Source: Brachybacterium phenoliresistens
Lineage (GTDB): Bacteria; Actinomycetota; Actinomycetes; Actinomycetales; Dermabacteraceae
Length of the DNA stretch: 64,000 nucleotides
Direction: 5' to 3'
Assembly: GCF_000576425.1 (NCBI RefSeq)
Contig: NZ_KK069989.1
Span: 124,001-188,000, forward strand
In this document: one piece after another, positions 1-64,000 of the stretch
Position numbering within the stretch: position 1 is the first letter of the stretch
Layout of the letters: each line of letters opens with the position of its first letter
Position numbers and translations under genes: made by a program
Notes under the pieces: model-generated
Told to the model about the DNA's origin: nothing
The model's input: the letters and a program-made list of their open reading frames with translations, nothing else
The model's database searches: none

Positions 1-685
1 CGGGACCGGAGATCTCGCGCTCCGCAGCGCGCAGGAGCATCTGGATGCTCGAGAGGCCCTGGGCGACGGTGTCGTGGATGTCGCGGGCCAGACGGGCACG
101 CTCGGCCAGAGCCCCCTGCTGGCGCTCGGTCTCGGCGAGCTGCTGCCGGGTCCGCGTGAGCTCCGCGACCAGCTCCTCGCGCTCGGCGGCTTCCCGCCTC
201 AGAGCTCTCGACGCGGCGCCGATGAGGAGCGCCACGGCGGCGGCGACCAGAGGGCCGACCACGCCGCCCACGCTGAAGCCGAGGTGGAGCCCGAGGGCGA
301 GGATCGCGAAGCCTGCGGTGACGACCACGGCCGCGACGCCGCCGCGGCCGGGGATGACGTGGAGATACAGGAAGAACAGAGGGAAGACCAGGTAGGCGCC
401 CTCGGGGCTGAGCCACACGAGCACGGCCCACAGGACCGTGAGGGCGGCAGCCCATGCGAGCACCGGAGCGCGAGGCGCCGAGCCGACGGCCCGCCCGGAT
501 CGGGCCGCGCGCGCCCCCAGGAGATAGACCGCGACGAACGCGGCGCCGACGGCCAGCATCGCCGGCGCGTCCGGGGACTGCGTGGCGAGGGCGCGGCCGG
601 CGGCGAAGGCCGTGAGTCCGATGAGGAGGACGTGCAGGCCGAGGCGGAGCCCGAGGAACACCGGAGCGAGGGTGGAATGCGGCAT
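1..685 (-). CDS. Sensor histidine kinase, NarL/LuxR-type (3' end outside window)
   Basis: Membrane sensor kinase that should phosphorylate a LuxR-type response regulator. Only the first 228 codons lie in the window, reading leftward from ATG at 685. Residues 1-140 are hydrophobic with several membrane segments, followed by an acidic/arginine-rich coiled linker (about 150-195). The HisKA_3 phosphoacceptor box ARDIHDTVAQGLSSIQMLL follows, with the phosphorylated His at residue 204. The ATPase domain and probably the partner regulator lie left of position 1. ATG 685 is in frame and gives a sensible membrane-spanning N terminus. The gene is divergent from the ABC exporter at 836, so that exporter may be a target; this is inference. 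Confidence 0.88.
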   Translation of the reverse strand, partial: MPHSTLAPVFLGLRLGLHVLLIGLTAFAAGRALATQSPDAPAMLAVGAAFVAVYLLGARAARSGRAVGSAPRAPVLAWAAALTVLWAVLVWLSPEGAYLVFPLFFLYLHVIPGRGGVAAVVVTAGFAILALGLHLGFSVGGVVGPLVAAAVALLIGAASRALRREAAEREELVAELTRTRQQLAETERQQGALAERARLARDIHDTVAQGLSSIQMLLRAAEREISGP

Positions 686-835
686 GGCCGGCTCAGCCTA
701 TGCCAGCCGCCCGCCCGCCCCATCCATCGAAAGTTCGATCGCCGGACCGCCGGTTCTGGCGATGCCGGGCCTCGCCCTCCGCCGCGAGAGTGGGGCAGGA
801 GCCGGCACAGAGTGCGTCGGCGGAAAGGCATCATC

Positions 836-1927
836 GTGTTCGTCGCCTGGAGAGAGCTGCGGTACGCCCGCGGCCGGTTCCTCCTCATCGGGGCCGTCGT
901 CGCCCTGATCACCCTGCTCGTCGGCTTCCTCTCGGGCCTCACCGGGGGCCTCGCCGCGCAGAACGTCTCCGCGGTCCTCCAGCTGCCCGGGGACCGGCTC
1001 GTGCTCCAGCAGCCCGGCACCGGTGAGCCCCGCTTCGCGACCTCCTCCCTCGGCGAGGACGTCGCGGCGGCGTGGGCCGAGGCGGACGGCGTGCGGTCCG
1101 TGACGCCCGTCGGGATCGTCCCGGCGCGGGCCTCGGCGGCAGGCTCCGACGACGCCTCCGGGGTGGCGCTGTTCGGACTCCCGCAGGACGCCTCGGGCAC
1201 GCCCTCCGGCTCGGTGCTCGCCCTCGCGCCCTCCCGCGACGACGAGGTCGGACTCTCCGCGGGGGCGGCCGAGGCCCTCGACGTCCGCACCGGCGACACG
1301 ATCACCGTCGCGGGGCACGACCTCACCGTCGTCGCGGCCGGGGAGGATCTCTGGTACAGCCACATGCCCGTGATCGCGATGACCCCCGCGGCATGGCGCG
1401 AGGCGAGCATGCGGCTCGGCGGCACGGGGGAGGCCACCGTCCTCGCCGTCACCGGCGATCCCGACTGGGAGGCGGTCGGGGCCGGCACCGGCACCGCCGC
1501 GAAGAGCCCGGCGTCCAGTCTGACCGCCCTCGAGGCGTTCCGGTCCGAGATCGGGTCGCTCGGGATGATGATCGCCATGCTCTTCGGCATCTCCGCCCTC
1601 GTCGTCGGCGCCTTCTTCACGGTCTGGACGATGCAGCGCGCCGGGGACGTCGCCGTGCTCAAGGCCATCGGCGCGAGCACCGGGTCCCTCGTGCGCGACT
1701 CCCTGGGCCAGGCGCTCCTCGTCCTCGCCGGCGGGATCGGCACGGGACTCCTCGCCGTCCTCGGACTGGGCACGCTGGCCGGCCGGGCGCTCCCGTTCGT
1801 CCTCAGCCCGCTGACCACCCTCGCCCCCGCCGCCGTGATGGCCGCGCTCGGGCTGTGCGGTGCGGCATCGGCCCTGCGCTCGATCACCCGCGCCGACCCG
1901 CTCACCGCCCTGGGGAGCACCCGATGA
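836..1927 (+). CDS. ABC transporter permease, FtsX/MacB-like
   Basis: Integral membrane subunit of a two-gene ABC system (363 aa). The first membrane helix is at about residues 15-35, followed by a roughly 200-residue extracytoplasmic domain. Three C-terminal helices at about 242-264, 294-321 and 328-343 form the FtsX core. This 1+3 helix topology is typical of MacB/DevC-type permeases acting on lipophilic or envelope substrates. GTG 836 was chosen because a GGAAAGG-like site lies just upstream and the first helix begins right after a basic stretch; the frame is open further upstream but that sequence is not protein-like. Its stop overlaps the ATPase start (ATGA at 1924-1927), implying translational coupling. 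The substrate is unknown. Confidence 0.88.
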   Translation: MFVAWRELRYARGRFLLIGAVVALITLLVGFLSGLTGGLAAQNVSAVLQLPGDRLVLQQPGTGEPRFATSSLGEDVAAAWAEADGVRSVTPVGIVPARASAAGSDDASGVALFGLPQDASGTPSGSVLALAPSRDDEVGLSAGAAEALDVRTGDTITVAGHDLTVVAAGEDLWYSHMPVIAMTPAAWREASMRLGGTGEATVLAVTGDPDWEAVGAGTGTAAKSPASSLTALEAFRSEIGSLGMMIAMLFGISALVVGAFFTVWTMQRAGDVAVLKAIGASTGSLVRDSLGQALLVLAGGIGTGLLAVLGLGTLAGRALPFVLSPLTTLAPAAVMAALGLCGAASALRSITRADPLTALGSTR

Positions 1928-2622
1928 TCGCTCTGCAGGACGTCACCCTGACCTTCCCCGACGGCGCCGGGCGCATCACCGCCGTGGACCGTGCCAGCCT
2001 GCGCGGCGAGAACGGCGTCGTCACCGGCATCACCGGCCCGTCCGGGTCGGGGAAGTCCAGCATCCTCGCCGTCGCCGCCACGCTGATCCGCCCGGACTCC
2101 GGCCGCGTCCTCCTCGGCGACGGGCCGTCCGCGATCGACGCGGCGCAGCTCTCGGCCCGCGATGCGACGGCGCTGCGGCGCGAGCGCATCGGCATCGTCT
2201 TCCAGCAGTCCCATCTGCTCCCGGCGCTCACCGCCCGAGAGCAGCTGCAGGTGATGGGCCGTCTCGGAGGCCGGCGCGGCGCGAGCCGGCGCGCGCGCAT
2301 CGACGCCCGCGTCGAGGAGCTCCTGCACGCGGTCGGGCTCTCCGAGCATGCCGGCAGGCGGCCCCACCAGCTCTCCGGCGGGCAGCGCCAGAGGGTCGCG
2401 ATCGCGCGGGCCCTCGTCCACGAGCCCGACGTGCTCCTGGTCGACGAACCGACCAGCGCCCTGGATCAGGAGCGCGGGGCCGAGATCATGCGGCTGATCG
2501 CCCGCCTCACCCGGGAGCGGGGCACGGCCACCCTGCTGGTGACCCATGACCTCGTGCACCGCGAGTCCCTGGACGAGCTCGTGCACGTGGTGGACGGCCG
2601 CGCCGCCGTGCCGGTCAGTTGA
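1924..2622 (+). CDS. ABC transporter ATP-binding protein (LolD/MacB type)
   Basis: Cytoplasmic ATPase (232 aa) partnering the permease it overlaps by 4 nt. It has Walker A GPSGSGKSS (about residues 38-46), Q-loop FQQSHLLP, signature LSGGQRQR (from about 150), Walker B VLLVDEP (about 169-175) and an H-loop histidine in VTHD. The length and the RRERIG...FQQ region match the MacB/LolD/FtsE subgroup rather than importers. The C terminus overlaps the convergent arr gene by 8 nt. Substrate unknown. Confidence 0.93.
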   Translation: MIALQDVTLTFPDGAGRITAVDRASLRGENGVVTGITGPSGSGKSSILAVAATLIRPDSGRVLLGDGPSAIDAAQLSARDATALRRERIGIVFQQSHLLPALTAREQLQVMGRLGGRRGASRRARIDARVEELLHAVGLSEHAGRRPHQLSGGQRQRVAIARALVHEPDVLLVDEPTSALDQERGAEIMRLIARLTRERGTATLLVTHDLVHRESLDELVHVVDGRAAVPVS

Positions 2623-3040
2623 TGATCTCGGCGGCGCTCTCGCGCATCTGCGCGATCCGCGCCCGCCATGTCTCCAGGGCCTGCGGGGTCTGACGCGTCC
2701 AGTCCGTGATCTCCTCGAGGACGAGCATCGGCGAGCTCGTCCGGAAGGACCGGGTGGGGTTGCCCGGGAACTTCTTGTCGGTGACGTTCGGATCATCCTC
2801 GAAGGGCCCGGTCGGCTCCACCCGGTACACGTGGGGCTGCGCGCCCTCGGGGCCGAGCATCGCCGCGATCTCCGCCGCCAGCCCGGCGCCGTCGCGCAGC
2901 GCGGTGAAGTAGACGTGATGCATGATCACCTCCGGCCGATAGTTCGAGGCGTGCCCGGGCGTGAGGCGGTCGCCGGGCGCGAGCTGCGCGCGCGTGCCGT
3001 GGAAGAAGGGGCCGGACTCGAGCGGCGACGGATCGGTCAT
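2615..3040 (-). CDS. arr: NAD+--rifampin ADP-ribosyltransferase (Arr)
   Basis: Inactivates rifamycins by ADP-ribosylating the C-23 hydroxyl using NAD+. The 141-residue length equals the family norm. Diagnostic blocks are present: FFHGTRAQL with the NAD-binding His near residue 14, HHVYFTA (about 41-47), and the highly conserved segment from VEPTGPFEDDPN through KKFPGNPTRSFR, which contains the catalytic-pocket Asp. The ATG at 3040 overlaps a TGA (3037-3039) in the frame one base back from the upstream esterase, as if the two genes were once coupled by ATGA. No mobile element is near, so this looks like an intrinsic chromosomal arr of the mycobacterial/actinobacterial kind. Confidence 0.95.
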   Translation of the reverse strand: MTDPSPLESGPFFHGTRAQLAPGDRLTPGHASNYRPEVIMHHVYFTALRDGAGLAAEIAAMLGPEGAQPHVYRVEPTGPFEDDPNVTDKKFPGNPTRSFRTSSPMLVLEEITDWTRQTPQALETWRARIAQMRESAAEIIN

Positions 3041-3971
3041 GCCCCCACTCTCGCAGGATCGGCCCCTCGCGCCCGCCTCCCGTCCCGTCGAGGAGGCCGT
3101 GCATCCTCATCCAGCTCACGAAGGAGGCGAACCAGTCGGTGCTGGTGGTCTCCTTCGGATACATGCCGAACCCGTGCCCGCCCCGCTCGTAGAAGTGGAG
3201 CTCGACGGGCCGCCCGGCATCGCGCCAGCTCTCGACGAGAGGGAACCCGCGCGCGTCCATCAGGCCGTCGTCCGCGGCCAGGGCGATGAACAGCGGCGGC
3301 GCGTCCGCGGGGACCTCGAACGCGGTGAGAGGGCCGTAGATGTCGCCGAGGAAGGCCGGTCTCGCCTCCTCGCCGACGAGGGCGGTGGCGACCGTGAGCA
3401 TGGCGCCGGCGGAGAACCCGACCATGCCGACGCGCTCGGGATCGACCGCCCACTCCGACGCGCGGCGGCGCACGAGGGCGAACGCCGCGCGGGCGTCGGC
3501 GACCTGCAGGTCCAGGGCGCCCAGCGCGGCCTCCGGATCGTGCCGGTGCGAGGGGATGGGTCCTGCCAGCATCTCCCGGATCGCCGCGGCGAAGCCGTCG
3601 AGATCCTCCGGGGTGGGCCGCAGGCGGTACTTCAGCACGAAGGCGGCGACGCCGCGGTCCGCGAGCGCACGCGCCACGTTCCAGCCCTCGTTCTCCATGG
3701 ACAGGGACAGGAACCCACCGCCCGGGGCCACGATCACGGCGGTCCCCGTGGCCGCCACCGGGTCGGGAAGGAAGGGCGTGAGCGTGGCGGTGCTGACGTT
3801 GCGCGCGAACACGCTGCCGTACTCGCGGTGCCAGGCCTCCGGTGCCGAGACGTCCGGCGGCAGCCCCGTGCCGAGCTCGATCGCCTCGGGCTGGGCGGGG
3901 GTCTCGATCGGGGTCATCCCATGCGGCGCGGGCGCCGCAGGGGCGTCGCCGGTGGCCGAGGTCGTGGTCAT
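2793..3971 (-). CDS. Alpha/beta hydrolase (BD-FAE/acetyl-esterase-like), 3' end apparently frameshifted into arr
   Basis: Serine esterase of the carbohydrate-esterase/lipase group. It shows an oxyanion glycine run VAPGGGF, the nucleophile elbow GFSAGA (Ser near residue 186), an acid residue in AADDGLMD (near 230) and the His in RGGHGFG (near 263). The family usually ends soon after a WMRMHGLL-like helix, reached near position 3095. From there the frame runs a further 100 or so codons into arr as arginine-rich, shadow-like sequence with no family character. A one-base backward shift near 3060-3095 would end the protein at TGA 3037-3039, overlapping the arr ATG. ATG 3971 follows GAAGGAG at ideal spacing. 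A TAGGCT -10-like hexamer lies at 4026-4031 on the same strand. Confidence 0.8.
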   Translation of the reverse strand: MTTTSATGDAPAAPAPHGMTPIETPAQPEAIELGTGLPPDVSAPEAWHREYGSVFARNVSTATLTPFLPDPVAATGTAVIVAPGGGFLSLSMENEGWNVARALADRGVAAFVLKYRLRPTPEDLDGFAAAIREMLAGPIPSHRHDPEAALGALDLQVADARAAFALVRRRASEWAVDPERVGMVGFSAGAMLTVATALVGEEARPAFLGDIYGPLTAFEVPADAPPLFIALAADDGLMDARGFPLVESWRDAGRPVELHFYERGGHGFGMYPKETTSTDWFASFVSWMRMHGLLDGTGGGREGPILREWGHDRSVAARVRPLLPRHARAARARRPPHARARLELSAGGDHASRLLHRAARRRRAGGGDRGDARPRGRAAPRVPGGADRALRG

Positions 3972-4143
3972 GAGCTCTCCTTCGGGCTCTGCGCCGAGGA
4001 AGCGCGATCTCCGCGCTCCGCGGCGAGCCTAGTGCGGTGACGAAAGCCCAGGGAAGCGGTTTCGGAGAGTTTCGAGATCGGCGGCTGCGCCCGGAGGATC
4101 CGCGGCGCTGCGTCAGGAGGGGCGGCCCGCGCGGGCCGGATGC

Positions 4144-4722
4144 CTATTCGGCCGTGTGCTCCGCGGCATCGACCGCGTCGTTGAGGTCGAAGGAGGTCGC
4201 CCCGTCGATCGCCTCCCGGATGATGTCCGCGTGCCCGACGTGCCGGGCGACCTCCGTACACAGGTGCAACCACATCCACCGCGCATCGATGTGGAAGTCC
4301 GGAGGGGCCCACGGTGCGTCCGGGAGGGGGATCTCCCGGTCGAGGGGGACGTCCCGGACGGTCGGATCCCGGATGAGGGCGATCCCCCGGTCGTACACGG
4401 CGAGGAGCTCGTCCCGCGACAGGTCCGGGGTCTCCGCCCCGCCGAAGATCCCGTCGAGCCCGATCCGCTCGTTGAGCTCCGCGTACTGGGACAGCTCGAA
4501 CGTGCGGGGCGCCATGGCCACGCTGGACAGGCTCGCATGGACGACCTGGGCGACATGGGCGAGCAGGCCGGCGAGCGAGAGCCCGCTCGCGGTCGGTGCG
4601 GCACGGACCTGATCATCGGTGAGTCCGTGCACGGTCGTGCGCAGCTGCGCGCACTGCTGGTCGAGGAACGACGCGAGCTCCGCAGGCTCGTTCCCGTGGG
4701 TGGACGGTGCGAAGAACGGCAT
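4144..4722 (-). CDS. DinB/DUF664 family protein (metal-binding four-helix bundle)
   Basis: 192-residue DinB-like protein. The family folds as a four-helix bundle with a three-His metal site; bacillithiol or mycothiol S-transferase activity is known only for some members. Visible signature: a helix with LLAHVAQVVHASL, the histidines in WLHLCTEVARHVGHAD near the C terminus, and an acidic tail. The start MPFFAPS at 4722 was chosen because GGGGAGG precedes it; the frame is open further upstream but that part is arginine-rich and lacks family character. The gene is isolated, convergent with the esterase side and divergent from the phosphotransferase at 4932. Confidence 0.82.
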   Translation of the reverse strand: MPFFAPSTHGNEPAELASFLDQQCAQLRTTVHGLTDDQVRAAPTASGLSLAGLLAHVAQVVHASLSSVAMAPRTFELSQYAELNERIGLDGIFGGAETPDLSRDELLAVYDRGIALIRDPTVRDVPLDREIPLPDAPWAPPDFHIDARWMWLHLCTEVARHVGHADIIREAIDGATSFDLNDAVDAAEHTAE

Positions 4723-4931
4723 GACGGCCTCCCCGTGGCCCGGTCGGGCGCCCCGGCGGCGGGTCCGCCGAGGGACACGACCAGTGTCCCGCGCTGACGG
4801 CGATGAGGGAACCGAGGGCGCCGGGAGGTCCCACGGCACGGCCCTCCGCCCGTCCCGATGCGCCCGGCCCGGCCCGCGGCAGGACGGAAATCCGCTTCCG
4901 CGCCCCCGGCCGCCGATGCCACAGTGTCCCC

Positions 4932-5897
4932 ATGGCGCATGAGGGAACCGTGGACATCGAGGCGCATGAGGGAATCGTGGACATCGAGCCGTGGCTCTCC
5001 GAGTGGTGCCGGCGCGAGCTCGGGGCGAGGCCGGTCGAGCAGCTGCTGGCGGCCTCCGTGATGTCCGACGTGCGAGCGCTCCGGCTCGAGGACGGGCGGG
5101 AGGTGGTGGTCAAGGCACGGCCCGACCCCACCGGTCGCGTGGACACGTGCCTGGCCGTCCAGCGGGCCGTCGCGGAGGCCGGCCTGCCGTGCGCGCGGCC
5201 GCTCACCGAGGGACGCCGGGCGGGGGAGCTGACCGTGCACGCCGAGGAATGGCGGCCGGGCGGGGAGATCGATCGCGGCACTGACGCCGTCGCGGCCGAG
5301 CGGTCCGCACGGCTGTACGCCGCCGTCACCGCGGTGACCTCCCGGCTCCGTGACCCCGCGCCGATGCCCGCCCCGGAGTGGGTGCGCTGGGACCACGACG
5401 GGCCGGGGCACTGGCCGCCCAACCCTCGCCACGACCAGCGCCCCGGCGCGGCCTCGCTGCGCGGGGACCTGGTCGCTGTCGCCGCCCGCACCCGCAGGCG
5501 GCTGCGGGCCGCCGCGTCCCTGCCGCATGTGCTGGGCCATGCGGACTGGGAGGCGCAGAACCTGCGCTGGGCCGGGAGCACCCCCTTCCTCGTGCACGAC
5601 TGGGACAGCACGGCCTGGCTCCCGGAGGCCGCCCTGGTCGGCGCCGCCTCCGGGGCGTTCGCCAGCGCCGAGACCCCGACCCTCGCCCCGCTGGAGAGCT
5701 CCGCGGCGTTCCTCGAGGCCTACCAGGACGCGCGCGGCGCCGCGTTCACGCGGGAGGAGGCGGAGGCGGCATGGGCCGCGAGCCTGTGGCCCGCCCTGCA
5801 CAACGCCCGCGGCGAGATCCTCTGGGGCCGGCCGCCGCAGGCGCTGACGGCCGTGCTCGAGCAGGCCGATGCCCGCCTGGAGCGCGCCGCGGCCTGA
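4932..5897 (+). CDS. Phosphotransferase family protein (APH/choline-kinase fold)
   Basis: 321-residue small-molecule kinase of the aminoglycoside-phosphotransferase fold. The catalytic loop is seen in LGHADWEAQN and the metal-binding Asp in VHDWDS. The substrate cannot be told from sequence, and an antibiotic-resistance role should not be assumed. The first 20 residues contain a nearly perfect nonapeptide duplication (AHEGTVDIE then AHEGIVDIE) from an in-frame 27-bp DNA duplication at 4935-4961 and 4962-4988 that differs at one base. The family domain begins at about residue 20, so the extra copy is probably tolerated. No clear Shine-Dalgarno; a CACAGT hexamer 6 nt before the ATG may be a degenerate -10. 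Confidence 0.82.
   Translation: MAHEGTVDIEAHEGIVDIEPWLSEWCRRELGARPVEQLLAASVMSDVRALRLEDGREVVVKARPDPTGRVDTCLAVQRAVAEAGLPCARPLTEGRRAGELTVHAEEWRPGGEIDRGTDAVAAERSARLYAAVTAVTSRLRDPAPMPAPEWVRWDHDGPGHWPPNPRHDQRPGAASLRGDLVAVAARTRRRLRAAASLPHVLGHADWEAQNLRWAGSTPFLVHDWDSTAWLPEAALVGAASGAFASAETPTLAPLESSAAFLEAYQDARGAAFTREEAEAAWAASLWPALHNARGEILWGRPPQALTAVLEQADARLERAAA
4935..4988 (+). repeat. 27-bp in-frame tandem duplication
   Basis: Two adjacent 27-bp units, 4935-4961 and 4962-4988, identical except for one C/T change that turns Thr into Ile. They encode two copies of a nonapeptide (AHEG-T/I-VDIE) directly after the start codon of the phosphotransferase. Confidence 0.95.
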
Positions 5898-5915
5898 GGA
5901 CCGACGGGGCGCGGG

Positions 5916-6347
5916 CTACTTGAGCTGTCCGCGCACCTCGCCGCCGGGGTAGGTGGGCGTATGGACGTTGACGTACCAGCCGCGCGGATCCTCCTGGATC
6001 CCGGCGAGGATCGCCGGGTCGTCGACCGTCGTGCAGCCCTCGACGTCGAAGGATGTCGCATCCGGCACGGAGAGCGGGATCCGGACGGGGCCGGCGACGC
6101 CCCGCGCGCCGACGTGCACGTGCGCGGCCACCGCGCCGGCGGTGAGCCCCGTGACCTCGAGCGTGTAGCAGAACCGGTCGCCGTCGATGGTGTAGTGGAA
6201 CCTGCCGTGGCCTCCGCCCTCGGCTCCGGTCGTCTCCTGCCCGTTGTTCACGGGGATCGCCGGGGCGGCGCTCGCGGCGCCGGCACCGCCGACGATCGCG
6301 CAGAACGAGAGGGCCGCGGCCGCGGCGATGCGGGCGATGGTGTTCAT
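5916..6347 (-). CDS. Secreted CHRD domain protein
   Basis: 143-residue exported protein of unknown function. A classical Sec signal peptide (MNTIARIAAAAALSF... ending near ASA-AP at about residue 28) precedes a single CHRD domain. The domain is recognisable from VTGLTAGAVAAHVHVG, the central SVPDATSF and the C-terminal VNVHTPTYPGGEVRGQL. CHRD domains occur in chordin and in bacterial surface proteins; no catalytic residues are known. Two cysteines (in FCYTLE and VEGCTT) could form a disulfide outside the cell. The gene is divergent from the lipase at 6502 and convergent with the phosphotransferase, 18 bp from its stop. Confidence 0.88.
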   Translation of the reverse strand: MNTIARIAAAAALSFCAIVGGAGAASAAPAIPVNNGQETTGAEGGGHGRFHYTIDGDRFCYTLEVTGLTAGAVAAHVHVGARGVAGPVRIPLSVPDATSFDVEGCTTVDDPAILAGIQEDPRGWYVNVHTPTYPGGEVRGQLK

Positions 6348-6501
6348 GAGCTGCTCACTTCCTCGTGACGGGCGCCCGCGACGCGGGCCTCACCGAGGAC
6401 ACGAGGCAGCCCTCCGGAGGGTTCATCGGCCGCCCTGACGCGGATGCTAGGTTGCGGACCAGCGCATCTCTCCGTCCGCCGTCGCACGAAGGAGCCCTGG
6501 C

Positions 6502-7434
6502 ATGGCACTGATCGAACTGGACCTCCCCTCGAGCAACGGGCGGGACACGATCAGCGCCTGGATGTACGAGCCGGTCGTCCCGGCGCGGGCGGTCGTCCAC
6601 CTCGTCCACGGGCTCGGCGAGCATTCGCGGCGCTACCTCCGTCTCATCGCGCGCCTGCTGGACGAGGGCTTCGTCGTCGTGGCGGACGACCATGCCGGCC
6701 ACGGGCGCACCGCCATGACCTCCGGCATCTGGGCCGACGCGGGCGAGGACGCGGACCGCGTCGTCGTCGCCGACGAGCAGACGCTGCGGGCCCGGGCGGC
6801 GGAGCGCCACCCCGACCTGCCGTACGTCGTCTTCGGCCACTCCTGGGGGTCGATGATCGCGCGGGCGCTCGCCGCCGAGTCCAGCGAGGCGATCGACGGT
6901 CTCGTGCTGGGCGGGATCGCCGCCGGGATGGACGGCCTCGAGCAGCGGTTGGACCGCGCGGCCCTGGCCGCCCTGCCCGACCCGGAGGCCCCGGCGCCCG
7001 AGGCCCTCGTCCAGCAGATGTTCGCGGGGTTCACCGAGCGCTACGGCCCCGATGCCGGTCCCACCGACTGGGTCGCGCGCAGCGCGGACGTGGTCCGCGA
7101 TCATGCCGCCGACCCGCTGAACAACTTCGGCGCCCCGATGAGCGTGCGCTTCCTGCGGGGCTTCGTGGCCCTGTACGACGCCGCCAACGGCCCCGGCTTC
7201 TACGACGGTCTCCCCTCGGACCTGCCGGTGCTCATCCTCGCCGGCAGCGAGGACCCCGTGACCGGCTACGGCGAGGGCGCCTACCACGTCGCCAACAGGC
7301 TCATCGCGACGGGGCATGCCGACGTCCGCACCCGGGTGTGGGCAGGATTCCGCCACGAGGTGCACAACGAGCCGGAGATCCGCGACGAGGTCGCCGCGGA
7401 GATCATCGCCTTCGTCGAGCGCGTCATCGGCTGA
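6502..7434 (+). CDS. Alpha/beta hydrolase, monoacylglycerol-lipase-like
   Basis: 310-residue soluble serine hydrolase of the lysophospholipase/monoacylglycerol lipase group (Hydrolase_4). HGLGEHSRRY carries the oxyanion region. GHSWGS holds the nucleophile Ser (near residue 115), GSEDPVTGY the acid, and FRHEVHNE the catalytic His with the typical HExxxE context. There is no signal peptide, so it acts in the cytosol. ATG 6502 follows GAAGGAG. A TAGGTT -10-like hexamer at 6448-6453 implies a leader of about 40 nt. Likely substrate: monoacylglycerols or related esters (inference from family). Confidence 0.9.
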   Translation: MALIELDLPSSNGRDTISAWMYEPVVPARAVVHLVHGLGEHSRRYLRLIARLLDEGFVVVADDHAGHGRTAMTSGIWADAGEDADRVVVADEQTLRARAAERHPDLPYVVFGHSWGSMIARALAAESSEAIDGLVLGGIAAGMDGLEQRLDRAALAALPDPEAPAPEALVQQMFAGFTERYGPDAGPTDWVARSADVVRDHAADPLNNFGAPMSVRFLRGFVALYDAANGPGFYDGLPSDLPVLILAGSEDPVTGYGEGAYHVANRLIATGHADVRTRVWAGFRHEVHNEPEIRDEVAAEIIAFVERVIG

Positions 7435-7527
7435 CGCCCCGTTCCCCCGGGCGCGGGAGCGCCACGCGATGTGCCGCTCGGCCCCCGCGACGTCCGGCCG
7501 CCGTTCCCCGGGCCGGTCGTCGCCGGC

Positions 7528-7791
7528 TCAGAAGCGCGCGGACCGCCCGCCCAGCAGGCGCTCCGCAGGGATGGAGCCGTCCTGCCAGGGCAGCAGGATC
7601 CACGCCACCAGGTAGGCGCCGACCCCGAGCACCGGGAGCAGGAAGGAGGCGAGCAGCAGCGCGCGGACCAGCCACACGTTCAAGCCCAGCTTCTCGGAGA
7701 TGCCCCCGCCGATGCCGCCGAGGAGACGTCGGGGACCGCGCCGGAAGCCGAGGCCGTGCAGGGTGTCGAAGATGCGTGTCATGGCCTCCAC
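7528..7791 (-). CDS. PspC domain membrane protein
   Basis: 87-residue small membrane protein of the PspC family. The N-terminal half carries the domain's glycine-rich segment GGIGGGISEKLGLNVWLVR, followed by a hydrophobic helix pair ending in WILLP, the usual PspC signature. In actinobacteria such domains occur alone or fused to sensor kinases and are linked to envelope stress. GTG 7791 has GGGAG 6 nt upstream. ATG 7782 is the alternative start but its GGAGG is only 2 nt away. Confidence 0.85.
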   Translation of the reverse strand: MEAMTRIFDTLHGLGFRRGPRRLLGGIGGGISEKLGLNVWLVRALLLASFLLPVLGVGAYLVAWILLPWQDGSIPAERLLGGRSARF

Positions 7792-7875
7792 GCTATGCTC
7801 CCGGCGCCCGCACCGCAGCGGGGCAGACCCGACGTCCCGGGGGAGGAGAACCGTAAGCGCCTCCCGGCGGCACCC

Positions 7876-9495
7876 TCATCGCTGCGGGGTGAGCGTCCGG
7901 GTGTACTGCACCTCCCCGCGCGCGTCGATCAGCTCGACGGTGAACTCCTCGCCCTGCGGCGCCACCTCGACCCGGCCGAAGAACTGGCCGGTGCCGTCGC
8001 GCGGGGAGCCCATCGGGGGACCGGCCTTCTGGAAGTCGACCTCGGGGCCGAAGGTCCCGTCCAGCGCGTTGGGGCCGAAGGAGCCGGCGTTGATGGGGCC
8101 GGCCACGAACTCCCAGAACGGGTCGAAGTCCGTGAACGCGGCGCGCTCGGGGGAGTAGTGGTGGGCGGCGCAGTAGTGGACGTCGCCGGTGAGGAAGACG
8201 ATGTTCCGCGTGCCCTGGTGCTTGATCCCCGACAGCAGGCGGGCCAGCTCCAGCTCGCGGCCCAGCGGTGCGCCGTCCTCCGCGTTCGAGATCGACTCCT
8301 GGCCCTCGCCGTCGGGGACGATGACGCCCAGCGGGAGGTCCGCGAGGATCACCTTCCAGGTCGCCGTCGAGGTGCGCAGCCCCTCCAGCAGCCACTGCAG
8401 CTGCTCCTCGCCGAAGATCGAGGTGGCCTGCTGCTCCCTGCCGGCGGTGTTCTCTCCCTTGGCGGTGCGCATGTCCAGGACGAAGACGTCCAGGTCCGGT
8501 CCGCGCTCGATGCGGCGGTAGATGCGCGCCGGCTCGAAGCCGGAGCCCCGCCCCATCGCCCGCGGATCGGCGATGGGCTGGTACTCCTGCCAGGCGCGGC
8601 GGCCTCGGGCGGCGAGCGTGTCCACGTCGCGGACGGTGTAGCGCTCGTCCTCGAGGATCTCGCCGGGCCACCAGTTGTTGGTGGTCTCGTGGTCGTCCCA
8701 GGTCGCGATGACGGGGACCTCCGCGTACATCGCGCGGACGTTCTCGTCCCGCAGGTTGTAGGCGTGGCGGCCGCGGAACTCCTGCAGGGTCTCGGCGACC
8801 TTGGAGACCTCCTCGGTGACGACGTTGCGCCAGATGGCGCCGTCGGGCTCCTCGAGCGTCTCGGCGATCGGGCCGTCGGCGTAGATCGTGTCCCCGGCGT
8901 GGAGGAAGAAGTCCGGGGCGAGCGAGCGCATCGTCTCGTAGCCGAACATCCCGCCCACATCGGGGTTGATCCCGTAGCCCTGACCGGCGGTGTCCGCCGT
9001 CCAGACGAAGGTCTGCGCGCCGTCGGAGCGCCTGCCGGGGGCGGTGCGGAAGCTCCCCGTGCCGATCTCGCCCCTGCGGCCGTTCTCGTCCTCGAAGAAG
9101 ATCTCGGTCTCGAAGGCGGTGCCCGCGGGCAGGCCCTTCGCGCTGATCCGCGCCGTGAGGTCGGTGTCCGCGCTCGCCCAGGAGCCGCGCAGGGTGATCG
9201 GCCCCCTGCCCCGTCCCCTGCCGCGGCCGGTGATGCGCTCGCCGTCGGCGTCGAGCGGGTGCAGCACGGCGTGCAGCCGTCCCACGCCGCTGGCGCGGGA
9301 CCACAGCACCGCGCTGGAGGAGGTGACGTCGCCGGTCTGGATGCCGGAGGGGAGCGTGAGGCGCGAGCCGACCGGGCCGGTGGGCCGGGTCGGGGAGGCG
9401 ACGGCGGGGGCCGCGGCCGGCAGGGTCGTGGCGAGCGCCGCGGCGGCGGCGCCCTGGAGGAGGGTGCGGCGGTTCGGGGCGGAGGGGCGTTCCAT
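7876..9495 (-). CDS. phoD: Alkaline phosphatase D, Tat-exported (PhoD family)
   Basis: Exported metallophosphatase/phosphodiesterase that releases phosphate from organic esters outside the membrane (539 aa). The Tat signal NRRTLLQGAAAAALA is at residues 8-22. An N-terminal Fn3-like PhoD domain (about 45-150) precedes the metallophosphatase core, with metal ligands in LHAGDTIYADGP, WDDHETTNNW and FLTGDVHY. These are the PhoD hallmarks for an iron/calcium centre. The protein is full length for the family. I saw no Pho box. The gene stands alone, convergent neither with nor overlapping its neighbours. Confidence 0.94.
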   Translation of the reverse strand: MERPSAPNRRTLLQGAAAAALATTLPAAAPAVASPTRPTGPVGSRLTLPSGIQTGDVTSSSAVLWSRASGVGRLHAVLHPLDADGERITGRGRGRGRGPITLRGSWASADTDLTARISAKGLPAGTAFETEIFFEDENGRRGEIGTGSFRTAPGRRSDGAQTFVWTADTAGQGYGINPDVGGMFGYETMRSLAPDFFLHAGDTIYADGPIAETLEEPDGAIWRNVVTEEVSKVAETLQEFRGRHAYNLRDENVRAMYAEVPVIATWDDHETTNNWWPGEILEDERYTVRDVDTLAARGRRAWQEYQPIADPRAMGRGSGFEPARIYRRIERGPDLDVFVLDMRTAKGENTAGREQQATSIFGEEQLQWLLEGLRTSTATWKVILADLPLGVIVPDGEGQESISNAEDGAPLGRELELARLLSGIKHQGTRNIVFLTGDVHYCAAHHYSPERAAFTDFDPFWEFVAGPINAGSFGPNALDGTFGPEVDFQKAGPPMGSPRDGTGQFFGRVEVAPQGEEFTVELIDARGEVQYTRTLTPQR

Positions 9496-9588
9496 GCGGG
9501 CCAGTGAACTCCCCGCGCATGGCCGTCTCGTGGCGGGCGGATGAATGCGAGGGGACGGTCCGTCGCGGGCGCGATGCCGCCCGCCTGC

Positions 9589-10806
9589 TCAGCCGTCGGC
9601 GGGCACGGAGGCCCGAGCCCGGGAGGCGCGGCGCGCGGCGTGGACGAGGCCCAGGCCGGCGAGGGTGAGGAGCGCGCAGGCGAGGAAGATGCCGCGCTGG
9701 CCCAGCAGGGGCAGGGCGCCGAGCGCGATGATCGGCCCGGAGACGACGGCGCCGATGCGCCGGGTGTTCATGTACAGCCCCGTCGCAGCGCCCGCGCCGG
9801 GGATGAGGTCCTGGAACAGCGCCAGGCCGATCCCGGAGATCGCCGCGACGCTGATCGCGTTCAGCGGCTGCAGGGCCAGCAGCAGGATCGGCTCGGTGAC
9901 GGCCGCGAGGCCGATGTAGTAAGCGACCCCGGCGATCGCGCCGAGGGCCACGAGCCTCAGGTGGGGGATCCGATCACCGAGCCGGCCGATGATGAGCAGG
10001 GCGGGGACCTCGAGGGCGGCGGCGACGCCGAGGGTGATCCCGCCCCAGAGGATCGCCAGGCCGACGGTCCCGGAGACGTAGAGCGTCAGGAAGGACATGG
10101 CCGTGGCGTTGCAGGCCTGGAAGAGCACGAACGCCGCCACCACGAGGACCGTCGCGGCCCGGCCCGAGACGGGCCGGGCCGGCGCCTCAGCGGGAGCCCG
10201 GGCCTCCGGGCCCGGTGCGGCGACCCGGTCGAGCCGCCGGCGACGGGCCATCATCGCCGCGGTGGTGGCGATGTTGAGGACGGCGATGACCACCAGGGCC
10301 GCGAGGATGCCGCGACCCCCGGCCGCGCCGATGATGAGCGTCGCCAGCGGCGGCCCGCCCACCCAGGCGACGGAGACGATCGCGCGCGTGCCGACGATCC
10401 GGGAGGTGGTCGTCCCCGCGTCGCGCAGATGCGCGAAGAGCATCGTGGTGCCCAGGCCCGCGGGACCGCCCAGCACCACCAGGGCCACGGTCGCCGGCGG
10501 GAGGGAGGACGCCGTCGCGAGGGCGCCGGCCAGGGCGATGGTCAGCACGCCGCAGCCCAGCAGGATCTGCAGATAGGAGCGGTTCCTGTCGGCCCACGCG
10601 GGGATGAGCAGCGCGGCGAGGAACCCGCCGGCGTGGTAGACCGCCAGCGTCCAGCCGATGTCCGCGGTGGAGGCGTCGTACAGCGTCGCGAGGATGATCG
10701 CGAGCGCCGGGCTGAGCAGGGCGACCTGGAGCCCCCACAGCAGTGCGGAGGCGGGGACGAGCAGTCGCGCGGGCGCCGGCGCGGCGGCGGGAGCCGGGAT
10801 GGTCAT
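9589..10806 (-). CDS. MFS sugar-efflux-type transporter (SetA/B/C-like)
   Basis: 405-residue, 12-helix major facilitator. Residues in the N-terminal half (IPAWADRNRSYLQILLGCGV), the cytoplasmic basic loop after helix 6, and the C-terminal block with GLYMNTRRIGAVVSGP match the sugar efflux transporter (Set) subfamily, which exports lactose, glucose analogues or similar sugars. It is divergent from the XRE-MmyB regulator at 10908, 101 bp away, which probably controls it. Substrate is inferred only at family level. Confidence 0.85.
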   Translation of the reverse strand: MTIPAPAAAPAPARLLVPASALLWGLQVALLSPALAIILATLYDASTADIGWTLAVYHAGGFLAALLIPAWADRNRSYLQILLGCGVLTIALAGALATASSLPPATVALVVLGGPAGLGTTMLFAHLRDAGTTTSRIVGTRAIVSVAWVGGPPLATLIIGAAGGRGILAALVVIAVLNIATTAAMMARRRRLDRVAAPGPEARAPAEAPARPVSGRAATVLVVAAFVLFQACNATAMSFLTLYVSGTVGLAILWGGITLGVAAALEVPALLIIGRLGDRIPHLRLVALGAIAGVAYYIGLAAVTEPILLLALQPLNAISVAAISGIGLALFQDLIPGAGAATGLYMNTRRIGAVVSGPIIALGALPLLGQRGIFLACALLTLAGLGLVHAARRASRARASVPADG

Positions 10807-10894
10807 GGCCCCATGGGACCCCGTCCTCCTCGCGCGAGGAAGGGATCGCGCAACCGTGTACTGCCCGTACGCCCCAGAAGCCTCCGGACCGGCC

Positions 10895-12784
<1,890 letters not shown>

Positions 12785-12803
12785 TCCCGCCCGCGGCGCC
12801 CGG

Positions 12804-12843
12804 CCCGCCGTCGGCGCTGCGGGGACCGGGCTCCGACGGCGGG
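12804..12843. terminator. Bidirectional hairpin between convergent genes
   Basis: Perfect 11-bp arms CCCGCCGTCGG (12804-12814) and its complement (12833-12843) with an 18-nt loop, placed between the stops of the aldo-keto reductase and the convergent VOC gene. There is no T-tract, as usual for terminators in GC-rich actinobacteria. Confidence 0.6.
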
Positions 12844-12844
12844 G

Positions 12845-13279
12845 TCAGACCGGCCGGGATTCGGCCGGCCGCGCGTGCCCGCCCTCGGCAGGCCCCTCCT
12901 GGGCGGTCCGGCCGAGGGGGGTGAAGACGTTCACCAGGTTCCCGTCGGGGTCGCGGAGCAGGAACGAACGGTTCCCCCACGGCATGTCCCGCGGTGCGTC
13001 GCCGACCGTGCCGGTCCCGCGCGGCAGCGCGCGGCTGACGGCGTCAACGTCCTCGACCTGCAGGTCCAGGATGATGCTGCGGTTCGCCCGGGCCTCGGCC
13101 ACGCCCTCGCCCAGCAGCGGGATCGTGGCGGTGCTCGCGATCGCGAGCGTGCCGGTGGGCGTGCGGATCTCGCCGAACATGGGGTGCCGGCGCACGGCGT
13201 CGACCCCCGTGAGATCCGCGTAGAAGGCCAGGAGCGTGTCGACGTCGTCGGTGAGGATGCGGGTGGCGGCCAGGTGCAT
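12845..13279 (-). CDS. VOC-superfamily (glyoxalase-like) protein
   Basis: 144-residue vicinal-oxygen-chelate protein. The two beta-alpha-beta-beta-beta halves are visible, with a first-strand pattern MHLAATRILTDDVDTLLAFY and the second-half FLLRDPDGNLVNVFTP. The metal ligands are not clearly conserved, so it may be a binding protein rather than an enzyme. ATG 13279 has GGAGGAC at good spacing. Substrate unknown. Confidence 0.87.
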   Translation of the reverse strand: MHLAATRILTDDVDTLLAFYADLTGVDAVRRHPMFGEIRTPTGTLAIASTATIPLLGEGVAEARANRSIILDLQVEDVDAVSRALPRGTGTVGDAPRDMPWGNRSFLLRDPDGNLVNVFTPLGRTAQEGPAEGGHARPAESRPV

Positions 13280-13424
13280 GAGGGTCCTCCGGATGGGGCG
13301 GGGCGGTCTCGGGAGTCGTCCGTGCTCCCGGCTCCGGACCGTACGCGGGATGCCGGACAGGTTCCGTCCGGTCTGCGCCGCGATGCCAGGACCCGGTGCC
13401 CGGAGGCGGTCCGACGGGCCGGGC

Positions 13425-13799
13425 TCAGAGGTAGCCGCGGGTGATCAGCTCCAGGTAGTGGCCCGAGGGGTCCAGCAGGTAGACCCCGCGCCCGCCGTGC
13501 TCCGCGTTGATCTGCCCGGGCCGCGTCCGCTGAGGGTCCGCCCAGTGATCCTGCCCGCGATCGAGGATCTTCGTGTGCGCGCGGTCGAAATGCTCGTCGT
13601 CCAGCAGATAGGCGTAGTGCTGCGGCGGGAACTCGATCGGCGGAGCGGCGAACTGCAGCAGCACGCCGCCGCCGATGGTGATGTTCGTGAACGGACCCCA
13701 GGCGGGGGCTTCGTCGGCCTCGAGCAGGTCGAGGTAGAACCCGGCCATCTCGGCGGGGTCGGTGGACGCGACGATGGTGTGGTTGAAGTGCGCTGTCAT
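13425..13799 (-). CDS. VOC-superfamily (glyoxalase-like) protein
   Basis: 124-residue VOC protein. Metal-ligand-like positions are His in FNHTIVAS, Glu/His around QHYAYLLDD and Glu in LLDPSGHYLELITRGY, the last being the usual C-terminal signature of extradiol/bleomycin-type VOC domains. The order with the small membrane protein (13 bp gap) on the same strand suggests a small operon 13812-to-13425. Substrate unknown. Confidence 0.87.
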   Translation of the reverse strand: MTAHFNHTIVASTDPAEMAGFYLDLLEADEAPAWGPFTNITIGGGVLLQFAAPPIEFPPQHYAYLLDDEHFDRAHTKILDRGQDHWADPQRTRPGQINAEHGGRGVYLLDPSGHYLELITRGYL

Positions 13800-13811
13800 G
13801 GGAGGCCGCCC

Positions 13812-14042
13812 TCACGACAGCCACATCACGAGGCCGAGGACCACGGCCAGGATCAACGGCAGCAGCAGCTGCCGCCGCACCAGCGCCGGGCGGTCGCGCT
13901 CCTCGACACGGCGGTACCGCTGCTGCCAGCCCCACAGGAGCCGCCAGCTCGTGCGCGGGGAGATCAGGCCCCACAGGCACAGGGCGGCGACCACGGCGAA
14001 CGGCGCCACCCGCAGCAGATCGTTCTCCGGGACGTACCACAC
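13812..14042 (-). CDS. Small two-helix membrane protein (DUF6199-like)
   Basis: 76-residue protein with a hydrophobic helix at about residues 8-27 (LLRVAPFAVVAALCLWGLI), a basic cytoplasmic loop with WRLLWGWQQRYRR, and a C-terminal helix LLPLILAVVLGLVMW. This resembles DUF6199-type small membrane proteins; function unknown. The start is GTG at 14042, 6 nt after a TACGGT -10 hexamer (leaderless). It leads the VOC gene at 13425. Confidence 0.7.
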   Translation of the reverse strand: MWYVPENDLLRVAPFAVVAALCLWGLISPRTSWRLLWGWQQRYRRVEERDRPALVRRQLLLPLILAVVLGLVMWLS

Positions 14043-14048
14043 GGCTCC

Positions 14049-14054
14049 ACCGTA
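14049..14054 (-). promoter_or_regulatory. -10 hexamer TACGGT, leaderless start
   Basis: Minus-strand TACGGT ends 6 nt before GTG 14042; no Shine-Dalgarno is seen. Confidence 0.45.
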
Positions 14055-14084
14055 CCGGCCGGGGGACGGATCCTCCCTCGCCCG

Positions 14085-15032
14085 TCACCTGGTCGCGCGG
14101 TGCAGCCTCGCGGCGAGGCGCTCGAACGCGGCCGCGAGCTCGCGGCCCTCGAGGACCTCGAGATCGACGCCCAGTCCGATGAGCCACAGGGCGAGCCGGT
14201 CGGGATCCCGGGAGCCCACGGCGACGCGGCAGGACGTCTCGTCGACCGTCTCCACGTCCACGGGGACGCCGAGCGCCGCCACGACCTCCGCGGCGGGTGC
14301 GTGCACGAGCACGAGGGCGTGGGAGGTCCAGGCGTCGATGCTGACGCGTCGCACCACGAAGTCGACCGCATCGTCCGCCGGGTCGGCGCGGGCACGGAAC
14401 CGTGCTCCCGACGCGGCCGCCCGTCTGATGCGGTCGACGCGGAACACCCGCCAGTCCCCGCGGTCGAGGTCCCAGGCGAGCAGGTACCACAGCGGACCCC
14501 AGCTCACCAGGCGCTGCGGCTCGAGGCGACGGGTCTCCTCCTCGCCGCCGGGCTTCGTGTACCCGCAGCGCAGCCGCTCCCGGCCACGGATCGCGGCGGC
14601 GATCGCACCCAGCAGAGGGAGATCCGGCGCACTGCCCGCCCCGGGGACCGTGCTCGTCGCCTCGCGCACCGCGGCGAGGCGGGGGCGCAGGCGGGCCGGC
14701 AGCACCTGTTCGAGCTTCGCGAGCGCGCAGAGCGCCGTCTCCCCGCCCCCGGACCCCGCCGCCGCGAGCGATCCGAGGGCGAGGGCGACCGCGACGGCCT
14801 CCTCGTCGTCGAGCTGCAGGGGCGGCATCATCGTCCCGGCCGCGAGCCGGTACCCGCCGGCGATGCCCGGTCGCGCCTCGGCCTGATAGCCGAGCGACCG
14901 CAGCCGCGCGACGTCGGCGCGGACGGTCCGCGTGCTCACCGCGAGCCGGACGGCGAGCTGCGAGCTCGTCCAGTCCCGCCGGACCTGGAGCAGCGCGAGG
15001 AGATCGAGCAGACGGGCGGAGGTCCGGAGCAT
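14085..15032 (-). CDS. HTH-WYL transcriptional regulator (DeoR-like)
   Basis: 315-residue regulator. The N-terminal winged helix (about residues 1-60; LLDLLALLQVRRDWTSSQLAVRLAVSTRTVRADVARL, split here as two helices) is followed by a WYL domain with LEPQRLVSWGPLWYLLAWDLDRGDWRVFRVDRI (about 175-210) and a C-terminal WCX extension. WYL domains sense ligands such as nucleotides or oligonucleotides. ATG 15032 is preferred; ATG 15044 is in frame but lies inside the left arm of the perfect inverted repeat 15044-15084. It is divergent from the epoxide hydrolase, which it most likely regulates through that repeat. Confidence 0.9.
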   Translation of the reverse strand: MLRTSARLLDLLALLQVRRDWTSSQLAVRLAVSTRTVRADVARLRSLGYQAEARPGIAGGYRLAAGTMMPPLQLDDEEAVAVALALGSLAAAGSGGGETALCALAKLEQVLPARLRPRLAAVREATSTVPGAGSAPDLPLLGAIAAAIRGRERLRCGYTKPGGEEETRRLEPQRLVSWGPLWYLLAWDLDRGDWRVFRVDRIRRAAASGARFRARADPADDAVDFVVRRVSIDAWTSHALVLVHAPAAEVVAALGVPVDVETVDETSCRVAVGSRDPDRLALWLIGLGVDLEVLEGRELAAAFERLAARLHRATR

Positions 15033-15043
15033 GGATCCGATCA

Positions 15044-15084
15044 TCCTCGCCGATGCGGAAGCATCCTTTCCGCATCGGCGAGGA
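15044..15084. promoter_or_regulatory. Perfect 17-bp inverted repeat, probable operator
   Basis: Arms TCCTCGCCGATGCGGAA (15044-15060) and its exact complement (15068-15084) flank a 7-nt spacer. The repeat fills the gap between the divergent WYL regulator (start 15032) and epoxide hydrolase (start 15096), where it would block both promoters. The position and symmetry point to an operator for the WYL protein rather than a terminator. Confidence 0.75.
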
Positions 15085-15095
15085 ACCTCGATCCC

Positions 15096-16232
15096 ATGAC
15101 CCAGAACATCGCTCTCGCCCCGTTCCGCATCTCCATCTCCCCGGAGGATCTCGACGACCTCCGGCACCGCCTCGCGCGGACCCGCTGGCCGCTGCCCGTG
15201 CCGGGATGCGGAGACCGTCCCGACTTCCGACGCGGCATGTCCCCGGCGTACCTGGCGGAGCTCGCCGAGCACTGGCGCGACGGCTTCGACTGGAGGGAGC
15301 AGGAGGCACGGCTCGCCGAGCTTCCCCAGCTGACCACGGTCGTGGACGGCCAGACCTTCCATCTCGTCCACGTCCGATCGGAGGATCCGGAGGCGATGCC
15401 GCTGCTGCTGCTCCACGGCTGGCCCGGTTCGTTCCTCGAGTACCGGACGATCATCCCGCTGCTGACCGAGGCGTTCCATGTCGTCATCCCGTCCCCGCCC
15501 GGGTTCGGCTTCTCCACCCCTCTGGCCGGGACCGGCTGGGAGCTGGCGCGCACCGCGGACGCCTATGCCGAGATCATGACCCGGCTGGGCTACCGGAGAT
15601 TCCTCGTCCACGGCACCGACATGGGCACGGGGATCGCCGGGCGGCTTGCCTCCGTGCACCCCCGGCGCGTGATCGGCATGCACCTCGGGGCGGACCGCGC
15701 CGTGCTCGGACTGGCCGGGGACCTGTTCCCCGCCCCCGAGGGGCTGGCGGGCCCGGAGCGCCGCGAGCTCGAGACCCAGCAGGCGATCAGCGCGGCCGAG
15801 AGCGGGTACCGCACCATGCACAGCCATCGGCCGGACACGATCGGGCCGTCCCTCACGGATTCGCCCATCGGCCTGCTCGCGTGGATCGCCGAGAAGTACA
15901 AGACCCGCTCCGGGGACGGCTTCGCCCCGCCCGCGATCGACCGGGATCTGCTGCTGTCGACGGTCAGCCTGTACTGGTTCACCCGCAGCGGTGCCTCGAG
16001 CGCCCAGTTCTCCTACGAGTTCGAGCACTCCGGCCTCGCCCCCGTCATGGCAGCCGAGGTTCCTTCGGGATGGGCGGTGTTCGATGCGCATCCGCTCGTG
16101 CGGCGGGTGCTGGACCCGCAGGGAGCGATCGGCCACTGGAGCGAGTTCGCCCGGGGCGGCCACTTCCCGGCGGCGGAGGTCCCGGAGCTGCTCGCCGCGG
16201 ATCTCCGGTCCTTCGCCCGCAGCATCGCCTGA
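15096..16232 (+). CDS. Epoxide hydrolase family protein
   Basis: 378-residue alpha/beta hydrolase with the N-terminal epoxide-hydrolase domain (EHN, about residues 5-110; FRISISPEDLDDLRHRLARTRWP). Catalysis in this family opens epoxides to diols through an Asp-ester. Oxyanion motif HGWPGS, nucleophile Asp in HGTDMGTG (near residue 174), lid Tyr in VSLYWFT and His in RGGHFPAAE are all present. A cytosolic enzyme of microsomal-EH type. Its upstream region is the inverted repeat 15044-15084, so expression is probably controlled by the divergent WYL regulator. Confidence 0.92.
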   Translation: MTQNIALAPFRISISPEDLDDLRHRLARTRWPLPVPGCGDRPDFRRGMSPAYLAELAEHWRDGFDWREQEARLAELPQLTTVVDGQTFHLVHVRSEDPEAMPLLLLHGWPGSFLEYRTIIPLLTEAFHVVIPSPPGFGFSTPLAGTGWELARTADAYAEIMTRLGYRRFLVHGTDMGTGIAGRLASVHPRRVIGMHLGADRAVLGLAGDLFPAPEGLAGPERRELETQQAISAAESGYRTMHSHRPDTIGPSLTDSPIGLLAWIAEKYKTRSGDGFAPPAIDRDLLLSTVSLYWFTRSGASSAQFSYEFEHSGLAPVMAAEVPSGWAVFDAHPLVRRVLDPQGAIGHWSEFARGGHFPAAEVPELLAADLRSFARSIA

Positions 16233-16240
16233 GCGCGCGG

Positions 16241-16256
16241 CCGACCCTGCGGTCGG
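16241..16256. terminator. Small hairpin between convergent genes
   Basis: Six-bp arms CCGACC / GGTCGG with a 4-nt loop sit in the 25-bp gap between the convergent epoxide hydrolase and alpha/beta hydrolase stops. It could end transcription from either side; the stem is short. Confidence 0.35.
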
Positions 16257-16257
16257 G

Positions 16258-17115
16258 CTACGGCGCGGATCCCTCCAGCCACGCCAGCGCATCCCGTCCC
16301 AGGGCGTCGGCCGCCTCGAGCGGCACCAGATGCCCGGCCCCGGCATGCGTGCGGACCTCGACGTGCCCCGGAAGGCGTGCGGCGAGCTCGGCCGCTTGCT
16401 CGACGGGGATCCACGGGTCCTCCTCGCCCCAGCTGACGCGGGAGGGGCAGCGCACCTGGTCGAGGCGCTCGACGATCGGCGCCGTGTGCTGCGGGCTCAG
16501 CTGGGCGATCTGCCGGTAGAACGCGGCCTGTCCCGCGGGGGAGCGCCACGGCTCGGTGAGGGCGTCGATCTGCGGGTCCGTCAGCGCCTGTCCGCCTGCC
16601 CCGGCGATGTACTCGCGCACCAGGGCGGCGTGCAGCGCCGGCGGCAGGGCGGCGAAGACCTGCTCGTGCTGGGCGACGAGCCGGAAGAAGGGGGATCCCC
16701 AGGGGTCCAGCGTCACCACGTCGACCAGGTGGAGGGAGGCGTACTCGCTGCCGTCGAGCAGGTGCGCACCCAGCGCGACCGCTCCTCCGATGTCATGGGC
16801 GATGACATGCGGCCGCGGAAGCTGCCACGTCTCCAGCAGAGATGCGAGCCGCCGGCGCTGGCTGACGAGGTCGACCGCGGCGCCGCCGCTCCGGATCGAG
16901 GCCCCGTAGCCGGGCATATCCCACAGGTGGACCCGATGCTCCCGCGCGAGCATGCGCGCCACAGGCATCCATACAGCCGCCGACCAGGGCGTCCCGTGGC
17001 AGAGCACGACGTCCCCGGCGCTGTGCGGTCCCTCCGGGTCGAGGCGGTAGGTGGCGATCTCGACGCCGTCGATCGTCTCGAGGACGGGCGCGGGCAGGGG
17101 CGGGACGGCGGTCAT
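16258..17115 (-). CDS. Alpha/beta hydrolase (haloalkane-dehalogenase/epoxide-hydrolase-like fold)
   Basis: 285-residue hydrolase. It has the oxyanion HGTPWSA, a nucleophile elbow AHDIGGA in which Asp replaces Ser (as in haloalkane dehalogenases and epoxide hydrolases), an acid in WGEEDPWIP and His in GAGHLVPLE. The Asp nucleophile suggests an ester-intermediate reaction on C-halide or epoxide bonds rather than simple esterase activity, although many uncharacterised members exist. ATG 17115 overlaps the MerR stop (ATGA), so the two are co-translated. Confidence 0.87.
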   Translation of the reverse strand: MTAVPPLPAPVLETIDGVEIATYRLDPEGPHSAGDVVLCHGTPWSAAVWMPVARMLAREHRVHLWDMPGYGASIRSGGAAVDLVSQRRRLASLLETWQLPRPHVIAHDIGGAVALGAHLLDGSEYASLHLVDVVTLDPWGSPFFRLVAQHEQVFAALPPALHAALVREYIAGAGGQALTDPQIDALTEPWRSPAGQAAFYRQIAQLSPQHTAPIVERLDQVRCPSRVSWGEEDPWIPVEQAAELAARLPGHVEVRTHAGAGHLVPLEAADALGRDALAWLEGSAP

Positions 17116-17558
17116 GAGTCCCCGGCGGGGACACCGGCACGCTCCGGCACGGGCGCCGCCCCGGGGCCCGGGTACTCCGACCAGGCCGGCTCGCGCAGGC
17201 CCGGGCAGTGCTCCGGCGTGGGGTGACGGGCCGTGTCGATGATGCGGTCCAGCGCATCGCGGGCGGCGGCGAGGTCCGCCATGGCGGCGCTGATGCGTTC
17301 GCGCTCGGCGCCGAGCATCGCGAAGACCTCCGGCGATCCCTGGCCGCTGTCCACGCACGGCAGCAGCTGGGCGATCGTGCGGCTGGAGAGCCCGGCGGTG
17401 AAGAACTGCTGGATCAGCCCGACGCGCTCCACGGCCGATGCCGGATAGTCGCGCTGCCCGCCCGGCCCGCGCTCGGCGTGCAGCAGTCCCTGCTCCTCGT
17501 AGTAGCGCAGCGCCCGCGGGCTCACTCCCGCGCGCTCCGCGACCTCCCCGATCCGCAT
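17112..17558 (-). CDS. MerR-family transcriptional regulator
   Basis: 148-residue regulator with the MerR winged helix MRIGEVAERAGVSPRALRYY at residues 1-20, the second-wing GGQRDYP, and a dimerisation coiled coil (about 75-115). The C-terminal tail has a single Cys in PEHCPGL. Together with PCVDSGQG there are two cysteines, but not the canonical metal-binding pattern, so the effector is unknown. ATG 17558 has GGAGAGG upstream. It is divergent from the SDR at 17700, whose promoter at 17584-17615 has the MerR architecture, and its stop overlaps the start of the hydrolase gene. Confidence 0.93.
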   Translation of the reverse strand: MRIGEVAERAGVSPRALRYYEEQGLLHAERGPGGQRDYPASAVERVGLIQQFFTAGLSSRTIAQLLPCVDSGQGSPEVFAMLGAERERISAAMADLAAARDALDRIIDTARHPTPEHCPGLREPAWSEYPGPGAAPVPERAGVPAGDS

Positions 17559-17583
17559 GGCTGTCCTCTCCGTCACACCCGAC

Positions 17584-17615
17584 TTGCCCTTGACGTCAAC
17601 GTCAGGTTCTAGCGT
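17584..17615 (+). promoter_or_regulatory. MerR-type promoter/operator for the SDR gene
   Basis: -35 TTGCCC (17584-17589) and -10 TAGCGT (17610-17615) are separated by an overlong 20-bp spacer containing the dyad TGACGT-CA-ACGTCA (17591-17604). A stretched spacer with a central dyad is how MerR proteins activate, so this is the likely target of the adjacent MerR protein, driving the SDR at 17700. Confidence 0.7.
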
Positions 17616-17699
17616 ACTCGGCATCGGCCCCGATGGCAGGGCGGACGGCCGGACCCGACGCCGGAAGTGCGGGAACAGACAGCAGGAGGCAGCCACACC

Positions 17700-18425
17700 A
17701 TGGACATCACCGACCAGATCGCCCTCGTCACCGGGGCCAACCGCGGCATCGGCCGCGAATTCGTCCAGGAGCTCCTGAATCGCGGTGCGCGCCGCGTGTA
17801 CGCGACGGCCCGCCGGCCCGAGAGCATCGCGGTCGACGACCCGCGCGTGGTGCCGCTGCACCTGGACCTCACCGACGCGGACTCCGTGCGCGCCGCAGCC
17901 CGGGCCGCGCAGGACGTCACCGTGCTGGTGAACAATGCGGGCATCTCCACCGGCGCATCCCTGGTCACCGGGGACCTGGCCGAGGTGCGCCGCGAGATGG
18001 ACACGCACTTCTGGGGGACCCTCTCCGTGATCCGCGAGTTCGCGCCCGTCCTCGCCGGCAACGGCGGCGGCGCCATCGTCACCGTGCTCTCGGCGCTGTC
18101 CTGGTTCTCCACCGCCCGGGCCGGCGCCTACGCCGCCGCCAAGGCCGCCGAGTGGAACATGACCAACGGCGTGCGCCTCGAGCTCGCCGCGCAGGGCACG
18201 CTCGTGCAGGGGGTGCTGCTCGGGGCCGCGGACACCGACATCACGGCGGACTACGACGGCCCGAAGATCGACCCCCGCGAGGTCCCCCGCCGGTCGCTGG
18301 ACGGTCTCGCCGACGGCTCGATCGAGGTGATCGTCGACGACTGGACCGCGATGGTCAAGGAATCCCTCGCCGGCGATCCCGCCCCGTTCTACGCCCGGAT
18401 GACGCAGCTGCTCGGCGCGTCCTGA
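17700..18425 (+). CDS. Short-chain dehydrogenase/reductase
   Basis: 241-residue classical SDR. NAD(P)-binding TGANRGIG (about residues 11-18), NNAGIS, catalytic Ser in VLSALSWFS and the YAAAK motif (Tyr and Lys, near residues 141-145) are all present. The C-terminal third (VDDWTAMVKESLAGDP) resembles SDRs annotated for quinone/ketone reduction. ATG 17700 follows AGGAGG. It is probably activated by the divergent MerR protein through 17584-17615. The substrate cannot be assigned. Confidence 0.92.
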   Translation: MDITDQIALVTGANRGIGREFVQELLNRGARRVYATARRPESIAVDDPRVVPLHLDLTDADSVRAAARAAQDVTVLVNNAGISTGASLVTGDLAEVRREMDTHFWGTLSVIREFAPVLAGNGGGAIVTVLSALSWFSTARAGAYAAAKAAEWNMTNGVRLELAAQGTLVQGVLLGAADTDITADYDGPKIDPREVPRRSLDGLADGSIEVIVDDWTAMVKESLAGDPAPFYARMTQLLGAS

Positions 18426-18472
18426 TCGGACCGCCGGGCCGCGCCGGTCACCGTGCCGAGGGGCGCCGGGGC

Positions 18473-19375
18473 CTACCGGTCCAGGCCCAGCTGCGCCAGG
18501 ACCTCCGCGACCCGGGCGCGGTCCGCTGCGGCCAGCCCGTGCACCGGCAGCGGCAGGCAGTCCGGTCCCGCCAGCCCCCTCTGCTCGGCGATCGCGGCGA
18601 CCACCCGCAGGCTGCCGCCGTGCTGCGCGAACAGCTGCCACAGCGGCTCGAGGCGCGCGGAGAGCTCGCTCGCCCGGTCGTCGCGGCCCTGCTGCGCCGC
18701 ACGGGTGATCTCCAGGGCCGGCCGCGGCAGCGTCCCGGCGATCACGGAGTACCAGACGTCGCAGCCGGCGATCAGGCCGGCCGCCCCGGAGGCGTCCCCG
18801 GAGACGCCGATGCTCACGTGCGCCGGGATGACGGAGCGGATCGCGGCGACGTGCGCGGCGGCCTCCGCCGGATCGGCCGGGACCCCCGGGATCTTGATCG
18901 AGGCGATGCCCGGCAGCTCCGCGATCCGCGCGTACAGGTCCCGGGTGAAGGTCACGTGGGTGGTGCGGGGGTTGTCGTAGAGGATCACCGGCAGCGGCGA
19001 GCTCTCGACGGCGGCGCGGAAGAGGTCCAGGATCTCGTCGTCGCCGAGGGGCTGGTAGGTCATCGGCGCCAGCAGCACGCCGCGGGCCCCGGCCGCCTCC
19101 GCATCGGCGATGTGCGCGAGGACCTGGCTGGTCCGCAGCGCCCCGACCCCGACGATCACGGGGACCTCGCCGGCGGCCTCGACGGCCAGGTGCGCGGCGC
19201 GCGAGCGCTCGGCGGCGGTGAGATAGGCGTACGAGCCGGTCGAGCCGAGCACGGTGATCGAGTCCACCGCGTGGGCGGCGAGGCGGCGGACCAGGCCGAT
19301 GAAGGCTCCCTCGTCCAGCGCGTCGTCCCGCAGCGGGGTGAGGGGGAAAGCGCTGAGGCCGGCGGGCACGGTCAT
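18473..19375 (-). CDS. DHDPS/NAL-family aldolase-lyase
   Basis: 300-residue class I aldolase of the DapA superfamily. It shows the strand LGSTGSYAYLT corresponding to the GTTGE loop, the Tyr in ILYDNPRTTH and the Schiff-base Lys in IASIKIPG. The canonical TTGE is changed to STGSY, so true dihydrodipicolinate synthase activity is doubtful. An N-acetylneuraminate lyase, KDG aldolase or 2-oxoacid-type lyase is equally likely. ATG 19375 overlaps the TetR stop (ATGA 19372-19375), so it is translationally coupled to, and regulated with, the TetR gene. Confidence 0.88.
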   Translation of the reverse strand: MTVPAGLSAFPLTPLRDDALDEGAFIGLVRRLAAHAVDSITVLGSTGSYAYLTAAERSRAAHLAVEAAGEVPVIVGVGALRTSQVLAHIADAEAAGARGVLLAPMTYQPLGDDEILDLFRAAVESSPLPVILYDNPRTTHVTFTRDLYARIAELPGIASIKIPGVPADPAEAAAHVAAIRSVIPAHVSIGVSGDASGAAGLIAGCDVWYSVIAGTLPRPALEITRAAQQGRDDRASELSARLEPLWQLFAQHGGSLRVVAAIAEQRGLAGPDCLPLPVHGLAAADRARVAEVLAQLGLDR

Positions 19376-20076
19376 CGGAGCTCCTCGGAGGCATCGAGCG
19401 CTCGGTCCCCGAGCCGCGTCAGCCACTGGATCAGCAGCTGCGTCTCGGCGCGGCCCAGGATCTCGGGATGGGAGGCGGCGATCTCGACGGCCGCGGACAG
19501 GGCGTTGTCCGGGCGCGTCCCGGTGCCGGTGATCGCGGCGATCGTCCCCTCGCGCACGGCGGCCGAGAGCTCGGGATCCGCGGCCGCGAGGATGATCTGG
19601 CGCAGCGTGACACCGATGTTCGTCACGAGCACGTGCGCCGCCGCCTGCTCCGCGGGCACGACCAGGCGGCCCTGCTCGGCCGCCCGGGTGGTCAGCGACA
19701 GCAGGATCGCGCTGGGGCGGGACTGCGGCGCAGGCGAGACGCCCGGGCTGACCTTCCCGTACATCAGGGTGTAGAACCCGGGGTTGGCCAGGCCGAAGGC
19801 GACGTGCGCGTCCCAGCCCGCGCGGATGTCCTGGATCGGGTCGCCGGAGGACTCCATCGCGGACTTCTCGCCGAGGTAGAGGTCGAAGCCCCGTTCGATG
19901 ACGGCGTCGACGAGTCCCTGCTTGGAGCCGAAGAAATGGTAGAGCGTCGGCATCTTCACGCCGACCGCGTCGCACACCGCGCGCAGGGAGAAGTCCTCGC
20001 CGGGGGAGGCGGCGATGAGATCGGCCGCCGCGACGATCAGCCGTTCCCGTGTATCGCCTGTCGCCGAGCCTGTCAT
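19372..20076 (-). CDS. TetR-family transcriptional regulator
   Basis: 234-residue TetR regulator with HTH at about residues 12-55 (AVCDAVGVKMPTLYHFFGSKQGL). A C-terminal ligand domain of the TetR_C_33-like type carries WDAHVAFGLANPGFYTLMYG. It starts leaderless from TAATGT 6 nt upstream. The three half-sites at 20080-20108 overlap that -10 and should be its own operator, shared with the divergent SDR-SnoaL genes. The DapA-like gene follows with an ATGA overlap. Confidence 0.92.
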   Translation of the reverse strand: MTGSATGDTRERLIVAAADLIAASPGEDFSLRAVCDAVGVKMPTLYHFFGSKQGLVDAVIERGFDLYLGEKSAMESSGDPIQDIRAGWDAHVAFGLANPGFYTLMYGKVSPGVSPAPQSRPSAILLSLTTRAAEQGRLVVPAEQAAAHVLVTNIGVTLRQIILAAADPELSAAVREGTIAAITGTGTRPDNALSAAVEIAASHPEILGRAETQLLIQWLTRLGDRALDASEELR

Positions 20077-20079
20077 GGT

Positions 20080-20108
20080 GCTACATTACCGGATGTAGCG
20101 TCGCTACA
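20080..20108. promoter_or_regulatory. Multi-half-site TetR operator
   Basis: Three alternating copies of GCTACA: GCTACAT (20080-20086), its complement ATGTAGC (20093-20099) and GCTACAA (20103-20109). They form one 15-bp palindrome TGTAGCG-T-CGCTACA (20094-20108) plus a second spaced dyad. The minus-strand -10 TAATGT (20083-20088) of the TetR gene lies inside, so binding would shut off the regulator and probably the divergent SDR. Confidence 0.75.
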
Positions 20109-20139
20109 ACGAAGTGTTTCACCGATATAGGAGCTGCGC

Positions 20140-20895
20140 ATGACCGAGCACACGCTCATGGGAAAGAACCTCCTCGTCGCCGGCGGGGCGAAGAACCTGG
20201 GAGGCCTGATCGCCCGGCAGGCCGCCGAGGCCGGCGCGAACGTGGCGATCCACTACAACTCCGAGCCGTCCCGGGCCGATGCGGAGGCCACGCTCGCCGC
20301 GGTCCAGCACGCAGGCGGCACGGGAGTCGTCCTCCAGGGGGACCTCACCGTCCCCGCGAACGTGGCCCGTCTGTTCGCCGACGCCGAGGCCGCGCTCGGG
20401 ACGATCGACGTCGCCGTCAACACGGTCGGCAAGGTGCTGCGCAAGCCGATCGTCGAGACCACCGAGGACGAGTACGACGAGATGTTCGACGTCAACGCGA
20501 AGGCCGCGTACTTCTTCCTCCGCGAGGCCGGCACGCGGCTCGCCGACGGGGGCCGGATCATCACGATCGTCACCTCGCTGCTGGGCGCGTTCACCGACGG
20601 CTACTCCACCTACGCCGGCGGCAAGAGCCCGGTCGAGCACTTCACCCGCGCGGCGGCGAAGGAGTTCGCGGGCCGCGGGATCTCGGTCACCGCGGTCGCG
20701 CCGGGGCCCATGGACACCCCGTTCTTCTACGGCCAGGAGACCCCCGAGCGCGTAGAGTTCCACAAATCCCAGGCCATGGGCGGCCGGCTGACCCGGATCG
20801 AGGACATCGCCCCGATCGTGCGGTTCCTCGCCACCGAGGGCTGGTGGATCACCGGACAGACGATCTTCGCCAACGGCGGCTACACCACCCGCTGA
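20140..20895 (+). CDS. Short-chain dehydrogenase/reductase
   Basis: 251-residue SDR with a slightly divergent cofactor loop GGAKNLGG (in place of TGxxxGIG), an NTVGKV stretch in place of NNAG, catalytic Ser in IVTSLLGAF and YAGGK (Tyr/Lys). The C terminus TGQTIFANGGYTTR is typical of FabG-like SDRs. It heads a two-gene unit with the SnoaL-like protein, opposite the TetR gene and its operator. Reaction unknown; loss of the classical NNAG motif means that cofactor use may differ from the family norm. Confidence 0.9.
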   Translation: MTEHTLMGKNLLVAGGAKNLGGLIARQAAEAGANVAIHYNSEPSRADAEATLAAVQHAGGTGVVLQGDLTVPANVARLFADAEAALGTIDVAVNTVGKVLRKPIVETTEDEYDEMFDVNAKAAYFFLREAGTRLADGGRIITIVTSLLGAFTDGYSTYAGGKSPVEHFTRAAAKEFAGRGISVTAVAPGPMDTPFFYGQETPERVEFHKSQAMGGRLTRIEDIAPIVRFLATEGWWITGQTIFANGGYTTR

Positions 20896-20909
20896 GAAGG
20901 AGCATCACG

Positions 20910-21239
20910 ATGGCAGACCAGACCGTTCCCGAACCCGTGGCCTCCTTCCTGGAGGCCGTCAACCGCCATGACGAGGCCGCATTCCTCGACGCCTTCGCCG
21001 AGGACGGCGCCGTCGACGACTGGGGCCGCGTGTTCACCGGCCGCGAGCAGATCAAGGGCTGGAGCGACGGCGAGTTCATCGGCGCCCGCGGCACCCTCGC
21101 CGTCGAGGAGGTCGAGGTCTCCGGCTCCACGATCACCGTGATCGGCGACTGGCGCTCCCAGCACGCCAACGGCAGGTCCCGCTTCGACTTCGAGGTCGAC
21201 GGCGACACGCTGACCCGGATGACCATCCGCGAGGGCTGA
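20910..21239 (+). CDS. SnoaL-like/nuclear transport factor 2-fold protein
   Basis: 109-residue NTF2-fold protein (VASFLEAVNRHDEAAFLDAFAED-type first helix, then the curved sheet ending RFDFEVDGDTLTRMTIREG). Such domains act as small-molecule isomerases/cyclases or simply bind ligands. It lies 14 bp after the SDR with GAAGGAG in the gap, so it is co-expressed with it under TetR control. A role on the same substrate as the SDR is inferred from the pairing. Confidence 0.85.
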   Translation: MADQTVPEPVASFLEAVNRHDEAAFLDAFAEDGAVDDWGRVFTGREQIKGWSDGEFIGARGTLAVEEVEVSGSTITVIGDWRSQHANGRSRFDFEVDGDTLTRMTIREG

Positions 21240-21349
21240 GCCTCCCCGGCGCGCGGCCGGTGCCGACGGGCGGGCCCCGCCCCGTCGCGGCGCCGGCCGC
21301 GCCGCTATTTCCGGTGACAGCGGCCCTCTGCTCCGACACACTGGGCGCC

Positions 21350-22099
21350 ATGGAGGACGTGGAGGTCATCGTCGCGCATTCCCAGCGGGCGACGCTGCGG
21401 GTAGGGGACGTGTTCCTGAAGGTCGACGGGGACCTGGAGCACGCCGAGGTCGAGGTGCAGGCCATGTGCCTCGCGCCCGTGCCCACGCCGACCGTCCTGT
21501 GGCGGGAGGCGCCCGCCCTCGCGATCGCCGCCGTCCCCGGCCGCGCGCTCGGGAAGCTCGGCGAACCCTCGAGCGCATCCCCGGCCGCGTGGAGGGCCGC
21601 AGGCGCGGCCATCCGGACGCTGCACGACGCGCCGCTGCCGCCCTGGTCGGGCCCTGATCCGGATGAGGTCGCAGCCGATCTGGACCGCGAGTGCGGGTGG
21701 CTGCTGGACCATGCCGTCCTCCCGGCCGACGTCATCCACCGCAATCGGGAGATCGCTGCGGCCGCGCTGCGCCCGTGGCCGCTGTCCTTCGTCCACGGCG
21801 ACCTGCAGATCTCGCATGTGTTCGTCGACCACGACGAGGTGGTCGGGATCATCGACTGGTCCGAGGCATCCTGCGGCGACGCGATGGCGGACCTCGCGAC
21901 GCTGACCCTCGGCCAGGAGGACCGCCTCGAGGATCTCCTCTCCGGCTACGGGGACGATGCGGACCGCGACGTGATCCGAGCCTGGTGGTCCCTGCGCAGC
22001 CTCACCGCGGCGCGCTGGCTGATCGAGCACGGCTTCGATCCGGACGCCCCCGGATGCGAGTTCGATGTCCTGAGAGCACGGGCGCGGGAGGCGCGATGA
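21350..22099 (+). CDS. Phosphotransferase family protein (APH fold)
   Basis: 249-residue kinase-fold protein. Beta strands with RVGDVFLKVDG carry the ATP-site Lys. The catalytic loop is FVHGDLQISHVFV, with Asp in HGD and a metal-binding Asp in IIDWSEAS. Shorter than aminoglycoside kinases and without their C-terminal specificity helices; substrate unknown. MED start at 21350 is chosen over an upstream frame extension that lacks family character. Its TGA overlaps an ATG (22096) that appears to be the original start of the HxlR gene. Confidence 0.85.
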   Translation: MEDVEVIVAHSQRATLRVGDVFLKVDGDLEHAEVEVQAMCLAPVPTPTVLWREAPALAIAAVPGRALGKLGEPSSASPAAWRAAGAAIRTLHDAPLPPWSGPDPDEVAADLDRECGWLLDHAVLPADVIHRNREIAAAALRPWPLSFVHGDLQISHVFVDHDEVVGIIDWSEASCGDAMADLATLTLGQEDRLEDLLSGYGDDADRDVIRAWWSLRSLTAARWLIEHGFDPDAPGCEFDVLRARAREAR

Positions 22100-22537
22100 C
22101 GACATACCCCATCGATGCGGAGCCGTTCGCCGAGGACGTCCGCCCAGGTCGCGGAGCTGGAACCATGCGGGCAGGAGGGTCACGTCGACTGCGGGATCCG
22201 GGACGTCCTCGATCGGGTGGGGGACAGGTGGTCGGTGCTCGTGATCGTCGAGCTCGCGAACGGCACACGACGATTCCGGCAGCTCCAGCGGGCGATCGAC
22301 GGCATCTCCCAGCGGATGCTGACCCTCACGGTGCGGCGCCTGGAACGTGACGGCCTGGTCGAGCGGACCGTCTACCCGACGGTTCCCGCGCAGGTCGACT
22401 ACCGGCTCACCGCGGCCGGAGCGAGCCTGACCCACCTCGTCCGAGCTCTGGCGGACTGGTCGCTCGAGCACCGCGACGGCATCGCCCGCTCCCGCGAGGA
22501 CTATGACGCCCGGCATCCCGGCCACGACATCCGCTGA
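22096..22537 (+). CDS. HxlR-family regulator, start region apparently frameshifted
   Basis: Winged-helix HxlR regulator. VDCGIRDVLDRVGDRWSVLVIVEL and FRQLQRAIDGISQRMLT form the HTH, and VDYRLTAAG the wing. The conserved part is open from 22115 (ATG, 140 aa), but that N terminus (MRSRSPRTSAQV) is not family-like. In the frame of the ATG at 22096, which overlaps the upstream stop as ATGA, the protein begins MTTYPIDAEPFAEDV. Skipping one base near 22140 joins it smoothly to AQVAELEPCGQ. So either one base has been gained here or the gene now uses 22115. The adjacent APH-fold gene may be co-transcribed. Confidence 0.8.
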
Positions 22538-22608
22538 TCAGCGACGTGGGCCCGCTCGCCCATGTCGCGAGGGGCGATGCCGCCCCCATCCGGCCCGGCG
22601 CGCTCCGG

Positions 22609-23184
22609 TCAGTCCTGGTCCGGATGCTCCCGGCCGACGTGCTCGAGCGGCGTTCCCGGGTCGAGCTCGAGGCACAGGGCGCGCAGGTGGGCGGCGAGCT
22701 CCTCGCGCCGGCCCTCGGGCAGGCCCGAGAGCAGCTCGTCGTCCTGAGCGAAGATCGCGCCGGCCGTCCTGTCCACGACCTCCTGCCCCTGGGGCGTGAG
22801 CGTCACGATCACGCTGCGCGACCGTCCCGGGGAGCGCGTAATCCATCCCAGCCCTTCGGCGCGCGCGATCCGCTGCGAGATCGCCGCCGGGGTCACGCCT
22901 TCCCGGGCGGCGAGAGCACGGGTGCTCAGGGCATGCGGAGTGCCGCTCCGGCGCAGCGCGCCCAGCAGATCCATCATGGCCGGATCCAGCCCCTGCGCGG
23001 CGAGCAGGCGGCGCCGATGGTCGCCGAGCACCTTGGCGAGATGCCAGATCCGCGTCACGATGCCGACGGAGGCGGGGTCCAGATCGGGGCGCTCGCGGCG
23101 CCAGGCCGCCATGATCTCGTCGGCGCGATCCTGCTCTGCCGACTCCCGGGGAGCCGAGGGCCGCGGTGAGGTCTGGTTGCTCAT
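22609..23184 (-). CDS. MarR-family transcriptional regulator
   Basis: 191-residue MarR protein. The winged helix lies at about residues 70-140 (LGALRRSGTPHALSTRALAAREGVTPAAISQRIARAE in pieces; wing SPGRSRSVIVTLT). A long N-terminal helix carries RIWHLAKVLGDHRRRLLAAQGLDPAMMDLL. It starts 6 nt after TAGGCT (23191-23196), a leaderless arrangement. It is divergent from the SDR at 23240 with only 55 bp between, so one operator there can control both. Confidence 0.92.
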   Translation of the reverse strand: MSNQTSPRPSAPRESAEQDRADEIMAAWRRERPDLDPASVGIVTRIWHLAKVLGDHRRRLLAAQGLDPAMMDLLGALRRSGTPHALSTRALAAREGVTPAAISQRIARAEGLGWITRSPGRSRSVIVTLTPQGQEVVDRTAGAIFAQDDELLSGLPEGRREELAAHLRALCLELDPGTPLEHVGREHPDQD

Positions 23185-23190
23185 GCTGCG

Positions 23191-23212
23191 AGCCTACATT
23201 AAGGTCTAAACG
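23191..23212. promoter_or_regulatory. MarR gene -10 (TAGGCT) with imperfect dyad, shared intergenic control region
   Basis: Minus-strand TAGGCT at 23191-23196 is 6 nt from ATG 23184. Beside it an AT-rich imperfect dyad (TTAAGGTCTAA, 23199-23209) stands out in the GC-rich background between the divergent MarR and SDR genes and is the best candidate operator. Confidence 0.5.
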
Positions 23213-23239
23213 ACCGGATCCCGAGCAGCGAGGAATGCC

Positions 23240-23968
23240 ATGCATGTGATCACCGGAGGCGGGACCGGCATCGGCCGCGCGCTCGCCCTGTCCCTGGCCC
23301 GCGACGGCCACGACGTGCTCATCGCCGGCCGCAGGGCCGCTCCGCTGGAGGCGGTCGCGCAGGAGGGGGCGACGGCCGGCGGCGGGACCATCACGGCGGT
23401 GGCCTGCGATCTCTCCACGCCGCAGGGCGTCCGAGCGCTGGCCGAGCGCGCCGGGACGAAGGTCGACTCCCTGGTGCACTGCGCAGGCGGGAACCCGGCC
23501 ATCGGCCGCCCGGCGAGCGCCACGCTCGAGGAGGAGGCGGCGCTCCTGGAGGAGACCCTCGCCGGCAACCTCGTCTCCGCGGCGCTGACGGTCACGGCGC
23601 TGCAGGGCGCGATGGGCGAGGGGAGCGCGATCGTCCTGCTCGGGTCGATCGCGGCCGAGCACGGCGTGGGCTACTACGGCCCGGCCAAGGCGGCCGTGGC
23701 CAGCTATGCCGTAGGACTGTCGGCCGCGCTGGGACCCCGCGGCATCCGGGTCACGTGCCTGTCCCCGGGGTACATCTCCGGCACGGAGTTCTTCGCGGGG
23801 ACCATGACCGAGGAGCGTGCCGAGGCCCTGCGGTCCCAGACCGCCTTCGGGCGCACCGGGGAGCCGGAGGACGCCGTCGACGTGCTCCGCTTCCTGCTCT
23901 CGGAGCGGAGCCGCCACCTGACCGGCCAGAACATCCATCTCGACGGCGGGGCGTTCACCACCCGCTAG
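23240..23968 (+). CDS. Short-chain dehydrogenase/reductase
   Basis: 242-residue SDR with TGGGTGIG cofactor loop at residues 5-12, DLS acidic turn, catalytic Ser in VLLGSIAAE and the YYGPAK motif. The C terminus LTGQNIHLDGGAFTTR is typical of FabG-like enzymes. NNAG is replaced by HCAGGN. Divergent from the MarR repressor at 23184, which probably regulates it. Substrate unknown. Confidence 0.91.
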   Translation: MHVITGGGTGIGRALALSLARDGHDVLIAGRRAAPLEAVAQEGATAGGGTITAVACDLSTPQGVRALAERAGTKVDSLVHCAGGNPAIGRPASATLEEEAALLEETLAGNLVSAALTVTALQGAMGEGSAIVLLGSIAAEHGVGYYGPAKAAVASYAVGLSAALGPRGIRVTCLSPGYISGTEFFAGTMTEERAEALRSQTAFGRTGEPEDAVDVLRFLLSERSRHLTGQNIHLDGGAFTTR

Positions 23969-23993
23969 TCCGTCCGAGTACCAGGATCGGACC

Positions 23994-24315
23994 ATGGACC
24001 CCGATCGCGGAAGCCGGCGCACGGCGCGGCTCCTCCTGGAGCCCCTCCGGGCCGAGGATGCGGCCGATGTGCTGCGCGTCTACGGCGACCCCGGCACCTG
24101 GCAGCACCTGCCGCAGGGCCGCATGTGCGACCTCGGGCAGGCGCACGCCCAGATCGAGAAATCCCTGGTCAGCGACCGAGCCCGCCCCGGCGCCCGCACC
24201 GTCGGGCGGACCCTCATCCTCCTCCTCGGCATCGGACGGCGTCCCTCGGGAGCGGATCTACGCCGACCGCGACCTCGACGGCGCGACGCTGCGGCGGCTC
24301 CTGGACGCCGGGTGA
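23994..24315 (+). pseudogene. Decayed GNAT N-acetyltransferase
   Basis: The first 65-70 codons from ATG 23994 read as a RimJ/RimL-type GNAT N terminus (TARLLLEPLRAEDAADVLRVYGD, then WQHLPQGR and IEKSLVSDRA). From about 24200 this frame becomes arginine/proline-rich nonsense. A different frame (24233-24315) encodes a plausible GNAT C-terminal tail, VPRERIYADRDLDGATLRRL, ending TGA 24313-24315. The acetyl-CoA-binding core in between is missing. This is best read as a gene remnant with an internal deletion plus a frameshift. Confidence 0.6.
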
Positions 24316-24378
24316 CGCCCCAGGGCTCCACGGTCAGGTCGGGCACGACTCCCCGGATGCGCAGGGCGCCGGTCGACC

Positions 24379-24402
24379 ATCTGCCCGGGAATCTGCCCGG
24401 GA
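24379..24402. repeat. 12-bp perfect tandem repeat
   Basis: ATCTGCCCGGGA occurs twice in direct tandem (24379-24390 and 24391-24402) in the non-coding stretch downstream of the GNAT remnant. Confidence 0.9.
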
Positions 24403-24417
24403 CGGCGGTGACGGGAG

Positions 24418-24490
24418 GCTCCGGACGACTGATCGATCGCAGCCCCTTCGGCGCGCGGGAAAGGGCCGCGATCGATCAGTCATCCGGAGC
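24418..24490. terminator. Long near-perfect hairpin, probable bidirectional terminator
   Basis: A 31-nt left arm (24418-24448) pairs with a 30-nt right arm (24461-24490), with one C/T-type mismatch, an A/G mismatch and a one-base bulge. The loop is 12 nt. It contains CTGATCGATCGC. It lies just before the stop of the convergent quercetinase-like gene (24500) and downstream of the GNAT remnant. No T-tract. Confidence 0.6.
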
Positions 24491-24499
24491 GCCGGGAGC

Positions 24500-25603
24500 T
24501 CAGACCCCCGGCGGCGGCCCGACGACCTCGACGTCCAGCTCCGCCTGCACGCGGCCGAAGGCCTCCGCCGGGAACGCCCGATCACCGATCTCCTGGTGCA
24601 CCGGGGCGTCCGTGGGCCGGTTCATCCAGTCGAAGAACGGCTCGAACACCTCGGTGGTGAGGATCCCCAGCATCTGGGTGTGATGCGCGGCGAACGAGAA
24701 CGAATGGATCGTCCCGGCGGGCGCATGGAGGAAGTCCCCGGGATGCAGGGCGATCTCCTGCCCGCCCGCGTGCAGGAGGATGCGCCCCTGCAGGCACAGG
24801 AAGTTCTCCGTGTGCAGGCGGTGGAAGTGCCGCGGGATGTACGGGGAGCGGCCCCCGCTGGTGTGCACGGCGAAGAAGGAGCCGCCGGTGTGCCGTGCGC
24901 GGGCCAGGAACGTGTTCAGCTGGTCCAGGCTCTCGAGGTGCTCGCCCTCCCCGGCCTCGAGCACATAGGGCTGCGCCTCCGCGGGCAGCGCCGTCGCGAG
25001 GGAGGGCGGCGCGGCCGGCTCCGTGATGGCCTCGGCCGCGGCGGCGTCGACGTCCGGCAGCTCGTGGACCGCGATGCCGAAGCGGGCCGCGAGCTCTCCC
25101 GCCCGCGCCGCGCTGACATCGGCCGCATGCAGGTCGTACATCCGCCGCTCGGTCGCCAGGCCCAGCGCCGGCACCAGCCCGAAGGTGCTCGTGCCGCCGA
25201 GGACGGCCAGGAACCGGGTGCGGTGCGAGAGCAGCCGCAGGGCCGCGGGGGAGCCCGCGGGGATGGTCGCGCTGTCCCCGGGGACGAGGATCCGGGTCGC
25301 CCCGGCCAGGCGCAGCTGCAGCCGTCCCTCGGTGACGTAGAGGAACTGCGGATCGGCGTGGGAGATGCACGGGGTCGCCACGTCGCGGCCGCCGAGCACC
25401 CAGGCCGCCCAGAAGGCGCCGCCGGTGTCCTCGGGGCGGGCGATCACCGTGACCAGCGCGCGGCCCAGATCGAAGCGGTGCCCCTCGCCGTGCTCGAGCG
25501 CATAGGGCAGGCGGGCGCCGGGGAGGGCGCCGCGCAGGGGAGGGGTGGAGCGGACCGTCTCCAGGGACGGGATGTCGTACGCCGGCGGGATGTCGTATGC
25601 CAC
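24500..25603 (-). CDS. Bicupin quercetin 2,3-dioxygenase-like protein
   Basis: 367-residue two-cupin protein. Quercetinases of this type use a metal ion to cleave flavonol rings with O2. The C-terminal cupin has a full ligand set, HFHRLHTENF...then HPGDFLHAPAGTIHSF (two His and Glu, then His). The N-terminal cupin has weaker ligands (CISHADPQFLYVTEG). GTG 25603 is taken as the start because family members begin near AYDIP; the frame is open upstream but not protein-like. The first 12 codons contain a duplicated AYDIPx block (25565-25600). A TATCCT -10-like hexamer at 25708-25713 implies a 5' leader of about 100 nt. Actual substrate unproven. Confidence 0.85.
   Translation of the reverse strand: MAYDIPPAYDIPSLETVRSTPPLRGALPGARLPYALEHGEGHRFDLGRALVTVIARPEDTGGAFWAAWVLGGRDVATPCISHADPQFLYVTEGRLQLRLAGATRILVPGDSATIPAGSPAALRLLSHRTRFLAVLGGTSTFGLVPALGLATERRMYDLHAADVSAARAGELAARFGIAVHELPDVDAAAAEAITEPAAPPSLATALPAEAQPYVLEAGEGEHLESLDQLNTFLARARHTGGSFFAVHTSGGRSPYIPRHFHRLHTENFLCLQGRILLHAGGQEIALHPGDFLHAPAGTIHSFSFAAHHTQMLGILTTEVFEPFFDWMNRPTDAPVHQEIGDRAFPAEAFGRVQAELDVEVVGPPPGV
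25565..25600 (-). repeat. 18-bp in-frame tandem duplication
   Basis: Two adjacent 18-bp units (25583-25600 and 25565-25582) encode AYDIPP then AYDIPS at the N terminus of the bicupin protein. Only three bases differ. Confidence 0.85.
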
Positions 25604-25775
25604 GGGGGAGAGATCTCCTCGCGCATCGCTGGGGCCCGGGTCGTCGTCTCCGGCCGCGCAGGGCGGGCGGGCGCTGTAGAGCCTCTGAGGAACGATGCCT
25701 GGGCCGCAGGATAGCGGCCGCGGGACGCCCGGGAGAAACCGGGTGATCGCGCGATGGTGCAGGTCGGAGGGCATC

Positions 25776-26216
25776 TCACTCGGCGCCGGGACGGCGGCGG
25801 GTCTGCTTCACCGCCCCGCGCAGCTTCTTCGCCTCCAGGCGCCGGCGCTGGGAGCCGCGGGTCGGGCGGGTCGCGCGCCGCGGGACGGGCGGCATGACGG
25901 CCTCGCGCAGCAACTCGGCCAGACGCTCCCGGGCGGCGACCCGGTTGCGCCGCTGGGAGCGCTGCGCGGAGGCCGTGACCGTGAGGACGGTGCCGGCCAG
26001 CCGGGGTCCCAGGCGCTCGAGCACCCGGGCGCGCTGCGCATCGTCCAGCGCGGTCGTCGCGGCGACGTCCCAGCTCAGCTGGACACGGGAGTCGGAGGTG
26101 TTCACGCCCTGGCCGCCGGGGCCGGAGGCGTGCGAGAACTGCTCGAGGAGCTCGGAGGCCGGCAGCCGCAGCCCGCGCGGCGCGCCCGGCCCCGGAGGCA
26201 CATGCAGGTCATCCAC
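25776..26216 (-). CDS. arfB: Peptidyl-tRNA hydrolase ArfB-type (class I release factor family)
   Basis: 146-residue ribosome-rescue hydrolase that releases peptides from stalled ribosomes. The GGQ catalytic motif appears in SHASGPGGQGVN (near residue 30). The C-terminal basic tail needed to enter the empty mRNA channel is present (RRATRPTRGSQRRRLEAKKLRG), which separates ArfB from true release factors. GTG 26216 gives the family-length N terminus; GTG 26201 with a GAGAGGGTGG ahead is also possible. It is on the same strand as, and 44 bp after, the DUF3152 gene. Confidence 0.9.
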   Translation of the reverse strand: MDDLHVPPGPGAPRGLRLPASELLEQFSHASGPGGQGVNTSDSRVQLSWDVAATTALDDAQRARVLERLGPRLAGTVLTVTASAQRSQRRNRVAARERLAELLREAVMPPVPRRATRPTRGSQRRRLEAKKLRGAVKQTRRRPGAE

Positions 26217-26260
26217 CCTCTCAGTGTGCCCCAGCCGCCGGGCGGGCGCCGAGGGCGGGC

Positions 26261-27052
26261 CTAGGCGGCGCCGTCGGCCGTGGGCCAGGGGTTGGGGCGG
26301 CAGCCGCCCAGGTCGATGCTCTGCTGCAGCATGACGGGGGCGGCGCGCCCCGCCCCGGAGCAGGTCTCGTGCCCGTGGCCGAGGAAGTGCCCGACCTCGT
26401 GGTTGACCATGTAGGCCCGGTAGGCGGACAGGTCGTCGTAGGTCGGGGTCATGAGGGTCCAGCGGTCGGTGTTCAGGACCGCGTCCTCCCCGATCCGGCA
26501 GCTCCATCGGCCGTGGGTCTGTGCCGGGGCGCAGAGCCGGTCGACCGTCGGCGGGGAGGCCAGGGAGATGGTGAACTCGGCCTGCTCGGGATCGGCGACC
26601 TGCTGGAAGGAGACGTCCTCCACCGCGGTCCAGCCGCGCTCGTCGGCGAGGATCTGCGCGACCTCCTGGGCCGACGCGTCCGCGTCGAGGCCGGTGCCGC
26701 CCTCGACGCGCAGGGCGTAGGTGTGCACGGTCCCGACCCCGGCCGCGGCAGGCACCGGAGCGGCGAGCGCCCAGCTGCCGTCGCCCACCGTGCCGGAGCT
26801 CGGGATCTCGCCGCTGCGGGCGGTCATCTCGGCGGTGGGCTCCGCGGCGGCGGTCGTCGGGCTCGCGGTGGCGGCCGGCAGGGAGACCGCTGCGGTGTCC
26901 TCGGGCGCCGCGACGTCCTCGCCGCGACCGCTCGCGCGCACGATCACGGTCGCCGCGACCAGGATCAGGACGGCCATCACCGCGGCGGTGCGCAGCAGGC
27001 GGCCGCGACGGGTGAGGGTCAGCGTCGGACGCGGGGCACGGGACGAGGGCAC
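26261..27052 (-). CDS. DUF3152 protein, membrane-anchored metalloprotease-like
   Basis: 263-residue exported or anchored protein. A single N-terminal membrane segment (LLRTAAVMAVLILVAATVIV, about residues 17-36) is followed by an Ala/Thr/Pro-rich linker and the DUF3152 domain. The domain carries VNHEVGHFLGHGHETC, a zincin-like HExxH...H motif: His-Glu-x-x-His-x-x-Gly-His. This suggests an extracytoplasmic zinc peptidase; function is uncharacterised. GTG 27052 is favoured because TACTGT lies 6 nt ahead (leaderless); in-frame ATG 27103 is the alternative. Divergent from the ABC-F gene. Confidence 0.85.
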   Translation of the reverse strand: MPSSRAPRPTLTLTRRGRLLRTAAVMAVLILVAATVIVRASGRGEDVAAPEDTAAVSLPAATASPTTAAAEPTAEMTARSGEIPSSGTVGDGSWALAAPVPAAAGVGTVHTYALRVEGGTGLDADASAQEVAQILADERGWTAVEDVSFQQVADPEQAEFTISLASPPTVDRLCAPAQTHGRWSCRIGEDAVLNTDRWTLMTPTYDDLSAYRAYMVNHEVGHFLGHGHETCSGAGRAAPVMLQQSIDLGGCRPNPWPTADGAA

Positions 27053-27058
27053 GAGGAC

Positions 27059-27064
27059 ACAGTA
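27059..27064 (-). promoter_or_regulatory. -10 hexamer TACTGT, leaderless start for DUF3152 gene
   Basis: Minus-strand TACTGT ends 6 nt before GTG 27052 and supports that start over ATG 27103. Confidence 0.5.
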
Positions 27065-27172
27065 GAAGGCGCGGGCCGCGCCGGGGCGGACGACGCCCGG
27101 CATGGGACGCGACGTACGATGCCGACCGGGGCCGCGCGAGGGCCCGCTCGCCCCGACGGACAGGAGTCCTGC

Positions 27173-28828
27173 ATGACCGCGACGCTCGTCGCCTCCGACC
27201 TGGCCGGAGGGCACGGCCACCGCGTGCTGTTCGAGGGCCTGGACCTGACCGTCGCCCCCGGCGACGTGATCGGCGTGGTGGGGCAGAACGGCGCCGGCAA
27301 GTCCACGCTGCTGCGGCTGCTGGCCGGCATCGACGCCCCGATGACGGGATCCGTCACCCGGTCCCCGGCCGATGCCTTCATCGGCTGGCTCCCGCAGGAG
27401 CACGAGCGCGTCCCCGGGGAGAGCGTCGCCGCCTTCATCGGCCGGCGCACCGGCTGCGCGGAGGCGACCCGCGCCCTGGACGCGGCGGCCGCGGCGCTCG
27501 CCGACCCGGACGCTCCCGCCGCTGCGGCCGATGTCTACGCCGCCGCCCTGGACCGCTGGCTGGCCAGCGGCGCCGCCGATCTCGAGGACCGCATCCCGCA
27601 GGTCCTCGCCGAGCTCGACCTGACCCTGGGCGGCGCAGGCCTCGACGAGGTGGCGATGACCTCGCTGTCCGGCGGGCAGGCGGCCCGCGTGGGGCTGGCC
27701 GCGCTGCTGCTGTCCCGCTTCGACGTGGTGCTGCTGGACGAGCCCACCAACGACCTGGACCTCGACGGGCTCTCCCGGCTCGAGGCCTTCGTGCGCGGGC
27801 TGCGCGGCGGCGTGGTCCTGGTCAGCCATGACCGCGAGTTCCTCGCCCGATCCGTCACCCGCGTGCTCGAGCTGGACCTCCCGCAGAGCGCCCACCGTCT
27901 CTACGGCGGCGGCTACGAGTCCTACCTCGAGGAGCGGGCAACGATCCGCCGCCACCAGCGCGAGCAGTACGAGCAGTTCGCCGAGCAGAAGGCCGATCTC
28001 GTCGCCCGCGCCCGCACCCAGCGCGAGTGGACCAGCCAGGGGGTGCGCAACGCGATCCGCAAGGCGCCGGACAACGACAAGCTGCGCAGGAGGGCATCGG
28101 CCGAGTCCAGCGAGAAGCAGGCCCAGAAGGTCCGGCAGATGGAGAGCCGCATCGCCCGGCTCGAGGAGGTCGAGGAGCCCCGCAAGGAGTGGCGCCTCGA
28201 GTTCGCCATCGGCGCCGCCCCGCGCTCCAGCACCGTCGTGTGCACTCTCGACCAGGCCGTGGTGCGGCAGGGCGACTTCACCCTCGGTCCGGTGTCGGTG
28301 CAGGTCAACGCCGGAGAGCGGATCAGCATCACCGGTCCGAACGGTGCGGGGAAGTCCACGCTGCTGCGCGCCCTGCTGGGGCGGCAGGAGCTCGACGGCG
28401 GCCGGTCAGGCCTCGGGGCGAGCGTGCGGATCGGCGAGATCGACCAGGCCCGCACCGCCCTGGCGGGAGACCTGCCGCTGGCGGCGGCCTTCGAGTCCCT
28501 GGTGCCGGAGATGACCACCGGCGAGGTGCGCACGCTGCTGGCGAAGTTCGCGCTCAAGGCCGATCACGTCGGCCGGCCCCCGCGCGAGCTGTCCCCGGGG
28601 GAGCGGACCCGCGCCGCCATGGCCCTGCTGCAGGCCCGCGGGGTGAACCTGCTGGTGCTGGACGAACCCACCAACCACCTGGACCTCGAGGCCATCGAGC
28701 AGCTCGAGCAGGCGCTGGAGAGCTACCCGGGGGCGCTGCTGCTGGTCACCCACGATCGCCGGATGCTCGAGACGGTGCGCACCGACCGGCGCTGGCAGGT
28801 CGAGGGCGGCAGGCTCCGGGAGCTCTGA
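27173..28828 (+). CDS. ABC-F family ATPase (ribosomal factor or antibiotic-protection type)
   Basis: 551-residue soluble protein with two ABC domains and no membrane segments. Domain 1: GQNGAGKST, LSGGQ and DEPTNDLDLD. Domain 2: GPNGAGKST, LSPGE and DEPTNHLDLE. The roughly 80-residue charged P-site-tRNA-interaction linker lies between (about 255-345, with QREQYEQFAEQKADL and KQAQKVRQMESRIARLEEVEEP). ABC-F proteins act on the ribosome, either in normal translation or by dislodging antibiotics. The compact linker resembles actinobacterial antibiotic-resistance ABC-F proteins, but the class cannot be settled by eye. ATG 27173 follows AGGAG. Confidence 0.92.
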   Translation: MTATLVASDLAGGHGHRVLFEGLDLTVAPGDVIGVVGQNGAGKSTLLRLLAGIDAPMTGSVTRSPADAFIGWLPQEHERVPGESVAAFIGRRTGCAEATRALDAAAAALADPDAPAAAADVYAAALDRWLASGAADLEDRIPQVLAELDLTLGGAGLDEVAMTSLSGGQAARVGLAALLLSRFDVVLLDEPTNDLDLDGLSRLEAFVRGLRGGVVLVSHDREFLARSVTRVLELDLPQSAHRLYGGGYESYLEERATIRRHQREQYEQFAEQKADLVARARTQREWTSQGVRNAIRKAPDNDKLRRRASAESSEKQAQKVRQMESRIARLEEVEEPRKEWRLEFAIGAAPRSSTVVCTLDQAVVRQGDFTLGPVSVQVNAGERISITGPNGAGKSTLLRALLGRQELDGGRSGLGASVRIGEIDQARTALAGDLPLAAAFESLVPEMTTGEVRTLLAKFALKADHVGRPPRELSPGERTRAAMALLQARGVNLLVLDEPTNHLDLEAIEQLEQALESYPGALLLVTHDRRMLETVRTDRRWQVEGGRLREL

Positions 28829-28846
28829 GGGGCCGCGGGCGCCGCC

Positions 28847-30823
28847 TCAGTCGTCGGCGGCGTCGGGGTGGCCGCTGCGCAGGAACTCGCCGACCACCGC
28901 CGCCCCCAGATCCTCGGGATCGGGGGCGACCACGGTCCCGCCGACGCGACGGGCCATGGCCGCGAGGAACCGGGCCAGCCCCGGGTCCTCGCCGAGGCGG
29001 AAGAACGTCACCTGGGCTCCGATGCGGCCGGCCCGGTCCAGCTCCGCGACCGTCGCCTCGAGCGTCTCGGGCAGCGGCGGGTAGGTGAACAGCGGCTCCC
29101 CGCCCGGCAGCAGATGCGCCGTCGGCTCGCCGTCGGTGACCACCAGCAGCACCGGGTCCAGCCCCGGATGCCGGCGGAAGAACTGCAGCGCCAGCAGCAG
29201 GGCGTGGTGGAGGTTCGTGCCCTGCTCGTACTCGGCCGGAAGGGCCGTGAGCTCCTCGATGTCCATCTGCCGGGCGTACCGGCCGAAGCCGATGGGCTGC
29301 AGCCGGTCCCCGCGGAAGCGGGTGGCGATGAGGTGGTGCAGGGCCAGGGCGGTGCGCTTCATCGGCACCCAGCGGCCCTCCGCGGCCATCGAGTAGGAGG
29401 TGTCCAGCAGCAGGGCGACCGCGGCCTGCGTGCGGGCCTCGGTCTCGCGCACCTCGACGTCGGCGACCTCGAGGCGCACCCCGGCGGCGGGATCGCCGCC
29501 CGCGGCGGCGGTGCGGGTGATCGCGCTGGTCAGGGTGCGGCCCACGTCCCACGGCTCGGTGTCCCCGAACTGCCAGGGGCGCGTCGCCCCGGACTGCTCC
29601 CCGGCCGCCCCGGCGCGGTGCGCGTCCCGCCGGCCGCTGCGGTCCGAGAGGCGCCGGGACGCATCGCGCAGCAGGGTGCGGCCCAGCCGCCGCAGGGCGG
29701 CGGGGGACAGCCGCAGGCTGCCATCGGCCCCGCGGCGCAGCAGGTCGGACTCGCGCAGGGCCTGCTCGAGGCGGGCCAGGGTGCGGGCGTCGACCGCGGC
29801 CCGGTCCCCGAGCTGGCGGGCCAGCGCCTCCACGTCCAGGTCCGAGAGGGAGGACCCGTCGTAGGACTGGGAGAGCTGCTCGGCCAGGCGGTCCAGCTCC
29901 GCGAGATCCGCGAGCGCGCTGGTGCCGTCGCCCAGGCCCAGCCCCTCCTGCCCGGAGAAGTCCTCGGAGCCGCTCCAGTCCTCGCCGGGCCGCAGCGCCT
30001 GCAGGCTCGCGTCCAGCCGGTCCAGCTGGGCCAGCAGCTCCGGGGAGCCGAAGGCCTGCGCCGACAGCGCCATCAGCTCCTCGCGCTGCTGCGGGGTCAT
30101 CGAGCGCAGCATCCGCTGGGCGGCGGCGGAGCGGCGGGCCAGGACGTCGATCAGCTCGTCGATGTCGCGCGGCTGCTCCGGGAAGGCGTCGCCGTGGCGC
30201 TGCAGGAAGCGGTCGAAGTCCTCCGGGGTGTCCTCGCCGCGCGCATGCTTCTCCAGCAGGTCGCCCAGGTCGCGGAGCATGTCGGTGACGGCGGCGCGGT
30301 CCTGCGCGGTCGCGTTCTCGAGGGCCTGCTTCATGCCGGCGAAGCGGGCGTCGAGCATCTCCCGGCCCAGCAGATCGCGGATCTGCTCGTAGTGGGCGCG
30401 GGCATCGGCCGAGGCCCAGTCGTAGCCGGCGAGCTCGGAGACCGCCGCGGCGGGGGAGGAGGGCAGGTTCTCGATCTGCATCTCCCGCAGGGTGCGGTCG
30501 GTGGCGTCCATCTCGGTGTCCCGGGCCAGCTGGCCGCGCTCGGCGAGCACCGCCTTCTCCAGCAGGTGCCGCACCTCGTCGAGGGTGCCGCCCAGTCGGC
30601 TGCGCTCGAGGATCTCGCGGCGGCGGCGCTGCACCCTCCCGGCCAGCTCGTCGAGGCCCGGGCGGCCGCGGCCGCCGCGGCGCAGGTGCTCGCGCAGCGC
30701 CTGCTCGGGGGAGTAGCCCTCCATGACGTCGGCGGCCAGCGCCTCGAGCGCCTCGGAGAGGTCCAGCGGCGGGGCCAGCGGGTCGGGGCCGCCGCGGTAG
30801 GCGCCGTAGCGCTGCTCAGCCAT
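28847..30823 (-). CDS. VWA domain protein, partner of MoxR-type AAA+ ATPase
   Basis: 658-residue protein. Residues 1-430 are a long, mostly helical, charged region (SPEQALREHLRRGGRGRPG, then coiled segments). The C-terminal VWA domain (about 445-640) has the MIDAS motif DTSYSMAAEG plus the downstream Thr in EQGTNLHHAL and Asp in VVTDGEPT, so it should bind a metal. The start overlaps the stop of the upstream AAA+ gene by 8 nt. AAA+/VWA pairs work together as chaperone-like or insertase machines (compare MoxR-VWA and CbbQ/CbbO). The specific target is unknown. No transmembrane segment is evident, so it is likely cytosolic. Confidence 0.88.
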   Translation of the reverse strand: MAEQRYGAYRGGPDPLAPPLDLSEALEALAADVMEGYSPEQALREHLRRGGRGRPGLDELAGRVQRRRREILERSRLGGTLDEVRHLLEKAVLAERGQLARDTEMDATDRTLREMQIENLPSSPAAAVSELAGYDWASADARAHYEQIRDLLGREMLDARFAGMKQALENATAQDRAAVTDMLRDLGDLLEKHARGEDTPEDFDRFLQRHGDAFPEQPRDIDELIDVLARRSAAAQRMLRSMTPQQREELMALSAQAFGSPELLAQLDRLDASLQALRPGEDWSGSEDFSGQEGLGLGDGTSALADLAELDRLAEQLSQSYDGSSLSDLDVEALARQLGDRAAVDARTLARLEQALRESDLLRRGADGSLRLSPAALRRLGRTLLRDASRRLSDRSGRRDAHRAGAAGEQSGATRPWQFGDTEPWDVGRTLTSAITRTAAAGGDPAAGVRLEVADVEVRETEARTQAAVALLLDTSYSMAAEGRWVPMKRTALALHHLIATRFRGDRLQPIGFGRYARQMDIEELTALPAEYEQGTNLHHALLLALQFFRRHPGLDPVLLVVTDGEPTAHLLPGGEPLFTYPPLPETLEATVAELDRAGRIGAQVTFFRLGEDPGLARFLAAMARRVGGTVVAPDPEDLGAAVVGEFLRSGHPDAADD

Positions 30824-32231
30824 AGATCGTCTCCCCGTCCCCGGAGTCCTTGGACAGGCGCCGCACCAGGTACAGGCCCTCCAGGGCGAGCTCGATGGCG
30901 CCGGCCCGCGCCCCGGGGCCGTCGGCGTCCAGGCGCTGGGCGATCGCGTCGTAGAGCCCCGGGTCGCTCAGCGCGGGCAGGGAGTCCAGCACCTCCTGGG
31001 CGGGGACGCGCTCGCCGGTGGTGAGGGTGCGCGTGCCGTCGAAGGCGTCGACCAGCGGGCCCAGGTCCAGCCCCGCGAGGTGCCCCCGCACGGCCTCGGC
31101 GGTCGCGGTGCGCAGCAGGTGCTCGAGGATCTCGTGCTCGCGCCCCTCCTCGCCGGGCTCGAACTCGACCTTGCCGCGCAGCACGTCGATCACGGTCACC
31201 AGGTCCACGGGCCGGGCCACGGCCTCCTCGCTGGGGTTCACGGCCGCCCGCAGGCGAGCCGCCGCGGCGACGGTCTCCGCCGCGGCGATCGCGAAGCGCG
31301 CCGAGACGCCCGAGCTGGCCGAGACGGCCGGGGACTCCCGCACCGCCCGCGTGTACCGGGCGAGGATCTCCAGCAGCACGCCCGGGACCTCGGCGACGAG
31401 CTGCGCCTCCTGGCGGACCACCGCGATCTCGTCGTCCAGCTCGAGGGGGTAGTGGGTGCGGATCTCCGCGCCGAAGCGGTCCTTCAGCGGGGTGATGATG
31501 CGGCCGCGGTTGGTGTAGTCCTCCGGGTTCGCGGAGGCGACCACCAGCACGTCCAGCGGGAGGCGCAGCACATAGCCGCGGACCTGGATGTCGCGCTCCT
31601 CCATGACGTTCAGCAGCGCCACCTGGATGCGCTCGGCGAGGTCGGGCAGCTCGTTCAGCGCGACGATGCCGCGGTTGGCCCGGGGGATCAGGCCGTAGTG
31701 GATCGTCTCCGGGTCGCCCAGGCGCCGGCCCTCGGCCACCCGCATCGGGTCGACGTCGCCGATCATGTCGGCGACGGAGGTGTCCGGGGTGGAGAGCTTC
31801 TCGACGTACCGCTCGCTGCGATGGCGCCACACGACGGGCAGGTCGTCGCCCTCGGCCGCGATGCGGGCGCGGGAGGCGGCGGTGATCGGCGCCAGCGGGT
31901 GCTCGGACAGCTCCGAGCCCTCGATCACGGGGGTCCACTCGTCCAGCAGCCCCACCAGGGTGCGCAGCAGGCGCGTCTTGCCCTGGCCGCGCTCGCCGAG
32001 GAGGACCAGGTCGTGCCCGGCGATGATCGCCCGCTCCAGCTGCGGGACGACGGTGGTGTCCATGCCGTGCATCCCCGGCCACGGGTCCCGGCCCTCGGCC
32101 AGGGCCGCCAGCAGGTTGCGGCGCAGCTCCTCGCGCAGGGGGACGGCCTCGACCCCGGCGGCGCGCAGGGCGCCGAGGGTGCTCAGGGACGGGGCGGGAC
32201 GGGTGGCGGCATCAGCGGGAAGGGTGCTCAC
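30816..32231 (-). CDS. MoxR/Mg-chelatase-type AAA+ ATPase
   Basis: 471-residue ATPase with Walker A GERGQGKT (near residue 80), Walker B-like GIVALNELPDL, sensor VVASANPEDYTNRGR and the arginine-finger region PLKDRFGAEIRTHYPLE. This is the arrangement of the MoxR/RavA/ChlI clade. The C-terminal third is helical. GTG 32231 is the start: TAGCGT sits 6 nt upstream. It precedes the VWA gene with an 8-nt overlap, so the two form an operon. Divergent from the phosphomutase at 32330. Confidence 0.9.
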   Translation of the reverse strand: MSTLPADAATRPAPSLSTLGALRAAGVEAVPLREELRRNLLAALAEGRDPWPGMHGMDTTVVPQLERAIIAGHDLVLLGERGQGKTRLLRTLVGLLDEWTPVIEGSELSEHPLAPITAASRARIAAEGDDLPVVWRHRSERYVEKLSTPDTSVADMIGDVDPMRVAEGRRLGDPETIHYGLIPRANRGIVALNELPDLAERIQVALLNVMEERDIQVRGYVLRLPLDVLVVASANPEDYTNRGRIITPLKDRFGAEIRTHYPLELDDEIAVVRQEAQLVAEVPGVLLEILARYTRAVRESPAVSASSGVSARFAIAAAETVAAAARLRAAVNPSEEAVARPVDLVTVIDVLRGKVEFEPGEEGREHEILEHLLRTATAEAVRGHLAGLDLGPLVDAFDGTRTLTTGERVPAQEVLDSLPALSDPGLYDAIAQRLDADGPGARAGAIELALEGLYLVRRLSKDSGDGETIYG

Positions 32232-32237
32232 ACGGCC

Positions 32238-32243
32238 ACGCTA
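32238..32243 (-). promoter_or_regulatory. -10 hexamer TAGCGT, leaderless start of AAA+/VWA operon
   Basis: Minus-strand TAGCGT ends 6 nt before GTG 32231; no Shine-Dalgarno is visible. Confidence 0.5.
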
Positions 32244-32316
32244 GACCTGAGCGGCGGGATCGTCGAGGGAGTCCGGGGTGCCCGGACAGAGCCTCCCACC
32301 GGCGGTCCCGGAGGCC

Positions 32317-32322
32317 TAGGCT
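32317..32322 (+). promoter_or_regulatory. -10 hexamer TAGGCT, leaderless start of phosphomutase
   Basis: TAGGCT ends 7 nt before ATG 32330; no Shine-Dalgarno is visible. Confidence 0.5.
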
Positions 32323-32329
32323 GTCCGCC

Positions 32330-32965
32330 ATGGACGCCGCCCCCGCCACGCTCGTGCTGCTGGTGCGCCACGGGCAGACGCCGACCACCGGACGCGAGCT
32401 GCCCGGCCGCGCCCCGGGCCTCCACCTCAGCGACCGGGGATGGGAGCAGGCCGGGCACGTCGCCGAACGGCTCTCCGCCCTGTCCGTGGACGCGCTCTAC
32501 GCCTCGCCGCTGGAGCGGGCGCAGGAGACGGCACAGCCCGCCTCCCGCGCCCTCGGCCTGCCCGTCGCCGTCGAGCCGGGACTGCTCGAGGGGGACTTCG
32601 GGTCCTGGACCGGCCGCTCCCTCGCGGAGCTGAACGCGCTGCCGGAGTGGGAGGCCGTGCAGCGCCGCCCGTCGACGTTCCGCTTCCCGGGCGGGGAGAG
32701 CTTCGCCGAGATGCAGGACCGCATGGGCGCGGCCGTCGACCGCCTGCGCGCCGCGCACGAGGGCGGGACGATCGTCTGCTTCTCCCACGCCGACCCGATC
32801 CGCCTGCACCTGGCCCGTGAGCTGGGAACGCCGCTGGACGCCTTCCAGCGCATCAGCGTCGCCGCCGGCTCGGTCTCCGCGATCTCCTGCGCCGCCGGCC
32901 GCGACCCGGTGGTGCTCACGGTCAGCTCGACCTCCGCCTCCCTCGCGGACCTGGTCCCCTCATGA
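32330..32965 (+). CDS. Histidine phosphatase (MSMEG_4193-type phosphomutase family)
   Basis: 211-residue histidine-phosphatase-fold enzyme. The catalytic LVRHGQT is at residues 11-17, the second conserved region ASPLERAQETA follows, the distal Glu is in LLEGDFGSWTG, and the second His is in VCFSHADP. Family members hydrolyse or shift phosphate on small molecules. In related actinobacteria this family lies beside DUF3090, SCO1664 and the mycothiol ligase mshC. Here it overlaps SCO1664 by 4 nt (ATGA), but neither DUF3090 nor mshC follows. Confidence 0.92.
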   Translation: MDAAPATLVLLVRHGQTPTTGRELPGRAPGLHLSDRGWEQAGHVAERLSALSVDALYASPLERAQETAQPASRALGLPVAVEPGLLEGDFGSWTGRSLAELNALPEWEAVQRRPSTFRFPGGESFAEMQDRMGAAVDRLRAAHEGGTIVCFSHADPIRLHLARELGTPLDAFQRISVAAGSVSAISCAAGRDPVVLTVSSTSASLADLVPS

Positions 32966-33714
32966 GCGCCCCGCAGCGGGAGGAGCGGGGTGCGCAGGAG
33001 GGCCGGCTCACGGTGCGCCCCGGCGCCCGGGGCGCCCTGCTCGCCGGCGGGGACATCGTGCCCCTGGGGTATCTGCCCAGCTCCAACGAGACGTTCCTGG
33101 TGGAGCTGCGCGCCGGGGAGGAGCGCGGCTGGGCGGTGTACAAGCCCGAGCTCGGCGAGCGGCCCCTGCACGACTTCCCGCCGGGCCTGTTCCGCCGCGA
33201 GCGCGCCGCCTACCTGCTCAGCGAGCACCTGGGCTGGGGCATCGTCCCGGAGACGATCATCCGGGAGGACGGGCCCTTCGGCCCCGGCTCCCTGCAGTCC
33301 TTCGTCGTCGCCGACCCGCGCGAGCACTACTTCACCCTGGTGGACGAGGACCCTGCGAGCCACGGGCAGCTGCGGCGGATGGCCGTGTTCGACCTCGTCG
33401 CCAACAACACCGACCGCAAGGCCGGGCACGTGCTGCGCGGCGCGGGCGGCCGGATCTGGGGCATCGACCACGGCCTGTGCTTCCACGCCCAGGGCAAGCT
33501 GCGCACCGTCATCTGGGACTTCGCCGGCGAGCGGATCGATGACGATCTCGTCGACGCCGTCGCCGATCTCCTCGACGAGGTCCCGGCCGAGCTCGCCGCC
33601 CTGCTCGCGGCCGAGGAGGTGCGCGCCCTGCGCGGCCGCGCCCGGTACGTCCTCGCCGCCCGCACCCTGCCCGTCGACGAGAGCGGCATGGCGTTCCCCT
33701 GGCCGCTGATCTGA
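32962..33714 (+). CDS. SCO1664-family protein (PI3/4-kinase-like fold)
   Basis: 250-residue protein matching the actinobacterial SCO1664 family. It contains GWAVYKPELGERPLHDFPPG with the conserved Lys of the kinase-like ATP site, FDLVANNTDRKAGH in place of the catalytic loop and WGIDHGLCFH in place of the DFG region. Similar kinase-like proteins phosphorylate small molecules, but the function of this family is unproven. It overlaps the phosphomutase by ATGA, which fits the family's conserved partnership. Confidence 0.9.
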   Translation: MSAPQREERGAQEGRLTVRPGARGALLAGGDIVPLGYLPSSNETFLVELRAGEERGWAVYKPELGERPLHDFPPGLFRRERAAYLLSEHLGWGIVPETIIREDGPFGPGSLQSFVVADPREHYFTLVDEDPASHGQLRRMAVFDLVANNTDRKAGHVLRGAGGRIWGIDHGLCFHAQGKLRTVIWDFAGERIDDDLVDAVADLLDEVPAELAALLAAEEVRALRGRARYVLAARTLPVDESGMAFPWPLI

Positions 33715-33769
33715 GCGATGCCGGCGGTCCGGGCGCGCCTGCGGGCGTTCCCCGGCCCGCGGGACTTGG

Positions 33770-34384
33770 ATGGACGCCATGCGCCCCCTCACGTACTTCG
33801 TCGCGACCACCATCGACGGCTTCATCGCCGCACCGGACGGCGGGGACCCCACCGGTCCCGACGGCTTCCTCGACGTCCCCGAGGACTACCTGCGCTTCCT
33901 CATCGAGCAGTACCCGGAGACGCTGCCCGCCCCGGCCCGCGCGGCCCTCGGCGTCACCGACCCGGGCACGCGGTTCGACACCGCGGTGATGGGGCGGCGC
34001 ACCTTCGAGATCGGGGCGCAGGCCGGGATCCCCGATGCGTACTCGCACCTGCGCATGGTCGTCGTCTCCCGCACCCTGGGGGCCCGGCCGGAGCCGGCCA
34101 TCGAGGTGGTGGCCGATGATCCGGTCGCCGCGATCCGGGCGCTGAAGCAGGAGGAGGGGCGCGGGATCTGGCTGGTGGGCGGCGGCGAGCTCGCCCGGAC
34201 GCTCGCCGAGGAGATCGACGAGCTCGTCGTGAAGATCAACCCCGTCGTCGCCGGCGCCGGCGTGCCGCTGTTCGGCGGCGGCTTCGCCCCGCGGTACCTC
34301 GAGCGCACCGCCGTGCACCAGATCCCCAGCGGCACCACGGTGATCAGCTACCGGCGGGCTCCGGGCGAGGGCGCGGCGCGATGA
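33770..34384 (+). CDS. RibD/dihydrofolate-reductase-fold protein
   Basis: 204-residue RibD_C/DHFR-like oxidoreductase. It has the N-terminal strand TYFVATTIDGFIAAPDG, nucleotide-binding VMGRRTFEIG and WLVGGGELARTLAEEIDEL, then the strand PVVAGAGVPLFGGG. NADPH-dependent reduction is expected; the substrate is unknown and these proteins are not housekeeping FolA. ATG 33770 is used; ATG 33779 is also possible. The stop overlaps the GNAT start (34381) by ATGA, making it the first gene of a three-gene coupled run with GNAT and HIT. Confidence 0.88.
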   Translation: MDAMRPLTYFVATTIDGFIAAPDGGDPTGPDGFLDVPEDYLRFLIEQYPETLPAPARAALGVTDPGTRFDTAVMGRRTFEIGAQAGIPDAYSHLRMVVVSRTLGARPEPAIEVVADDPVAAIRALKQEEGRGIWLVGGGELARTLAEEIDELVVKINPVVAGAGVPLFGGGFAPRYLERTAVHQIPSGTTVISYRRAPGEGAAR

Positions 34385-34953
34385 CCCCTGCGAGGGCACG
34401 GCCCGGCCCGGACTCGGGATCGATCATGCTGCGGCCGATGGTCGCCGCCGACTGGCCCGAGGTCGAGGCGATCTACCGCGCCGGCATCGCCACCGGCCGC
34501 GCCACCTTCGAGCCGGCCCCGCCCCGGGACTGGGCGACCTTCGACGCCTCCCGCCGGGCGGACCTCCGCCTGGTGGCGGCGGGAGCGGACGGCACCGTGC
34601 TCGCCTGGGCGGCGGCCTCCGCCGTCTCGTCGCGCGAGGTCTATCGCGGCGTCGTCGAGCACTCGATCTACGTGCACCCCGATGCCGCCGGCACCGGAGT
34701 CGGGTCCCGTCTGCTGGCCGCGTTCGTCGAGCTCACCGAGGCCCGCGGGGTGTGGACGGTCCAGTCCGCCGTCATCGCCGGGAACACGGCCAGCCTGCGC
34801 CTGCACGAGCGGGCCGGCTTCCGGGTCGTCGGCCGTCGCGAGCGGATCGCCCGCATGACCACCGGCCCCCTCGCCGGCACCTGGTGCGACACCATCCTCA
34901 TCGAGCGCCGCTCCGCCGTGGTCGGCGCGGACGATCCGGAGGCCACGACATGA
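34381..34953 (+). CDS. GNAT N-acetyltransferase, phosphinothricin-acetyltransferase-like
   Basis: 190-residue GNAT of the Pat/Bar/YncA type. It carries WPEVEAIYRAGIATGRATFE (the Bar family entry region), the acetyl-CoA loop VHPDAAGTGVGSRLL (Q/RxxGxG/A variant), and IAGNTASLRLHERAGFRVVG. Enzymes of this type acetylate amino acids and analogues such as methionine sulfone or phosphinothricin; which one is not evident. Coupled by ATGA to the DHFR-like gene before and the HIT gene after. Confidence 0.9.
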   Translation: MTPARARPGPDSGSIMLRPMVAADWPEVEAIYRAGIATGRATFEPAPPRDWATFDASRRADLRLVAAGADGTVLAWAAASAVSSREVYRGVVEHSIYVHPDAAGTGVGSRLLAAFVELTEARGVWTVQSAVIAGNTASLRLHERAGFRVVGRRERIARMTTGPLAGTWCDTILIERRSAVVGADDPEATT

Positions 34954-35429
34954 CCGGCTGGCGCGATGACCGCGTCTCGGCCGCGCTCGAAGGCCGCAAC
35001 CCCACCGTCCTCGCGCAGCTCGAGGCGTCCTTCGCCGTGATCGGCGACGTGCAGTTCCTGCCCGGGTACTCGCTCGCGCTGACGCGGGACCCCGGCGCGG
35101 ACCGCCTCTCCGATCTCCCGCGCGCGGAGCGCCTGCGCTATCTCGCGGACGTGGACCTGCTGGCTCTGGCGGTGGAGAACGTCTGCTCGGCCCAGGACCC
35201 CGCGTTCCGCCGGGTGAACATCGAGATCCTCGGGAACACGGACCCCTTCCTCCACGCCCACATCTGGCCCCGGTACGACTGGGAGCCGCCCGGCCTCGTC
35301 ACCAGGCCCGTCTGGCTCCATCCGCCGGAGCGCTGGCGCGAGCCGGAGACGGCGCTCGGCCCTCGGCACGACGGGCTGCGGGCAGAGCTCGCCGCCGAGA
35401 TTTCGAGGCTGTGCGACGAAGCGGCCTAG
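34950..35429 (+). CDS. HIT-like hydrolase (diadenosine-tetraphosphate-hydrolase type)
   Basis: 159-residue HIT-fold protein. The core helix-strand FRRVNIEILGNTDPFLHAHIWPRYDWEP includes HAHIWP, a variant of the HxHxHxx catalytic triad in which the last His is replaced by Pro. GHKxxx-like N-terminal residues are not obvious. It likely hydrolyses nucleotide derivatives (Ap4A or similar), but the incomplete triad makes this uncertain. ATGA overlap with the GNAT gene implies joint translation. Confidence 0.82.
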   Translation: MTGWRDDRVSAALEGRNPTVLAQLEASFAVIGDVQFLPGYSLALTRDPGADRLSDLPRAERLRYLADVDLLALAVENVCSAQDPAFRRVNIEILGNTDPFLHAHIWPRYDWEPPGLVTRPVWLHPPERWREPETALGPRHDGLRAELAAEISRLCDEAA

Positions 35430-35479
35430 GGCTAGGTCGTCGCCGGGGAGGACGCCGCTGCCGGGCGGTCGCGCGTCGC

Positions 35480-36349
35480 TCAGGGCGCCTCCGGGCCGGG
35501 AAGGTCCATCCGGGCGAGCCGCGCCGGGTCGATGATCGAGGTGAGCGCGACGATGCGGCCCCCGGCGACGGTGCAGGCCATCAGGCCCATCGGCCGCCCC
35601 GTCGGGCCCCACACGAGGATCCCGGGCTCGCCGTCCACGCTCACGCGGCGCGCGCGCATCCGCTCCGGGTCGCCGCGGCGCACGGCGTCCAGCACGCTCT
35701 CGGCGCCGGTGCCGGTGGTGCGGCGGCGCGAGGTGATCCGATGCCAGGTGACGTCCGGGTCCAGCAGCGCGAGCAGCGCCTCGAAGTCGCCCTCGCGGGC
35801 CGCGGCGAGGAAGGCGTCCACGACCTCGCGCCTCTCCCGCAGCGCTCCGGTGGGCAGGGGCTGCTGCTGGACCTTGCGGCGGGCCCGGCTGGCCGCCATC
35901 TTCGCGGCCTCGGGGGTGGTGCCGATGATCGTCCCGATCTGCGCGAACGGCACGGCGAAGACGTCGTGCAGCACGAAGGCGAGGCGCTCGGCCGGGCGCA
36001 GCGAGTCCAGCACCACCAGCATCGCCAGGCCCACCGCGTCGGCGGTGAGCACGGAGTCCTGCGGGTCCTCGACGTCCTCGGTGACGATCGGGTCCGTCTC
36101 CCAGTCCTCCAGGGCGGATTCCGCGTGCGCGGTGCGGCGGCGCAGCGTGTCGATGCAGATCCGGCCGACCACGCGGGTGAGCCAGGCGGCCAGGTTCTCG
36201 ATCGGTGCGCCGCGGTGACGGGCCAGCCGCAGCCACGCCTCCTGCACGGCGTCCTCGGCGTCGGCGCGTGAGCCGAGGGCCCGCGCGGCCACCGTCAGCA
36301 GCCGCGGCCGCTGCTGCTCGAACGCCTCGGCGAGAGTGAGCTCCTCCAT
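35480..36349 (-). CDS. sigJ: ECF sigma factor, SigJ-like (sigma-70 with SnoaL C-terminal domain)
   Basis: 289-residue ECF41-type sigma factor. Region 2 has PRLLTVAARALGSRADAEDAVQEAWLRL, region 4 has RLAFVLHDVFAVPFAQIGTIIGTTPEAAKMAASRARRKV, and a SnoaL-like domain (about 185-280) modulates it. This replaces an anti-sigma factor in ECF41 proteins. Start MEELTL at 36349, with GAAGG upstream. It is divergent from a DoxX-like gene, the classic ECF41 target partner. Auto- and partner regulation through the 36350-36433 gap is expected. Confidence 0.92.
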   Translation of the reverse strand: MEELTLAEAFEQQRPRLLTVAARALGSRADAEDAVQEAWLRLARHRGAPIENLAAWLTRVVGRICIDTLRRRTAHAESALEDWETDPIVTEDVEDPQDSVLTADAVGLAMLVVLDSLRPAERLAFVLHDVFAVPFAQIGTIIGTTPEAAKMAASRARRKVQQQPLPTGALRERREVVDAFLAAAREGDFEALLALLDPDVTWHRITSRRRTTGTGAESVLDAVRRGDPERMRARRVSVDGEPGILVWGPTGRPMGLMACTVAGGRIVALTSIIDPARLARMDLPGPEAP

Positions 36350-36433
36350 GGTCGTTACCTTCCGTCGCGATGGTTCGTCACCCCTGTGACGGAGCAGCAC
36401 GCTCCGAGGTCACACATCGAGAGGAATCGGACC

Positions 36434-36820
36434 ATGGACATCGCCCTGTGGATCATCACCGCGCTGCTGGCGCTCGCCTTCACCGCCGGCGGGCTGGCGC
36501 AGATCCTCCTCCCTCGGGAACGCTACCGCGCCTTCGGCCGGAGCCAGGCCTGGGTCGACGAGTTCAGCGCCGGGCACGTCAAGGCCATCGGCACCATCAA
36601 GCTGATCGGGGCGACCGGCCTGTGGCTGCCGGCGGTCACGGGCATCGCCCCTGTGCTCTCGCCGATCGCCGCGTGCGGGCTGGCCCTGTTCATGTCCGGT
36701 GCGGCGACCACGCGGTTCCGCCGCAGCGAATGGGGCTTCATGGCCGGGGACGTCGCCTACCTGCTGGCCTTCGTGCTGATCGCCGCGGGGCGCTTCGCGC
36801 TGGTGCCGTACGGGGGCTGA
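36434..36820 (+). CDS. DoxX-like membrane protein
   Basis: 128-residue four-helix membrane protein: an N-terminal helix LWIITALLALAFTAGGLAQIL, then helices around GTIKLIGATGLWLPAV, the SPIAACGLALFMSGAAT region and DVAYLLAFVLIAAGRFALV. DoxX proteins are often placed next to ECF41 sigma factors and are thought to be under their control. Divergent from the SigJ-like gene. Confidence 0.87.
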   Translation: MDIALWIITALLALAFTAGGLAQILLPRERYRAFGRSQAWVDEFSAGHVKAIGTIKLIGATGLWLPAVTGIAPVLSPIAACGLALFMSGAATTRFRRSEWGFMAGDVAYLLAFVLIAAGRFALVPYGG

Positions 36821-36868
36821 GCCCGCGGCGTGCCACCATGTCCCCGGAGCCGACGGCGAGGAGACGCG

Positions 36869-37327
36869 ATGACCGGATCGACCTGGGCGGATCTCGCCCT
36901 CGGCACCCTGGCCGCGCTGCTGCTGGCATGGCTGGTCCTGCTCGGCGCCCTGTGGGCCGTGCGACCGCGCGGTGACCTGCTGCGCGAGGCCCTGCGGATC
37001 CTGCCGGACGTGCTGCGGCTGATCCGCCGCCTCGCGGCCGATGCCTCCCTGCCGCGGGGCGTGCGGATCCGCCTGGGACTGCTGCTGGCCTATCTGGCGC
37101 TGCCCGTCGATCTCGTGCCCGATGTGATCCCCGTGCTCGGCTACGCCGATGACGCGATCGTGGTCGCCGTGGTCCTGCGGGGCGTGGTGCGCCGCGCCGG
37201 GCTCGAGGCGGTGCGGGCGCACTGGCCCGGCACGGAGGACGGCTTCGCGGCCCTCGTGCTGATCACCGGGATCGGGCGCGCGCAGGCCCGGGACGGGGAG
37301 GGGCCTCAGCGGGCGAGCGCGTCGTAG
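36869..37327 (+). CDS. DUF1232 (YkvA-like) membrane protein
   Basis: 152-residue protein with an N-terminal membrane helix (LALGTLAALLLAWLVLLGALWAV) and a DUF1232 motif, LPRGVRIRLGLLLAYLALPVDLVPDVIPVLGYADDAIV, in which Leu-Pro-x-Asp-Leu-(I/V)-Pro-Asp is diagnostic. Function unknown. Its last 22 nt overlap the convergent SRPBCC gene. Confidence 0.86.
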   Translation: MTGSTWADLALGTLAALLLAWLVLLGALWAVRPRGDLLREALRILPDVLRLIRRLAADASLPRGVRIRLGLLLAYLALPVDLVPDVIPVLGYADDAIVVAVVLRGVVRRAGLEAVRAHWPGTEDGFAALVLITGIGRAQARDGEGPQRASAS

Positions 37328-37809
37328 TGGTCCTTCAGCGCCGGGTAGTAGTCGTCCCAGTCCACTCCGGCCGCGTCCTCGCCGGCGAGGGCGCACTCCA
37401 GCCGGTCGAGGTAGTACTCCCAGCCGGGGCCGACGCTCCCGGCCGGCTCCGCCCCGAGGACCTGCGCGAACAGCAGTCGTGTCCCGCCGCCGTCCTCGCT
37501 CAGGGCGACGCGCAGATGCCAGGCGTCCTCGCCCACGCTGGTGTCGATCGAGAACGTGCGCGGCGGGGTGCATTCGGTGATGACGCACTCCTCGGGCGGG
37601 ACGTCCCCGCCCTCGGCGGTCATGACGAAGGTGACGCGCCCGCTCGAAGGGTCGCCCTCGAGGCGGCCGATCCACGGCTCGAGGCCGGCCGAGGTCGTCA
37701 GCGCCGCCCAGACGCGGTCGATGCCGGCGGTGAGGTCGCGGCGGATCTGCAGCTCGCGTCCGCCCGGCGCGTCGACGACGGTGCCGCGGGGCTCGGGGGT
37801 CGCATTCAT
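37306..37809 (-). CDS. SRPBCC/AHSA1-domain protein
   Basis: 167-residue START-like fold protein: REIRRDLTAGIDRVWAALTTSAGLEPWIG entry, then GGDVPPEECVITECTPPRTFSIDTS and a C-terminal LDRLECALAG helix. AHSA1-type bacterial proteins bind hydrophobic ligands or act as chaperones; none is assigned. ATG 37809 has AGGAGGAC upstream. The start overlaps the upstream kinase-fold gene (ATGA), and 22 nt overlap the convergent DUF1232 gene. Confidence 0.86.
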   Translation of the reverse strand: MNATPEPRGTVVDAPGGRELQIRRDLTAGIDRVWAALTTSAGLEPWIGRLEGDPSSGRVTFVMTAEGGDVPPEECVITECTPPRTFSIDTSVGEDAWHLRVALSEDGGGTRLLFAQVLGAEPAGSVGPGWEYYLDRLECALAGEDAAGVDWDDYYPALKDHYDALAR

Positions 37810-38672
37810 GGGGTCCTCCTCGTCGGGTGTGCTGACGAGGACTCTTCCAGGCCATGGCGCGGCGCGCCAGGGGCGGCGGCGCCGTTCCCGTCGGCGGCCC
37901 GGCGAGCATCCGCCCGGGCGATCTTCTCGCGCAGGGCGGCGCGATCCACGGCGGACCAGGGGCCGGAGCCGGCCAGCGGGATCTCCGTCATGTAGCGGCG
38001 CTCCGGCTCGGGGATGCGCGCGACCAGCTGATCCGGGTCGTGCTCGGCCGTGGCATAGAGGTCCGGGCCGCCGGCGAAGTAGGGATCGATGAGCACCGGC
38101 GTCCCGCTCGCGGTGCGCATGACGTTGGCGGGGTTGTCGTCCAGCGGGCCGCACCAGGGGAGCTCGCGCCGGGCCTCCGCATGGATCCGCGCGACAGCAC
38201 GGGCCAGCTCCGCGAGCGCCGCGGGATCCGGGGCCCTCCCGTGAGCAGGGTCCGTACCGGGGTCAGGGCCCGCGCCGGGATCCGTCGGCGCCTGCCGATG
38301 CTGGGGCCGCTCGGCTCCTGCCGAGGCGGCCGACGCGACCGCCAGGCGCCGATGGAACGCTGCGGCATCGGACGCCGGCACCTCCGTCAGGCGTTCGAGG
38401 ATCTGCAGGTCGCCGCCTCCGGCCAGGCGCCGATGCGCCAGCAGGCGGGGCACCAGCCCGGTCCCGGCCGCCTCGCGGTACAGGCGGGCCGTGTACGGGC
38501 CCACAGGATCGAAGGGGCTGACCCGGGCGACGACCTCGGCTCCGGGCGCGGCCAGGGCGATCGCCCAGTCCCCTTCGCCGCAGGGCGTCCATCCCTGCTC
38601 GCGCAGGAGGCGGCCGACCTCGCGGTGCGTCGCCTCCGCGGGCAGGAGGTCGAGGACGGGATGCGAGGACAT
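37806..38672 (-). CDS. Kinase-fold phosphotransferase protein, uncharacterised
   Basis: 288-residue APH-fold protein. It has DWAIALAAPGAEVVARVSPFDPVG with an ATP-site-like core and GPLDDNPANVMRTASGTPVLIDPYFAGG, where DDNPANVM stands for the catalytic loop and DPYF for the metal-binding Asp. A Gly/Pro/Ala-rich insert (about 125-150) is not seen in typical APH proteins. Start MSSHPV at 38672, leaderless with TAGGCT 7 nt upstream. Coupled (ATGA) to the SRPBCC gene. Substrate unknown. Confidence 0.8.
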   Translation of the reverse strand: MSSHPVLDLLPAEATHREVGRLLREQGWTPCGEGDWAIALAAPGAEVVARVSPFDPVGPYTARLYREAAGTGLVPRLLAHRRLAGGGDLQILERLTEVPASDAAAFHRRLAVASAASAGAERPQHRQAPTDPGAGPDPGTDPAHGRAPDPAALAELARAVARIHAEARRELPWCGPLDDNPANVMRTASGTPVLIDPYFAGGPDLYATAEHDPDQLVARIPEPERRYMTEIPLAGSGPWSAVDRAALREKIARADARRAADGNGAAAPGAPRHGLEESSSAHPTRRTP

Positions 38673-38679
38673 GACGGGG

Positions 38680-38685
38680 AGCCTA
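38680..38685 (-). promoter_or_regulatory. -10 hexamer TAGGCT, leaderless start
   Basis: Minus-strand TAGGCT ends 7 nt before ATG 38672; no Shine-Dalgarno is visible. Confidence 0.5.
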
Positions 38686-38747
38686 CGGCGCGCCCCTCCC
38701 CGGCCTCCAGCGGTTTCCGGGGCGGCCGCCGGCGCTGCGGGCGGTGC

Positions 38748-38753
38748 TACTCT
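38748..38753 (+). promoter_or_regulatory. -10 hexamer TACTCT, leaderless start
   Basis: TACTCT ends 7 nt before ATG 38761; no Shine-Dalgarno is visible. Confidence 0.5.
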
Positions 38754-38760
38754 CCCGCGC

Positions 38761-39105
38761 ATGAACCAGCGCCTGTTCGCCATGCCCTTCGGCTCGATCT
38801 ACCCGCTCTACGTCCAGAAGGTCCAGCGGAAGGGGCGCACGAGCGCCGAGCTCGACGAGGTCCTCACCTGGCTGACCGGCTACGACGCCTCCGATCTGGA
38901 GCGGCACATCGCAGCCGGGACGACACTGGAGGACTTCTTCGCCCAGGCCCGCCTGACCCCGAACGCCTCCCTGATCACCGGCGTCATCTGCGGGCACCGG
39001 GTGGAGGACATCGAGGATCCGCTGATGCAGAAGATCCGCTGGATGGACAAGGTCGTCGACGAGCTCGCCCGCGGCAAGGCCGTCGAGAAGATCCAGCGGT
39101 CCTGA
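38761..39105 (+). CDS. DUF2200 family protein
   Basis: 114-residue cytosolic protein matching DUF2200: RLFAMPFGSIYPLYVQKVQRKGRT near the N terminus, the helix ELDEVLTWLTGYD and a C-terminal MDKVVDELARGKAVEKI helix. No function is known for the family. It is divergent from the kinase-fold gene at 38672 and has a leaderless -10 hexamer. Confidence 0.88.
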   Translation: MNQRLFAMPFGSIYPLYVQKVQRKGRTSAELDEVLTWLTGYDASDLERHIAAGTTLEDFFAQARLTPNASLITGVICGHRVEDIEDPLMQKIRWMDKVVDELARGKAVEKIQRS

Positions 39106-39308
39106 CGACCGGGCCGGCTCGCTCCGGCCCGAGGACCACCTCCGCTGCCGCACCGGCGCCGGCACGCTCCCGATCGGCGGTGCGCTGGCGCCCCGAGCAC
39201 GAGGGCTGTACCGTGCGGTGATCATCATGTGACCGGGGTCACGTACGTCGGCTCAGGTCGCGGGCGCCCGGGCGTCGAGGGCGATGCAAGGACGGAGTTG
39301 AGGGGCGA
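39106..39308. other. Intergenic region with a CRP/GlxR-like site
   Basis: This 203-bp gap lies before the GNAT-AAA+ gene. The only structured element seen is the palindrome at 39228-39243 (listed separately). A GAGGGG Shine-Dalgarno-like stretch just before 39309 implies a conventional untranslated leader. No small protein is supported here. Confidence 0.5.
39228..39243. promoter_or_regulatory. Putative CRP/GlxR-type binding site
   Basis: TGTGACCGGGGTCACG contains a perfect GTGACC/GGTCAC dyad and matches the TGTGANNNNNNTCACA consensus at all but the last base. It lies 66 bp upstream of the GNAT-AAA+ start and suggests cAMP- or GlxR-linked control. Confidence 0.6.
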
Positions 39309-40601
39309 ATGTCGAAGGCGACCATCCGCGAGTTCCGCAGCGAGGACCTGGGCCGCATCGTGACCCTGTGGGACGCCACGCAGGTCCCCGGTCGCGAGCC
39401 CGTCTACGGGCTCTCCGAGGTGCTGGCCTCCTGCCACGCCGATGAAGCGGTCGTGGCCGTCGGCGAGGACGAGGACGTGCTGCTGGGGGCGGCGGTCGGT
39501 CGGGCGGCCCACGAGCAGGGCTGGATCGTCTATCTCGGGATCCTGCCCGAGCATCGGAGCCAGGACCTGGGCGGGCGACTGCTGGACGCCCTCGAGCGGC
39601 GCCTGGCCGCCCACGGGATCGGCACCCTGTGCAGCCTGGTGCCCTCGCACCAGCCGGAGGCCCTGGCCGTCTTCACCGACAGCGGCTTCGCCCTCGAGCA
39701 CGAGCTGCGCTACGCCGAGCGGCGCATCCCCGTGCAGGGCCGCGACATCGCCCTGCTGCGCGATCTCGGCGGCCGGATCCTGCCGCGCGGGCACTGGGAC
39801 GCCGTCGGCGGGATGCAGAAGGAGAAGGAGCTCCTCGAGCGCCGCCTGGTGATGCCGCTGGCCCGGCCCGAGCTGGCCGAGCGCTACGGCGTCGTGCCGC
39901 CGCGGGCCGTGGTCCTGTTCGGCCCGCCCGGCACCGGCAAGACGACCTTCGCCAAGGCCGTGGCCTCGAAGCTCGGCTGGCCCTTCGTCGAGGTGTTCCC
40001 CTCCCGGCTGGGCGGCGATCCGGCGGGTCTGGCCGCTGCGCTGCGCGAGACCTTCTCCCGCATCGCCGAGCTCGAGAAGGCGGTCATCTTCATCGACGAG
40101 GTCGAGGAGATCGCCGCGCACCGCAAGGGCGACCCGCCCTCGCCGCTGCAGGGCGTGACCAACGAGCTGCTGAAGATCATCCCCGACGTGCGCGAGCAGA
40201 GCGACCGTCTGCTGATCTGCGCGACCAACTTCATCCGCTCCCTGGACTCGGCGCTGCTGCGCCACGGCCGCTTCGACTACGTGCTGCCCATCGGCCTGCC
40301 CGATGATGCGGCCCGCGAGGCGATCTGGAGCCGGTACCTGCCCGGCGAGGTCGCCACCGCCGTCGACGTCCCCGCCCTGGTCGCCGCGAGCGCCGGGCTC
40401 ACCCCGGCCGACATCGAGCATGCGGCGCGCCGCGCCGCCCAGGGCGCCTTCGAGCGCGCCGCCCTGGACGAGGACGGGACGGAGCATCGGGCGCTGGCGA
40501 CGGAGGACTACCTGCAGGCGCTGCGCTCCATCCGGCCGACGGTCAGCGAGGAGGTCGTCGCCGACTTCCTCGAGGACATCGACGCCCTCGGGAGGATGTG
40601 A
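39309..40601 (+). CDS. GNAT N-acetyltransferase-AAA+ ATPase fusion
   Basis: 430-residue two-domain protein. Residues 1-150 form a GNAT domain (ILPEHRSQDLGGRLLDALERRL acetyl-CoA loop, VFTDSGFALEHELRY end). Residues 170-430 are an AAA+ domain of the Cdc48/FtsH-like class: Walker A FGPPGTGKTTFAKA, Walker B AVIFIDEVEEI, sensor ATNFIRSLDSALLRHGRFDY with the arginine-finger region and the C-terminal lid with LTPADIEHAARRAAQGAFERA. The combination suggests ATP-driven remodelling coupled to acetylation. ATG 39309 follows GAGGGGCGA. A CRP/GlxR-like site lies upstream. Substrate unknown. Confidence 0.88.
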   Translation: MSKATIREFRSEDLGRIVTLWDATQVPGREPVYGLSEVLASCHADEAVVAVGEDEDVLLGAAVGRAAHEQGWIVYLGILPEHRSQDLGGRLLDALERRLAAHGIGTLCSLVPSHQPEALAVFTDSGFALEHELRYAERRIPVQGRDIALLRDLGGRILPRGHWDAVGGMQKEKELLERRLVMPLARPELAERYGVVPPRAVVLFGPPGTGKTTFAKAVASKLGWPFVEVFPSRLGGDPAGLAAALRETFSRIAELEKAVIFIDEVEEIAAHRKGDPPSPLQGVTNELLKIIPDVREQSDRLLICATNFIRSLDSALLRHGRFDYVLPIGLPDDAAREAIWSRYLPGEVATAVDVPALVAASAGLTPADIEHAARRAAQGAFERAALDEDGTEHRALATEDYLQALRSIRPTVSEEVVADFLEDIDALGRM

Positions 40602-40644
40602 GCCGATGGCCGATCCGTCCATGACGGCGTCGGGACGAGCGGCG

Positions 40645-40650
40645 TAGCGT
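40645..40650 (+). promoter_or_regulatory. -10 hexamer TAGCGT, leaderless start
   Basis: TAGCGT ends 7 nt before ATG 40658; no Shine-Dalgarno is visible. Confidence 0.5.
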
Positions 40651-40657
40651 CGCCGCC

Positions 40658-41041
40658 ATGACGACCCTCTCCGCCGTGTCCATCGTGACCGCAGACATGT
40701 CCCGTGCCCTCGACTTCTACACCGCCCTCGGTCTCGTCCTCGAGTCCGGCGGGCCCGACCAGCCGCACAGCGACCTCGGCGGCGCCGGGATCCGGGTCAT
40801 GCTGGACACCGAGGAGGTCATCCGCTCCATCGACCCGCAGTGGCGCCGCCCCGAGGGAGGACCCGCCGTGACCCTGGCCTTCGGCTGCGGGTCCCCGCAG
40901 GAGGTCGACGCGACCGCCGCGTCCCTCGCCGCCGACGGCGCGCCGGTGGTGCGTGCGCCATGGGATGCGTTCTGGGGGCAGCGCTACGCCGTCGTCGCCG
41001 ATCCCGACGGCAACCCGGTGGATCTGTTCGCCGCGCTCTGA
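40658..41041 (+). CDS. VOC-superfamily (glyoxalase/bleomycin-resistance-like) protein
   Basis: 127-residue VOC protein. First half LSAVSIVTADMSRALDFYTALGL; second half WGQRYAVVADPDGNPVDLFAAL. The final VDLF position replaces the usual metal-ligand Glu. It could bind a hydrophobic toxin or carry out a small-molecule reaction. Leaderless promoter 7 nt upstream. Next to an AraC-family gene on the opposite strand. Confidence 0.87.
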   Translation: MTTLSAVSIVTADMSRALDFYTALGLVLESGGPDQPHSDLGGAGIRVMLDTEEVIRSIDPQWRRPEGGPAVTLAFGCGSPQEVDATAASLAADGAPVVRAPWDAFWGQRYAVVADPDGNPVDLFAAL

Positions 41042-41063
41042 GCTCGCCCCGCCGCAGACGCCG

Positions 41064-41780
41064 TCAGGACGGGGTCATGAGATCCCGTTCGTCGCGCCAC
41101 AGGTGCGAGGCGTCGGCGTACCCTGCCCGCGCGGCGGCATCGGCCCGAGAGGCCCCGGCCTCCAGGTCCGCGGCCGCGCGCCGGTATCGCAGCACGCGCG
41201 CCAGATGCTTGGGCCCGTACCCGTACCAGCGGGCCGCGTCCCGGCGCAGCTGACGGGTCGAGCGGCCCGCCTCCTCCGCGACCTGCGCCACGTCGAGCCC
41301 GGAGCCGAGCGCGCGGGCCACCCGCAGCGGCCGCGGATCCAGCCGTCCCGCCCGTGCGCACAGCGCCGCGGCGATCGCCGTCACGGACGGGAGGTCGGAC
41401 GCACCGGTCCCGTCGCCCCGCACGGCCCCGGCGACGGGACCGGGATCGCCGGGTCCGCGCCGCCCCGCCGCGTCGAGCAGGCGGGCGACATCGCGCCGGC
41501 CGAGCACCTCGGCCAGCGGCACCTGCCGGTCCGCCAGGGCGTCGGCATCCACCCCCAGCAGCTGGGGCAGCACTCCCGGATCGAAGCGCACCCCGGTGGT
41601 GAGCGTCCCCGCCGTGCCCCGGTGGACGCGGGCCCGTGCATCGGCGCCGACCACGACCAGGCGCCCGTGCAGGGAGATCACGTCCATGCACCCGTCGGGG
41701 CCGATGAGGCTGCTGGCCCCAGCCGCGGCATTCCACCATGCGACGGCGGGCAGACCGGGGAGCCGGGTCTCGGCGTGCAT
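41064..41780 (-). CDS. AraC-family transcriptional regulator
   Basis: 238-residue regulator. The C-terminal AraC double HTH (about 155-235) is seen as VAQVAEEAGRSTRQLRRDAARWYGYGPKHLARVLRYRRA, and the second half as RADAAARAGYADASHLWRDERDL. The N-terminal DUF6597-like sensory domain (about 5-110) has WWNAAAGASSLIGPDGCMDVI. It starts 4 bp after the nucleoside hydrolase stop without an obvious Shine-Dalgarno, so it is probably co-transcribed and may regulate that gene. Confidence 0.88.
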   Translation of the reverse strand: MHAETRLPGLPAVAWWNAAAGASSLIGPDGCMDVISLHGRLVVVGADARARVHRGTAGTLTTGVRFDPGVLPQLLGVDADALADRQVPLAEVLGRRDVARLLDAAGRRGPGDPGPVAGAVRGDGTGASDLPSVTAIAAALCARAGRLDPRPLRVARALGSGLDVAQVAEEAGRSTRQLRRDAARWYGYGPKHLARVLRYRRAAADLEAGASRADAAARAGYADASHLWRDERDLMTPS

Positions 41781-41783
41781 CGC

Positions 41784-42677
41784 TCAGACGCCCGGCTGCG
41801 CGGCCGCGGACCGGCGCAGCTTGGCGAAGAAGTCCTCCAGCAGGTACCGGGCGTCGTACATCTCGCACACCCGCACCGTGTGCCCCGCGCCCGGCAGCAG
41901 CGCGCCCTCGGCGGAGAACAGGGGAGCGGGGCGGGTGCGGAACAGCCCGCCCAGGGGGTTGAGCATGAGGCCGACGGCGGGGGAGTCCCCGAGAGCGCGA
42001 TGCTCGATGGGGCCGTCCTGGACGGTCTCGTTGAACTCCTTGAGCTGCCGCACGAGGTAGGCGCCGAGCTCTCCGCAGGGCGCGACCTTCTCGTCCAGCT
42101 CCGCATATCCGACCGAGGACATGACATACGCCGTCCGGGGCACCTGCCAGATGCGGATCCCCGAGCGGAAGACGACGTTCGCGGCGGCGACGTCGTTCCT
42201 CAGGTTGAACTCGGTCCCCTCGCCGGGCTCGCGGACCTCGTAGCCCGGCCCGCCGATCCAGATCACCGTCGTGTCCGTCTCCACGAGCGCGGGGTCCAGC
42301 AGCAGGGCGGCGGCCATGTCGGTGAGCGGGCCGAGGAAGGCGATCTGCAGCGGCCCGGCGTCCGCGCGCCGTGCCTCCTCGATGATGAGCCGGGCCCCGG
42401 GGGAGTCGACGGGCGTGTCCTCGTCGGGCAGGGCCTCGGCGGCGCCGTTCTCCGCCCGCACGTCGTCGCGGCCCATCATGCCCAGCAGCAGGTCGATCTC
42501 GGCGCGGGAGTCGAGCATGCTGGTCGCCGACCGCTGCGTGCCGAAGTGCGCGGCGATGATGCCGCGCACGTCCAGGGTCTCGGAGAGCAGGGCGTGGACG
42601 ATGGCGAACTGGTCGTCCGCCTCGTTCTTGGCATCGGTGTCGATGATGACGCGGCGGGTGCGCGGGGTGCGGGACAT
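41784..42677 (-). CDS. Inosine-uridine-type nucleoside hydrolase
   Basis: 297-residue enzyme that cleaves N-glycosidic bonds of nucleosides. The calcium-binding DTDAKNEADDQFAIVHAL at residues 13-30 is the family DxDxxxDD motif in a slightly altered form. IAFLGPLTDMAAALL and IWIGGPGYE follow, and NDVAAANVVFRSG holds the usual Asp-ligand region. This variant with KNEADD is common in actinobacterial members of unknown nucleoside preference. ATG 42677 has GGAGGAC upstream. Downstream is an AraC gene that may share its transcript. Confidence 0.9.
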   Translation of the reverse strand: MSRTPRTRRVIIDTDAKNEADDQFAIVHALLSETLDVRGIIAAHFGTQRSATSMLDSRAEIDLLLGMMGRDDVRAENGAAEALPDEDTPVDSPGARLIIEEARRADAGPLQIAFLGPLTDMAAALLLDPALVETDTTVIWIGGPGYEVREPGEGTEFNLRNDVAAANVVFRSGIRIWQVPRTAYVMSSVGYAELDEKVAPCGELGAYLVRQLKEFNETVQDGPIEHRALGDSPAVGLMLNPLGGLFRTRPAPLFSAEGALLPGAGHTVRVCEMYDARYLLEDFFAKLRRSAAAQPGV

Positions 42678-42767
42678 CGGTGTCCTCCAGGAGGTCGGGA
42701 TGCAGGTGATCGACCGGTTGACCACCACGCTACCAAGCTGCTCTCCGGGGGTCCCGGCCGCGCGGGG

Positions 42768-43352
42768 TCAGCCGTGGCGCGTCGGGCGGTAGCGGAGCTC
42801 CTGGATGCGGCCGTCCAGGGTGCGGGCGCCCAGCAGCTCGAGGTCGAAGTCCTCGGCGCCGGCGAGGATCGGCGCGGTGCCGGTGCGGCCGCTGATCACG
42901 GGGAACACGGTCACCTGCAGCACGTCCACGAGACCGGCGGCGAGCAGGGCCCGGTTCAGGGCGAGGCTGCCGTGGGAGCGCAGCGGCACCGCGGAGGTCT
43001 CCTTCAGGGCGCCGATGATCTCCCCGGCGTCCCCGCGCACCAGGCGCGCATCGGGCCAGTCCAGCGGATCCTCGAGGGTCGAGGAGACGACCGTGGTGGG
43101 CAGGAACCTCATGCGCGTGTTGACCGGGTCGTCGGCCTCCGATGCGCGGGTCAGGCCGCCCAGGAACCTCTGGAACATGCGGAAGGTCGATGCCCCGAGC
43201 ACCAGGTGCGAGGCCTCGGCGTACTGCGCGGCGCGATGCGCGAGGAACTCGGGGCCCTGCTTGCCCCAGTAGCCGCCCCAGTCGCCGCCCGGCCCGAAGG
43301 AGCCGAAGCCGTCCAGGGTGCACAGCACGTCCCAGGTGTACGTCGCGGTCAT
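42768..43352 (-). CDS. RibD/DHFR-fold protein
   Basis: 194-residue RibD_C-like protein: WDVLCTLDGFGSFG entry, SHLVLGASTFRMFQRF, ALKETSAVPLRSHGSLALNRALLAAGLVDVLQVTVFPVISGRTG. Expected to use NADPH; the substrate is unknown. It shares strand and short spacing (8 bp) with the upstream DUF1697 gene, forming a two-gene unit. One of three DHFR-like paralogues in the window (33770, 42768, 46528). Confidence 0.88.
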   Translation of the reverse strand: MTATYTWDVLCTLDGFGSFGPGGDWGGYWGKQGPEFLAHRAAQYAEASHLVLGASTFRMFQRFLGGLTRASEADDPVNTRMRFLPTTVVSSTLEDPLDWPDARLVRGDAGEIIGALKETSAVPLRSHGSLALNRALLAAGLVDVLQVTVFPVISGRTGTAPILAGAEDFDLELLGARTLDGRIQELRYRPTRHG

Positions 43353-43360
43353 GGCGGGCC

Positions 43361-43885
43361 TCAGAGCAGTCGGCGCAGCGTGGTGATGTTGCGGGTGGTC
43401 GTCGTCGCTTTGAACCGGGCGGCCGCGATCTTCTTCGCGAAGGGCTCGGTGGTGCTGGCGCCCTTCCGGCAGCGCCAGTAGACGACGCCCTCGCCTCCGG
43501 TGACCGGGTCCTCGGATCCCGCGCAGTCCAGGACGTCGGCCCGCGCCTGCGCGGTGGAGGCGAAGACGACATAGGCGTGATGCTCGGGGTCCTCCGCGAA
43601 GGGGTAGCCCTCCACGATGCCCGCGAGCTCGTCGTGAGGGAGCAGCACGATCCAGGCCTCGTAGCCGAAGCGCTCGCCGAGGGCCGCCTCGATGCGCTCC
43701 TTGAGCGCTGCGGCCGCCGCAGGGTCGTCGCCATCGACGTCCGCGGTGAAGTCGACGTTCCCGGTGGCCAGGACGGTGCGCACGTCCTCGAACCCGAGCT
43801 CGCGGAACAGCGCGGCGAGCTCGGCGCTGCGGATGCTCGCCCCGCCGACGTTGATCCCGCGCAGCAGGGCTACCCAGCGTGACAT
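43361..43885 (-). CDS. DUF1697 protein
   Basis: 174-residue DUF1697 protein: the N-terminal RWVALLRGINVGG, LFRELGFEDVRTVLATGNVDF, and the C terminus CRKGASTTEPFAKKIAAARFKATTTTRNITTL are diagnostic for the family. No reaction is known. Leaderless: TAGCGT is 6 nt before ATG 43885. Operonic with the DHFR-like gene downstream. Confidence 0.9.
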   Translation of the reverse strand: MSRWVALLRGINVGGASIRSAELAALFRELGFEDVRTVLATGNVDFTADVDGDDPAAAAALKERIEAALGERFGYEAWIVLLPHDELAGIVEGYPFAEDPEHHAYVVFASTAQARADVLDCAGSEDPVTGGEGVVYWRCRKGASTTEPFAKKIAAARFKATTTTRNITTLRRLL

Positions 43886-43891
43886 GCCCCG

Positions 43892-43926
43892 ACGCTAGCA
43901 CCGGCGCGGCGGGCCCGCGATAGCCT
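43892..43926. promoter_or_regulatory. Paired divergent leaderless -10 hexamers
   Basis: Minus-strand TAGCGT (43892-43897) is 6 nt from ATG 43885 and plus-strand TAGCCT (43921-43926) is 7 nt from ATG 43934. Both genes therefore start without a leader from this 48-bp gap. Confidence 0.5.
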
Positions 43927-43933
43927 CGCGCAT

Positions 43934-44743
43934 ATGTCCTTCCCCTTCGTGCTCCCCGCGCCGCATGCGGTGCGCCGCGGCTCCGGCCTGCCGCTGCTCA
44001 TGATCCACGGCAACGGGGTGGACCATCGCCTGCTGCTGCCGCTGGACGAGGCGCTCGCCGCTGCCGGCGCCCTCGAGCGCATCTACCTGGATCTCCCCGG
44101 TTTCGGGCGGACGGCCCCGCTGGACGGCCCGGGCGGGCTGCCCGAGATCGCCGACTGGCTCGAGGAGGCGGCCGCGGAGCTCATCGGCGAGGCGCCCTTC
44201 GCGGTGCTCGGCAACTCGATGGGCGGGCTGCTGGCCCGGGAGCTCGCCGCCCGCCACCGCGAGCGCTGCGCCGGGATCGCGCTGCTCGCGCCCGCGGTCG
44301 ACCCGGTCCGCGAGCACCGCCGCCTGCCCCCGCGCACCGTGCTGCGCACCGACCCGGAGCTGCTGGCCGCCCTGGACGCGGCCGATGCCGCGGACTACGC
44401 GGAGATGGCGGTCGAGCAGTCCGAAGCCGGCTGGGAGCGCTTCGCCGCGGCCGCGCTGCCCGGCATCCGCGCCGCGGATCCCGGCGCCGGCGAGGGCCTC
44501 GGGGCCCGCTACGCCCTGCCCGGACTGCCCGATGACCGTCTCGCCGGGATCGAGGTGCCCGTGCTCGTGGTCGCCGGGCGGCAGGACCATGTCGTCGGCT
44601 TCGAGGACCAGCAGGACCTCGCCGCACGCTTCCCGCACGCGAGCAGCGCCGTGCTGGACCGCGCCGGCCACAACGTCCACCTCGATCAGCCGGAGCAGGT
44701 CGCGGCGATGCTGCGCGCCTGGGCGGGGCAGCTCCTCGCCTGA
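43934..44743 (+). CDS. Alpha/beta hydrolase
   Basis: 269-residue serine hydrolase. The oxyanion region is LLMIHGNGVDHR, the nucleophile GNSMGG (Ser near residue 96), the acid Asp in VVAGRQDHVVG and His in AGHNVHLDQP. Leaderless start 7 nt after TAGCCT. The family is broad (esterases, C-C hydrolases), so the reaction cannot be assigned. Confidence 0.88.
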   Translation: MSFPFVLPAPHAVRRGSGLPLLMIHGNGVDHRLLLPLDEALAAAGALERIYLDLPGFGRTAPLDGPGGLPEIADWLEEAAAELIGEAPFAVLGNSMGGLLARELAARHRERCAGIALLAPAVDPVREHRRLPPRTVLRTDPELLAALDAADAADYAEMAVEQSEAGWERFAAAALPGIRAADPGAGEGLGARYALPGLPDDRLAGIEVPVLVVAGRQDHVVGFEDQQDLAARFPHASSAVLDRAGHNVHLDQPEQVAAMLRAWAGQLLA

Positions 44744-44831
44744 GGGCGCACGCCGCGGCCCTCGGGCCCTGCCGCCCTGCCTGGTCCGGCGGGTTCTGCC
44801 GGACCGCGCCCCTGGTGGCAAGCGCCTCCCG

Positions 44832-44837
44832 TACACT
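44832..44837 (+). promoter_or_regulatory. -10 hexamer TACACT, leaderless start
   Basis: TACACT ends 6 nt before ATG 44844; no Shine-Dalgarno is visible. Confidence 0.5.
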
Positions 44838-44843
44838 CCCGCC

Positions 44844-45344
44844 ATGACGACGACGTCCTGGACCGATCTGGCACAGCTCCTCTCCGACCGCCCAGAGGTG
44901 GCGACCTCCACGGCGCTCGCCGCCGAGGATCAGGCCGGCTACTTCGACCGGAACCGGCAGCCGCTGCTGGATCGGGGGATCGACCGGGCCGACGGGGTCA
45001 CCACGGCCATCGCCCTCGTGGACGCCCTCGCGGAGACCGGGGAGCTGGCCTACCTGGACGAGACGGCCGATGCCGAGACCGTCGCCGCGGCCCTCGGCGC
45101 CCTCGCCCCGGTGCGGGAGTCCGGGGTCGACCTCTCCTCGGTCGCGGAGCTGGACGTCAGGCTCGAACCGGCCCTCGGCGCCGCGAACCTGCTGCTCACC
45201 GAGGCGGGGCTGTACGTCCTGATCCTCGAGGAGGATGTCGACGAGTACCCGCTGGTGGTGGTGCCCACCGCCCGGGTGAGCGAGATCCTCGAGGCGGCCG
45301 GCCGGGCCGGCGCGGGGATCCGCGTCCCCGTCGCGCCGAACTGA
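44844..45344 (+). CDS. DUF6630-like protein
   Basis: 166-residue acidic protein: WTDLAQLLSDRPEVATSTALAAE near the N terminus, GVTTAIALVDALAETGELAYLDE, then LEPALGAANLLLTEAGLYVLILEEDVDEYPLVVV. This pattern resembles the DUF6630 family, whose function is unknown. Leaderless start. No interacting neighbour is apparent. Confidence 0.65.
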   Translation: MTTTSWTDLAQLLSDRPEVATSTALAAEDQAGYFDRNRQPLLDRGIDRADGVTTAIALVDALAETGELAYLDETADAETVAAALGALAPVRESGVDLSSVAELDVRLEPALGAANLLLTEAGLYVLILEEDVDEYPLVVVPTARVSEILEAAGRAGAGIRVPVAPN

Positions 45345-45459
45345 CCCCGGGCTCCGCCCGCTCCGTCCTCCGTCGGGGGAGGGCGCCGGCCGCGGGGTGC
45401 CGGCATTCCTCGCGCGTTCCCGGCAGCGCCTGCGCGGCCCGGTCCCGCGCCGGCGACGC

Positions 45460-46434
45460 TCAGCGCACCAGCTCCTCGGCCGATGCCAGCAGCCGGCCCA
45501 GCGTCGTCCGTCCCAGCTCCGCCATCGGCGGGTTGGTCTCGCGGTAGTACCAGACCAGGCCCATGGCCTGGGCGAAGGCCCAGGCGGCGCCGCGCAGCCA
45601 GTCGAGCTCCGGCACGTCCAGCCGCTCCCGCAGCGCCTCGCGCGCGGGGCCGTCCAGCAGATGCCAGGCGGCCACCAGGTCCAGGGCCGGATCGGCCGGG
45701 CCGAAGCCGCCGGCATCGAGCACTCCCACCAGGCGGCCCCCGCCCATCAGCAGGTTGCCGGGGATGAGGTCCCTGTGGCTCATGACGTCGGCGCTCTCGT
45801 GCGGCAGCGTGCGCCACCGCTCCCACAGCGCGGCCAGCTCCTCCACCGGCAGCAGGCCGCGGCTGTTCTCCAGGCAGGTGCGCATCCAGGCGTCGTGGTC
45901 GGGCAGCTCGCCGCCGCGTCCTCCGCCCGCGAAGCGTCGACCGCGGGTGGGCACCTCCCGCAGCGTGCCGAGGAGATCGGCGAGCTGCTCGGCGACGGGC
46001 ACGGAGCCCGCGACGGAGGTCGGGGTCGCGACCTCGCCCTCGACCCAGGTCTGCAGGGAGAACGGCAGGGGGAACCCGGCGTCGCCCTCGCCGATCGCCA
46101 CCGGGAGCGGCGCGGGCACGGGGCATGCGGCCGCGAACTCCGCCATCGCCGCGTGCTCGGCGACCAGGGCGGCGCGCACGGCGTCCGGGTCCTCGCCCGT
46201 CATCGGGAAGCGGGCCACCAGGTCGGTGCCGACCCGCAGCACGTAGCTCGTGGTGCCCGCCCCGGGCAGGGCGAGGACCTCCGCCGCGGGCGGGCGGCCC
46301 GCCTGCTCGAGGGCGCGGCCGATGAGCCGGCGCGCATCGGCCTGGGCCAGCGGGACCTGCGCCGCGTGCATCGTCGTCGTGCCCTGCGTGCTCGTGCCCT
46401 GCGTGCTCGTTCCGTCCCTCGTGCCCGTGGTCAT
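45460..46434 (-). CDS. Aminoglycoside-phosphotransferase-family protein (APH fold)
   Basis: 324-residue APH-fold kinase. ATP-site Lys/Arg region TTSYVLRVGTDLVARFP, catalytic loop MSHRDLIPGNLLM (Asp and Asn), and VLDAGGFGPADPALDL with the metal Asp. Resembles macrolide/homoserine-kinase-like APH proteins; the substrate is not assigned. ATG 46434, with TAGTCT 6 nt upstream, is the leaderless start. Its first 20 residues include STQGTSTQGT from a 15-bp tandem repeat (46379-46408). ATG 46371 is an alternative inside the frame. Confidence 0.82.
   Translation of the reverse strand: MTTGTRDGTSTQGTSTQGTTTMHAAQVPLAQADARRLIGRALEQAGRPPAAEVLALPGAGTTSYVLRVGTDLVARFPMTGEDPDAVRAALVAEHAAMAEFAAACPVPAPLPVAIGEGDAGFPLPFSLQTWVEGEVATPTSVAGSVPVAEQLADLLGTLREVPTRGRRFAGGGRGGELPDHDAWMRTCLENSRGLLPVEELAALWERWRTLPHESADVMSHRDLIPGNLLMGGGRLVGVLDAGGFGPADPALDLVAAWHLLDGPAREALRERLDVPELDWLRGAAWAFAQAMGLVWYYRETNPPMAELGRTTLGRLLASAEELVR
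46379..46408 (-). repeat. 15-bp perfect tandem duplication
   Basis: Two exact copies of a 15-bp unit (46379-46393 and 46394-46408) encode repeated TSTQG near the N terminus of the APH-fold protein. This is the third N-terminal in-frame duplication in the window. Confidence 0.9.
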
Positions 46435-46440
46435 GGCGGG

Positions 46441-46446
46441 AGACTA
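46441..46446 (-). promoter_or_regulatory. -10 hexamer TAGTCT, leaderless start
   Basis: Minus-strand TAGTCT ends 6 nt before ATG 46434. Confidence 0.5.
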
Positions 46447-46527
46447 CGGGGGCCGCGCGAGCACGTCACGGGGATTCCCTGCGCGCGGGCCGCGCAGTAG
46501 CGTGGTGGCCCTCGCGAGGAGGCGACC

Positions 46528-47214
46528 ATGTCCGAGACCGGAGCATCCGCAGCAACGACCCCCGATCCGTCCCCGAGCATCCCGGGGCAGGGCCCGCCGC
46601 CCGGGCCCGGCGGCCAGGAGCTGCTGGTGGACTTCATCCTCTCCCTGGACGGCTGCGCCGCGGCGGAGGGCTGGCCCGGCTGGTGGGGTCTGCAGAGCCC
46701 CGAGTACCTCGACTGGCTGGGCCGGGAGCCCGAACGCATCCAGCTGATGGGCGCGACCACCTACCGCATGATGTCCGAGATGGCGCAGCAGGCCGAGTCC
46801 CTGGACGTCTCCGCGGAGGAGAAGGCGAGCTTCGCGCACATGGCCGAGGTGGAGAAGATCGTCTTCTCCTCCACCATCACGCCCCCGCTGACGTGGCCGA
46901 ACTCGCGGCTGATCAGCACCGATGCGGCCGAGGCCGTGCGTGAGCTGAAGCGCACCGCGTCCCGGCCGCTGACGACCGTCGGCAGCATCCGGCTGAGCCA
47001 TTCCCTGCTGCGCGCCGGGCTCGTGGACCGCTTCCGCATCATCCTGTTCCCGGTCATCACCGGGCGCACCGGGCTCGAGCGGATCTGGGAGCGCTTCGAG
47101 GACTTCACCCTCGAGCTGATCGGGACGCGCACCTTCGAGGGCGGGCTGCAGCTGCTCGAGTACGCGCCCACGCCGCTGGACGCCCCGCCGGGCACGGCCT
47201 GGCAGCGCCCCTGA
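46528..47214 (+). CDS. RibD/DHFR-fold protein
   Basis: 228-residue RibD_C-like reductase: a Pro/Gly-rich leader (1-30) then ELLVDFILSLDGCAAAEG, RIQLMGATTYRMM, VEKIVFSSTITPPLTWPNSR, VGSIRLSHSLLRAGLVDRFRIILFPVITGRTG. NADPH-dependent; the substrate is unknown. A TAGCGT hexamer at 46498-46503 and GAGGAGGC just before the start give a short conventional leader. Third DHFR-like paralogue of the window. Confidence 0.88.
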   Translation: MSETGASAATTPDPSPSIPGQGPPPGPGGQELLVDFILSLDGCAAAEGWPGWWGLQSPEYLDWLGREPERIQLMGATTYRMMSEMAQQAESLDVSAEEKASFAHMAEVEKIVFSSTITPPLTWPNSRLISTDAAEAVRELKRTASRPLTTVGSIRLSHSLLRAGLVDRFRIILFPVITGRTGLERIWERFEDFTLELIGTRTFEGGLQLLEYAPTPLDAPPGTAWQRP

Positions 47215-47236
47215 GCGCGTCGGGCCGGCGCCCCGG

Positions 47237-48667
47237 TCACAGGACTCGCAGGCGGTGCTCCCCGGGCCGCGGCGTGATGAGCACCCGCGCGCCCTCGCGC
47301 AGGATCGAGGCCCGCGCGCCGTCGACGACGAGCTCGACGTCCTGCTCCTCGGGCACCCAGAACTCGGTGGGCGCCGGGCCCTCCGCCCCGTCCCAGGCCG
47401 CCTTCCAGCCGCCGCCCGCGGAGGACTCCGCGCGCAGCCCGCGGCCGGTGACCGCGACGGCCCGGGGCCGGCGCAGGTGCCGGGCCGCCTCGCTCCCGGG
47501 GAAGGACGCGTCGAAGGACCAGTAGAACCAGCTCCACGCCCAGCGGTCGAAGAGGTCCAGCTGGTGCTGGATGTGGGCCCCGATGCCGGCGAGATCCCCG
47601 AGCCCGCCCCATTCCCCGACGATCACCGGGACCCCGAGCCCCGCGGCGGTCTCCGCGGCGCGGGTGAGGATCGTCGTCACCCGGCGATCGCTGGGCGCGG
47701 ACATGGCCTCGGTGTCCACCACGAGGTCGTAGCCGTGGGGCGAGTACGCCCACGCCCCGCCGTCCAGCGGCGGGATCGCGGCGGGGACGCCGAGGTTGCC
47801 GGGATACGAGTGCTCGCGCAGGATCAGCGCCCCGGGCCGATGCTCCCGGATCGCGGCGGCGGCCTGCCGGAAGAGGTCATGGACGGGGCCCTGCTCGAAG
47901 GGCGCGAGCAGCGGCGCGGCGGCATCGGCCACCGCCCGGTGCAGCGACTCGTCCTCGAGCCGCGCCAGCTGCGCGAGACGCGCCGCCGGGTCGGAGAGGT
48001 CCGCGGCGACCTGCTCCGGGGCCTGGCCGGTGCGCTCGGCGAGCGCCCCAAGGATCGCCTGCTGCACCTCGACCATGAGGGCGCCGGGGGCGGGCTCGTT
48101 GAGCACGTCGTAGCCGATCACCGCCGGATGGCCGCCCAGGCGCCGGGCCAGCTCGCCCCACATCGCGGTGAAGCGGGTGCGGATGCCCATCCCGTCCGGC
48201 CCGGGGGCATCGGCCCAGAACGCGTCCAGCGCCTCCTGCACGGCGGCGGAGGAGACGTAGGCGTCGCTCCACAGGTCGCTGGGGGTGAAGGGCTGCGCGG
48301 TGAGCGTCGCCCAGGCCGGCGCGCCGTCGCCGAAGGACTGGGAGTACAGGTCCTGATGGGCATCGAGCACCACCGCCAGCCCGGCGCGGTGCAGGCGGTC
48401 CAGCATGTCCTCGAGCCAGGCCAGGTGCCCGGTGTCGTAGCGCCCGGGCTCCGGCTCCACCGCCGCCCAGATCACGCCCAGGCGCACCGCGTCCAGCCCC
48501 GACCGGGCCAGGCCCGCGAGGTCCTCGTCGGACCAGTCGCCGCGGAACGCGGTGCCCGGCACTCCGGCCTGGCCGCGCGGCCCCTTGGCGACGAGGTTGA
48601 TCCCGTGGAGGATCCGCTGCCGTCCGTGCTCGTCGACCAGGGTCGTCCCGTCGGTCCTCAGCTGCAT
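47237..48667 (-). CDS. Glycoside hydrolase family 5 (endoglycosylceramidase-like)
   Basis: 476-residue TIM-barrel glycosidase without a signal peptide, hence cytosolic. GINLVAKGP at the first strand, the acid/base Glu191 in DVLNEPAPG and the nucleophile Glu352 in VIVGEWGG are both present, with FYWSFDASFPG before a C-terminal beta domain (about 390-476). This layout matches the endoglycosylceramidase/EGCrP subgroup of GH5, which act on glycolipids or related glucosides. The exact substrate is unproven. Upstream is the anthranilate-synthase-like gene; no common operon is evident (75-bp gap). Confidence 0.9.
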   Translation of the reverse strand: MQLRTDGTTLVDEHGRQRILHGINLVAKGPRGQAGVPGTAFRGDWSDEDLAGLARSGLDAVRLGVIWAAVEPEPGRYDTGHLAWLEDMLDRLHRAGLAVVLDAHQDLYSQSFGDGAPAWATLTAQPFTPSDLWSDAYVSSAAVQEALDAFWADAPGPDGMGIRTRFTAMWGELARRLGGHPAVIGYDVLNEPAPGALMVEVQQAILGALAERTGQAPEQVAADLSDPAARLAQLARLEDESLHRAVADAAAPLLAPFEQGPVHDLFRQAAAAIREHRPGALILREHSYPGNLGVPAAIPPLDGGAWAYSPHGYDLVVDTEAMSAPSDRRVTTILTRAAETAAGLGVPVIVGEWGGLGDLAGIGAHIQHQLDLFDRWAWSWFYWSFDASFPGSEAARHLRRPRAVAVTGRGLRAESSAGGGWKAAWDGAEGPAPTEFWVPEEQDVELVVDGARASILREGARVLITPRPGEHRLRVL

Positions 48668-48741
48668 CGCCTGCTCCGCTCGTTCGGGGCGGCCGCGGCG
48701 CCATCGCCGGGCCTTCCCCCGAACCTAGCAGCGACGGGCCC

Positions 48742-50700
48742 TCACCGGGTCCCGGCGAGGGCATGTGCCGTCAGCGCCTCCAGGACGGCGATCCCGTCGC
48801 GGGAGAGCACGGACTCCAGGTGCCCCTGGACCGAGGCGAAGCCCTCCCCGCGCAGGGCGTGGACGATCCCGGTGCCGGGATCGGCGGCGACCTCGGCCGC
48901 GAGCGGGCGCAGGGAGCCGGGCGCCTGCGCGGCCAGCTGCGCGGTGCCCGGGGCGACGCGGGCGGCGAAGGTGTTGTAGAAGCCGATCCGCGCCGGGCCG
49001 ATGCCCGCGAACAGGTCCACCGTGCGGGGCACGCCCTGGTGCGGCGCCGGCAGCGGGGCGAGCTCGAGGCCCAGCTCCTGGCACAGCAGCTGGTGGCTGA
49101 GGCACACCGCCAGCAGCGGCTGCGACCGCTCCAGCCGGGCCCGGATCAGCGCGCGCAGGGTCGCCATCCGCGCCGAGGCGGGATCGCGCGGGTCCCCGGG
49201 GCCGGGCCCGGCGACCAGCAGCTGCGCGGCCGCGGCCCGCTCCGGCGTCACCGCGTCCCAGGGGAGGACCTCGGCCTGCACGCCGAGATGGCGCAGCTGG
49301 TGGGCGAGCATCGTGGTGAAGCGGTCCTCCGCGTCGACGATCAGGGCCTCGGCGCCGGCCAGCGGGCCGGGCGCGGCGGACTGCGGCTCCAGCCAGAACC
49401 GGGCCAGGGTCGCGTTGCGGGAGGCCAGCAGCTCGCCGATGCCGGGATCGGCGGCCAGATCGGGGGCCCCGCCGGCCGCCCCGGTGCGGGCGGGCAGCGC
49501 GCCGATGGCGCCGAGCACCCCGGCGGACTTCGCAAGGGTCTCGGCGACTTCCCCGTCCGGGTCGGAATGCCGCACGAGCGTCGCGCCGACGGGGACCCGC
49601 AGCCGGCCGTCCTCGAGATAGGCGGTGCGGATGAGGATGGGCGCGTCCAGCGCGTGCCCGCCCGCGCCGTCGGGGGTGAACAGGGCCGCCACCCCGGAGT
49701 AGTAGCCGCGCGGGCCCGCCTCGTGCCGGCCGATGACGGTGCACGCGTTCTGCATGGGGGAGCCGGTGACGGTGGGCGCGAACATCGTCTCGCGCAGCAC
49801 GTCGCGGGGATCCAGGGCACTGCGGCCGCGCAGCATGTACTCGGTGTGGGTGAGGCGGGACATCTGCTTCAGGTGCGGGCCGGTGATGCGACCGCCGTCG
49901 GAGCAGACGGCGCTCATCATCTTCATCTCCTCGTCGACCACCATGAACAGCTCCTCCGTCTCCTTCGTGGAGGCGAGGAACTCGGCCAGGGCCTCCCGCG
50001 TCGGCGGGGCCTCGCCGTGGCGGAAGGTGCCGGAGATCGGGTTCATGAGCACCTCGCCGTCGCGGGCGACGACATGCGCCTCCGGGCTCGCGCCCACCAG
50101 GATCCGGTCGCCGGCGACGATCGCGAAGGTCCAGTACGCGCCGCGCTCGCGCTCCAGCAGCGCCCGGAACCAGGCCAGCGCCGCCGTGCGGGCCCCGGCG
50201 GCATCGGCCGCCCCCTCGACGTCGGCGAGGTAGTCGCGGCGGATCACGAAGTTCGCGCCCTCGCCCCGGCCGATCTCCTCCTCGATGACGGTGCGCACCA
50301 CCTCGGCGTACCGGGCGTCGGAGACGTCGAAGGCGCCGCCGTGCAGGGCGGGGACGCGGTCCGGGAGGGCGGCGAGCAGCTGCTCGCGGGCGAGCTCGGC
50401 GCGGTCCTCGACGAGCAGGCAGCGCAGGGGGGAGTCCTCGGCGGGCACGTCGTAGCCGCGCTCGCGGATCTGCTGGTAGGGGACCAGGGCGAGGACCTCG
50501 CGGGGCACTCCGTCCTCGTCCAGGGGGATGTCGGCGAGCGCCTCGACGTCGCGGAGGCTCCCGCGCAGCAGCTCGATATCGGCCGGGTCGTGCCCGCCGC
50601 GGCGGTGCGGCCGCTCGGGGCGGGAGAGCAGGGCGAAGGGCTCGTCGGAGGCGACGAGCGCGGCGAGCAGGGCGGCCGGGTCGGCGGTCACGGGGGTCAC
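48742..50700 (-). CDS. Anthranilate synthase/ADIC synthase-type TrpE-TrpG fusion (PhzE-like)
   Basis: 652-residue fused enzyme converting chorismate plus glutamine to anthranilate (TrpEG) or ADIC (PhzE). The chorismate-binding part (1-420) has GANFVIRRDYL, MNPISGTFRHGEAP and VTGSPMQNACTVIGRHE. The class I glutamine amidotransferase (about 450-650) has AVCLSHQLLCQELGLEL with the catalytic Cys and VQGHLESVLS with His/Glu. Which product is made cannot be decided by eye. GTG 50700 has AGGAG 7 nt upstream. The upstream 145 bp carry a Trp-Trp leader peptide and alternative hairpins, which argue that supply of tryptophan controls the gene. No other trp or phz genes are nearby. Confidence 0.88.
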   Translation of the reverse strand: MTPVTADPAALLAALVASDEPFALLSRPERPHRRGGHDPADIELLRGSLRDVEALADIPLDEDGVPREVLALVPYQQIRERGYDVPAEDSPLRCLLVEDRAELAREQLLAALPDRVPALHGGAFDVSDARYAEVVRTVIEEEIGRGEGANFVIRRDYLADVEGAADAAGARTAALAWFRALLERERGAYWTFAIVAGDRILVGASPEAHVVARDGEVLMNPISGTFRHGEAPPTREALAEFLASTKETEELFMVVDEEMKMMSAVCSDGGRITGPHLKQMSRLTHTEYMLRGRSALDPRDVLRETMFAPTVTGSPMQNACTVIGRHEAGPRGYYSGVAALFTPDGAGGHALDAPILIRTAYLEDGRLRVPVGATLVRHSDPDGEVAETLAKSAGVLGAIGALPARTGAAGGAPDLAADPGIGELLASRNATLARFWLEPQSAAPGPLAGAEALIVDAEDRFTTMLAHQLRHLGVQAEVLPWDAVTPERAAAAQLLVAGPGPGDPRDPASARMATLRALIRARLERSQPLLAVCLSHQLLCQELGLELAPLPAPHQGVPRTVDLFAGIGPARIGFYNTFAARVAPGTAQLAAQAPGSLRPLAAEVAADPGTGIVHALRGEGFASVQGHLESVLSRDGIAVLEALTAHALAGTR

Positions 50701-50751
50701 GGGCTTCTCCTGGGATGTGCCCGGGACGGCCCACCGGCTCCACGACTGCGA

Positions 50752-50773
50752 AGACCGCCCCGGAAGGCGGTCT
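50752..50773 (-). terminator. Attenuator-type hairpin (segments 3:4) before the synthase gene
   Basis: On the minus strand AGACCGCC and GGCGGTCT form an 8-bp stem with a 6-nt loop, about 50 nt before GTG 50700. The same CCGCC segment can instead pair with GGCGG at 50791-50801, the stem of the leader's own second hairpin. No T-tract follows. Confidence 0.6.
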
Positions 50774-50800
50774 GGTTCGTGCGTACGAGAACAGGGCCGC

Positions 50801-50845
50801 CTAGGAGGCGGGCCACCAGCTGAGGGTCTCGTGCATCGGGAGCAT
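50801..50845 (-). CDS. trpL: Trp leader peptide (attenuator)
   Basis: A 14-codon reading frame, MLPMHETLSWWPAS, with tandem Trp codons immediately before a CCCGCC segment. The 1:2 pair is CCGCC (just after the Trp codons) with GGCGG (50791-50801 region), the 2:3 pair uses GGCGG with CCGCC of the 3:4 hairpin, and the 3:4 hairpin is at 50752-50773. This is the classic trp attenuator logic. It begins leaderless: TACCCT (50852-50857) is 6 nt before ATG 50845. Codons WW are rare in short random frames. No direct proof of translation. Confidence 0.75.
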   Translation of the reverse strand: MLPMHETLSWWPAS

Positions 50846-50851
50846 GGCAGG

Positions 50852-50857
50852 AGGGTA
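50852..50857 (-). promoter_or_regulatory. -10 hexamer TACCCT for the Trp leader transcript
   Basis: Minus-strand TACCCT ends 6 nt before ATG 50845, just inside the 3' side of the dinB-like gene's downstream gap. -35 is not consensus. Confidence 0.5.
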
Positions 50858-50868
50858 CACCCCCGCGC

Positions 50869-51429
50869 TCACTGCCCGACGCGGCCGTCCACGCACTCGC
50901 GCAGCAGGTCCGCGTGCCCGCAGTGGCGCGCGTACTCCTCGATGAGGTGGACCCGGATCTCGCGCACCGTGCCGTGCGCGCCGACGGCCGCGCCGAGGTC
51001 GTGGTCGTGGCGGGAGAGGGCGGCATCGGTCGCGGCCTGCTCGCGGGCCAGGGCCTCGCGGGCCTCGGCGACCACGGCGTCGTCGGCGATCGCGCCGTCG
51101 AAGTCCCCGTCGGGATCGCCGTACAGGCTGGGGCGGGCATGCTCGGGATCCAGCCAGCTCTGCCAGTCCCGCTCGACCTCCGCGAGGTGCCGCAGCAGCC
51201 CCAGCAGCGACATGGTCGAGGGAGGCACGGAGCGGCGGGCGAGCTGCTCGGAGTCCAGGCCCTCGCACTTCATGAGCAGGGTCGCGCGATAGTCGCGCAG
51301 GTACTCCTGCAGGGTCGCCAGCTCGCCCTCCGGCGCGGGGCCGTCGCTGCTGCGGGGGTCCTCGTCCGGGTCGACCCACATGTCGGGGTGCACGGTCGCC
51401 TTCGTCCATCGCTGCGTGAGCTCGTCCAT
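50869..51429 (-). CDS. DinB/DUF664 family protein
   Basis: 186-residue four-helix-bundle protein: a first helix with LATLQEYLRDYRATLLMKCEGL, SLLGLLRHLAEVERDW with the first metal His, and the C-terminal VHLIEEYARHCGHADLLREC with two further histidines. The three-His site is intact. Function as a thiol transferase is seen only in some family members. Its 3' end lies 23 bp before the Trp leader frame. Confidence 0.88.
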   Translation of the reverse strand: MDELTQRWTKATVHPDMWVDPDEDPRSSDGPAPEGELATLQEYLRDYRATLLMKCEGLDSEQLARRSVPPSTMSLLGLLRHLAEVERDWQSWLDPEHARPSLYGDPDGDFDGAIADDAVVAEAREALAREQAATDAALSRHDHDLGAAVGAHGTVREIRVHLIEEYARHCGHADLLRECVDGRVGQ

Positions 51430-51487
51430 GCGCTGATCGTCCCCCGTCCTCGCGCGATGCGCCAGGCGTTTTCCCCGGCCCGCGCGA

Positions 51488-52285
51488 TCAGGGCACCGGG
51501 CGCACGGCCGCCCGGGCCCGGGCGACGTCCTCGGCCAGCAGGCGCGGCCAGGTCCGGACGTCCGCGGGGGTCCGCGCGACGCGCAGCTCCGCGTGCGGCA
51601 GCAGGCGGGCCAGCTCCTGCGCGGTCGTCAGCGGATGCGAGGGGTCCTCCTCCCAGGCGAGGATCCGCACCGGCACCGTGATCGCGGCGATCCGCGCCGG
51701 ATCGGGCAGGTCGCTGTCCCCGGCGCCGCGCAGCACCGACGGCAGCAGCTCCGGCGGGATCTCCGGGGTGGCGTCGGCCGGGGGGACGGCCGCGGGCGGC
51801 TGCGGGGCCATGGCCCCCGCGGCGACGAACGCGCCCACCCCGCGCGCCTCGACCAGGGCGGCGGAGGCCCGGTAGGCCGCGGCCCGTGCCGTGCGCGTCG
51901 CCCACGCGGTCGGCGGGATCATCAGGGTCAGCGAGGAGAAGCGCCCGGGGTCGGCCACCGCCGCATGCAGCAGCGTGCCGCTGCCCATCGAGGGCCCGGC
52001 GCCGTGCACCCGCTCGCCGGGGAAGTGCTCCTCCAGCAGCGCCAGCAGGTCCTCCGCGAGGACCTCCCAGCGGTAGTCCCCGGGCTCCGGCCGGCCCGTG
52101 GAGCGGCCGTGCCCGCGGGCGTCGTAGCGCAGCAGACGGGTGCCGGACAGGCCCCGCCCCAGGTCCAGGTCGATCTCCCGCTCCCGGGCGCGGCTCGAGG
52201 TGAGCCCGTGCAGCTGGACGACGGGGTGGCCGCCCTCGTCGCTGAGCTCGGTGTCGAGCTCGGCATGCGGGACACGGAATCGCAT
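51488..52285 (-). CDS. Alpha/beta hydrolase
   Basis: 265-residue serine-hydrolase-fold protein. The oxyanion region is VVQLHGLTSSR, and YDARGHGRSTG is typical. The nucleophile elbow is GPSMGS, the acid lies in WEEDPSHPL, and that histidine, or one near the C terminus, would complete the triad. Divergent from the condensation-GNAT gene at 52338, 52 bp apart. Function unknown. Confidence 0.86.
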   Translation of the reverse strand: MRFRVPHAELDTELSDEGGHPVVQLHGLTSSRAREREIDLDLGRGLSGTRLLRYDARGHGRSTGRPEPGDYRWEVLAEDLLALLEEHFPGERVHGAGPSMGSGTLLHAAVADPGRFSSLTLMIPPTAWATRTARAAAYRASAALVEARGVGAFVAAGAMAPQPPAAVPPADATPEIPPELLPSVLRGAGDSDLPDPARIAAITVPVRILAWEEDPSHPLTTAQELARLLPHAELRVARTPADVRTWPRLLAEDVARARAAVRPVP

Positions 52286-52324
52286 CGGCGCCCGCCTCCG
52301 TTCCTCGGGTCGCGGTGAGGACGC

Positions 52325-52330
52325 TAGGTT
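52325..52330 (+). promoter_or_regulatory. -10 hexamer TAGGTT, leaderless start for the condensation-GNAT gene
   Basis: TAGGTT ends 7 nt before ATG 52338; no Shine-Dalgarno is visible. Confidence 0.55.
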
Positions 52331-52337
52331 AGCGCGC

Positions 52338-54125
52338 ATGCGCCTGACCAACGTCTCGCACCTGCGGCTGCCCTTCGGGCGCCTGATCGGCTACGACGTG
52401 GCCGTCGGCACCCCGGGGCGGCCCCTGCCGGTCTCCTTCGACCAGCAGCGCCACGTCGGCGCCGGGGACCGCCCCGGCTCCTGGATGGCCCTGTCCGTCG
52501 CGCTGCCGCGGCGGGTGGAGCGGGAGGACCTCGCCGCGGCGTGGCTGTCGGTGATCGCCCGCCACGGCACGCTGCGCTCGGTGTTCTCTCCCGCCCCCGA
52601 GGGGCGGGCCGATGCCGCCCCGCTGCTGCACGAGCTGGAGATCGGCCCGGGCGCCTGGCGCGAGCATGCCATCGGCCCCGGGCAGGCGGTCGAGGAGGCG
52701 CTGCGCCAGGTGCTCGATGCGCACTGCCGGCCCTTCGCCCGCCCCGCGCACCGCCTGTGCGCCCTCGAGACGGCCGATGCCACCACCGTGGTGATCGGCG
52801 TGGACCACGCCCACGTGGACATGTGGTCGATGCTCGTGATCGGCCGGGACCTGCTGGCCCGGCTCGCCGCGCGCGGCGCCGCGCCCGCGCCCCAGGAGCT
52901 GCCGGAGCCGGTGCCGTCCTTCGCCGAGCACACCGCGCAGCTCGCCGGCCGGCCCCCGGCGCCCGCGGAGGTCCGCCGGCGCTGGGCGGAGGTCCTCGCC
53001 GCCAGCGGCGAGGTCATGCCCCGCTTCCCGCTGCCGCTGGGGGAGGCGGCCTCCCAGCCCGAGCGGGTCGAGGTGCGCGATGTGCTCGACGCCGACGACA
53101 GCGCCGCCTTCGCCGCGGAGGCCCGCGCGAGCGGCGCCTCCACGCTGGCGCTGACGGTCTCGGCGATGACCGAGGTGACCCGGGAGCTGGCCGATGCGCC
53201 GCTGCGTGCCGTGTTCCCGGTGCACAGCCGCCACGAGGCCCGATGGCACGACTCGGTGGGCTGGTTCATCACCAACTCCGTGCTCGAGTCGACCGACCCG
53301 GCGCCGACGGCGTGCGCCGCGGCGATCACGGAGGCGATCCGGCTGGGGTCCTGGCCGCTGGCCGAGGTGCTCGAGCCCTGGGGCGGCATGCCCGAGGCGC
53401 CCGGCATGTTCGCGATCTCCTGGCTGGACCTGCGGCGCCTGCCGGTGCGCTTCGACTCGGCGGGGCTCGGCGCCCAGTACGTGAGCGCCGCGATCCGCAC
53501 CGACGGCGTGATGCTGTGGTTCATCCTCGACGACGCCGGCCTGCACCTGCGCTGCCGCTATCCCGACACGCCGCAGGCGCGCGACGGGGTCGGGAGCTGG
53601 CTCGACGCGCTGGTCGCCCGGATGCGCCGGCGCGCCCGGGAGTCCGCGGGGGACGTGCTGCGGTGCGGCGGGCGCAGCTACCGCATCCAGCGGGCCGCCC
53701 GGGAGGACGTGCCCGCGATCCGGGCCCTGCTGGTCGATGACGAGATCGGCCGCACCCGCGAGGGCGGGGATGACGCCGCCGAGTACGAGGCCGCCTACGA
53801 CCGCGTCGCCCAGGACCGCGCCCACTATCTCGCGGTGGTCCGCGACGAGGCCGGGGCCGTGGTGGGCACCATGCAGCTGACGATCCTGCCGGGGCTCTCC
53901 CGCCAGGGCAGCGCCCGCCTGCAGATCGAGGCCGTCCGCGTCGCCCGCTCCGAGCGCTCCCGCGGACTGGGCTCGGCGATGTTCGCCTGGGCCCACGAGC
54001 ACGGCCGTGCCCGCGGCGCCCGCCTCGCGCAGCTGACGACCGACCTCGGCCGCGAGGAGGCGAGGGCGTTCTACGCCCGGCTCGGCTACGTGGAGTCGCA
54101 TGCGGGGCTGAAACGGCCCCTGTGA
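52338..54125 (+). CDS. Condensation-domain-GNAT fusion protein
   Basis: 595-residue stand-alone fusion. Residues 1-450 resemble an NRPS condensation/acyltransferase domain (PapA/C-domain fold): DRPGSWMALSVALP, then VDHAHVDMWSM at 155-165 as a variant of HHxxxDG in which His157 and Asp161 keep their spacing but the first His is Asp and the final Gly is Met. Residues 455-595 are a GNAT domain (IEAVRVARSERSRGLGSAMFAWAHE, ARAFYARLGYVESH). No adenylation or carrier domain is nearby. It may acylate or acetylate a small molecule or an amino group. Leaderless start from TAGGTT. Confidence 0.82.
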   Translation: MRLTNVSHLRLPFGRLIGYDVAVGTPGRPLPVSFDQQRHVGAGDRPGSWMALSVALPRRVEREDLAAAWLSVIARHGTLRSVFSPAPEGRADAAPLLHELEIGPGAWREHAIGPGQAVEEALRQVLDAHCRPFARPAHRLCALETADATTVVIGVDHAHVDMWSMLVIGRDLLARLAARGAAPAPQELPEPVPSFAEHTAQLAGRPPAPAEVRRRWAEVLAASGEVMPRFPLPLGEAASQPERVEVRDVLDADDSAAFAAEARASGASTLALTVSAMTEVTRELADAPLRAVFPVHSRHEARWHDSVGWFITNSVLESTDPAPTACAAAITEAIRLGSWPLAEVLEPWGGMPEAPGMFAISWLDLRRLPVRFDSAGLGAQYVSAAIRTDGVMLWFILDDAGLHLRCRYPDTPQARDGVGSWLDALVARMRRRARESAGDVLRCGGRSYRIQRAAREDVPAIRALLVDDEIGRTREGGDDAAEYEAAYDRVAQDRAHYLAVVRDEAGAVVGTMQLTILPGLSRQGSARLQIEAVRVARSERSRGLGSAMFAWAHEHGRARGARLAQLTTDLGREEARAFYARLGYVESHAGLKRPL

Positions 54126-54130
54126 GGCGT

Positions 54131-54136
54131 TAGGGT
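54131..54136 (+). promoter_or_regulatory. -10-like hexamer TAGGGT upstream of tctCBA
   Basis: TAGGGT about 88 nt before the TTG start of tctC; weak -35. A conventional leader with AGGAGG (54212-54217) follows. Confidence 0.35.
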
Positions 54137-54223
54137 GACGGCACCGATCCCGCCCCACCTCGGCACCGTCGCCCTGGGCCTCCTGCAGGCATGCCCCGGT
54201 GCCCGCACGACAGGAGGACGCCG

Positions 54224-55252
54224 TTGTCCGACACCCGTCACCCGCCCGGCTCCGAGCCTGAAGGCCCGCGGCCGCCGCGCCGGACCGCCCTGACCGCGAT
54301 CGGCCTGGCGGTCTCCGCCGGTGCCATCGGCACCGCCGCCTACGGCTCCATCACCTCCGCCTCCGGAGGCGGCGACCTGCGGTCCTCCCTCACGATCATC
54401 GCCCCGGCCGCCGCCGGCGGCGGCTGGGACACCTGCGCCCGAGAGATGCAGGCCACCCAGCGCGCCGGCGGCATCGTGAACAACACGCAGGTCCTGAACA
54501 TCCCCGGCGCAGGCGGCACCATCGCGCTCGGCAACCTCGCCGGGCTCGCCGGCCGCCCGGAGACGATCATGGTCGGCGGCACCGGGCAGCTCGCCGCGAC
54601 CATCCAGTACGACTCCTCGGTCGTCCTCGAGGACGTCACGCCCCTGGCGACCATCGTCGCCGAGATCGGCGTCGTCGTCGTCAAGGCCGATGCCCCCTAC
54701 GAGAGCCTCGAGGACCTCGCCGCGGCGTGGCGGGAGGACCCCGCCGCCATCCCGTGGACCGGCGGCGGCTCCTTCGACCAGCTCGTGGTGACCTCCCTCG
54801 CGATCGCCGCCGGCGTCGACCCGGTCGAGATGACCTACATCTCCTCCGACGGCGGCGGCGAGGCGATCCAGGCGATCCTCAACGGCACCGCCGTGGCCGC
54901 CACCGGCGGCTATCCCGACAACAAGGACCTCATCGAGTCCGGCCGCTTCAAGTCCCTCGCCGTCGTGGCCGACGCCCCGGTCGAGGGCATCGACATGCCC
55001 ACCACCGTCGAGCAGGGCTTCGACGTGACCCTGACCAACTGGCGCTCCCTGCATGCCCCGCCCGGCATCACCGAGGAGGATCGCGCGGAGCTCGTCGCGA
55101 TCATCCAGGAGACCGTCGCGGCCCCCGAGTGGCAGGAAGCCGTCGAGCGCTACAGCTGGATGCGCGCCGAGCGCTACGGCGAGGAGCTGGACGCCTTCCT
55201 CGCCGCCCAGGCGGAGGAGATCGCCGGACTGTACGAGGAGATGGGCGCATGA
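54224..55252 (+). CDS. tctC: Tripartite tricarboxylate transporter substrate-binding protein TctC
   Basis: 342-residue extracytoplasmic binding protein of the TTT family. A twin-arginine-like N terminus (PPRRTALTAIGLAVSAGAIG) precedes LTIIAPAAAGGGWDTCAREM, the Bug-family substrate-loop hallmark, and NIPGAGGTIALGNLAG. TTG 54224 was chosen because AGGAGG is 6 nt away and no other start fits. The stop overlaps tctB (ATGA at 55249). Ligand is a carboxylate, not defined. Confidence 0.9.
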   Translation: MSDTRHPPGSEPEGPRPPRRTALTAIGLAVSAGAIGTAAYGSITSASGGGDLRSSLTIIAPAAAGGGWDTCAREMQATQRAGGIVNNTQVLNIPGAGGTIALGNLAGLAGRPETIMVGGTGQLAATIQYDSSVVLEDVTPLATIVAEIGVVVVKADAPYESLEDLAAAWREDPAAIPWTGGGSFDQLVVTSLAIAAGVDPVEMTYISSDGGGEAIQAILNGTAVAATGGYPDNKDLIESGRFKSLAVVADAPVEGIDMPTTVEQGFDVTLTNWRSLHAPPGITEEDRAELVAIIQETVAAPEWQEAVERYSWMRAERYGEELDAFLAAQAEEIAGLYEEMGA

Positions 55253-55848
55253 CGCAGAACCCGACCCCGACCGACCCGGAGGCCACCGTGGAGACCGCCG
55301 CGGAGGACGAGGCTCCCCGCCTGAGCGGGCCCGGCGTCCTCGCCGAGCTCGCCATGCCCGCGCTGCTGGCCGCCTTCACGATCTATCTCGTGGTGGGCCT
55401 GGCGACCATGCGCATCCCCGAGGGCACCGATTTCCCCGGCCCCCGCTTCGTGCCCGGCATCATCGCCGCCGCCATCGGCATCCTCGTGATCGCGCAGGTG
55501 GTCCTCGTGCTGCGGCGGCACACGCCGCTGGCCGCGGACCGCCGCATCCCGGCGGGCCGCGACGACCTCGAGGGCATCGCCGGCACCGTCACCCGCCGCG
55601 CCGGGCTGGACTGGCCCTCGTTCGCGTGGGCCGTCGGCGGCTTCCTCGTGTTCTCGCTGCTGCTGGAGGTGCTGGGCTGGGTGCTCGGCGCCGCCCTGCT
55701 GTTCTGGTGCGTGGCGAGGGCCTTCGGCTCCCGCCGCGTGCTCCTGGACGTGGTGGCGGGGCTGACGCTGTCCTCCCTGGCGTACATCGCCTTCGACATG
55801 ATCCTGGGCCTCTCGCTGCCCTCCGGCATCCTCGGATGGGGGTTCTGA
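55249..55848 (+). CDS. tctB: Tripartite tricarboxylate transporter small membrane subunit TctB
   Basis: 199-residue protein with four membrane segments: AMPALLAAFTIYLVVGLATM, then ARFVPGIIAAAIGILVIAQVV-like, LGWVLGAALLFWCVARAF and DVVAGLTLSSLAYIAFDMILGLSL. Overlaps tctC by 4 nt and is followed by tctA after 1 bp, as in standard tctCBA operons. The cytoplasmic loop after helix 2 is longer than average. Confidence 0.9.
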   Translation: MTQNPTPTDPEATVETAAEDEAPRLSGPGVLAELAMPALLAAFTIYLVVGLATMRIPEGTDFPGPRFVPGIIAAAIGILVIAQVVLVLRRHTPLAADRRIPAGRDDLEGIAGTVTRRAGLDWPSFAWAVGGFLVFSLLLEVLGWVLGAALLFWCVARAFGSRRVLLDVVAGLTLSSLAYIAFDMILGLSLPSGILGWGF

Positions 55849-55849
55849 C

Positions 55850-57391
55850 ATGGATGTGCTCTCCTCCCTGATCGGCGGCTTCGGCGACGTCCTGCACCCG
55901 ATCAACCTGCTGTGGGTGCTCATCGGCTGCCTGCTGGGCACGGCCGTCGGCGTGATGCCGGGCCTCGGCTCCTCGATGGCCGTGGCCCTGCTGCTGCCGG
56001 TCACCTTCGCCCTCGAGCCGACGGCCGCGTTCATCATGTTCGCCGGCATCTACTTCGGCGGCCTGTTCGGCGACTCGACCATGGCGATCCTCATGAACAC
56101 GCCCGGCCAGGCCTCCGCGATCGCCTCGACCTTCGAGGGCCATGCCATGGCCCGCGCGGGCCGCGCCCCGCAGGCCCTGGCCACCGCCGCCATCGGCGCC
56201 TTCGTGGGCGGCTTCGTCGCGAGCATCATCATGGTGTTCCTGACGCCGTGGCTGGCCGCGTTCTCCTCGAGCTTCGGCCCGGCGGAGTACTTCGCCCTGG
56301 CCCTGTTCGCCTTCATCTCCACCAGCTCGATGCTCGCCGACTCCGCGATCAAGGGGCTGCTGTCCCTGTCGCTGGGCCTGGGCATCTCGGTGATCGGCAT
56401 CGACGGGGTCAGCGGCGCCCCGCGCTTCACGATGGGCAGCGCGCTGCTGTTCGACGGGATCAGCCTGGTCGTGGTGACCGTCGCGATGCTCGCCCTCGCC
56501 GAGGTCATCTACGTCGCCTGCCGCGAGCGCTTCGACCCGACCGTCCGGCCGATCCGTCCCTCGGGCCGCCCCTGGCTGAGCCGGCAGGAGGTGAAGGAGG
56601 CCGCACCGGCCTGGGCCCGCGGCACCGCCATCGGCCTGCCCTTCGGCGTGATCCCCGCGGGCGGCTCCGAGCTGCCCACCTTCCTGGCCTTCGGCCTGGA
56701 GAAGCGGCTGGACGGCAAGCGCAGGCCGCCGCGCTTCGGCACCGGCGCGATCCGGGGCCTGGCGGCCCCGGAGGCCGCGGGCAACGCCACCACCGGCATG
56801 TCGATGGGCGCGCTGCTGGCCCTGGGCCTGCCGGTCTCGGCGACGGCCGCGATCATGCTCGCCGCCTTCCGCCAGTACGGGATCCAGCCCGGACCGCTCA
56901 TGTTCGAGCGCTCGGGGGACCTGGCCTGGACGCTCATCGCGAGCTTCTTCGTCGCGATGATCGTGCTGCTGGTGATCAACATGCCCTTCGCGGCGCTGTG
57001 GGCGAAGCTGCTGCTGATCCCCAAGCCGTACCTCTACGCCGGCATCAGCGTGTTCTGCGGGCTGGGCATCTACGCCACCAGCTCCTCGGTCGCGGATCTG
57101 CTGATCCTGCTGGGGATCGCCCTGGTGGGCTTCGTGATGCGCGTGGCGGACTACCCGCTGGCCCCGCTGATCATCGGCATGGTGCTGGGTCCGCTGGCCG
57201 AGACCAGCCTGCGCGATGCCCTGATGAGCGCCGCCGGGAACCCGCTGACCCTCGTGGACGGGCCCATCGTCACCCTCATCTACCTGCTCATGGTGGCAGC
57301 CATCGCCTTCACGATCATCACCCGGGTGCGCGATCACCGCGCCGCCCGGCATGACGCGAACCGCGCCGCGAGCGACCAGATCATCCTCTGA
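55850..57391 (+). CDS. tctA: Tripartite tricarboxylate transporter large membrane subunit TctA
   Basis: 513-residue transport subunit with 11-12 helices. Recognisable family blocks: GTAVGVMPGLGSSMAVALLLP, FAGIYFGGLFGDSTMAILMNTPGQASAIASTFEGHAMARAGRAPQAL, IPAGGSELPTFLAFGLEK and APEAAGNATTGMSMGALLALGLPVSATAAIM. Proton-coupled uptake of carboxylates captured by TctC. No TctDE-type two-component pair lies nearby. A strong hairpin terminator follows. Confidence 0.93.
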   Translation: MDVLSSLIGGFGDVLHPINLLWVLIGCLLGTAVGVMPGLGSSMAVALLLPVTFALEPTAAFIMFAGIYFGGLFGDSTMAILMNTPGQASAIASTFEGHAMARAGRAPQALATAAIGAFVGGFVASIIMVFLTPWLAAFSSSFGPAEYFALALFAFISTSSMLADSAIKGLLSLSLGLGISVIGIDGVSGAPRFTMGSALLFDGISLVVVTVAMLALAEVIYVACRERFDPTVRPIRPSGRPWLSRQEVKEAAPAWARGTAIGLPFGVIPAGGSELPTFLAFGLEKRLDGKRRPPRFGTGAIRGLAAPEAAGNATTGMSMGALLALGLPVSATAAIMLAAFRQYGIQPGPLMFERSGDLAWTLIASFFVAMIVLLVINMPFAALWAKLLLIPKPYLYAGISVFCGLGIYATSSSVADLLILLGIALVGFVMRVADYPLAPLIIGMVLGPLAETSLRDALMSAAGNPLTLVDGPIVTLIYLLMVAAIAFTIITRVRDHRAARHDANRAASDQIIL

Positions 57392-57402
57392 CCGGCGACG
57401 CT

Positions 57403-57438
57403 CGGCGCCCCGGGAACCCTCAGGGTCCCGGGGCGCCG
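57403..57438. terminator. Strong terminator hairpin after tctA
   Basis: An 18-nt arm (57403-57420) pairs with a 17-nt arm (57422-57438) except one bulged A, giving a very GC-rich stem with a 1-nt loop region. It sits between the convergent tctA and alpha/beta hydrolase genes. Confidence 0.7.
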
Positions 57439-57474
57439 CCGTGCGGAGCCCGGCCGGGTCGGCGCCGGGCCGGG

Positions 57475-58302
57475 TCAGCGCCGGGCGGGGGAGAGCTCAG
57501 CGACCTTGCGCACGGCCCCGGCCACCGCCGCGAAGTCCCTGCGCAGGATCGCGCCGTGGTCGCTGGAGACCTTCGCGCTCAGGGCGATGCGCGGGTTGCG
57601 GGCGATCGCCGCGTCCAGGCTCTCGCGGATGCGCTCCTGCTCATCGGCCCGGCTTCCCAGGGAGGAGCCGGAGGCGACCACGAACCGGGTGGGCACGGCG
57701 AGGGCGTCGAGCACCGGGCCGAGGGCGCTCTCGCGGGAGAGCTCGCCCAGCTCGATGTTGCTGTCGGCCATCTGGTCGGCGCTCATCCGCGGGGTGAGCC
57801 CGGTGAGGCGCATCGGCACGGTGATCGGGCGCATGCGGCGGAACATGGTGCGGATCCGTCGCGCCATCGCCTCGTCCAGCCAGTCGTGGGGGAAGGCCCC
57901 GTCCACGAGCACGGCGCCGAGCGCCCGGTCCGGGTGGCGGTGCGCCCAGTGCGCCGCGACGACCGCCCCGTAGGACCAGCCGACCACGATCGCGCGCCGC
58001 ACTCCGCGGGCCGCGAGCACGGCGTCGACGTCGCGCAGGGCGGCCTCGAAGGAGTAGTCCGAGGAGGTCCGCGACCGACGCCCGCGGGCGCGCCCGTCGA
58101 AGGTGATGTGCCGCCAGGACGGGCCCAGCTCCGCGATGACGCGGCGCCAGTACCCCTGCGTCGCGAACTGCCCGTTGAGGTAGAGCACCGGGAGGCCGGG
58201 GCCGCCGCTGTCGGTCACGGCCAGCGCCGTGTCGTCGACCTCGACCATGCCTCGCCAGCGCGGGGCCGAGGGGGATGCATGTGCTGCTGCGTCGCGGGTC
58301 AT
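57475..58302 (-). CDS. Alpha/beta hydrolase
   Basis: 275-residue serine hydrolase: LPVLYLNGQFATQGYW oxyanion region, VVGWSYGAVV nucleophile elbow (Ser), and KVSSDHGAILRRDF with the catalytic His. ATG 58302 has GAAGGAG upstream; the ATG further left in the frame is not family-like. Its promoter at 58337-58366 has TTGCCG, 17 bp and TAGCGT, overlapped by a 16-bp palindrome, so it is repressor-controlled. The adjacent HTH_38-MarR regulator is the prime candidate. Confidence 0.87.
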   Translation of the reverse strand: MTRDAAAHASPSAPRWRGMVEVDDTALAVTDSGGPGLPVLYLNGQFATQGYWRRVIAELGPSWRHITFDGRARGRRSRTSSDYSFEAALRDVDAVLAARGVRRAIVVGWSYGAVVAAHWAHRHPDRALGAVLVDGAFPHDWLDEAMARRIRTMFRRMRPITVPMRLTGLTPRMSADQMADSNIELGELSRESALGPVLDALAVPTRFVVASGSSLGSRADEQERIRESLDAAIARNPRIALSAKVSSDHGAILRRDFAAVAGAVRKVAELSPARR

Positions 58303-58336
58303 GTCCGCTCCTTCCGTCGATGTTTCATGCAGGAGA

Positions 58337-58366
58337 AACGCTACGTAGCGTTCGAGGGTCCGGCAA
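58337..58366 (-). promoter_or_regulatory. Promoter with palindromic operator for the hydrolase gene
   Basis: On the minus strand -35 TTGCCG (58361-58366), exactly 17 bp, then -10 TAGCGT (58338-58343). A perfect 16-bp palindrome, AACGCTACGTAGCGTT (58337-58352), covers the -10. This reads as a repressor site. Confidence 0.7.
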
Positions 58367-58380
58367 CGGGTGTTCTGCGC

Positions 58381-58440
58381 CGAAGCGACCAAAAAGCCAG
58401 GTGATAAGGGTTAAAGCGGAGCATCGGCTCTGTCGATAAT
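58381..58440. promoter_or_regulatory. AT-richer promoter region upstream of the HTH_38-MarR regulator
   Basis: This stretch stands out from the surrounding GC-rich DNA and contains TTAAAG (58411-58416) and GATAAT (58435-58440) separated by 18 bp, a plausible rightward promoter for the regulator at 58525. -35 match is weak. Confidence 0.4.
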
Positions 58441-58524
58441 GCAACGATCCGCCGCCGCCGGCGTTGCGTTCAGCGGCTCGGCGCGCTACGATGGGCCTCG
58501 GTGCGAGACCCGAGGAGGCTCCCG

Positions 58525-59250
58525 ATGGCACGAGGCCGGCTCACCCTGCAGGACCGGCGCCGCATCGCGCGCGGGCTGTCCGAGGGGCTCGCCTATGCGG
58601 AGATCGCCCGGCGCCTCGAGCGCCCCACGTCCACCGTCACCCGCGAGGTGATGCGCAACGGCGGCCCCCGCGAGTACCGGGCCGACGCCGCCCAGCGCGC
58701 CACCGAGCGGCGCGCCCGGGAGCGCTCCGCCGGGCGCGGCGCCCGCCCGGCGCCCCTGCCCGCCGAGGGCCGCGACCCGCAGGCGCTCGCCCGCCTCTGC
58801 GAGACGCTGACGGCGGTGCTCGTGGCGTCCGGCCTGACGCCGATGGCGGCCCGCGTGCTCACCGCCCTGTTCACGACCGACGCCGGCAGCCTCACCGCCG
58901 CCGAGCTGGTGCGCCGCCTCCAGGTGAGCCCGGCCTCCGTCTCCAAGGCGATCGCCTTCCTCGAGGAGCAGGGCCTCGTGCGCCGCGAGCGCGAGGAGGG
59001 GCGGCGCGAGCGCTATCTCGCGAACGACGACGTCTGGTACCAGTCCACCATCGCCAGCGCCCGGGCCAACGAGCTGCTCGCCGCGACCGCCCGGGAGGGC
59101 GTGGCGGTGCTGGGGGAGGGCAGCCCCGCGGCCGAGCGCCTCGAGGGCATCGGCCGCTTCCTCGACGTCATCAGCGCGAGCATCCTGCAGGCCGCCGAGG
59201 ACGCCCGCGCCATGCTCCACAGCGCGCCGGAGCCGCCCCGCACGGACTGA
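58525..59250 (+). CDS. HTH_38-MarR two-domain transcriptional regulator
   Basis: 241-residue regulator. The N-terminal domain (about residues 5-45; LTLQDRRRIARGLSEGLAYAEIARRLERPTSTVTREV in pieces) is the HTH_38 type best known from IS30 transposases, but no DDE catalytic domain follows. A MarR/GbsR-like winged helix (about 100-175; ALFTTDAGSLTAAELVRRLQVSPASVSKAIAFLEEQGLV in pieces) completes it. ATG 58525 follows GAGGAGG. It faces the hydrolase gene; the 58337-58352 palindrome lies between, so it is the likely cognate repressor or activator. Similar two-domain regulators occur in actinobacteria without assigned ligands. Confidence 0.82.
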   Translation: MARGRLTLQDRRRIARGLSEGLAYAEIARRLERPTSTVTREVMRNGGPREYRADAAQRATERRARERSAGRGARPAPLPAEGRDPQALARLCETLTAVLVASGLTPMAARVLTALFTTDAGSLTAAELVRRLQVSPASVSKAIAFLEEQGLVRREREEGRRERYLANDDVWYQSTIASARANELLAATAREGVAVLGEGSPAAERLEGIGRFLDVISASILQAAEDARAMLHSAPEPPRTD

Positions 59251-59452
59251 GCACCCCGGGCCGCCCGCGGTGGGAGCGCTCCCGGCCCGGAGCGCGCCGG
59301 TGCCCTCGGCCGGCGCCGCGAACAGGACATTCCGCCCGCGCGTCATCGGGAGTCCACCCTGCGTACGGCAGGGATTCCCCCACGGTGCACGAGGTCGACG
59401 CCCACGCTCCCTAGCGTCGAGGGGTCCCTCCCCTCCGAACCCAGGAGCCCCC
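59251..59452. other. Intergenic region before the large secreted phosphoesterase gene
   Basis: Contains CCCTGC-gtacg-GCAGGG (59357-59373), a 6-bp stem hairpin, and a TAGCGT hexamer (59412-59417) as probable -10 for the gene at 59453. No coding frame is supported here. Confidence 0.45.
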
Positions 59453-62386
59453 GTGTCCCCCTCCCCGTGGCGCACCACATCCGCCCTCCTCGCCGCCGCG
59501 CTCGCCGTCGGCATGGCGCCCGCCCTCGCCGGCGCGGCCCCAGCCGCCCCCGCCCCTGTCCCCGCGGCCCCGGTCCCCGCCCCGGTCCTCGGCGGCGGCC
59601 AGCCCCTGCGCGCGCCGCTGCCCGTGCCCGCCGTCGACGCCCCCGTCCCGGACGTGCTCGACGTCGACATCTCCCGCGGCACGGCCGATGCCGCCCGGGA
59701 CCGCGCCACCACCGCCTTCGGCGCGGACCCGGAGATCGGCGGCGACGCCGCGCTGGGCCGGGAGGTCGCCTCCTTCGACGGCACCAACGCGGTGCGCTAC
59801 GACTTCGCCGACGGGTTCGAGGCCACCGCGCGGGCGCTCACCCTGGAGTGCACCGTCCGCTTCGACGACGGCCTGACCGAGGGCACGGAGGAGAGCACCG
59901 GGAACTTCTGCGGCGCCAAGGAGGCCGGCGGCTTCTCCCTCACCGCCTACGGCTCGACCCTGAAGATGATGGTCAACGTCGACGGCACCTACTACGGGGC
60001 CGGCGTCGAGATCCAGGAGGGCGTGTGGTACCACGCGACCGGCACCTGGGACGGCAGCACCGTCGCGCTGTACCTGAACGGGCAGAAGGTCGCCGAGACC
60101 GCCACGGCGGGCACCGCCATCAAGCCCCCGAAGGCCACCGCCCGCCAGTTCTTCCTCGGCGCCGACACCAACGGCAGCGGCGACCCGCAGTTCCACGGCA
60201 ACGTCTCCGTCGCCGGCGCGGGCATCTACGGGCGCGCGCTGAGCGGCGAGGAGATCACCGCCCGCTACGCCCAGACCTTCGCCGGCCGCACCGAGGACGA
60301 CGTCGCCGTCACCGTGACCGGCCCCGCCCCCGGCCAGGAGCTCGCCGCGCCGACCGAGCTCGCCGCGAGCATCGACCACGAGGAGCTCCTCGCCGCGCCG
60401 CTGACCTGGACCCTCGACGGCCAGGAGGTCGCCCTCGGCGACGAGATCGGCCCCGGCCTCACCGCCGGGGAGCACATCCTGGCCTGGTCGGGGACCGACG
60501 CCCTGGGCGAGGACGTCTCCGGCCGGGCCTCCTTCACCTCCACCACCCTGCCCACCCCCGGCGGCGCGAGCCGGTCCGGCGGCCCCGGCAGGGTGCGGCT
60601 GTCGGCGCTCGCGACCAGCCCCACCGGCGCGGACCTCAGCACCGTCTTCGTCGAGGGCGAGGTCTCCGCCGCCCAGGACGCCGAGCACGGCATCCTGGAC
60701 CCGGCGGCCATCGGCCCCGACGGCTCCGTCGCCGGGGACGTCGCCCTCTCCGAGGCCGCGCCGGCGCAGGACGCCCTCCTGCCGGAGGACGGCGCCACGC
60801 AGGACGCCCCGCTCACCGCCCAGGTCCCCGCCCTGCGCACCGCCGTCGCCGCCACCGGGCCCGGGCAGACCATCGCCTGGAGCGGCCAGGTCGACCCGGC
60901 CCGGGAGATCCGCCTGCTGCTGCTGGACACCGGGACCGGACGGTACGAGGTGGTCGACTCCGCCCGCGGCTCGGCCGACGGGCAGGTCCGCCTGCAGGCG
61001 ACGGCGGGCGCCGAGCACGACGCCGACGGCTCCGTGCAGATCCTCGTGCTGGGCATCGACCCCTTCGCCGACGACCTCGACAACCCCGTCCGCGACGGCT
61101 TCGAGGACCCGGACGACTACGACTTCTCCCTCATGCACATCACCGACACCCAGTACCTCTCCGAGGGCGCCACCCAGCGGCCCACCGCCGCCGAGCGCGA
61201 GGTCTGGGCCGATGCCTACGCCGACTCCTACCGCTGGCTCGGGGAGAACCACGAGGAGCGCAAGATCGCCTACGTCGCCCACACCGGCGACGTCATCGAG
61301 AACTGGAACACGCGCGACACCGATCGCGCGGTGGCGATCGAGGAGTACGAGTTCGCCTCGCAGACGCAGGAGATCCTCGAGGAGTCCGGCGTGGTCCACT
61401 CGGTGCTGCCGGGCAACCACGACAACCGCGGCGGGATGGACGTGGCCCCCGACAGCCTGTTCAACCAGTACTTCGGTCCCGAGCGCTACGATGCCCTCGC
61501 CGAGCAGGACTCCTGGAAGGAGGCCGGCGCCGAGTACCACCCGTGGAAGGAGGGGGACAACGAGAACAGCTACACGCTGTTCACCGCCGCCGGACGGGAC
61601 TTCATCACCGTCTCCCTGGGCTACTCGGTCACCGCGGAGGAGACCGCCTGGGCGAGCTCCGTCCTGGACCGGTACCCCGGCCGCAACGCCATCATCCTCA
61701 CCCACGCGTACAACAAGCCCTCGGCCGCGCCGGACGGCCGCGGCGGATCCTTCTCCCAGGACGGCGCGATCATCCGCGAGGACATCCTCGCCCACCACCC
61801 GAACGTGGCCCTGGTCCTGTCGGGGCACGAGCACGGGGTCAGCATCAGCGTGCGCCGGGACGTCGGCAGCACCGGCAACCATGTCGTCGAGCTCCTGGCC
61901 GACTACCAGTTCTACGAGGTCGGCTCCGACCAGCTGGGGCTCACGGAGGTCGGCGGCTACGGCGAGGACACCGGGCTGCGCTTCGGCTCGAGCTTCTTCC
62001 GCCTGCTGCAGTTCGACCTGGACCGCGGGGAGATGTGGGTGGACACCTACTCCGCCCACCTCGACGAGTTCGGCGCGAGCGAGTACGACACCCGCGAGCG
62101 CTACGACGGCACCGAGGACGACACCCGCCTGCCCGTCCAGTTCGAGGGCCGCACCACCACCTTCCGCACCGACGCGGTGCTGGGGCTGACGCCGACGGAC
62201 CGGGTGATCGGCGAGGTCGCCCACGCCTCCGGGGAGGCGGCGACCGTGACCTGGAAGGGCATGGGCCGGGGGCAGACCCGCGGCTGGTTCGCGATCTCCC
62301 GCGACGCGTCCCGCGCCTCCGCCGATCTCTCCGAGGGCGTCACCCAGGTCAGCGCCTTCACCGTCGGCGGCCCGAAGGGCCCCTGA
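59453..62386 (+). CDS. Secreted LamG-metallophosphoesterase multidomain protein
   Basis: 977-residue exported protein. The signal peptide is at about 1-29 (ALLAAALAVGMAPALAGAAPA). A LamG-like concanavalin domain (about 60-290, SVAGAGIYGRALSGEEI near its end) is followed by an Ig-like segment, then a calcineurin-type phosphoesterase (about 560-860): LMHITDTQYL, AHTGDVIENW, LPGNHDNRGG, ILTHAYNK and LSGHEHGVS give the five metal-binding motifs. GTG 59453 follows CAGGAG. Probably an extracellular phosphodiesterase or nucleotidase acting on polymer-linked substrates; target unknown. No cell-wall anchor seen. Confidence 0.88.
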   Translation: MSPSPWRTTSALLAAALAVGMAPALAGAAPAAPAPVPAAPVPAPVLGGGQPLRAPLPVPAVDAPVPDVLDVDISRGTADAARDRATTAFGADPEIGGDAALGREVASFDGTNAVRYDFADGFEATARALTLECTVRFDDGLTEGTEESTGNFCGAKEAGGFSLTAYGSTLKMMVNVDGTYYGAGVEIQEGVWYHATGTWDGSTVALYLNGQKVAETATAGTAIKPPKATARQFFLGADTNGSGDPQFHGNVSVAGAGIYGRALSGEEITARYAQTFAGRTEDDVAVTVTGPAPGQELAAPTELAASIDHEELLAAPLTWTLDGQEVALGDEIGPGLTAGEHILAWSGTDALGEDVSGRASFTSTTLPTPGGASRSGGPGRVRLSALATSPTGADLSTVFVEGEVSAAQDAEHGILDPAAIGPDGSVAGDVALSEAAPAQDALLPEDGATQDAPLTAQVPALRTAVAATGPGQTIAWSGQVDPAREIRLLLLDTGTGRYEVVDSARGSADGQVRLQATAGAEHDADGSVQILVLGIDPFADDLDNPVRDGFEDPDDYDFSLMHITDTQYLSEGATQRPTAAEREVWADAYADSYRWLGENHEERKIAYVAHTGDVIENWNTRDTDRAVAIEEYEFASQTQEILEESGVVHSVLPGNHDNRGGMDVAPDSLFNQYFGPERYDALAEQDSWKEAGAEYHPWKEGDNENSYTLFTAAGRDFITVSLGYSVTAEETAWASSVLDRYPGRNAIILTHAYNKPSAAPDGRGGSFSQDGAIIREDILAHHPNVALVLSGHEHGVSISVRRDVGSTGNHVVELLADYQFYEVGSDQLGLTEVGGYGEDTGLRFGSSFFRLLQFDLDRGEMWVDTYSAHLDEFGASEYDTRERYDGTEDDTRLPVQFEGRTTTFRTDAVLGLTPTDRVIGEVAHASGEAATVTWKGMGRGQTRGWFAISRDASRASADLSEGVTQVSAFTVGGPKGP

Positions 62387-62535
62387 GCCGCACGGCCCCC
62401 GTCCGGGTGTCGCCGATCGCACCATCGGCGAGCACCGGGCCGCCGCCCGCTGCCGGTAGCATCGACGCATTCCCCCGAGCACCAGCGCCGCGCGCGACCG
62501 GCGGCACCCGGACGACCCCGAGCATGAGGACCACG
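62387..62535. other. Short intergenic region
   Basis: 149 bp between the phosphoesterase stop and the phosphoribosyltransferase start. ATG 62524 is in frame with the latter but the downstream ATG 62536 has GAGG at better spacing. Nothing else structured was seen. Confidence 0.4.
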
Positions 62536-63051
62536 ATGAATCTCGCCCACCACGCCGACTCCAGCGATCTGCCCGTCAAGGAGATCCTCTCCTGGGAGCT
62601 GTTCGGCACCGCCTCGCGCGAGCTGGCCCAGCAGATCGCCGACAGCGACTACCGTCCCGAGATCGTCATCGCCGTCGCCCGCGGCGGCCTGCTGCCGGCC
62701 GGCTCGCTGTCCTATGCGCTGGGCCTCAAGCTCGCCGACGCGATCAACGTCGAGTTCTACACCGATGTCCACGAGACCCTGCCGGACCCGGTCCTGCTCG
62801 CCCCGCTGCTGGACACCGAGGCCATCGCCGGCAAGCGACTGCTGGTCGTGGACGACGTGGCCGACTCCGGCCGCACCCTCGCCCTCGTGCTCGACCTGCT
62901 GCGCGGCCAGGGCGCCGAGGCCCGCAGCGCCGTGCTGTACGCGAAGTCCGCCTCCGTGGTCGCGCCGGACTTCGTGTGGCGCCGCACCGACGAGTGGATC
63001 GTCTTCCCCTGGTCGGCGGAGCCGCCGGTCACCCCGGCATCGCGCGGCTGA
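62536..63051 (+). CDS. Phosphoribosyltransferase family protein
   Basis: 171-residue PRTase (Gpt/xanthine-guanine-like). N-terminal ILSWELFGTASRELAQQIADS, then IVIAVARGGLLPAG with the PPi loop, and LLVVDDVADSGRTL as the PRPP-binding motif (near residues 95-108). Purine salvage is a likely role, but the hood residues that set base specificity are not readable. ATG 62536 chosen by Shine-Dalgarno; 62524 is the alternative. Confidence 0.9.
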   Translation: MNLAHHADSSDLPVKEILSWELFGTASRELAQQIADSDYRPEIVIAVARGGLLPAGSLSYALGLKLADAINVEFYTDVHETLPDPVLLAPLLDTEAIAGKRLLVVDDVADSGRTLALVLDLLRGQGAEARSAVLYAKSASVVAPDFVWRRTDEWIVFPWSAEPPVTPASRG

Positions 63052-63073
63052 CGCCCCTCGAGCGAGCAGAGCC

Positions 63074-64000
63074 GTGCGCAGGCCGTCCCGGAGCCTCCTG
63101 ATCTCCGGGGCGGCCTGCGCCGTCCTCGCGGGCACCCACCTGGTGGCCACGGCCGTCGCCCCCGGCGGTGCGTGGGCCGCCGGCACCCAGGTGCTGCTCA
63201 TGCCCTCCCTCGCCGCCGTGCTGGCGGCCGGGACGGACCTGTCGCGGCCGCTGCCGCGCCGGGTCCTGGCGGCGCTGTCGCTCTCGTGGCTGGGCGACTC
63301 CCTGCCGAAGCTGACCGACCACGAGGACCTCGCCTTCGGTCTCATGCTCGGCCCGTTCCTGCTGGCGCAGGGCGCGTACATCCGCGCCTTCGCCCCGCTG
63401 CGGGCGGCGGGGATCCTGGGCCTGCGGCCCGTCCCGCGCGCCGCCGCGCTCGTGCCCTACGCCGCGGCCGTGACCGGGATCGTGGCGCTCTGCGCCCCGG
63501 GCGCCGGGCCGATGCTCCCGGCCGTGCTCGTGTACGGCGGGGCGCTCGCCTCGATGGCGGTCCTCGCCACCGGGCTGGGCCCGCTGGGCGCGCTCGGCGG
63601 GGCGATCTTCCTGGTCTCGGACGCGATGATCGGCCTGGAGACCTTCGCGGGCCGGGCCCTGCCCGGGCACGAGCTGTGGGTGATGGCGACCTACATCGGC
63701 GGCCAGACCCTCCTGGTGCTCGGGGTGCGCCGGCCGGCGGGCCCGGGGGTCTCAGACGGCGCCGTGATCCCGGCGGGAGTCGCCGGTCATGGAGCCGACG
63801 CTGTTGGACGGGGTCGCCCCGTCCCGCCAGCGCAGCAGCGCCCCGACGCCCTCGGGCACCGTCGCGACGCCGTCGGCCAGCGCGCTCACGCCCGCATCGG
63901 TGCGGATCGCGGCGGCCAGCAGCTCCTCGATGCCGGCGGGCTCCTGCCCCGTGACGAAGATCAGCTCCTCCACCTGGCCGCGCTCGAGCGCCTGGCGCAC
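63074..64000 (+). CDS. Lysoplasmalogenase/YhhN-like membrane protein (frame open to window edge)
   Basis: From GTG 63074 the frame encodes a hydrophobic protein typical of the YhhN/TMEM86 family up to about residue 222: LLISGAACAVLAGTHLVATAV, ALSLSWLGDSLPKL, FGLMLGPFLLAQGAYI, AIFLVSDAMIGLETF and YIGGQTLLVLGV. Family proteins are about 210-230 residues and end near there. Here the frame continues with no stop to position 64000, antiparallel over the BaeRF-like gene, as low-character sequence. Either a one-base loss removed the stop or the protein has an unusual tail. No clear Shine-Dalgarno. Lysoplasmalogenase activity is by family only. Confidence 0.7.
   Translation, partial: MRRPSRSLLISGAACAVLAGTHLVATAVAPGGAWAAGTQVLLMPSLAAVLAAGTDLSRPLPRRVLAALSLSWLGDSLPKLTDHEDLAFGLMLGPFLLAQGAYIRAFAPLRAAGILGLRPVPRAAALVPYAAAVTGIVALCAPGAGPMLPAVLVYGGALASMAVLATGLGPLGALGGAIFLVSDAMIGLETFAGRALPGHELWVMATYIGGQTLLVLGVRRPAGPGVSDGAVIPAGVAGHGADAVGRGRPVPPAQQRPDALGHRRDAVGQRAHARIGADRGGQQLLDAGGLLPRDEDQLLHLAALERLAH
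63752..64000 (-). CDS. BaeRF-family (bacterial eRF1/Vms1-like) protein, C-terminal part
   Basis: The last 82 codons of a leftward gene whose start lies beyond the window. Text such as MRQALERGQVEELIFVTG, EELLAAAIRTDAGVSALADG and VGALLRWRDG resembles the C-terminal domain of bacterial archaeo-eukaryotic release-factor (BaeRF family 2) proteins, related to Vms1/ANKZF1 peptidyl-tRNA hydrolases. Identification rests on a short segment. The upstream gene of the convergent pair overlaps it on the other strand. Confidence 0.55.
   Translation of the reverse strand: MRQALERGQVEELIFVTGQEPAGIEELLAAAIRTDAGVSALADGVATVPEGVGALLRWRDGATPSNSVGSMTGDSRRDHGAV

Follow-up and report, generated by a model that had tools for sequence, protein, structure and literature searches.

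The window analysed here, a stretch of 64,000 nucleotides of Brachybacterium phenoliresistens, encodes a fused enzyme of the TrpE-TrpG/PhzE type, and it raises two questions. Is the gene controlled by tryptophan supply through a leader peptide and alternative hairpins, as the initial annotation had proposed? And does its product serve tryptophan synthesis or, as a PhzE-like enzyme might, the synthesis of a secondary metabolite?

A short frame with two adjacent Trp codons precedes the gene

The leaderless-type 14-codon frame with two adjacent Trp codons that had been claimed for the minus strand was indeed found at 50845-50801, where it reads ATG CTC CCG ATG CAC GAG ACC CTC AGC TGG TGG CCC GCC TCC TAG. 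The motifs CCGCC, GGCGG, CCGCC and GGCGG occur in the order claimed, and the distance from the last stem (3:4) to the GTG at 50700 is 51 nt, where about 50 nt had been given. The enzyme behind the leader has both domains expected from its proposed type, that is, a chorismate-binding domain and a class I glutamine amidotransferase domain in one protein. The layout is as follows.

50852..50857, minus strand: -10-like box TACCCT, its end 6 nt ahead of the leader ATG; a convincing -35 box was not evident by eye
50801..50845, minus strand: leader peptide frame MLPMHETLSWWPAS and its stop codon, predicted leaderless, of a kind found in 80 of 83 loci
50813..50818, minus strand: adjacent Trp codons (codons 10 and 11); TGGTGG is invariant in a 69-row alignment, whose rows had been selected by TGGTGG
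50806..50811, minus strand: strand 1, CCGCCT, within the leader frame, placed by folding and pair counts
50797..50802, minus strand: strand 2, AGGCGG, beginning in the leader stop codon, placed by folding and pair counts
50766..50773, minus strand: strand 3, AGACCGCC, partner of strand 2 (antiterminator) or of strand 4 (terminator)
50752..50759, minus strand: strand 4, GGCGGTCT, then a weak T-rich stretch, placed by folding and pair counts
48742..50700, minus strand: fused chorismate-binding and glutamine amidotransferase enzyme, TrpE-TrpG/PhzE type, 652 aa, GTG start with AGGAG ahead

A box of the TANNNT kind stands exactly 6 nt ahead of only 9 of the 3206 ATG or GTG triplets of the window. 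A possibility was, nevertheless, that the 3:4 hairpin is simply the terminator of the gene upstream and that the WW frame is a chance ORF. As a matter of position this would fit, since the hairpin lies 3' of a mycothiol-S-transferase-type gene read from the same strand, whose ORF ends at 50869, and the leader frame sits within a longer open frame (ORF 50801-51409). The comparison with relatives bears directly on this point.

Incidentally, we noticed another short frame, MSTSTRWWWCPPPG, at 45235-45279 on the plus strand. It has three Trp codons, lies within overlapping long ORFs and is probably a chance occurrence.

The leader and its promoter box are kept in relatives

A scan of genome contigs gave at least 80 loci of the enzyme among the matches listed, mostly from Microbacterium, and a search of relatives added more. 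Counting the gene copies with at least 400 nt available upstream, window included, the WW leader was present in 80/83, and the leader together with a TANNNT box immediately ahead of the start codon in 79/83. Loci L033, L043 and L084 were left out of these counts, since their contigs stop too near the gene. Counted as misses were L080 and L085, which have no leader, and L083, whose TGGTGG lies in the coding frame and which was also excluded from the alignment and spacing sets. Shuffled sequences yielded a WW leader in 24/8300 cases and a leader with a -10 box in 0/8300; for control segments taken from the same loci, the figures were 7/1944 and 0/1944. Judged by this comparison of sequences, the association of WW leader and box upstream of the gene is not due to chance. 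It also counts strongly against the reading of the hairpin as a terminator of the mycothiol-S-transferase-type gene.

The end of the TANNNT box lies 6 nt (49 leaders) or 7 nt (30 leaders) from the start codon, that is, in 79 of the 80 leaders, and 64 also have a TG one base ahead of the box. Because this spacing is fixed, the transcript is predicted to begin at the leader start codon, which would make the leader itself leaderless. The 80 leaders reduced to 69 distinct sequences in the alignment, in which the core letters of strands 2, 3 and 4 are invariant or nearly so, as is expected when one strand must pair with two others. Loss of the WW codons and stems from homologous loci, named in the initial annotation as evidence against an attenuator, was not what we saw: both were kept.

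The alternative hairpins are stable, and covariation is seen in the terminator

In the window copy, the three pairings have computed energies of -9.3 (1:2), -14.4 (2:3) and -15.3 kcal/mol (3:4). All are stable, and the z-scores against dinucleotide shuffles are strong for 1:2 (-2.9) and 3:4 (-4.35), but the 2:3 stretch (+0.17) and the whole 145 nt (-0.96) are not unusual, and the 74-nt core stands at -1.45. Such mixed scores make the folding of a single sequence only partly convincing, and it proves little alone in GC-rich DNA.

The relatives gave a broader view. The 1:2, 2:3 and 3:4 segments fold in 69/69 sequences, with means of -10.0, -14.6 and -16.4 kcal/mol and weakest values of -4.1, -10.7 and -11.3 kcal/mol, respectively, and the expected pairings were seen in the structures displayed for 11 of the 69. 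In a fixed register, 82.0% of alignment cells pair for 1:2, 87.7% for 2:3 and 90.5% for 3:4. Rigid counting of this kind was discarded for hairpin 1:2, where it misleads, since the alignment has relatives pairing in two registers, of the CCGCC and CACCG types. Of the 69 sequences, only 40 have a terminator of greater stability than the antiterminator.

Two-sided changes were found in three terminator pairs, in 17 cells vs 5.0 in shuffles; 15 of these 17 are a single A-U to C-G change at the base of the stem, which relatives may share by descent. Covariation in the antiterminator pairs was not above that of shuffles. A slide of the structure by +3 gave a covariation score of 0.085, vs 0.079 for the structure itself, partly because hairpin 1:2 uses two registers. 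When arms were swapped between loci, the native 1:2 pair was the better one in 54/69, in what is a weak test, and native 3:4 pairs were not favoured (29/69). As computed, then, the three pairings are mutually exclusive and placed so that a stalled ribosome would mask strand 1, with covariation for the terminator only. A search of Rfam, RF00513 (Trp_leader) included, gave no match at E up to 1 for positions 48000-53000 of the window.

The U-tract of the window copy is weak: the 8 nt that follow the stem contain 3 T, which places this copy with the 11 weakest of the 80 leaders. This would suit a leader acting by coupled translation or Rho-dependent termination rather than through an intrinsic terminator, and precedents exist: cys operon leaders without obvious terminators are described for actinobacteria (PMC1262725), and leaders without a U-rich stretch are reported, trpL2 among them (PMC8079986). 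We nonetheless hold such a mode of action to be unlikely. At least 4 T occur in the 8 nt after the stem in 69/80 leaders, and the 3:4 stem of the window, for which the shuffles gave so low a score, ends far enough from the start codon that, by position, the AGGAG is not covered.

A covariance model finds the element before trp genes across the class

We then turned to covariance model R1. In the genome of the window, where 150 of 14075 first-look candidates were scored, it gave one strong match, this locus (E 9e-14). The next stood at E 0.09, and matches at that value and above were taken as noise. Across the class, R1 matched at least 111/296 sampled genomes at E up to 0.01, in a scan that scored 16 first-look candidates per genome and may therefore miss some, while a few of the 111 may be chance.

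Ninety matches, our own included, were inspected; those from the class were the 89 strongest (E up to 4.6e-4) minus that of genome G219, plus the weaker L209 (E 0.003). The gene downstream was trpEG in 44, trpE in 22, trpS in 17, trpD in 2 and none of these in 5, so that 85/90 stand ahead of one of these four trp genes. Nine downstream proteins were checked with HMMs, both TrpD, six TrpRS and one TrpB among them. A WW leader was present in 86/90, and in 80 of those a -10 box is found 6-8 nt ahead of a start codon. The matches without a tested trp gene downstream were L193, L200, L202, L206 and L209; those without a WW leader were L193, L200, L202 and L209. This link to trp genes, added to the conservation of leader and box, makes it extremely improbable in our view that the WW frame is a chance ORF beside another gene's terminator.

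In two genomes of the class (L139:1617-2708 and L144:346-1455), a predicted leaderless Trp attenuator of this kind is found ahead of trpD, the gene for anthranilate phosphoribosyltransferase. Within the genus, R1 gave a match at E up to 0.001 in 8/38 genomes. Besides the window's own, these are seven species (L210-L216) with a WW leader that is predicted to be leaderless, ends in WWTA or WWAA and has a -10-like box ahead. An extra trpB follows this leader directly in six of the seven; in L212, the contig ends. Identity between the L213 copy and the other trpB of these genomes is 52-59%. A second match in one genome of the genus (L217 in G022, E 9.8e-4) was set aside, as there is no leader at the match.

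A leaderless attenuator is the predicted mode of control

The observations are a leader frame, its conservation, stable alternative hairpins, a fixed promoter spacing and a link to trp genes across the class; from these we infer the start site, the termination and the response to Trp. We are highly confident that the element is a leaderless, ribosome-mediated, Trp-responsive transcription attenuator of the fused anthranilate synthase, as predicted from sequence. The classical attenuator design claimed at the outset is supported, with a WW leader, kept in relatives, followed by the alternative 1:2, 2:3 and 3:4 pairings.

Given the spacing of the -10 box, RNA polymerase would begin with the A of the leader ATG or a nucleotide adjoining it, and a ribosome would load on the 5'-terminal AUG. 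With Trp-tRNA scarce, it would stall on the two UGG codons and mask strand 1, as we reckon with a ribosome cover of about 12 nt past the codon being read, a figure taken from PMC4833913. Strands 2 and 3 would then pair, the terminator could not form and the gene would be transcribed. With Trp-tRNA plentiful, the ribosome would run on to the stop codon, which lies between strand 1 and strand 2, and cover the two of them, strands 3 and 4 would pair, and transcription would stop before the gene.

One fact that speaks against such an attenuator is that the genome has its own, separate TrpE. This full-length protein scores above the cut-off of its model and is encoded near IGPS, TrpB and TrpA on contig C1, which also carries TrpD; TrpS is on C18 and the window on C2. 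The absence of any other trp gene nearby, as claimed by the initial annotation, holds for all six. No WW leader was found in the 20 kb examined around the separate TrpE.

The fused enzyme is probably an anthranilate synthase

The separate TrpE also gives weight to another reading, namely that the fused enzyme serves as a PhzE-like ADIC synthase in the synthesis of a secondary metabolite, its Trp control being incidental or decayed. The similarity to PhzE is real: the nearest solved structure is PhzE (3r74, E 2.9e-144, residues 38-648). No NCBIfam cut-off was reached among the best 25 of 39 families listed, so that similarity alone leaves an ADIC synthase possible. Genome content points the other way. 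We examined seven genomes that we call Microbacterium-type since they share group label g24 and resemble the named Microbacterium loci in their leaders and in an identity of 64-68% over the part compared. At E up to 1e-10, each has three TrpE matches, the fused enzyme and two others. One of the others was checked in 4/7 and best fitted pabB, above the cut-off in two and just below in two; the second was checked in 1/7 and best fitted isochorismate synthase. In 7/7, then, no candidate anthranilate synthase other than the fused enzyme was found, and TrpA is present in 7/7. Taken together, these two facts indicate that the fused enzyme is likely the anthranilate source of the Microbacterium-type genomes, if those strains make tryptophan.

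Nor did the surroundings of the gene suggest a phenazine pathway. The three PhzF-family matches of the genome all lie on other contigs, and no partner phenazine genes were found beside the fused enzyme, where three neighbours are MST/DinB, GH5 and GNAT proteins and a fourth ORF has no Pfam match. A search with PF03284 says nothing, as it gave no match here nor in any control genome. By homology and genome content, the downstream gene falls in the Trp pathway. An ADIC synthase role is accordingly a reading we think very unlikely, and the initial annotation, which had spoken against a phenazine function, is supported, no TrpE other than the fused enzyme having been found in the seven genomes.

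Two of the neighbours deserve mention for themselves. The GH5-family protein (47237-48667, minus strand) has partial similarity to endoglycoceramidase I; its longest frame shares the strand of the fused enzyme gene and begins 74 nt beyond it, and the two may be co-transcribed. At 52140-54125 on the plus strand, a C-terminal GNAT acetyltransferase domain is combined with an N-terminal condensation-domain match that is weak and falls just short of the Pfam cut-off, an unusual pairing.

Gene and attenuator may have been acquired together

In a tree of 43 chosen rows, 25 of them from the loci of the contig scan, the window protein groups with 19 others, all from Microbacteriaceae and 18 from Microbacterium itself, to make a set of 20 with support 100/99. 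It sits on a long branch (0.56), inside or beside these Microbacteriaceae. No fused homologue was found in 34/35 other genomes of the same genus, five of the 35 being under 90% complete; the remaining genome, G015, has a distant one (42% identity) without leader. This grouping with Microbacterium and near-absence from its own genus suggest that gene and attenuator were possibly acquired together, by horizontal transfer from a Microbacterium-like source. This is the simplest reading; an old inheritance with many losses might also account for the pattern.

A wider proposal can be put forward tentatively, and we would not rate it as high as even. Anthranilate synthase and its own Trp sensor might form a portable, self-regulated cassette that moved horizontally from Microbacteriaceae into the genus, and leaderless Trp attenuators might be the sign of accessory trp genes, switched on only when Trp runs short and added to a basal set that is not controlled. 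In favour of it, the ordinary trp operon of this genome shows no such element, and seven other species of the genus have an attenuator of the kind, directly before an extra trpB in six.

Relation to known attenuators

The locus is a well-made but ordinary example of a known device, and leaderless attenuation is not new either. In E. coli, the trp leader, like ours, has its WW at codons 10-11 of 14, and the enterobacterial trp leader has a ribosome binding site. The Streptomyces venezuelae attenuator (Lin et al. 1998) and fused enzyme (Ashenafi et al. 2015) reportedly belong to the same gene. The enterobacterial leader, Rfam RF00513 (number per PMC4046766), follows the same control logic as the element described here.

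A close likeness is with trpL1 of S. lividans TK24 (MFAHSTRNWWWTAHPAAH), which is leaderless by RNA-seq and stands before a monocistronic trpE (PMC8079986). Both have a leaderless Trp-codon leader, two hairpins and a single downstream anthranilate synthase gene, but trpL1 has 18 codons, three of them Trp, whereas ours has 14 codons with two. Five of our loci (L189, L192, L201, L205 and L208) have a leader of the form MFA...WWWTA(H/P)PAA, and their fused TrpEG is 50-54% identical to the window enzyme. S. venezuelae is alike in both respects, with a trp attenuator and a fused enzyme described as an anthranilate synthase (PMC5897657); experimental support for Trp-dependent regulation is cited for its attenuator and for that of C. 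glutamicum (PMC4833913).

Seliverstov et al. 2005 predicted trp and trpS attenuators in actinobacteria, the trp ones in Corynebacterium and Streptomyces (PMC1262725). They share with ours a double or triple UGG and an antiterminator and terminator built on shared complementary triples; their conserved triple is gGCC-rGCy-GGCC, whereas here it is GGCGG-CCGCC-GGCGG, and Microbacterium is absent from the genome list in the parts of that paper covered. The leaderless polycysteine ORF attenuators of mycobacteria (Canestrari 2020, as cited in passages of PMC9031893 and PMC13236596) are also short leaderless ORFs that sense an amino acid, but they differ in their cysteine codons and in the operons they control. 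In the open-licence literature, we found no paper joining Microbacterium with a Trp leader-peptide attenuator.

As regulation, our finding confirms known biology. The alignment and covariance model find the element across a bacterial class, while Rfam gave no match for the window copy, and they may help in naming genes, since PhzE-like fused enzymes that follow a Trp leader most probably are anthranilate synthases. The locus also offers a clear and testable example of a leader-peptide attenuator that may have moved along with its gene.
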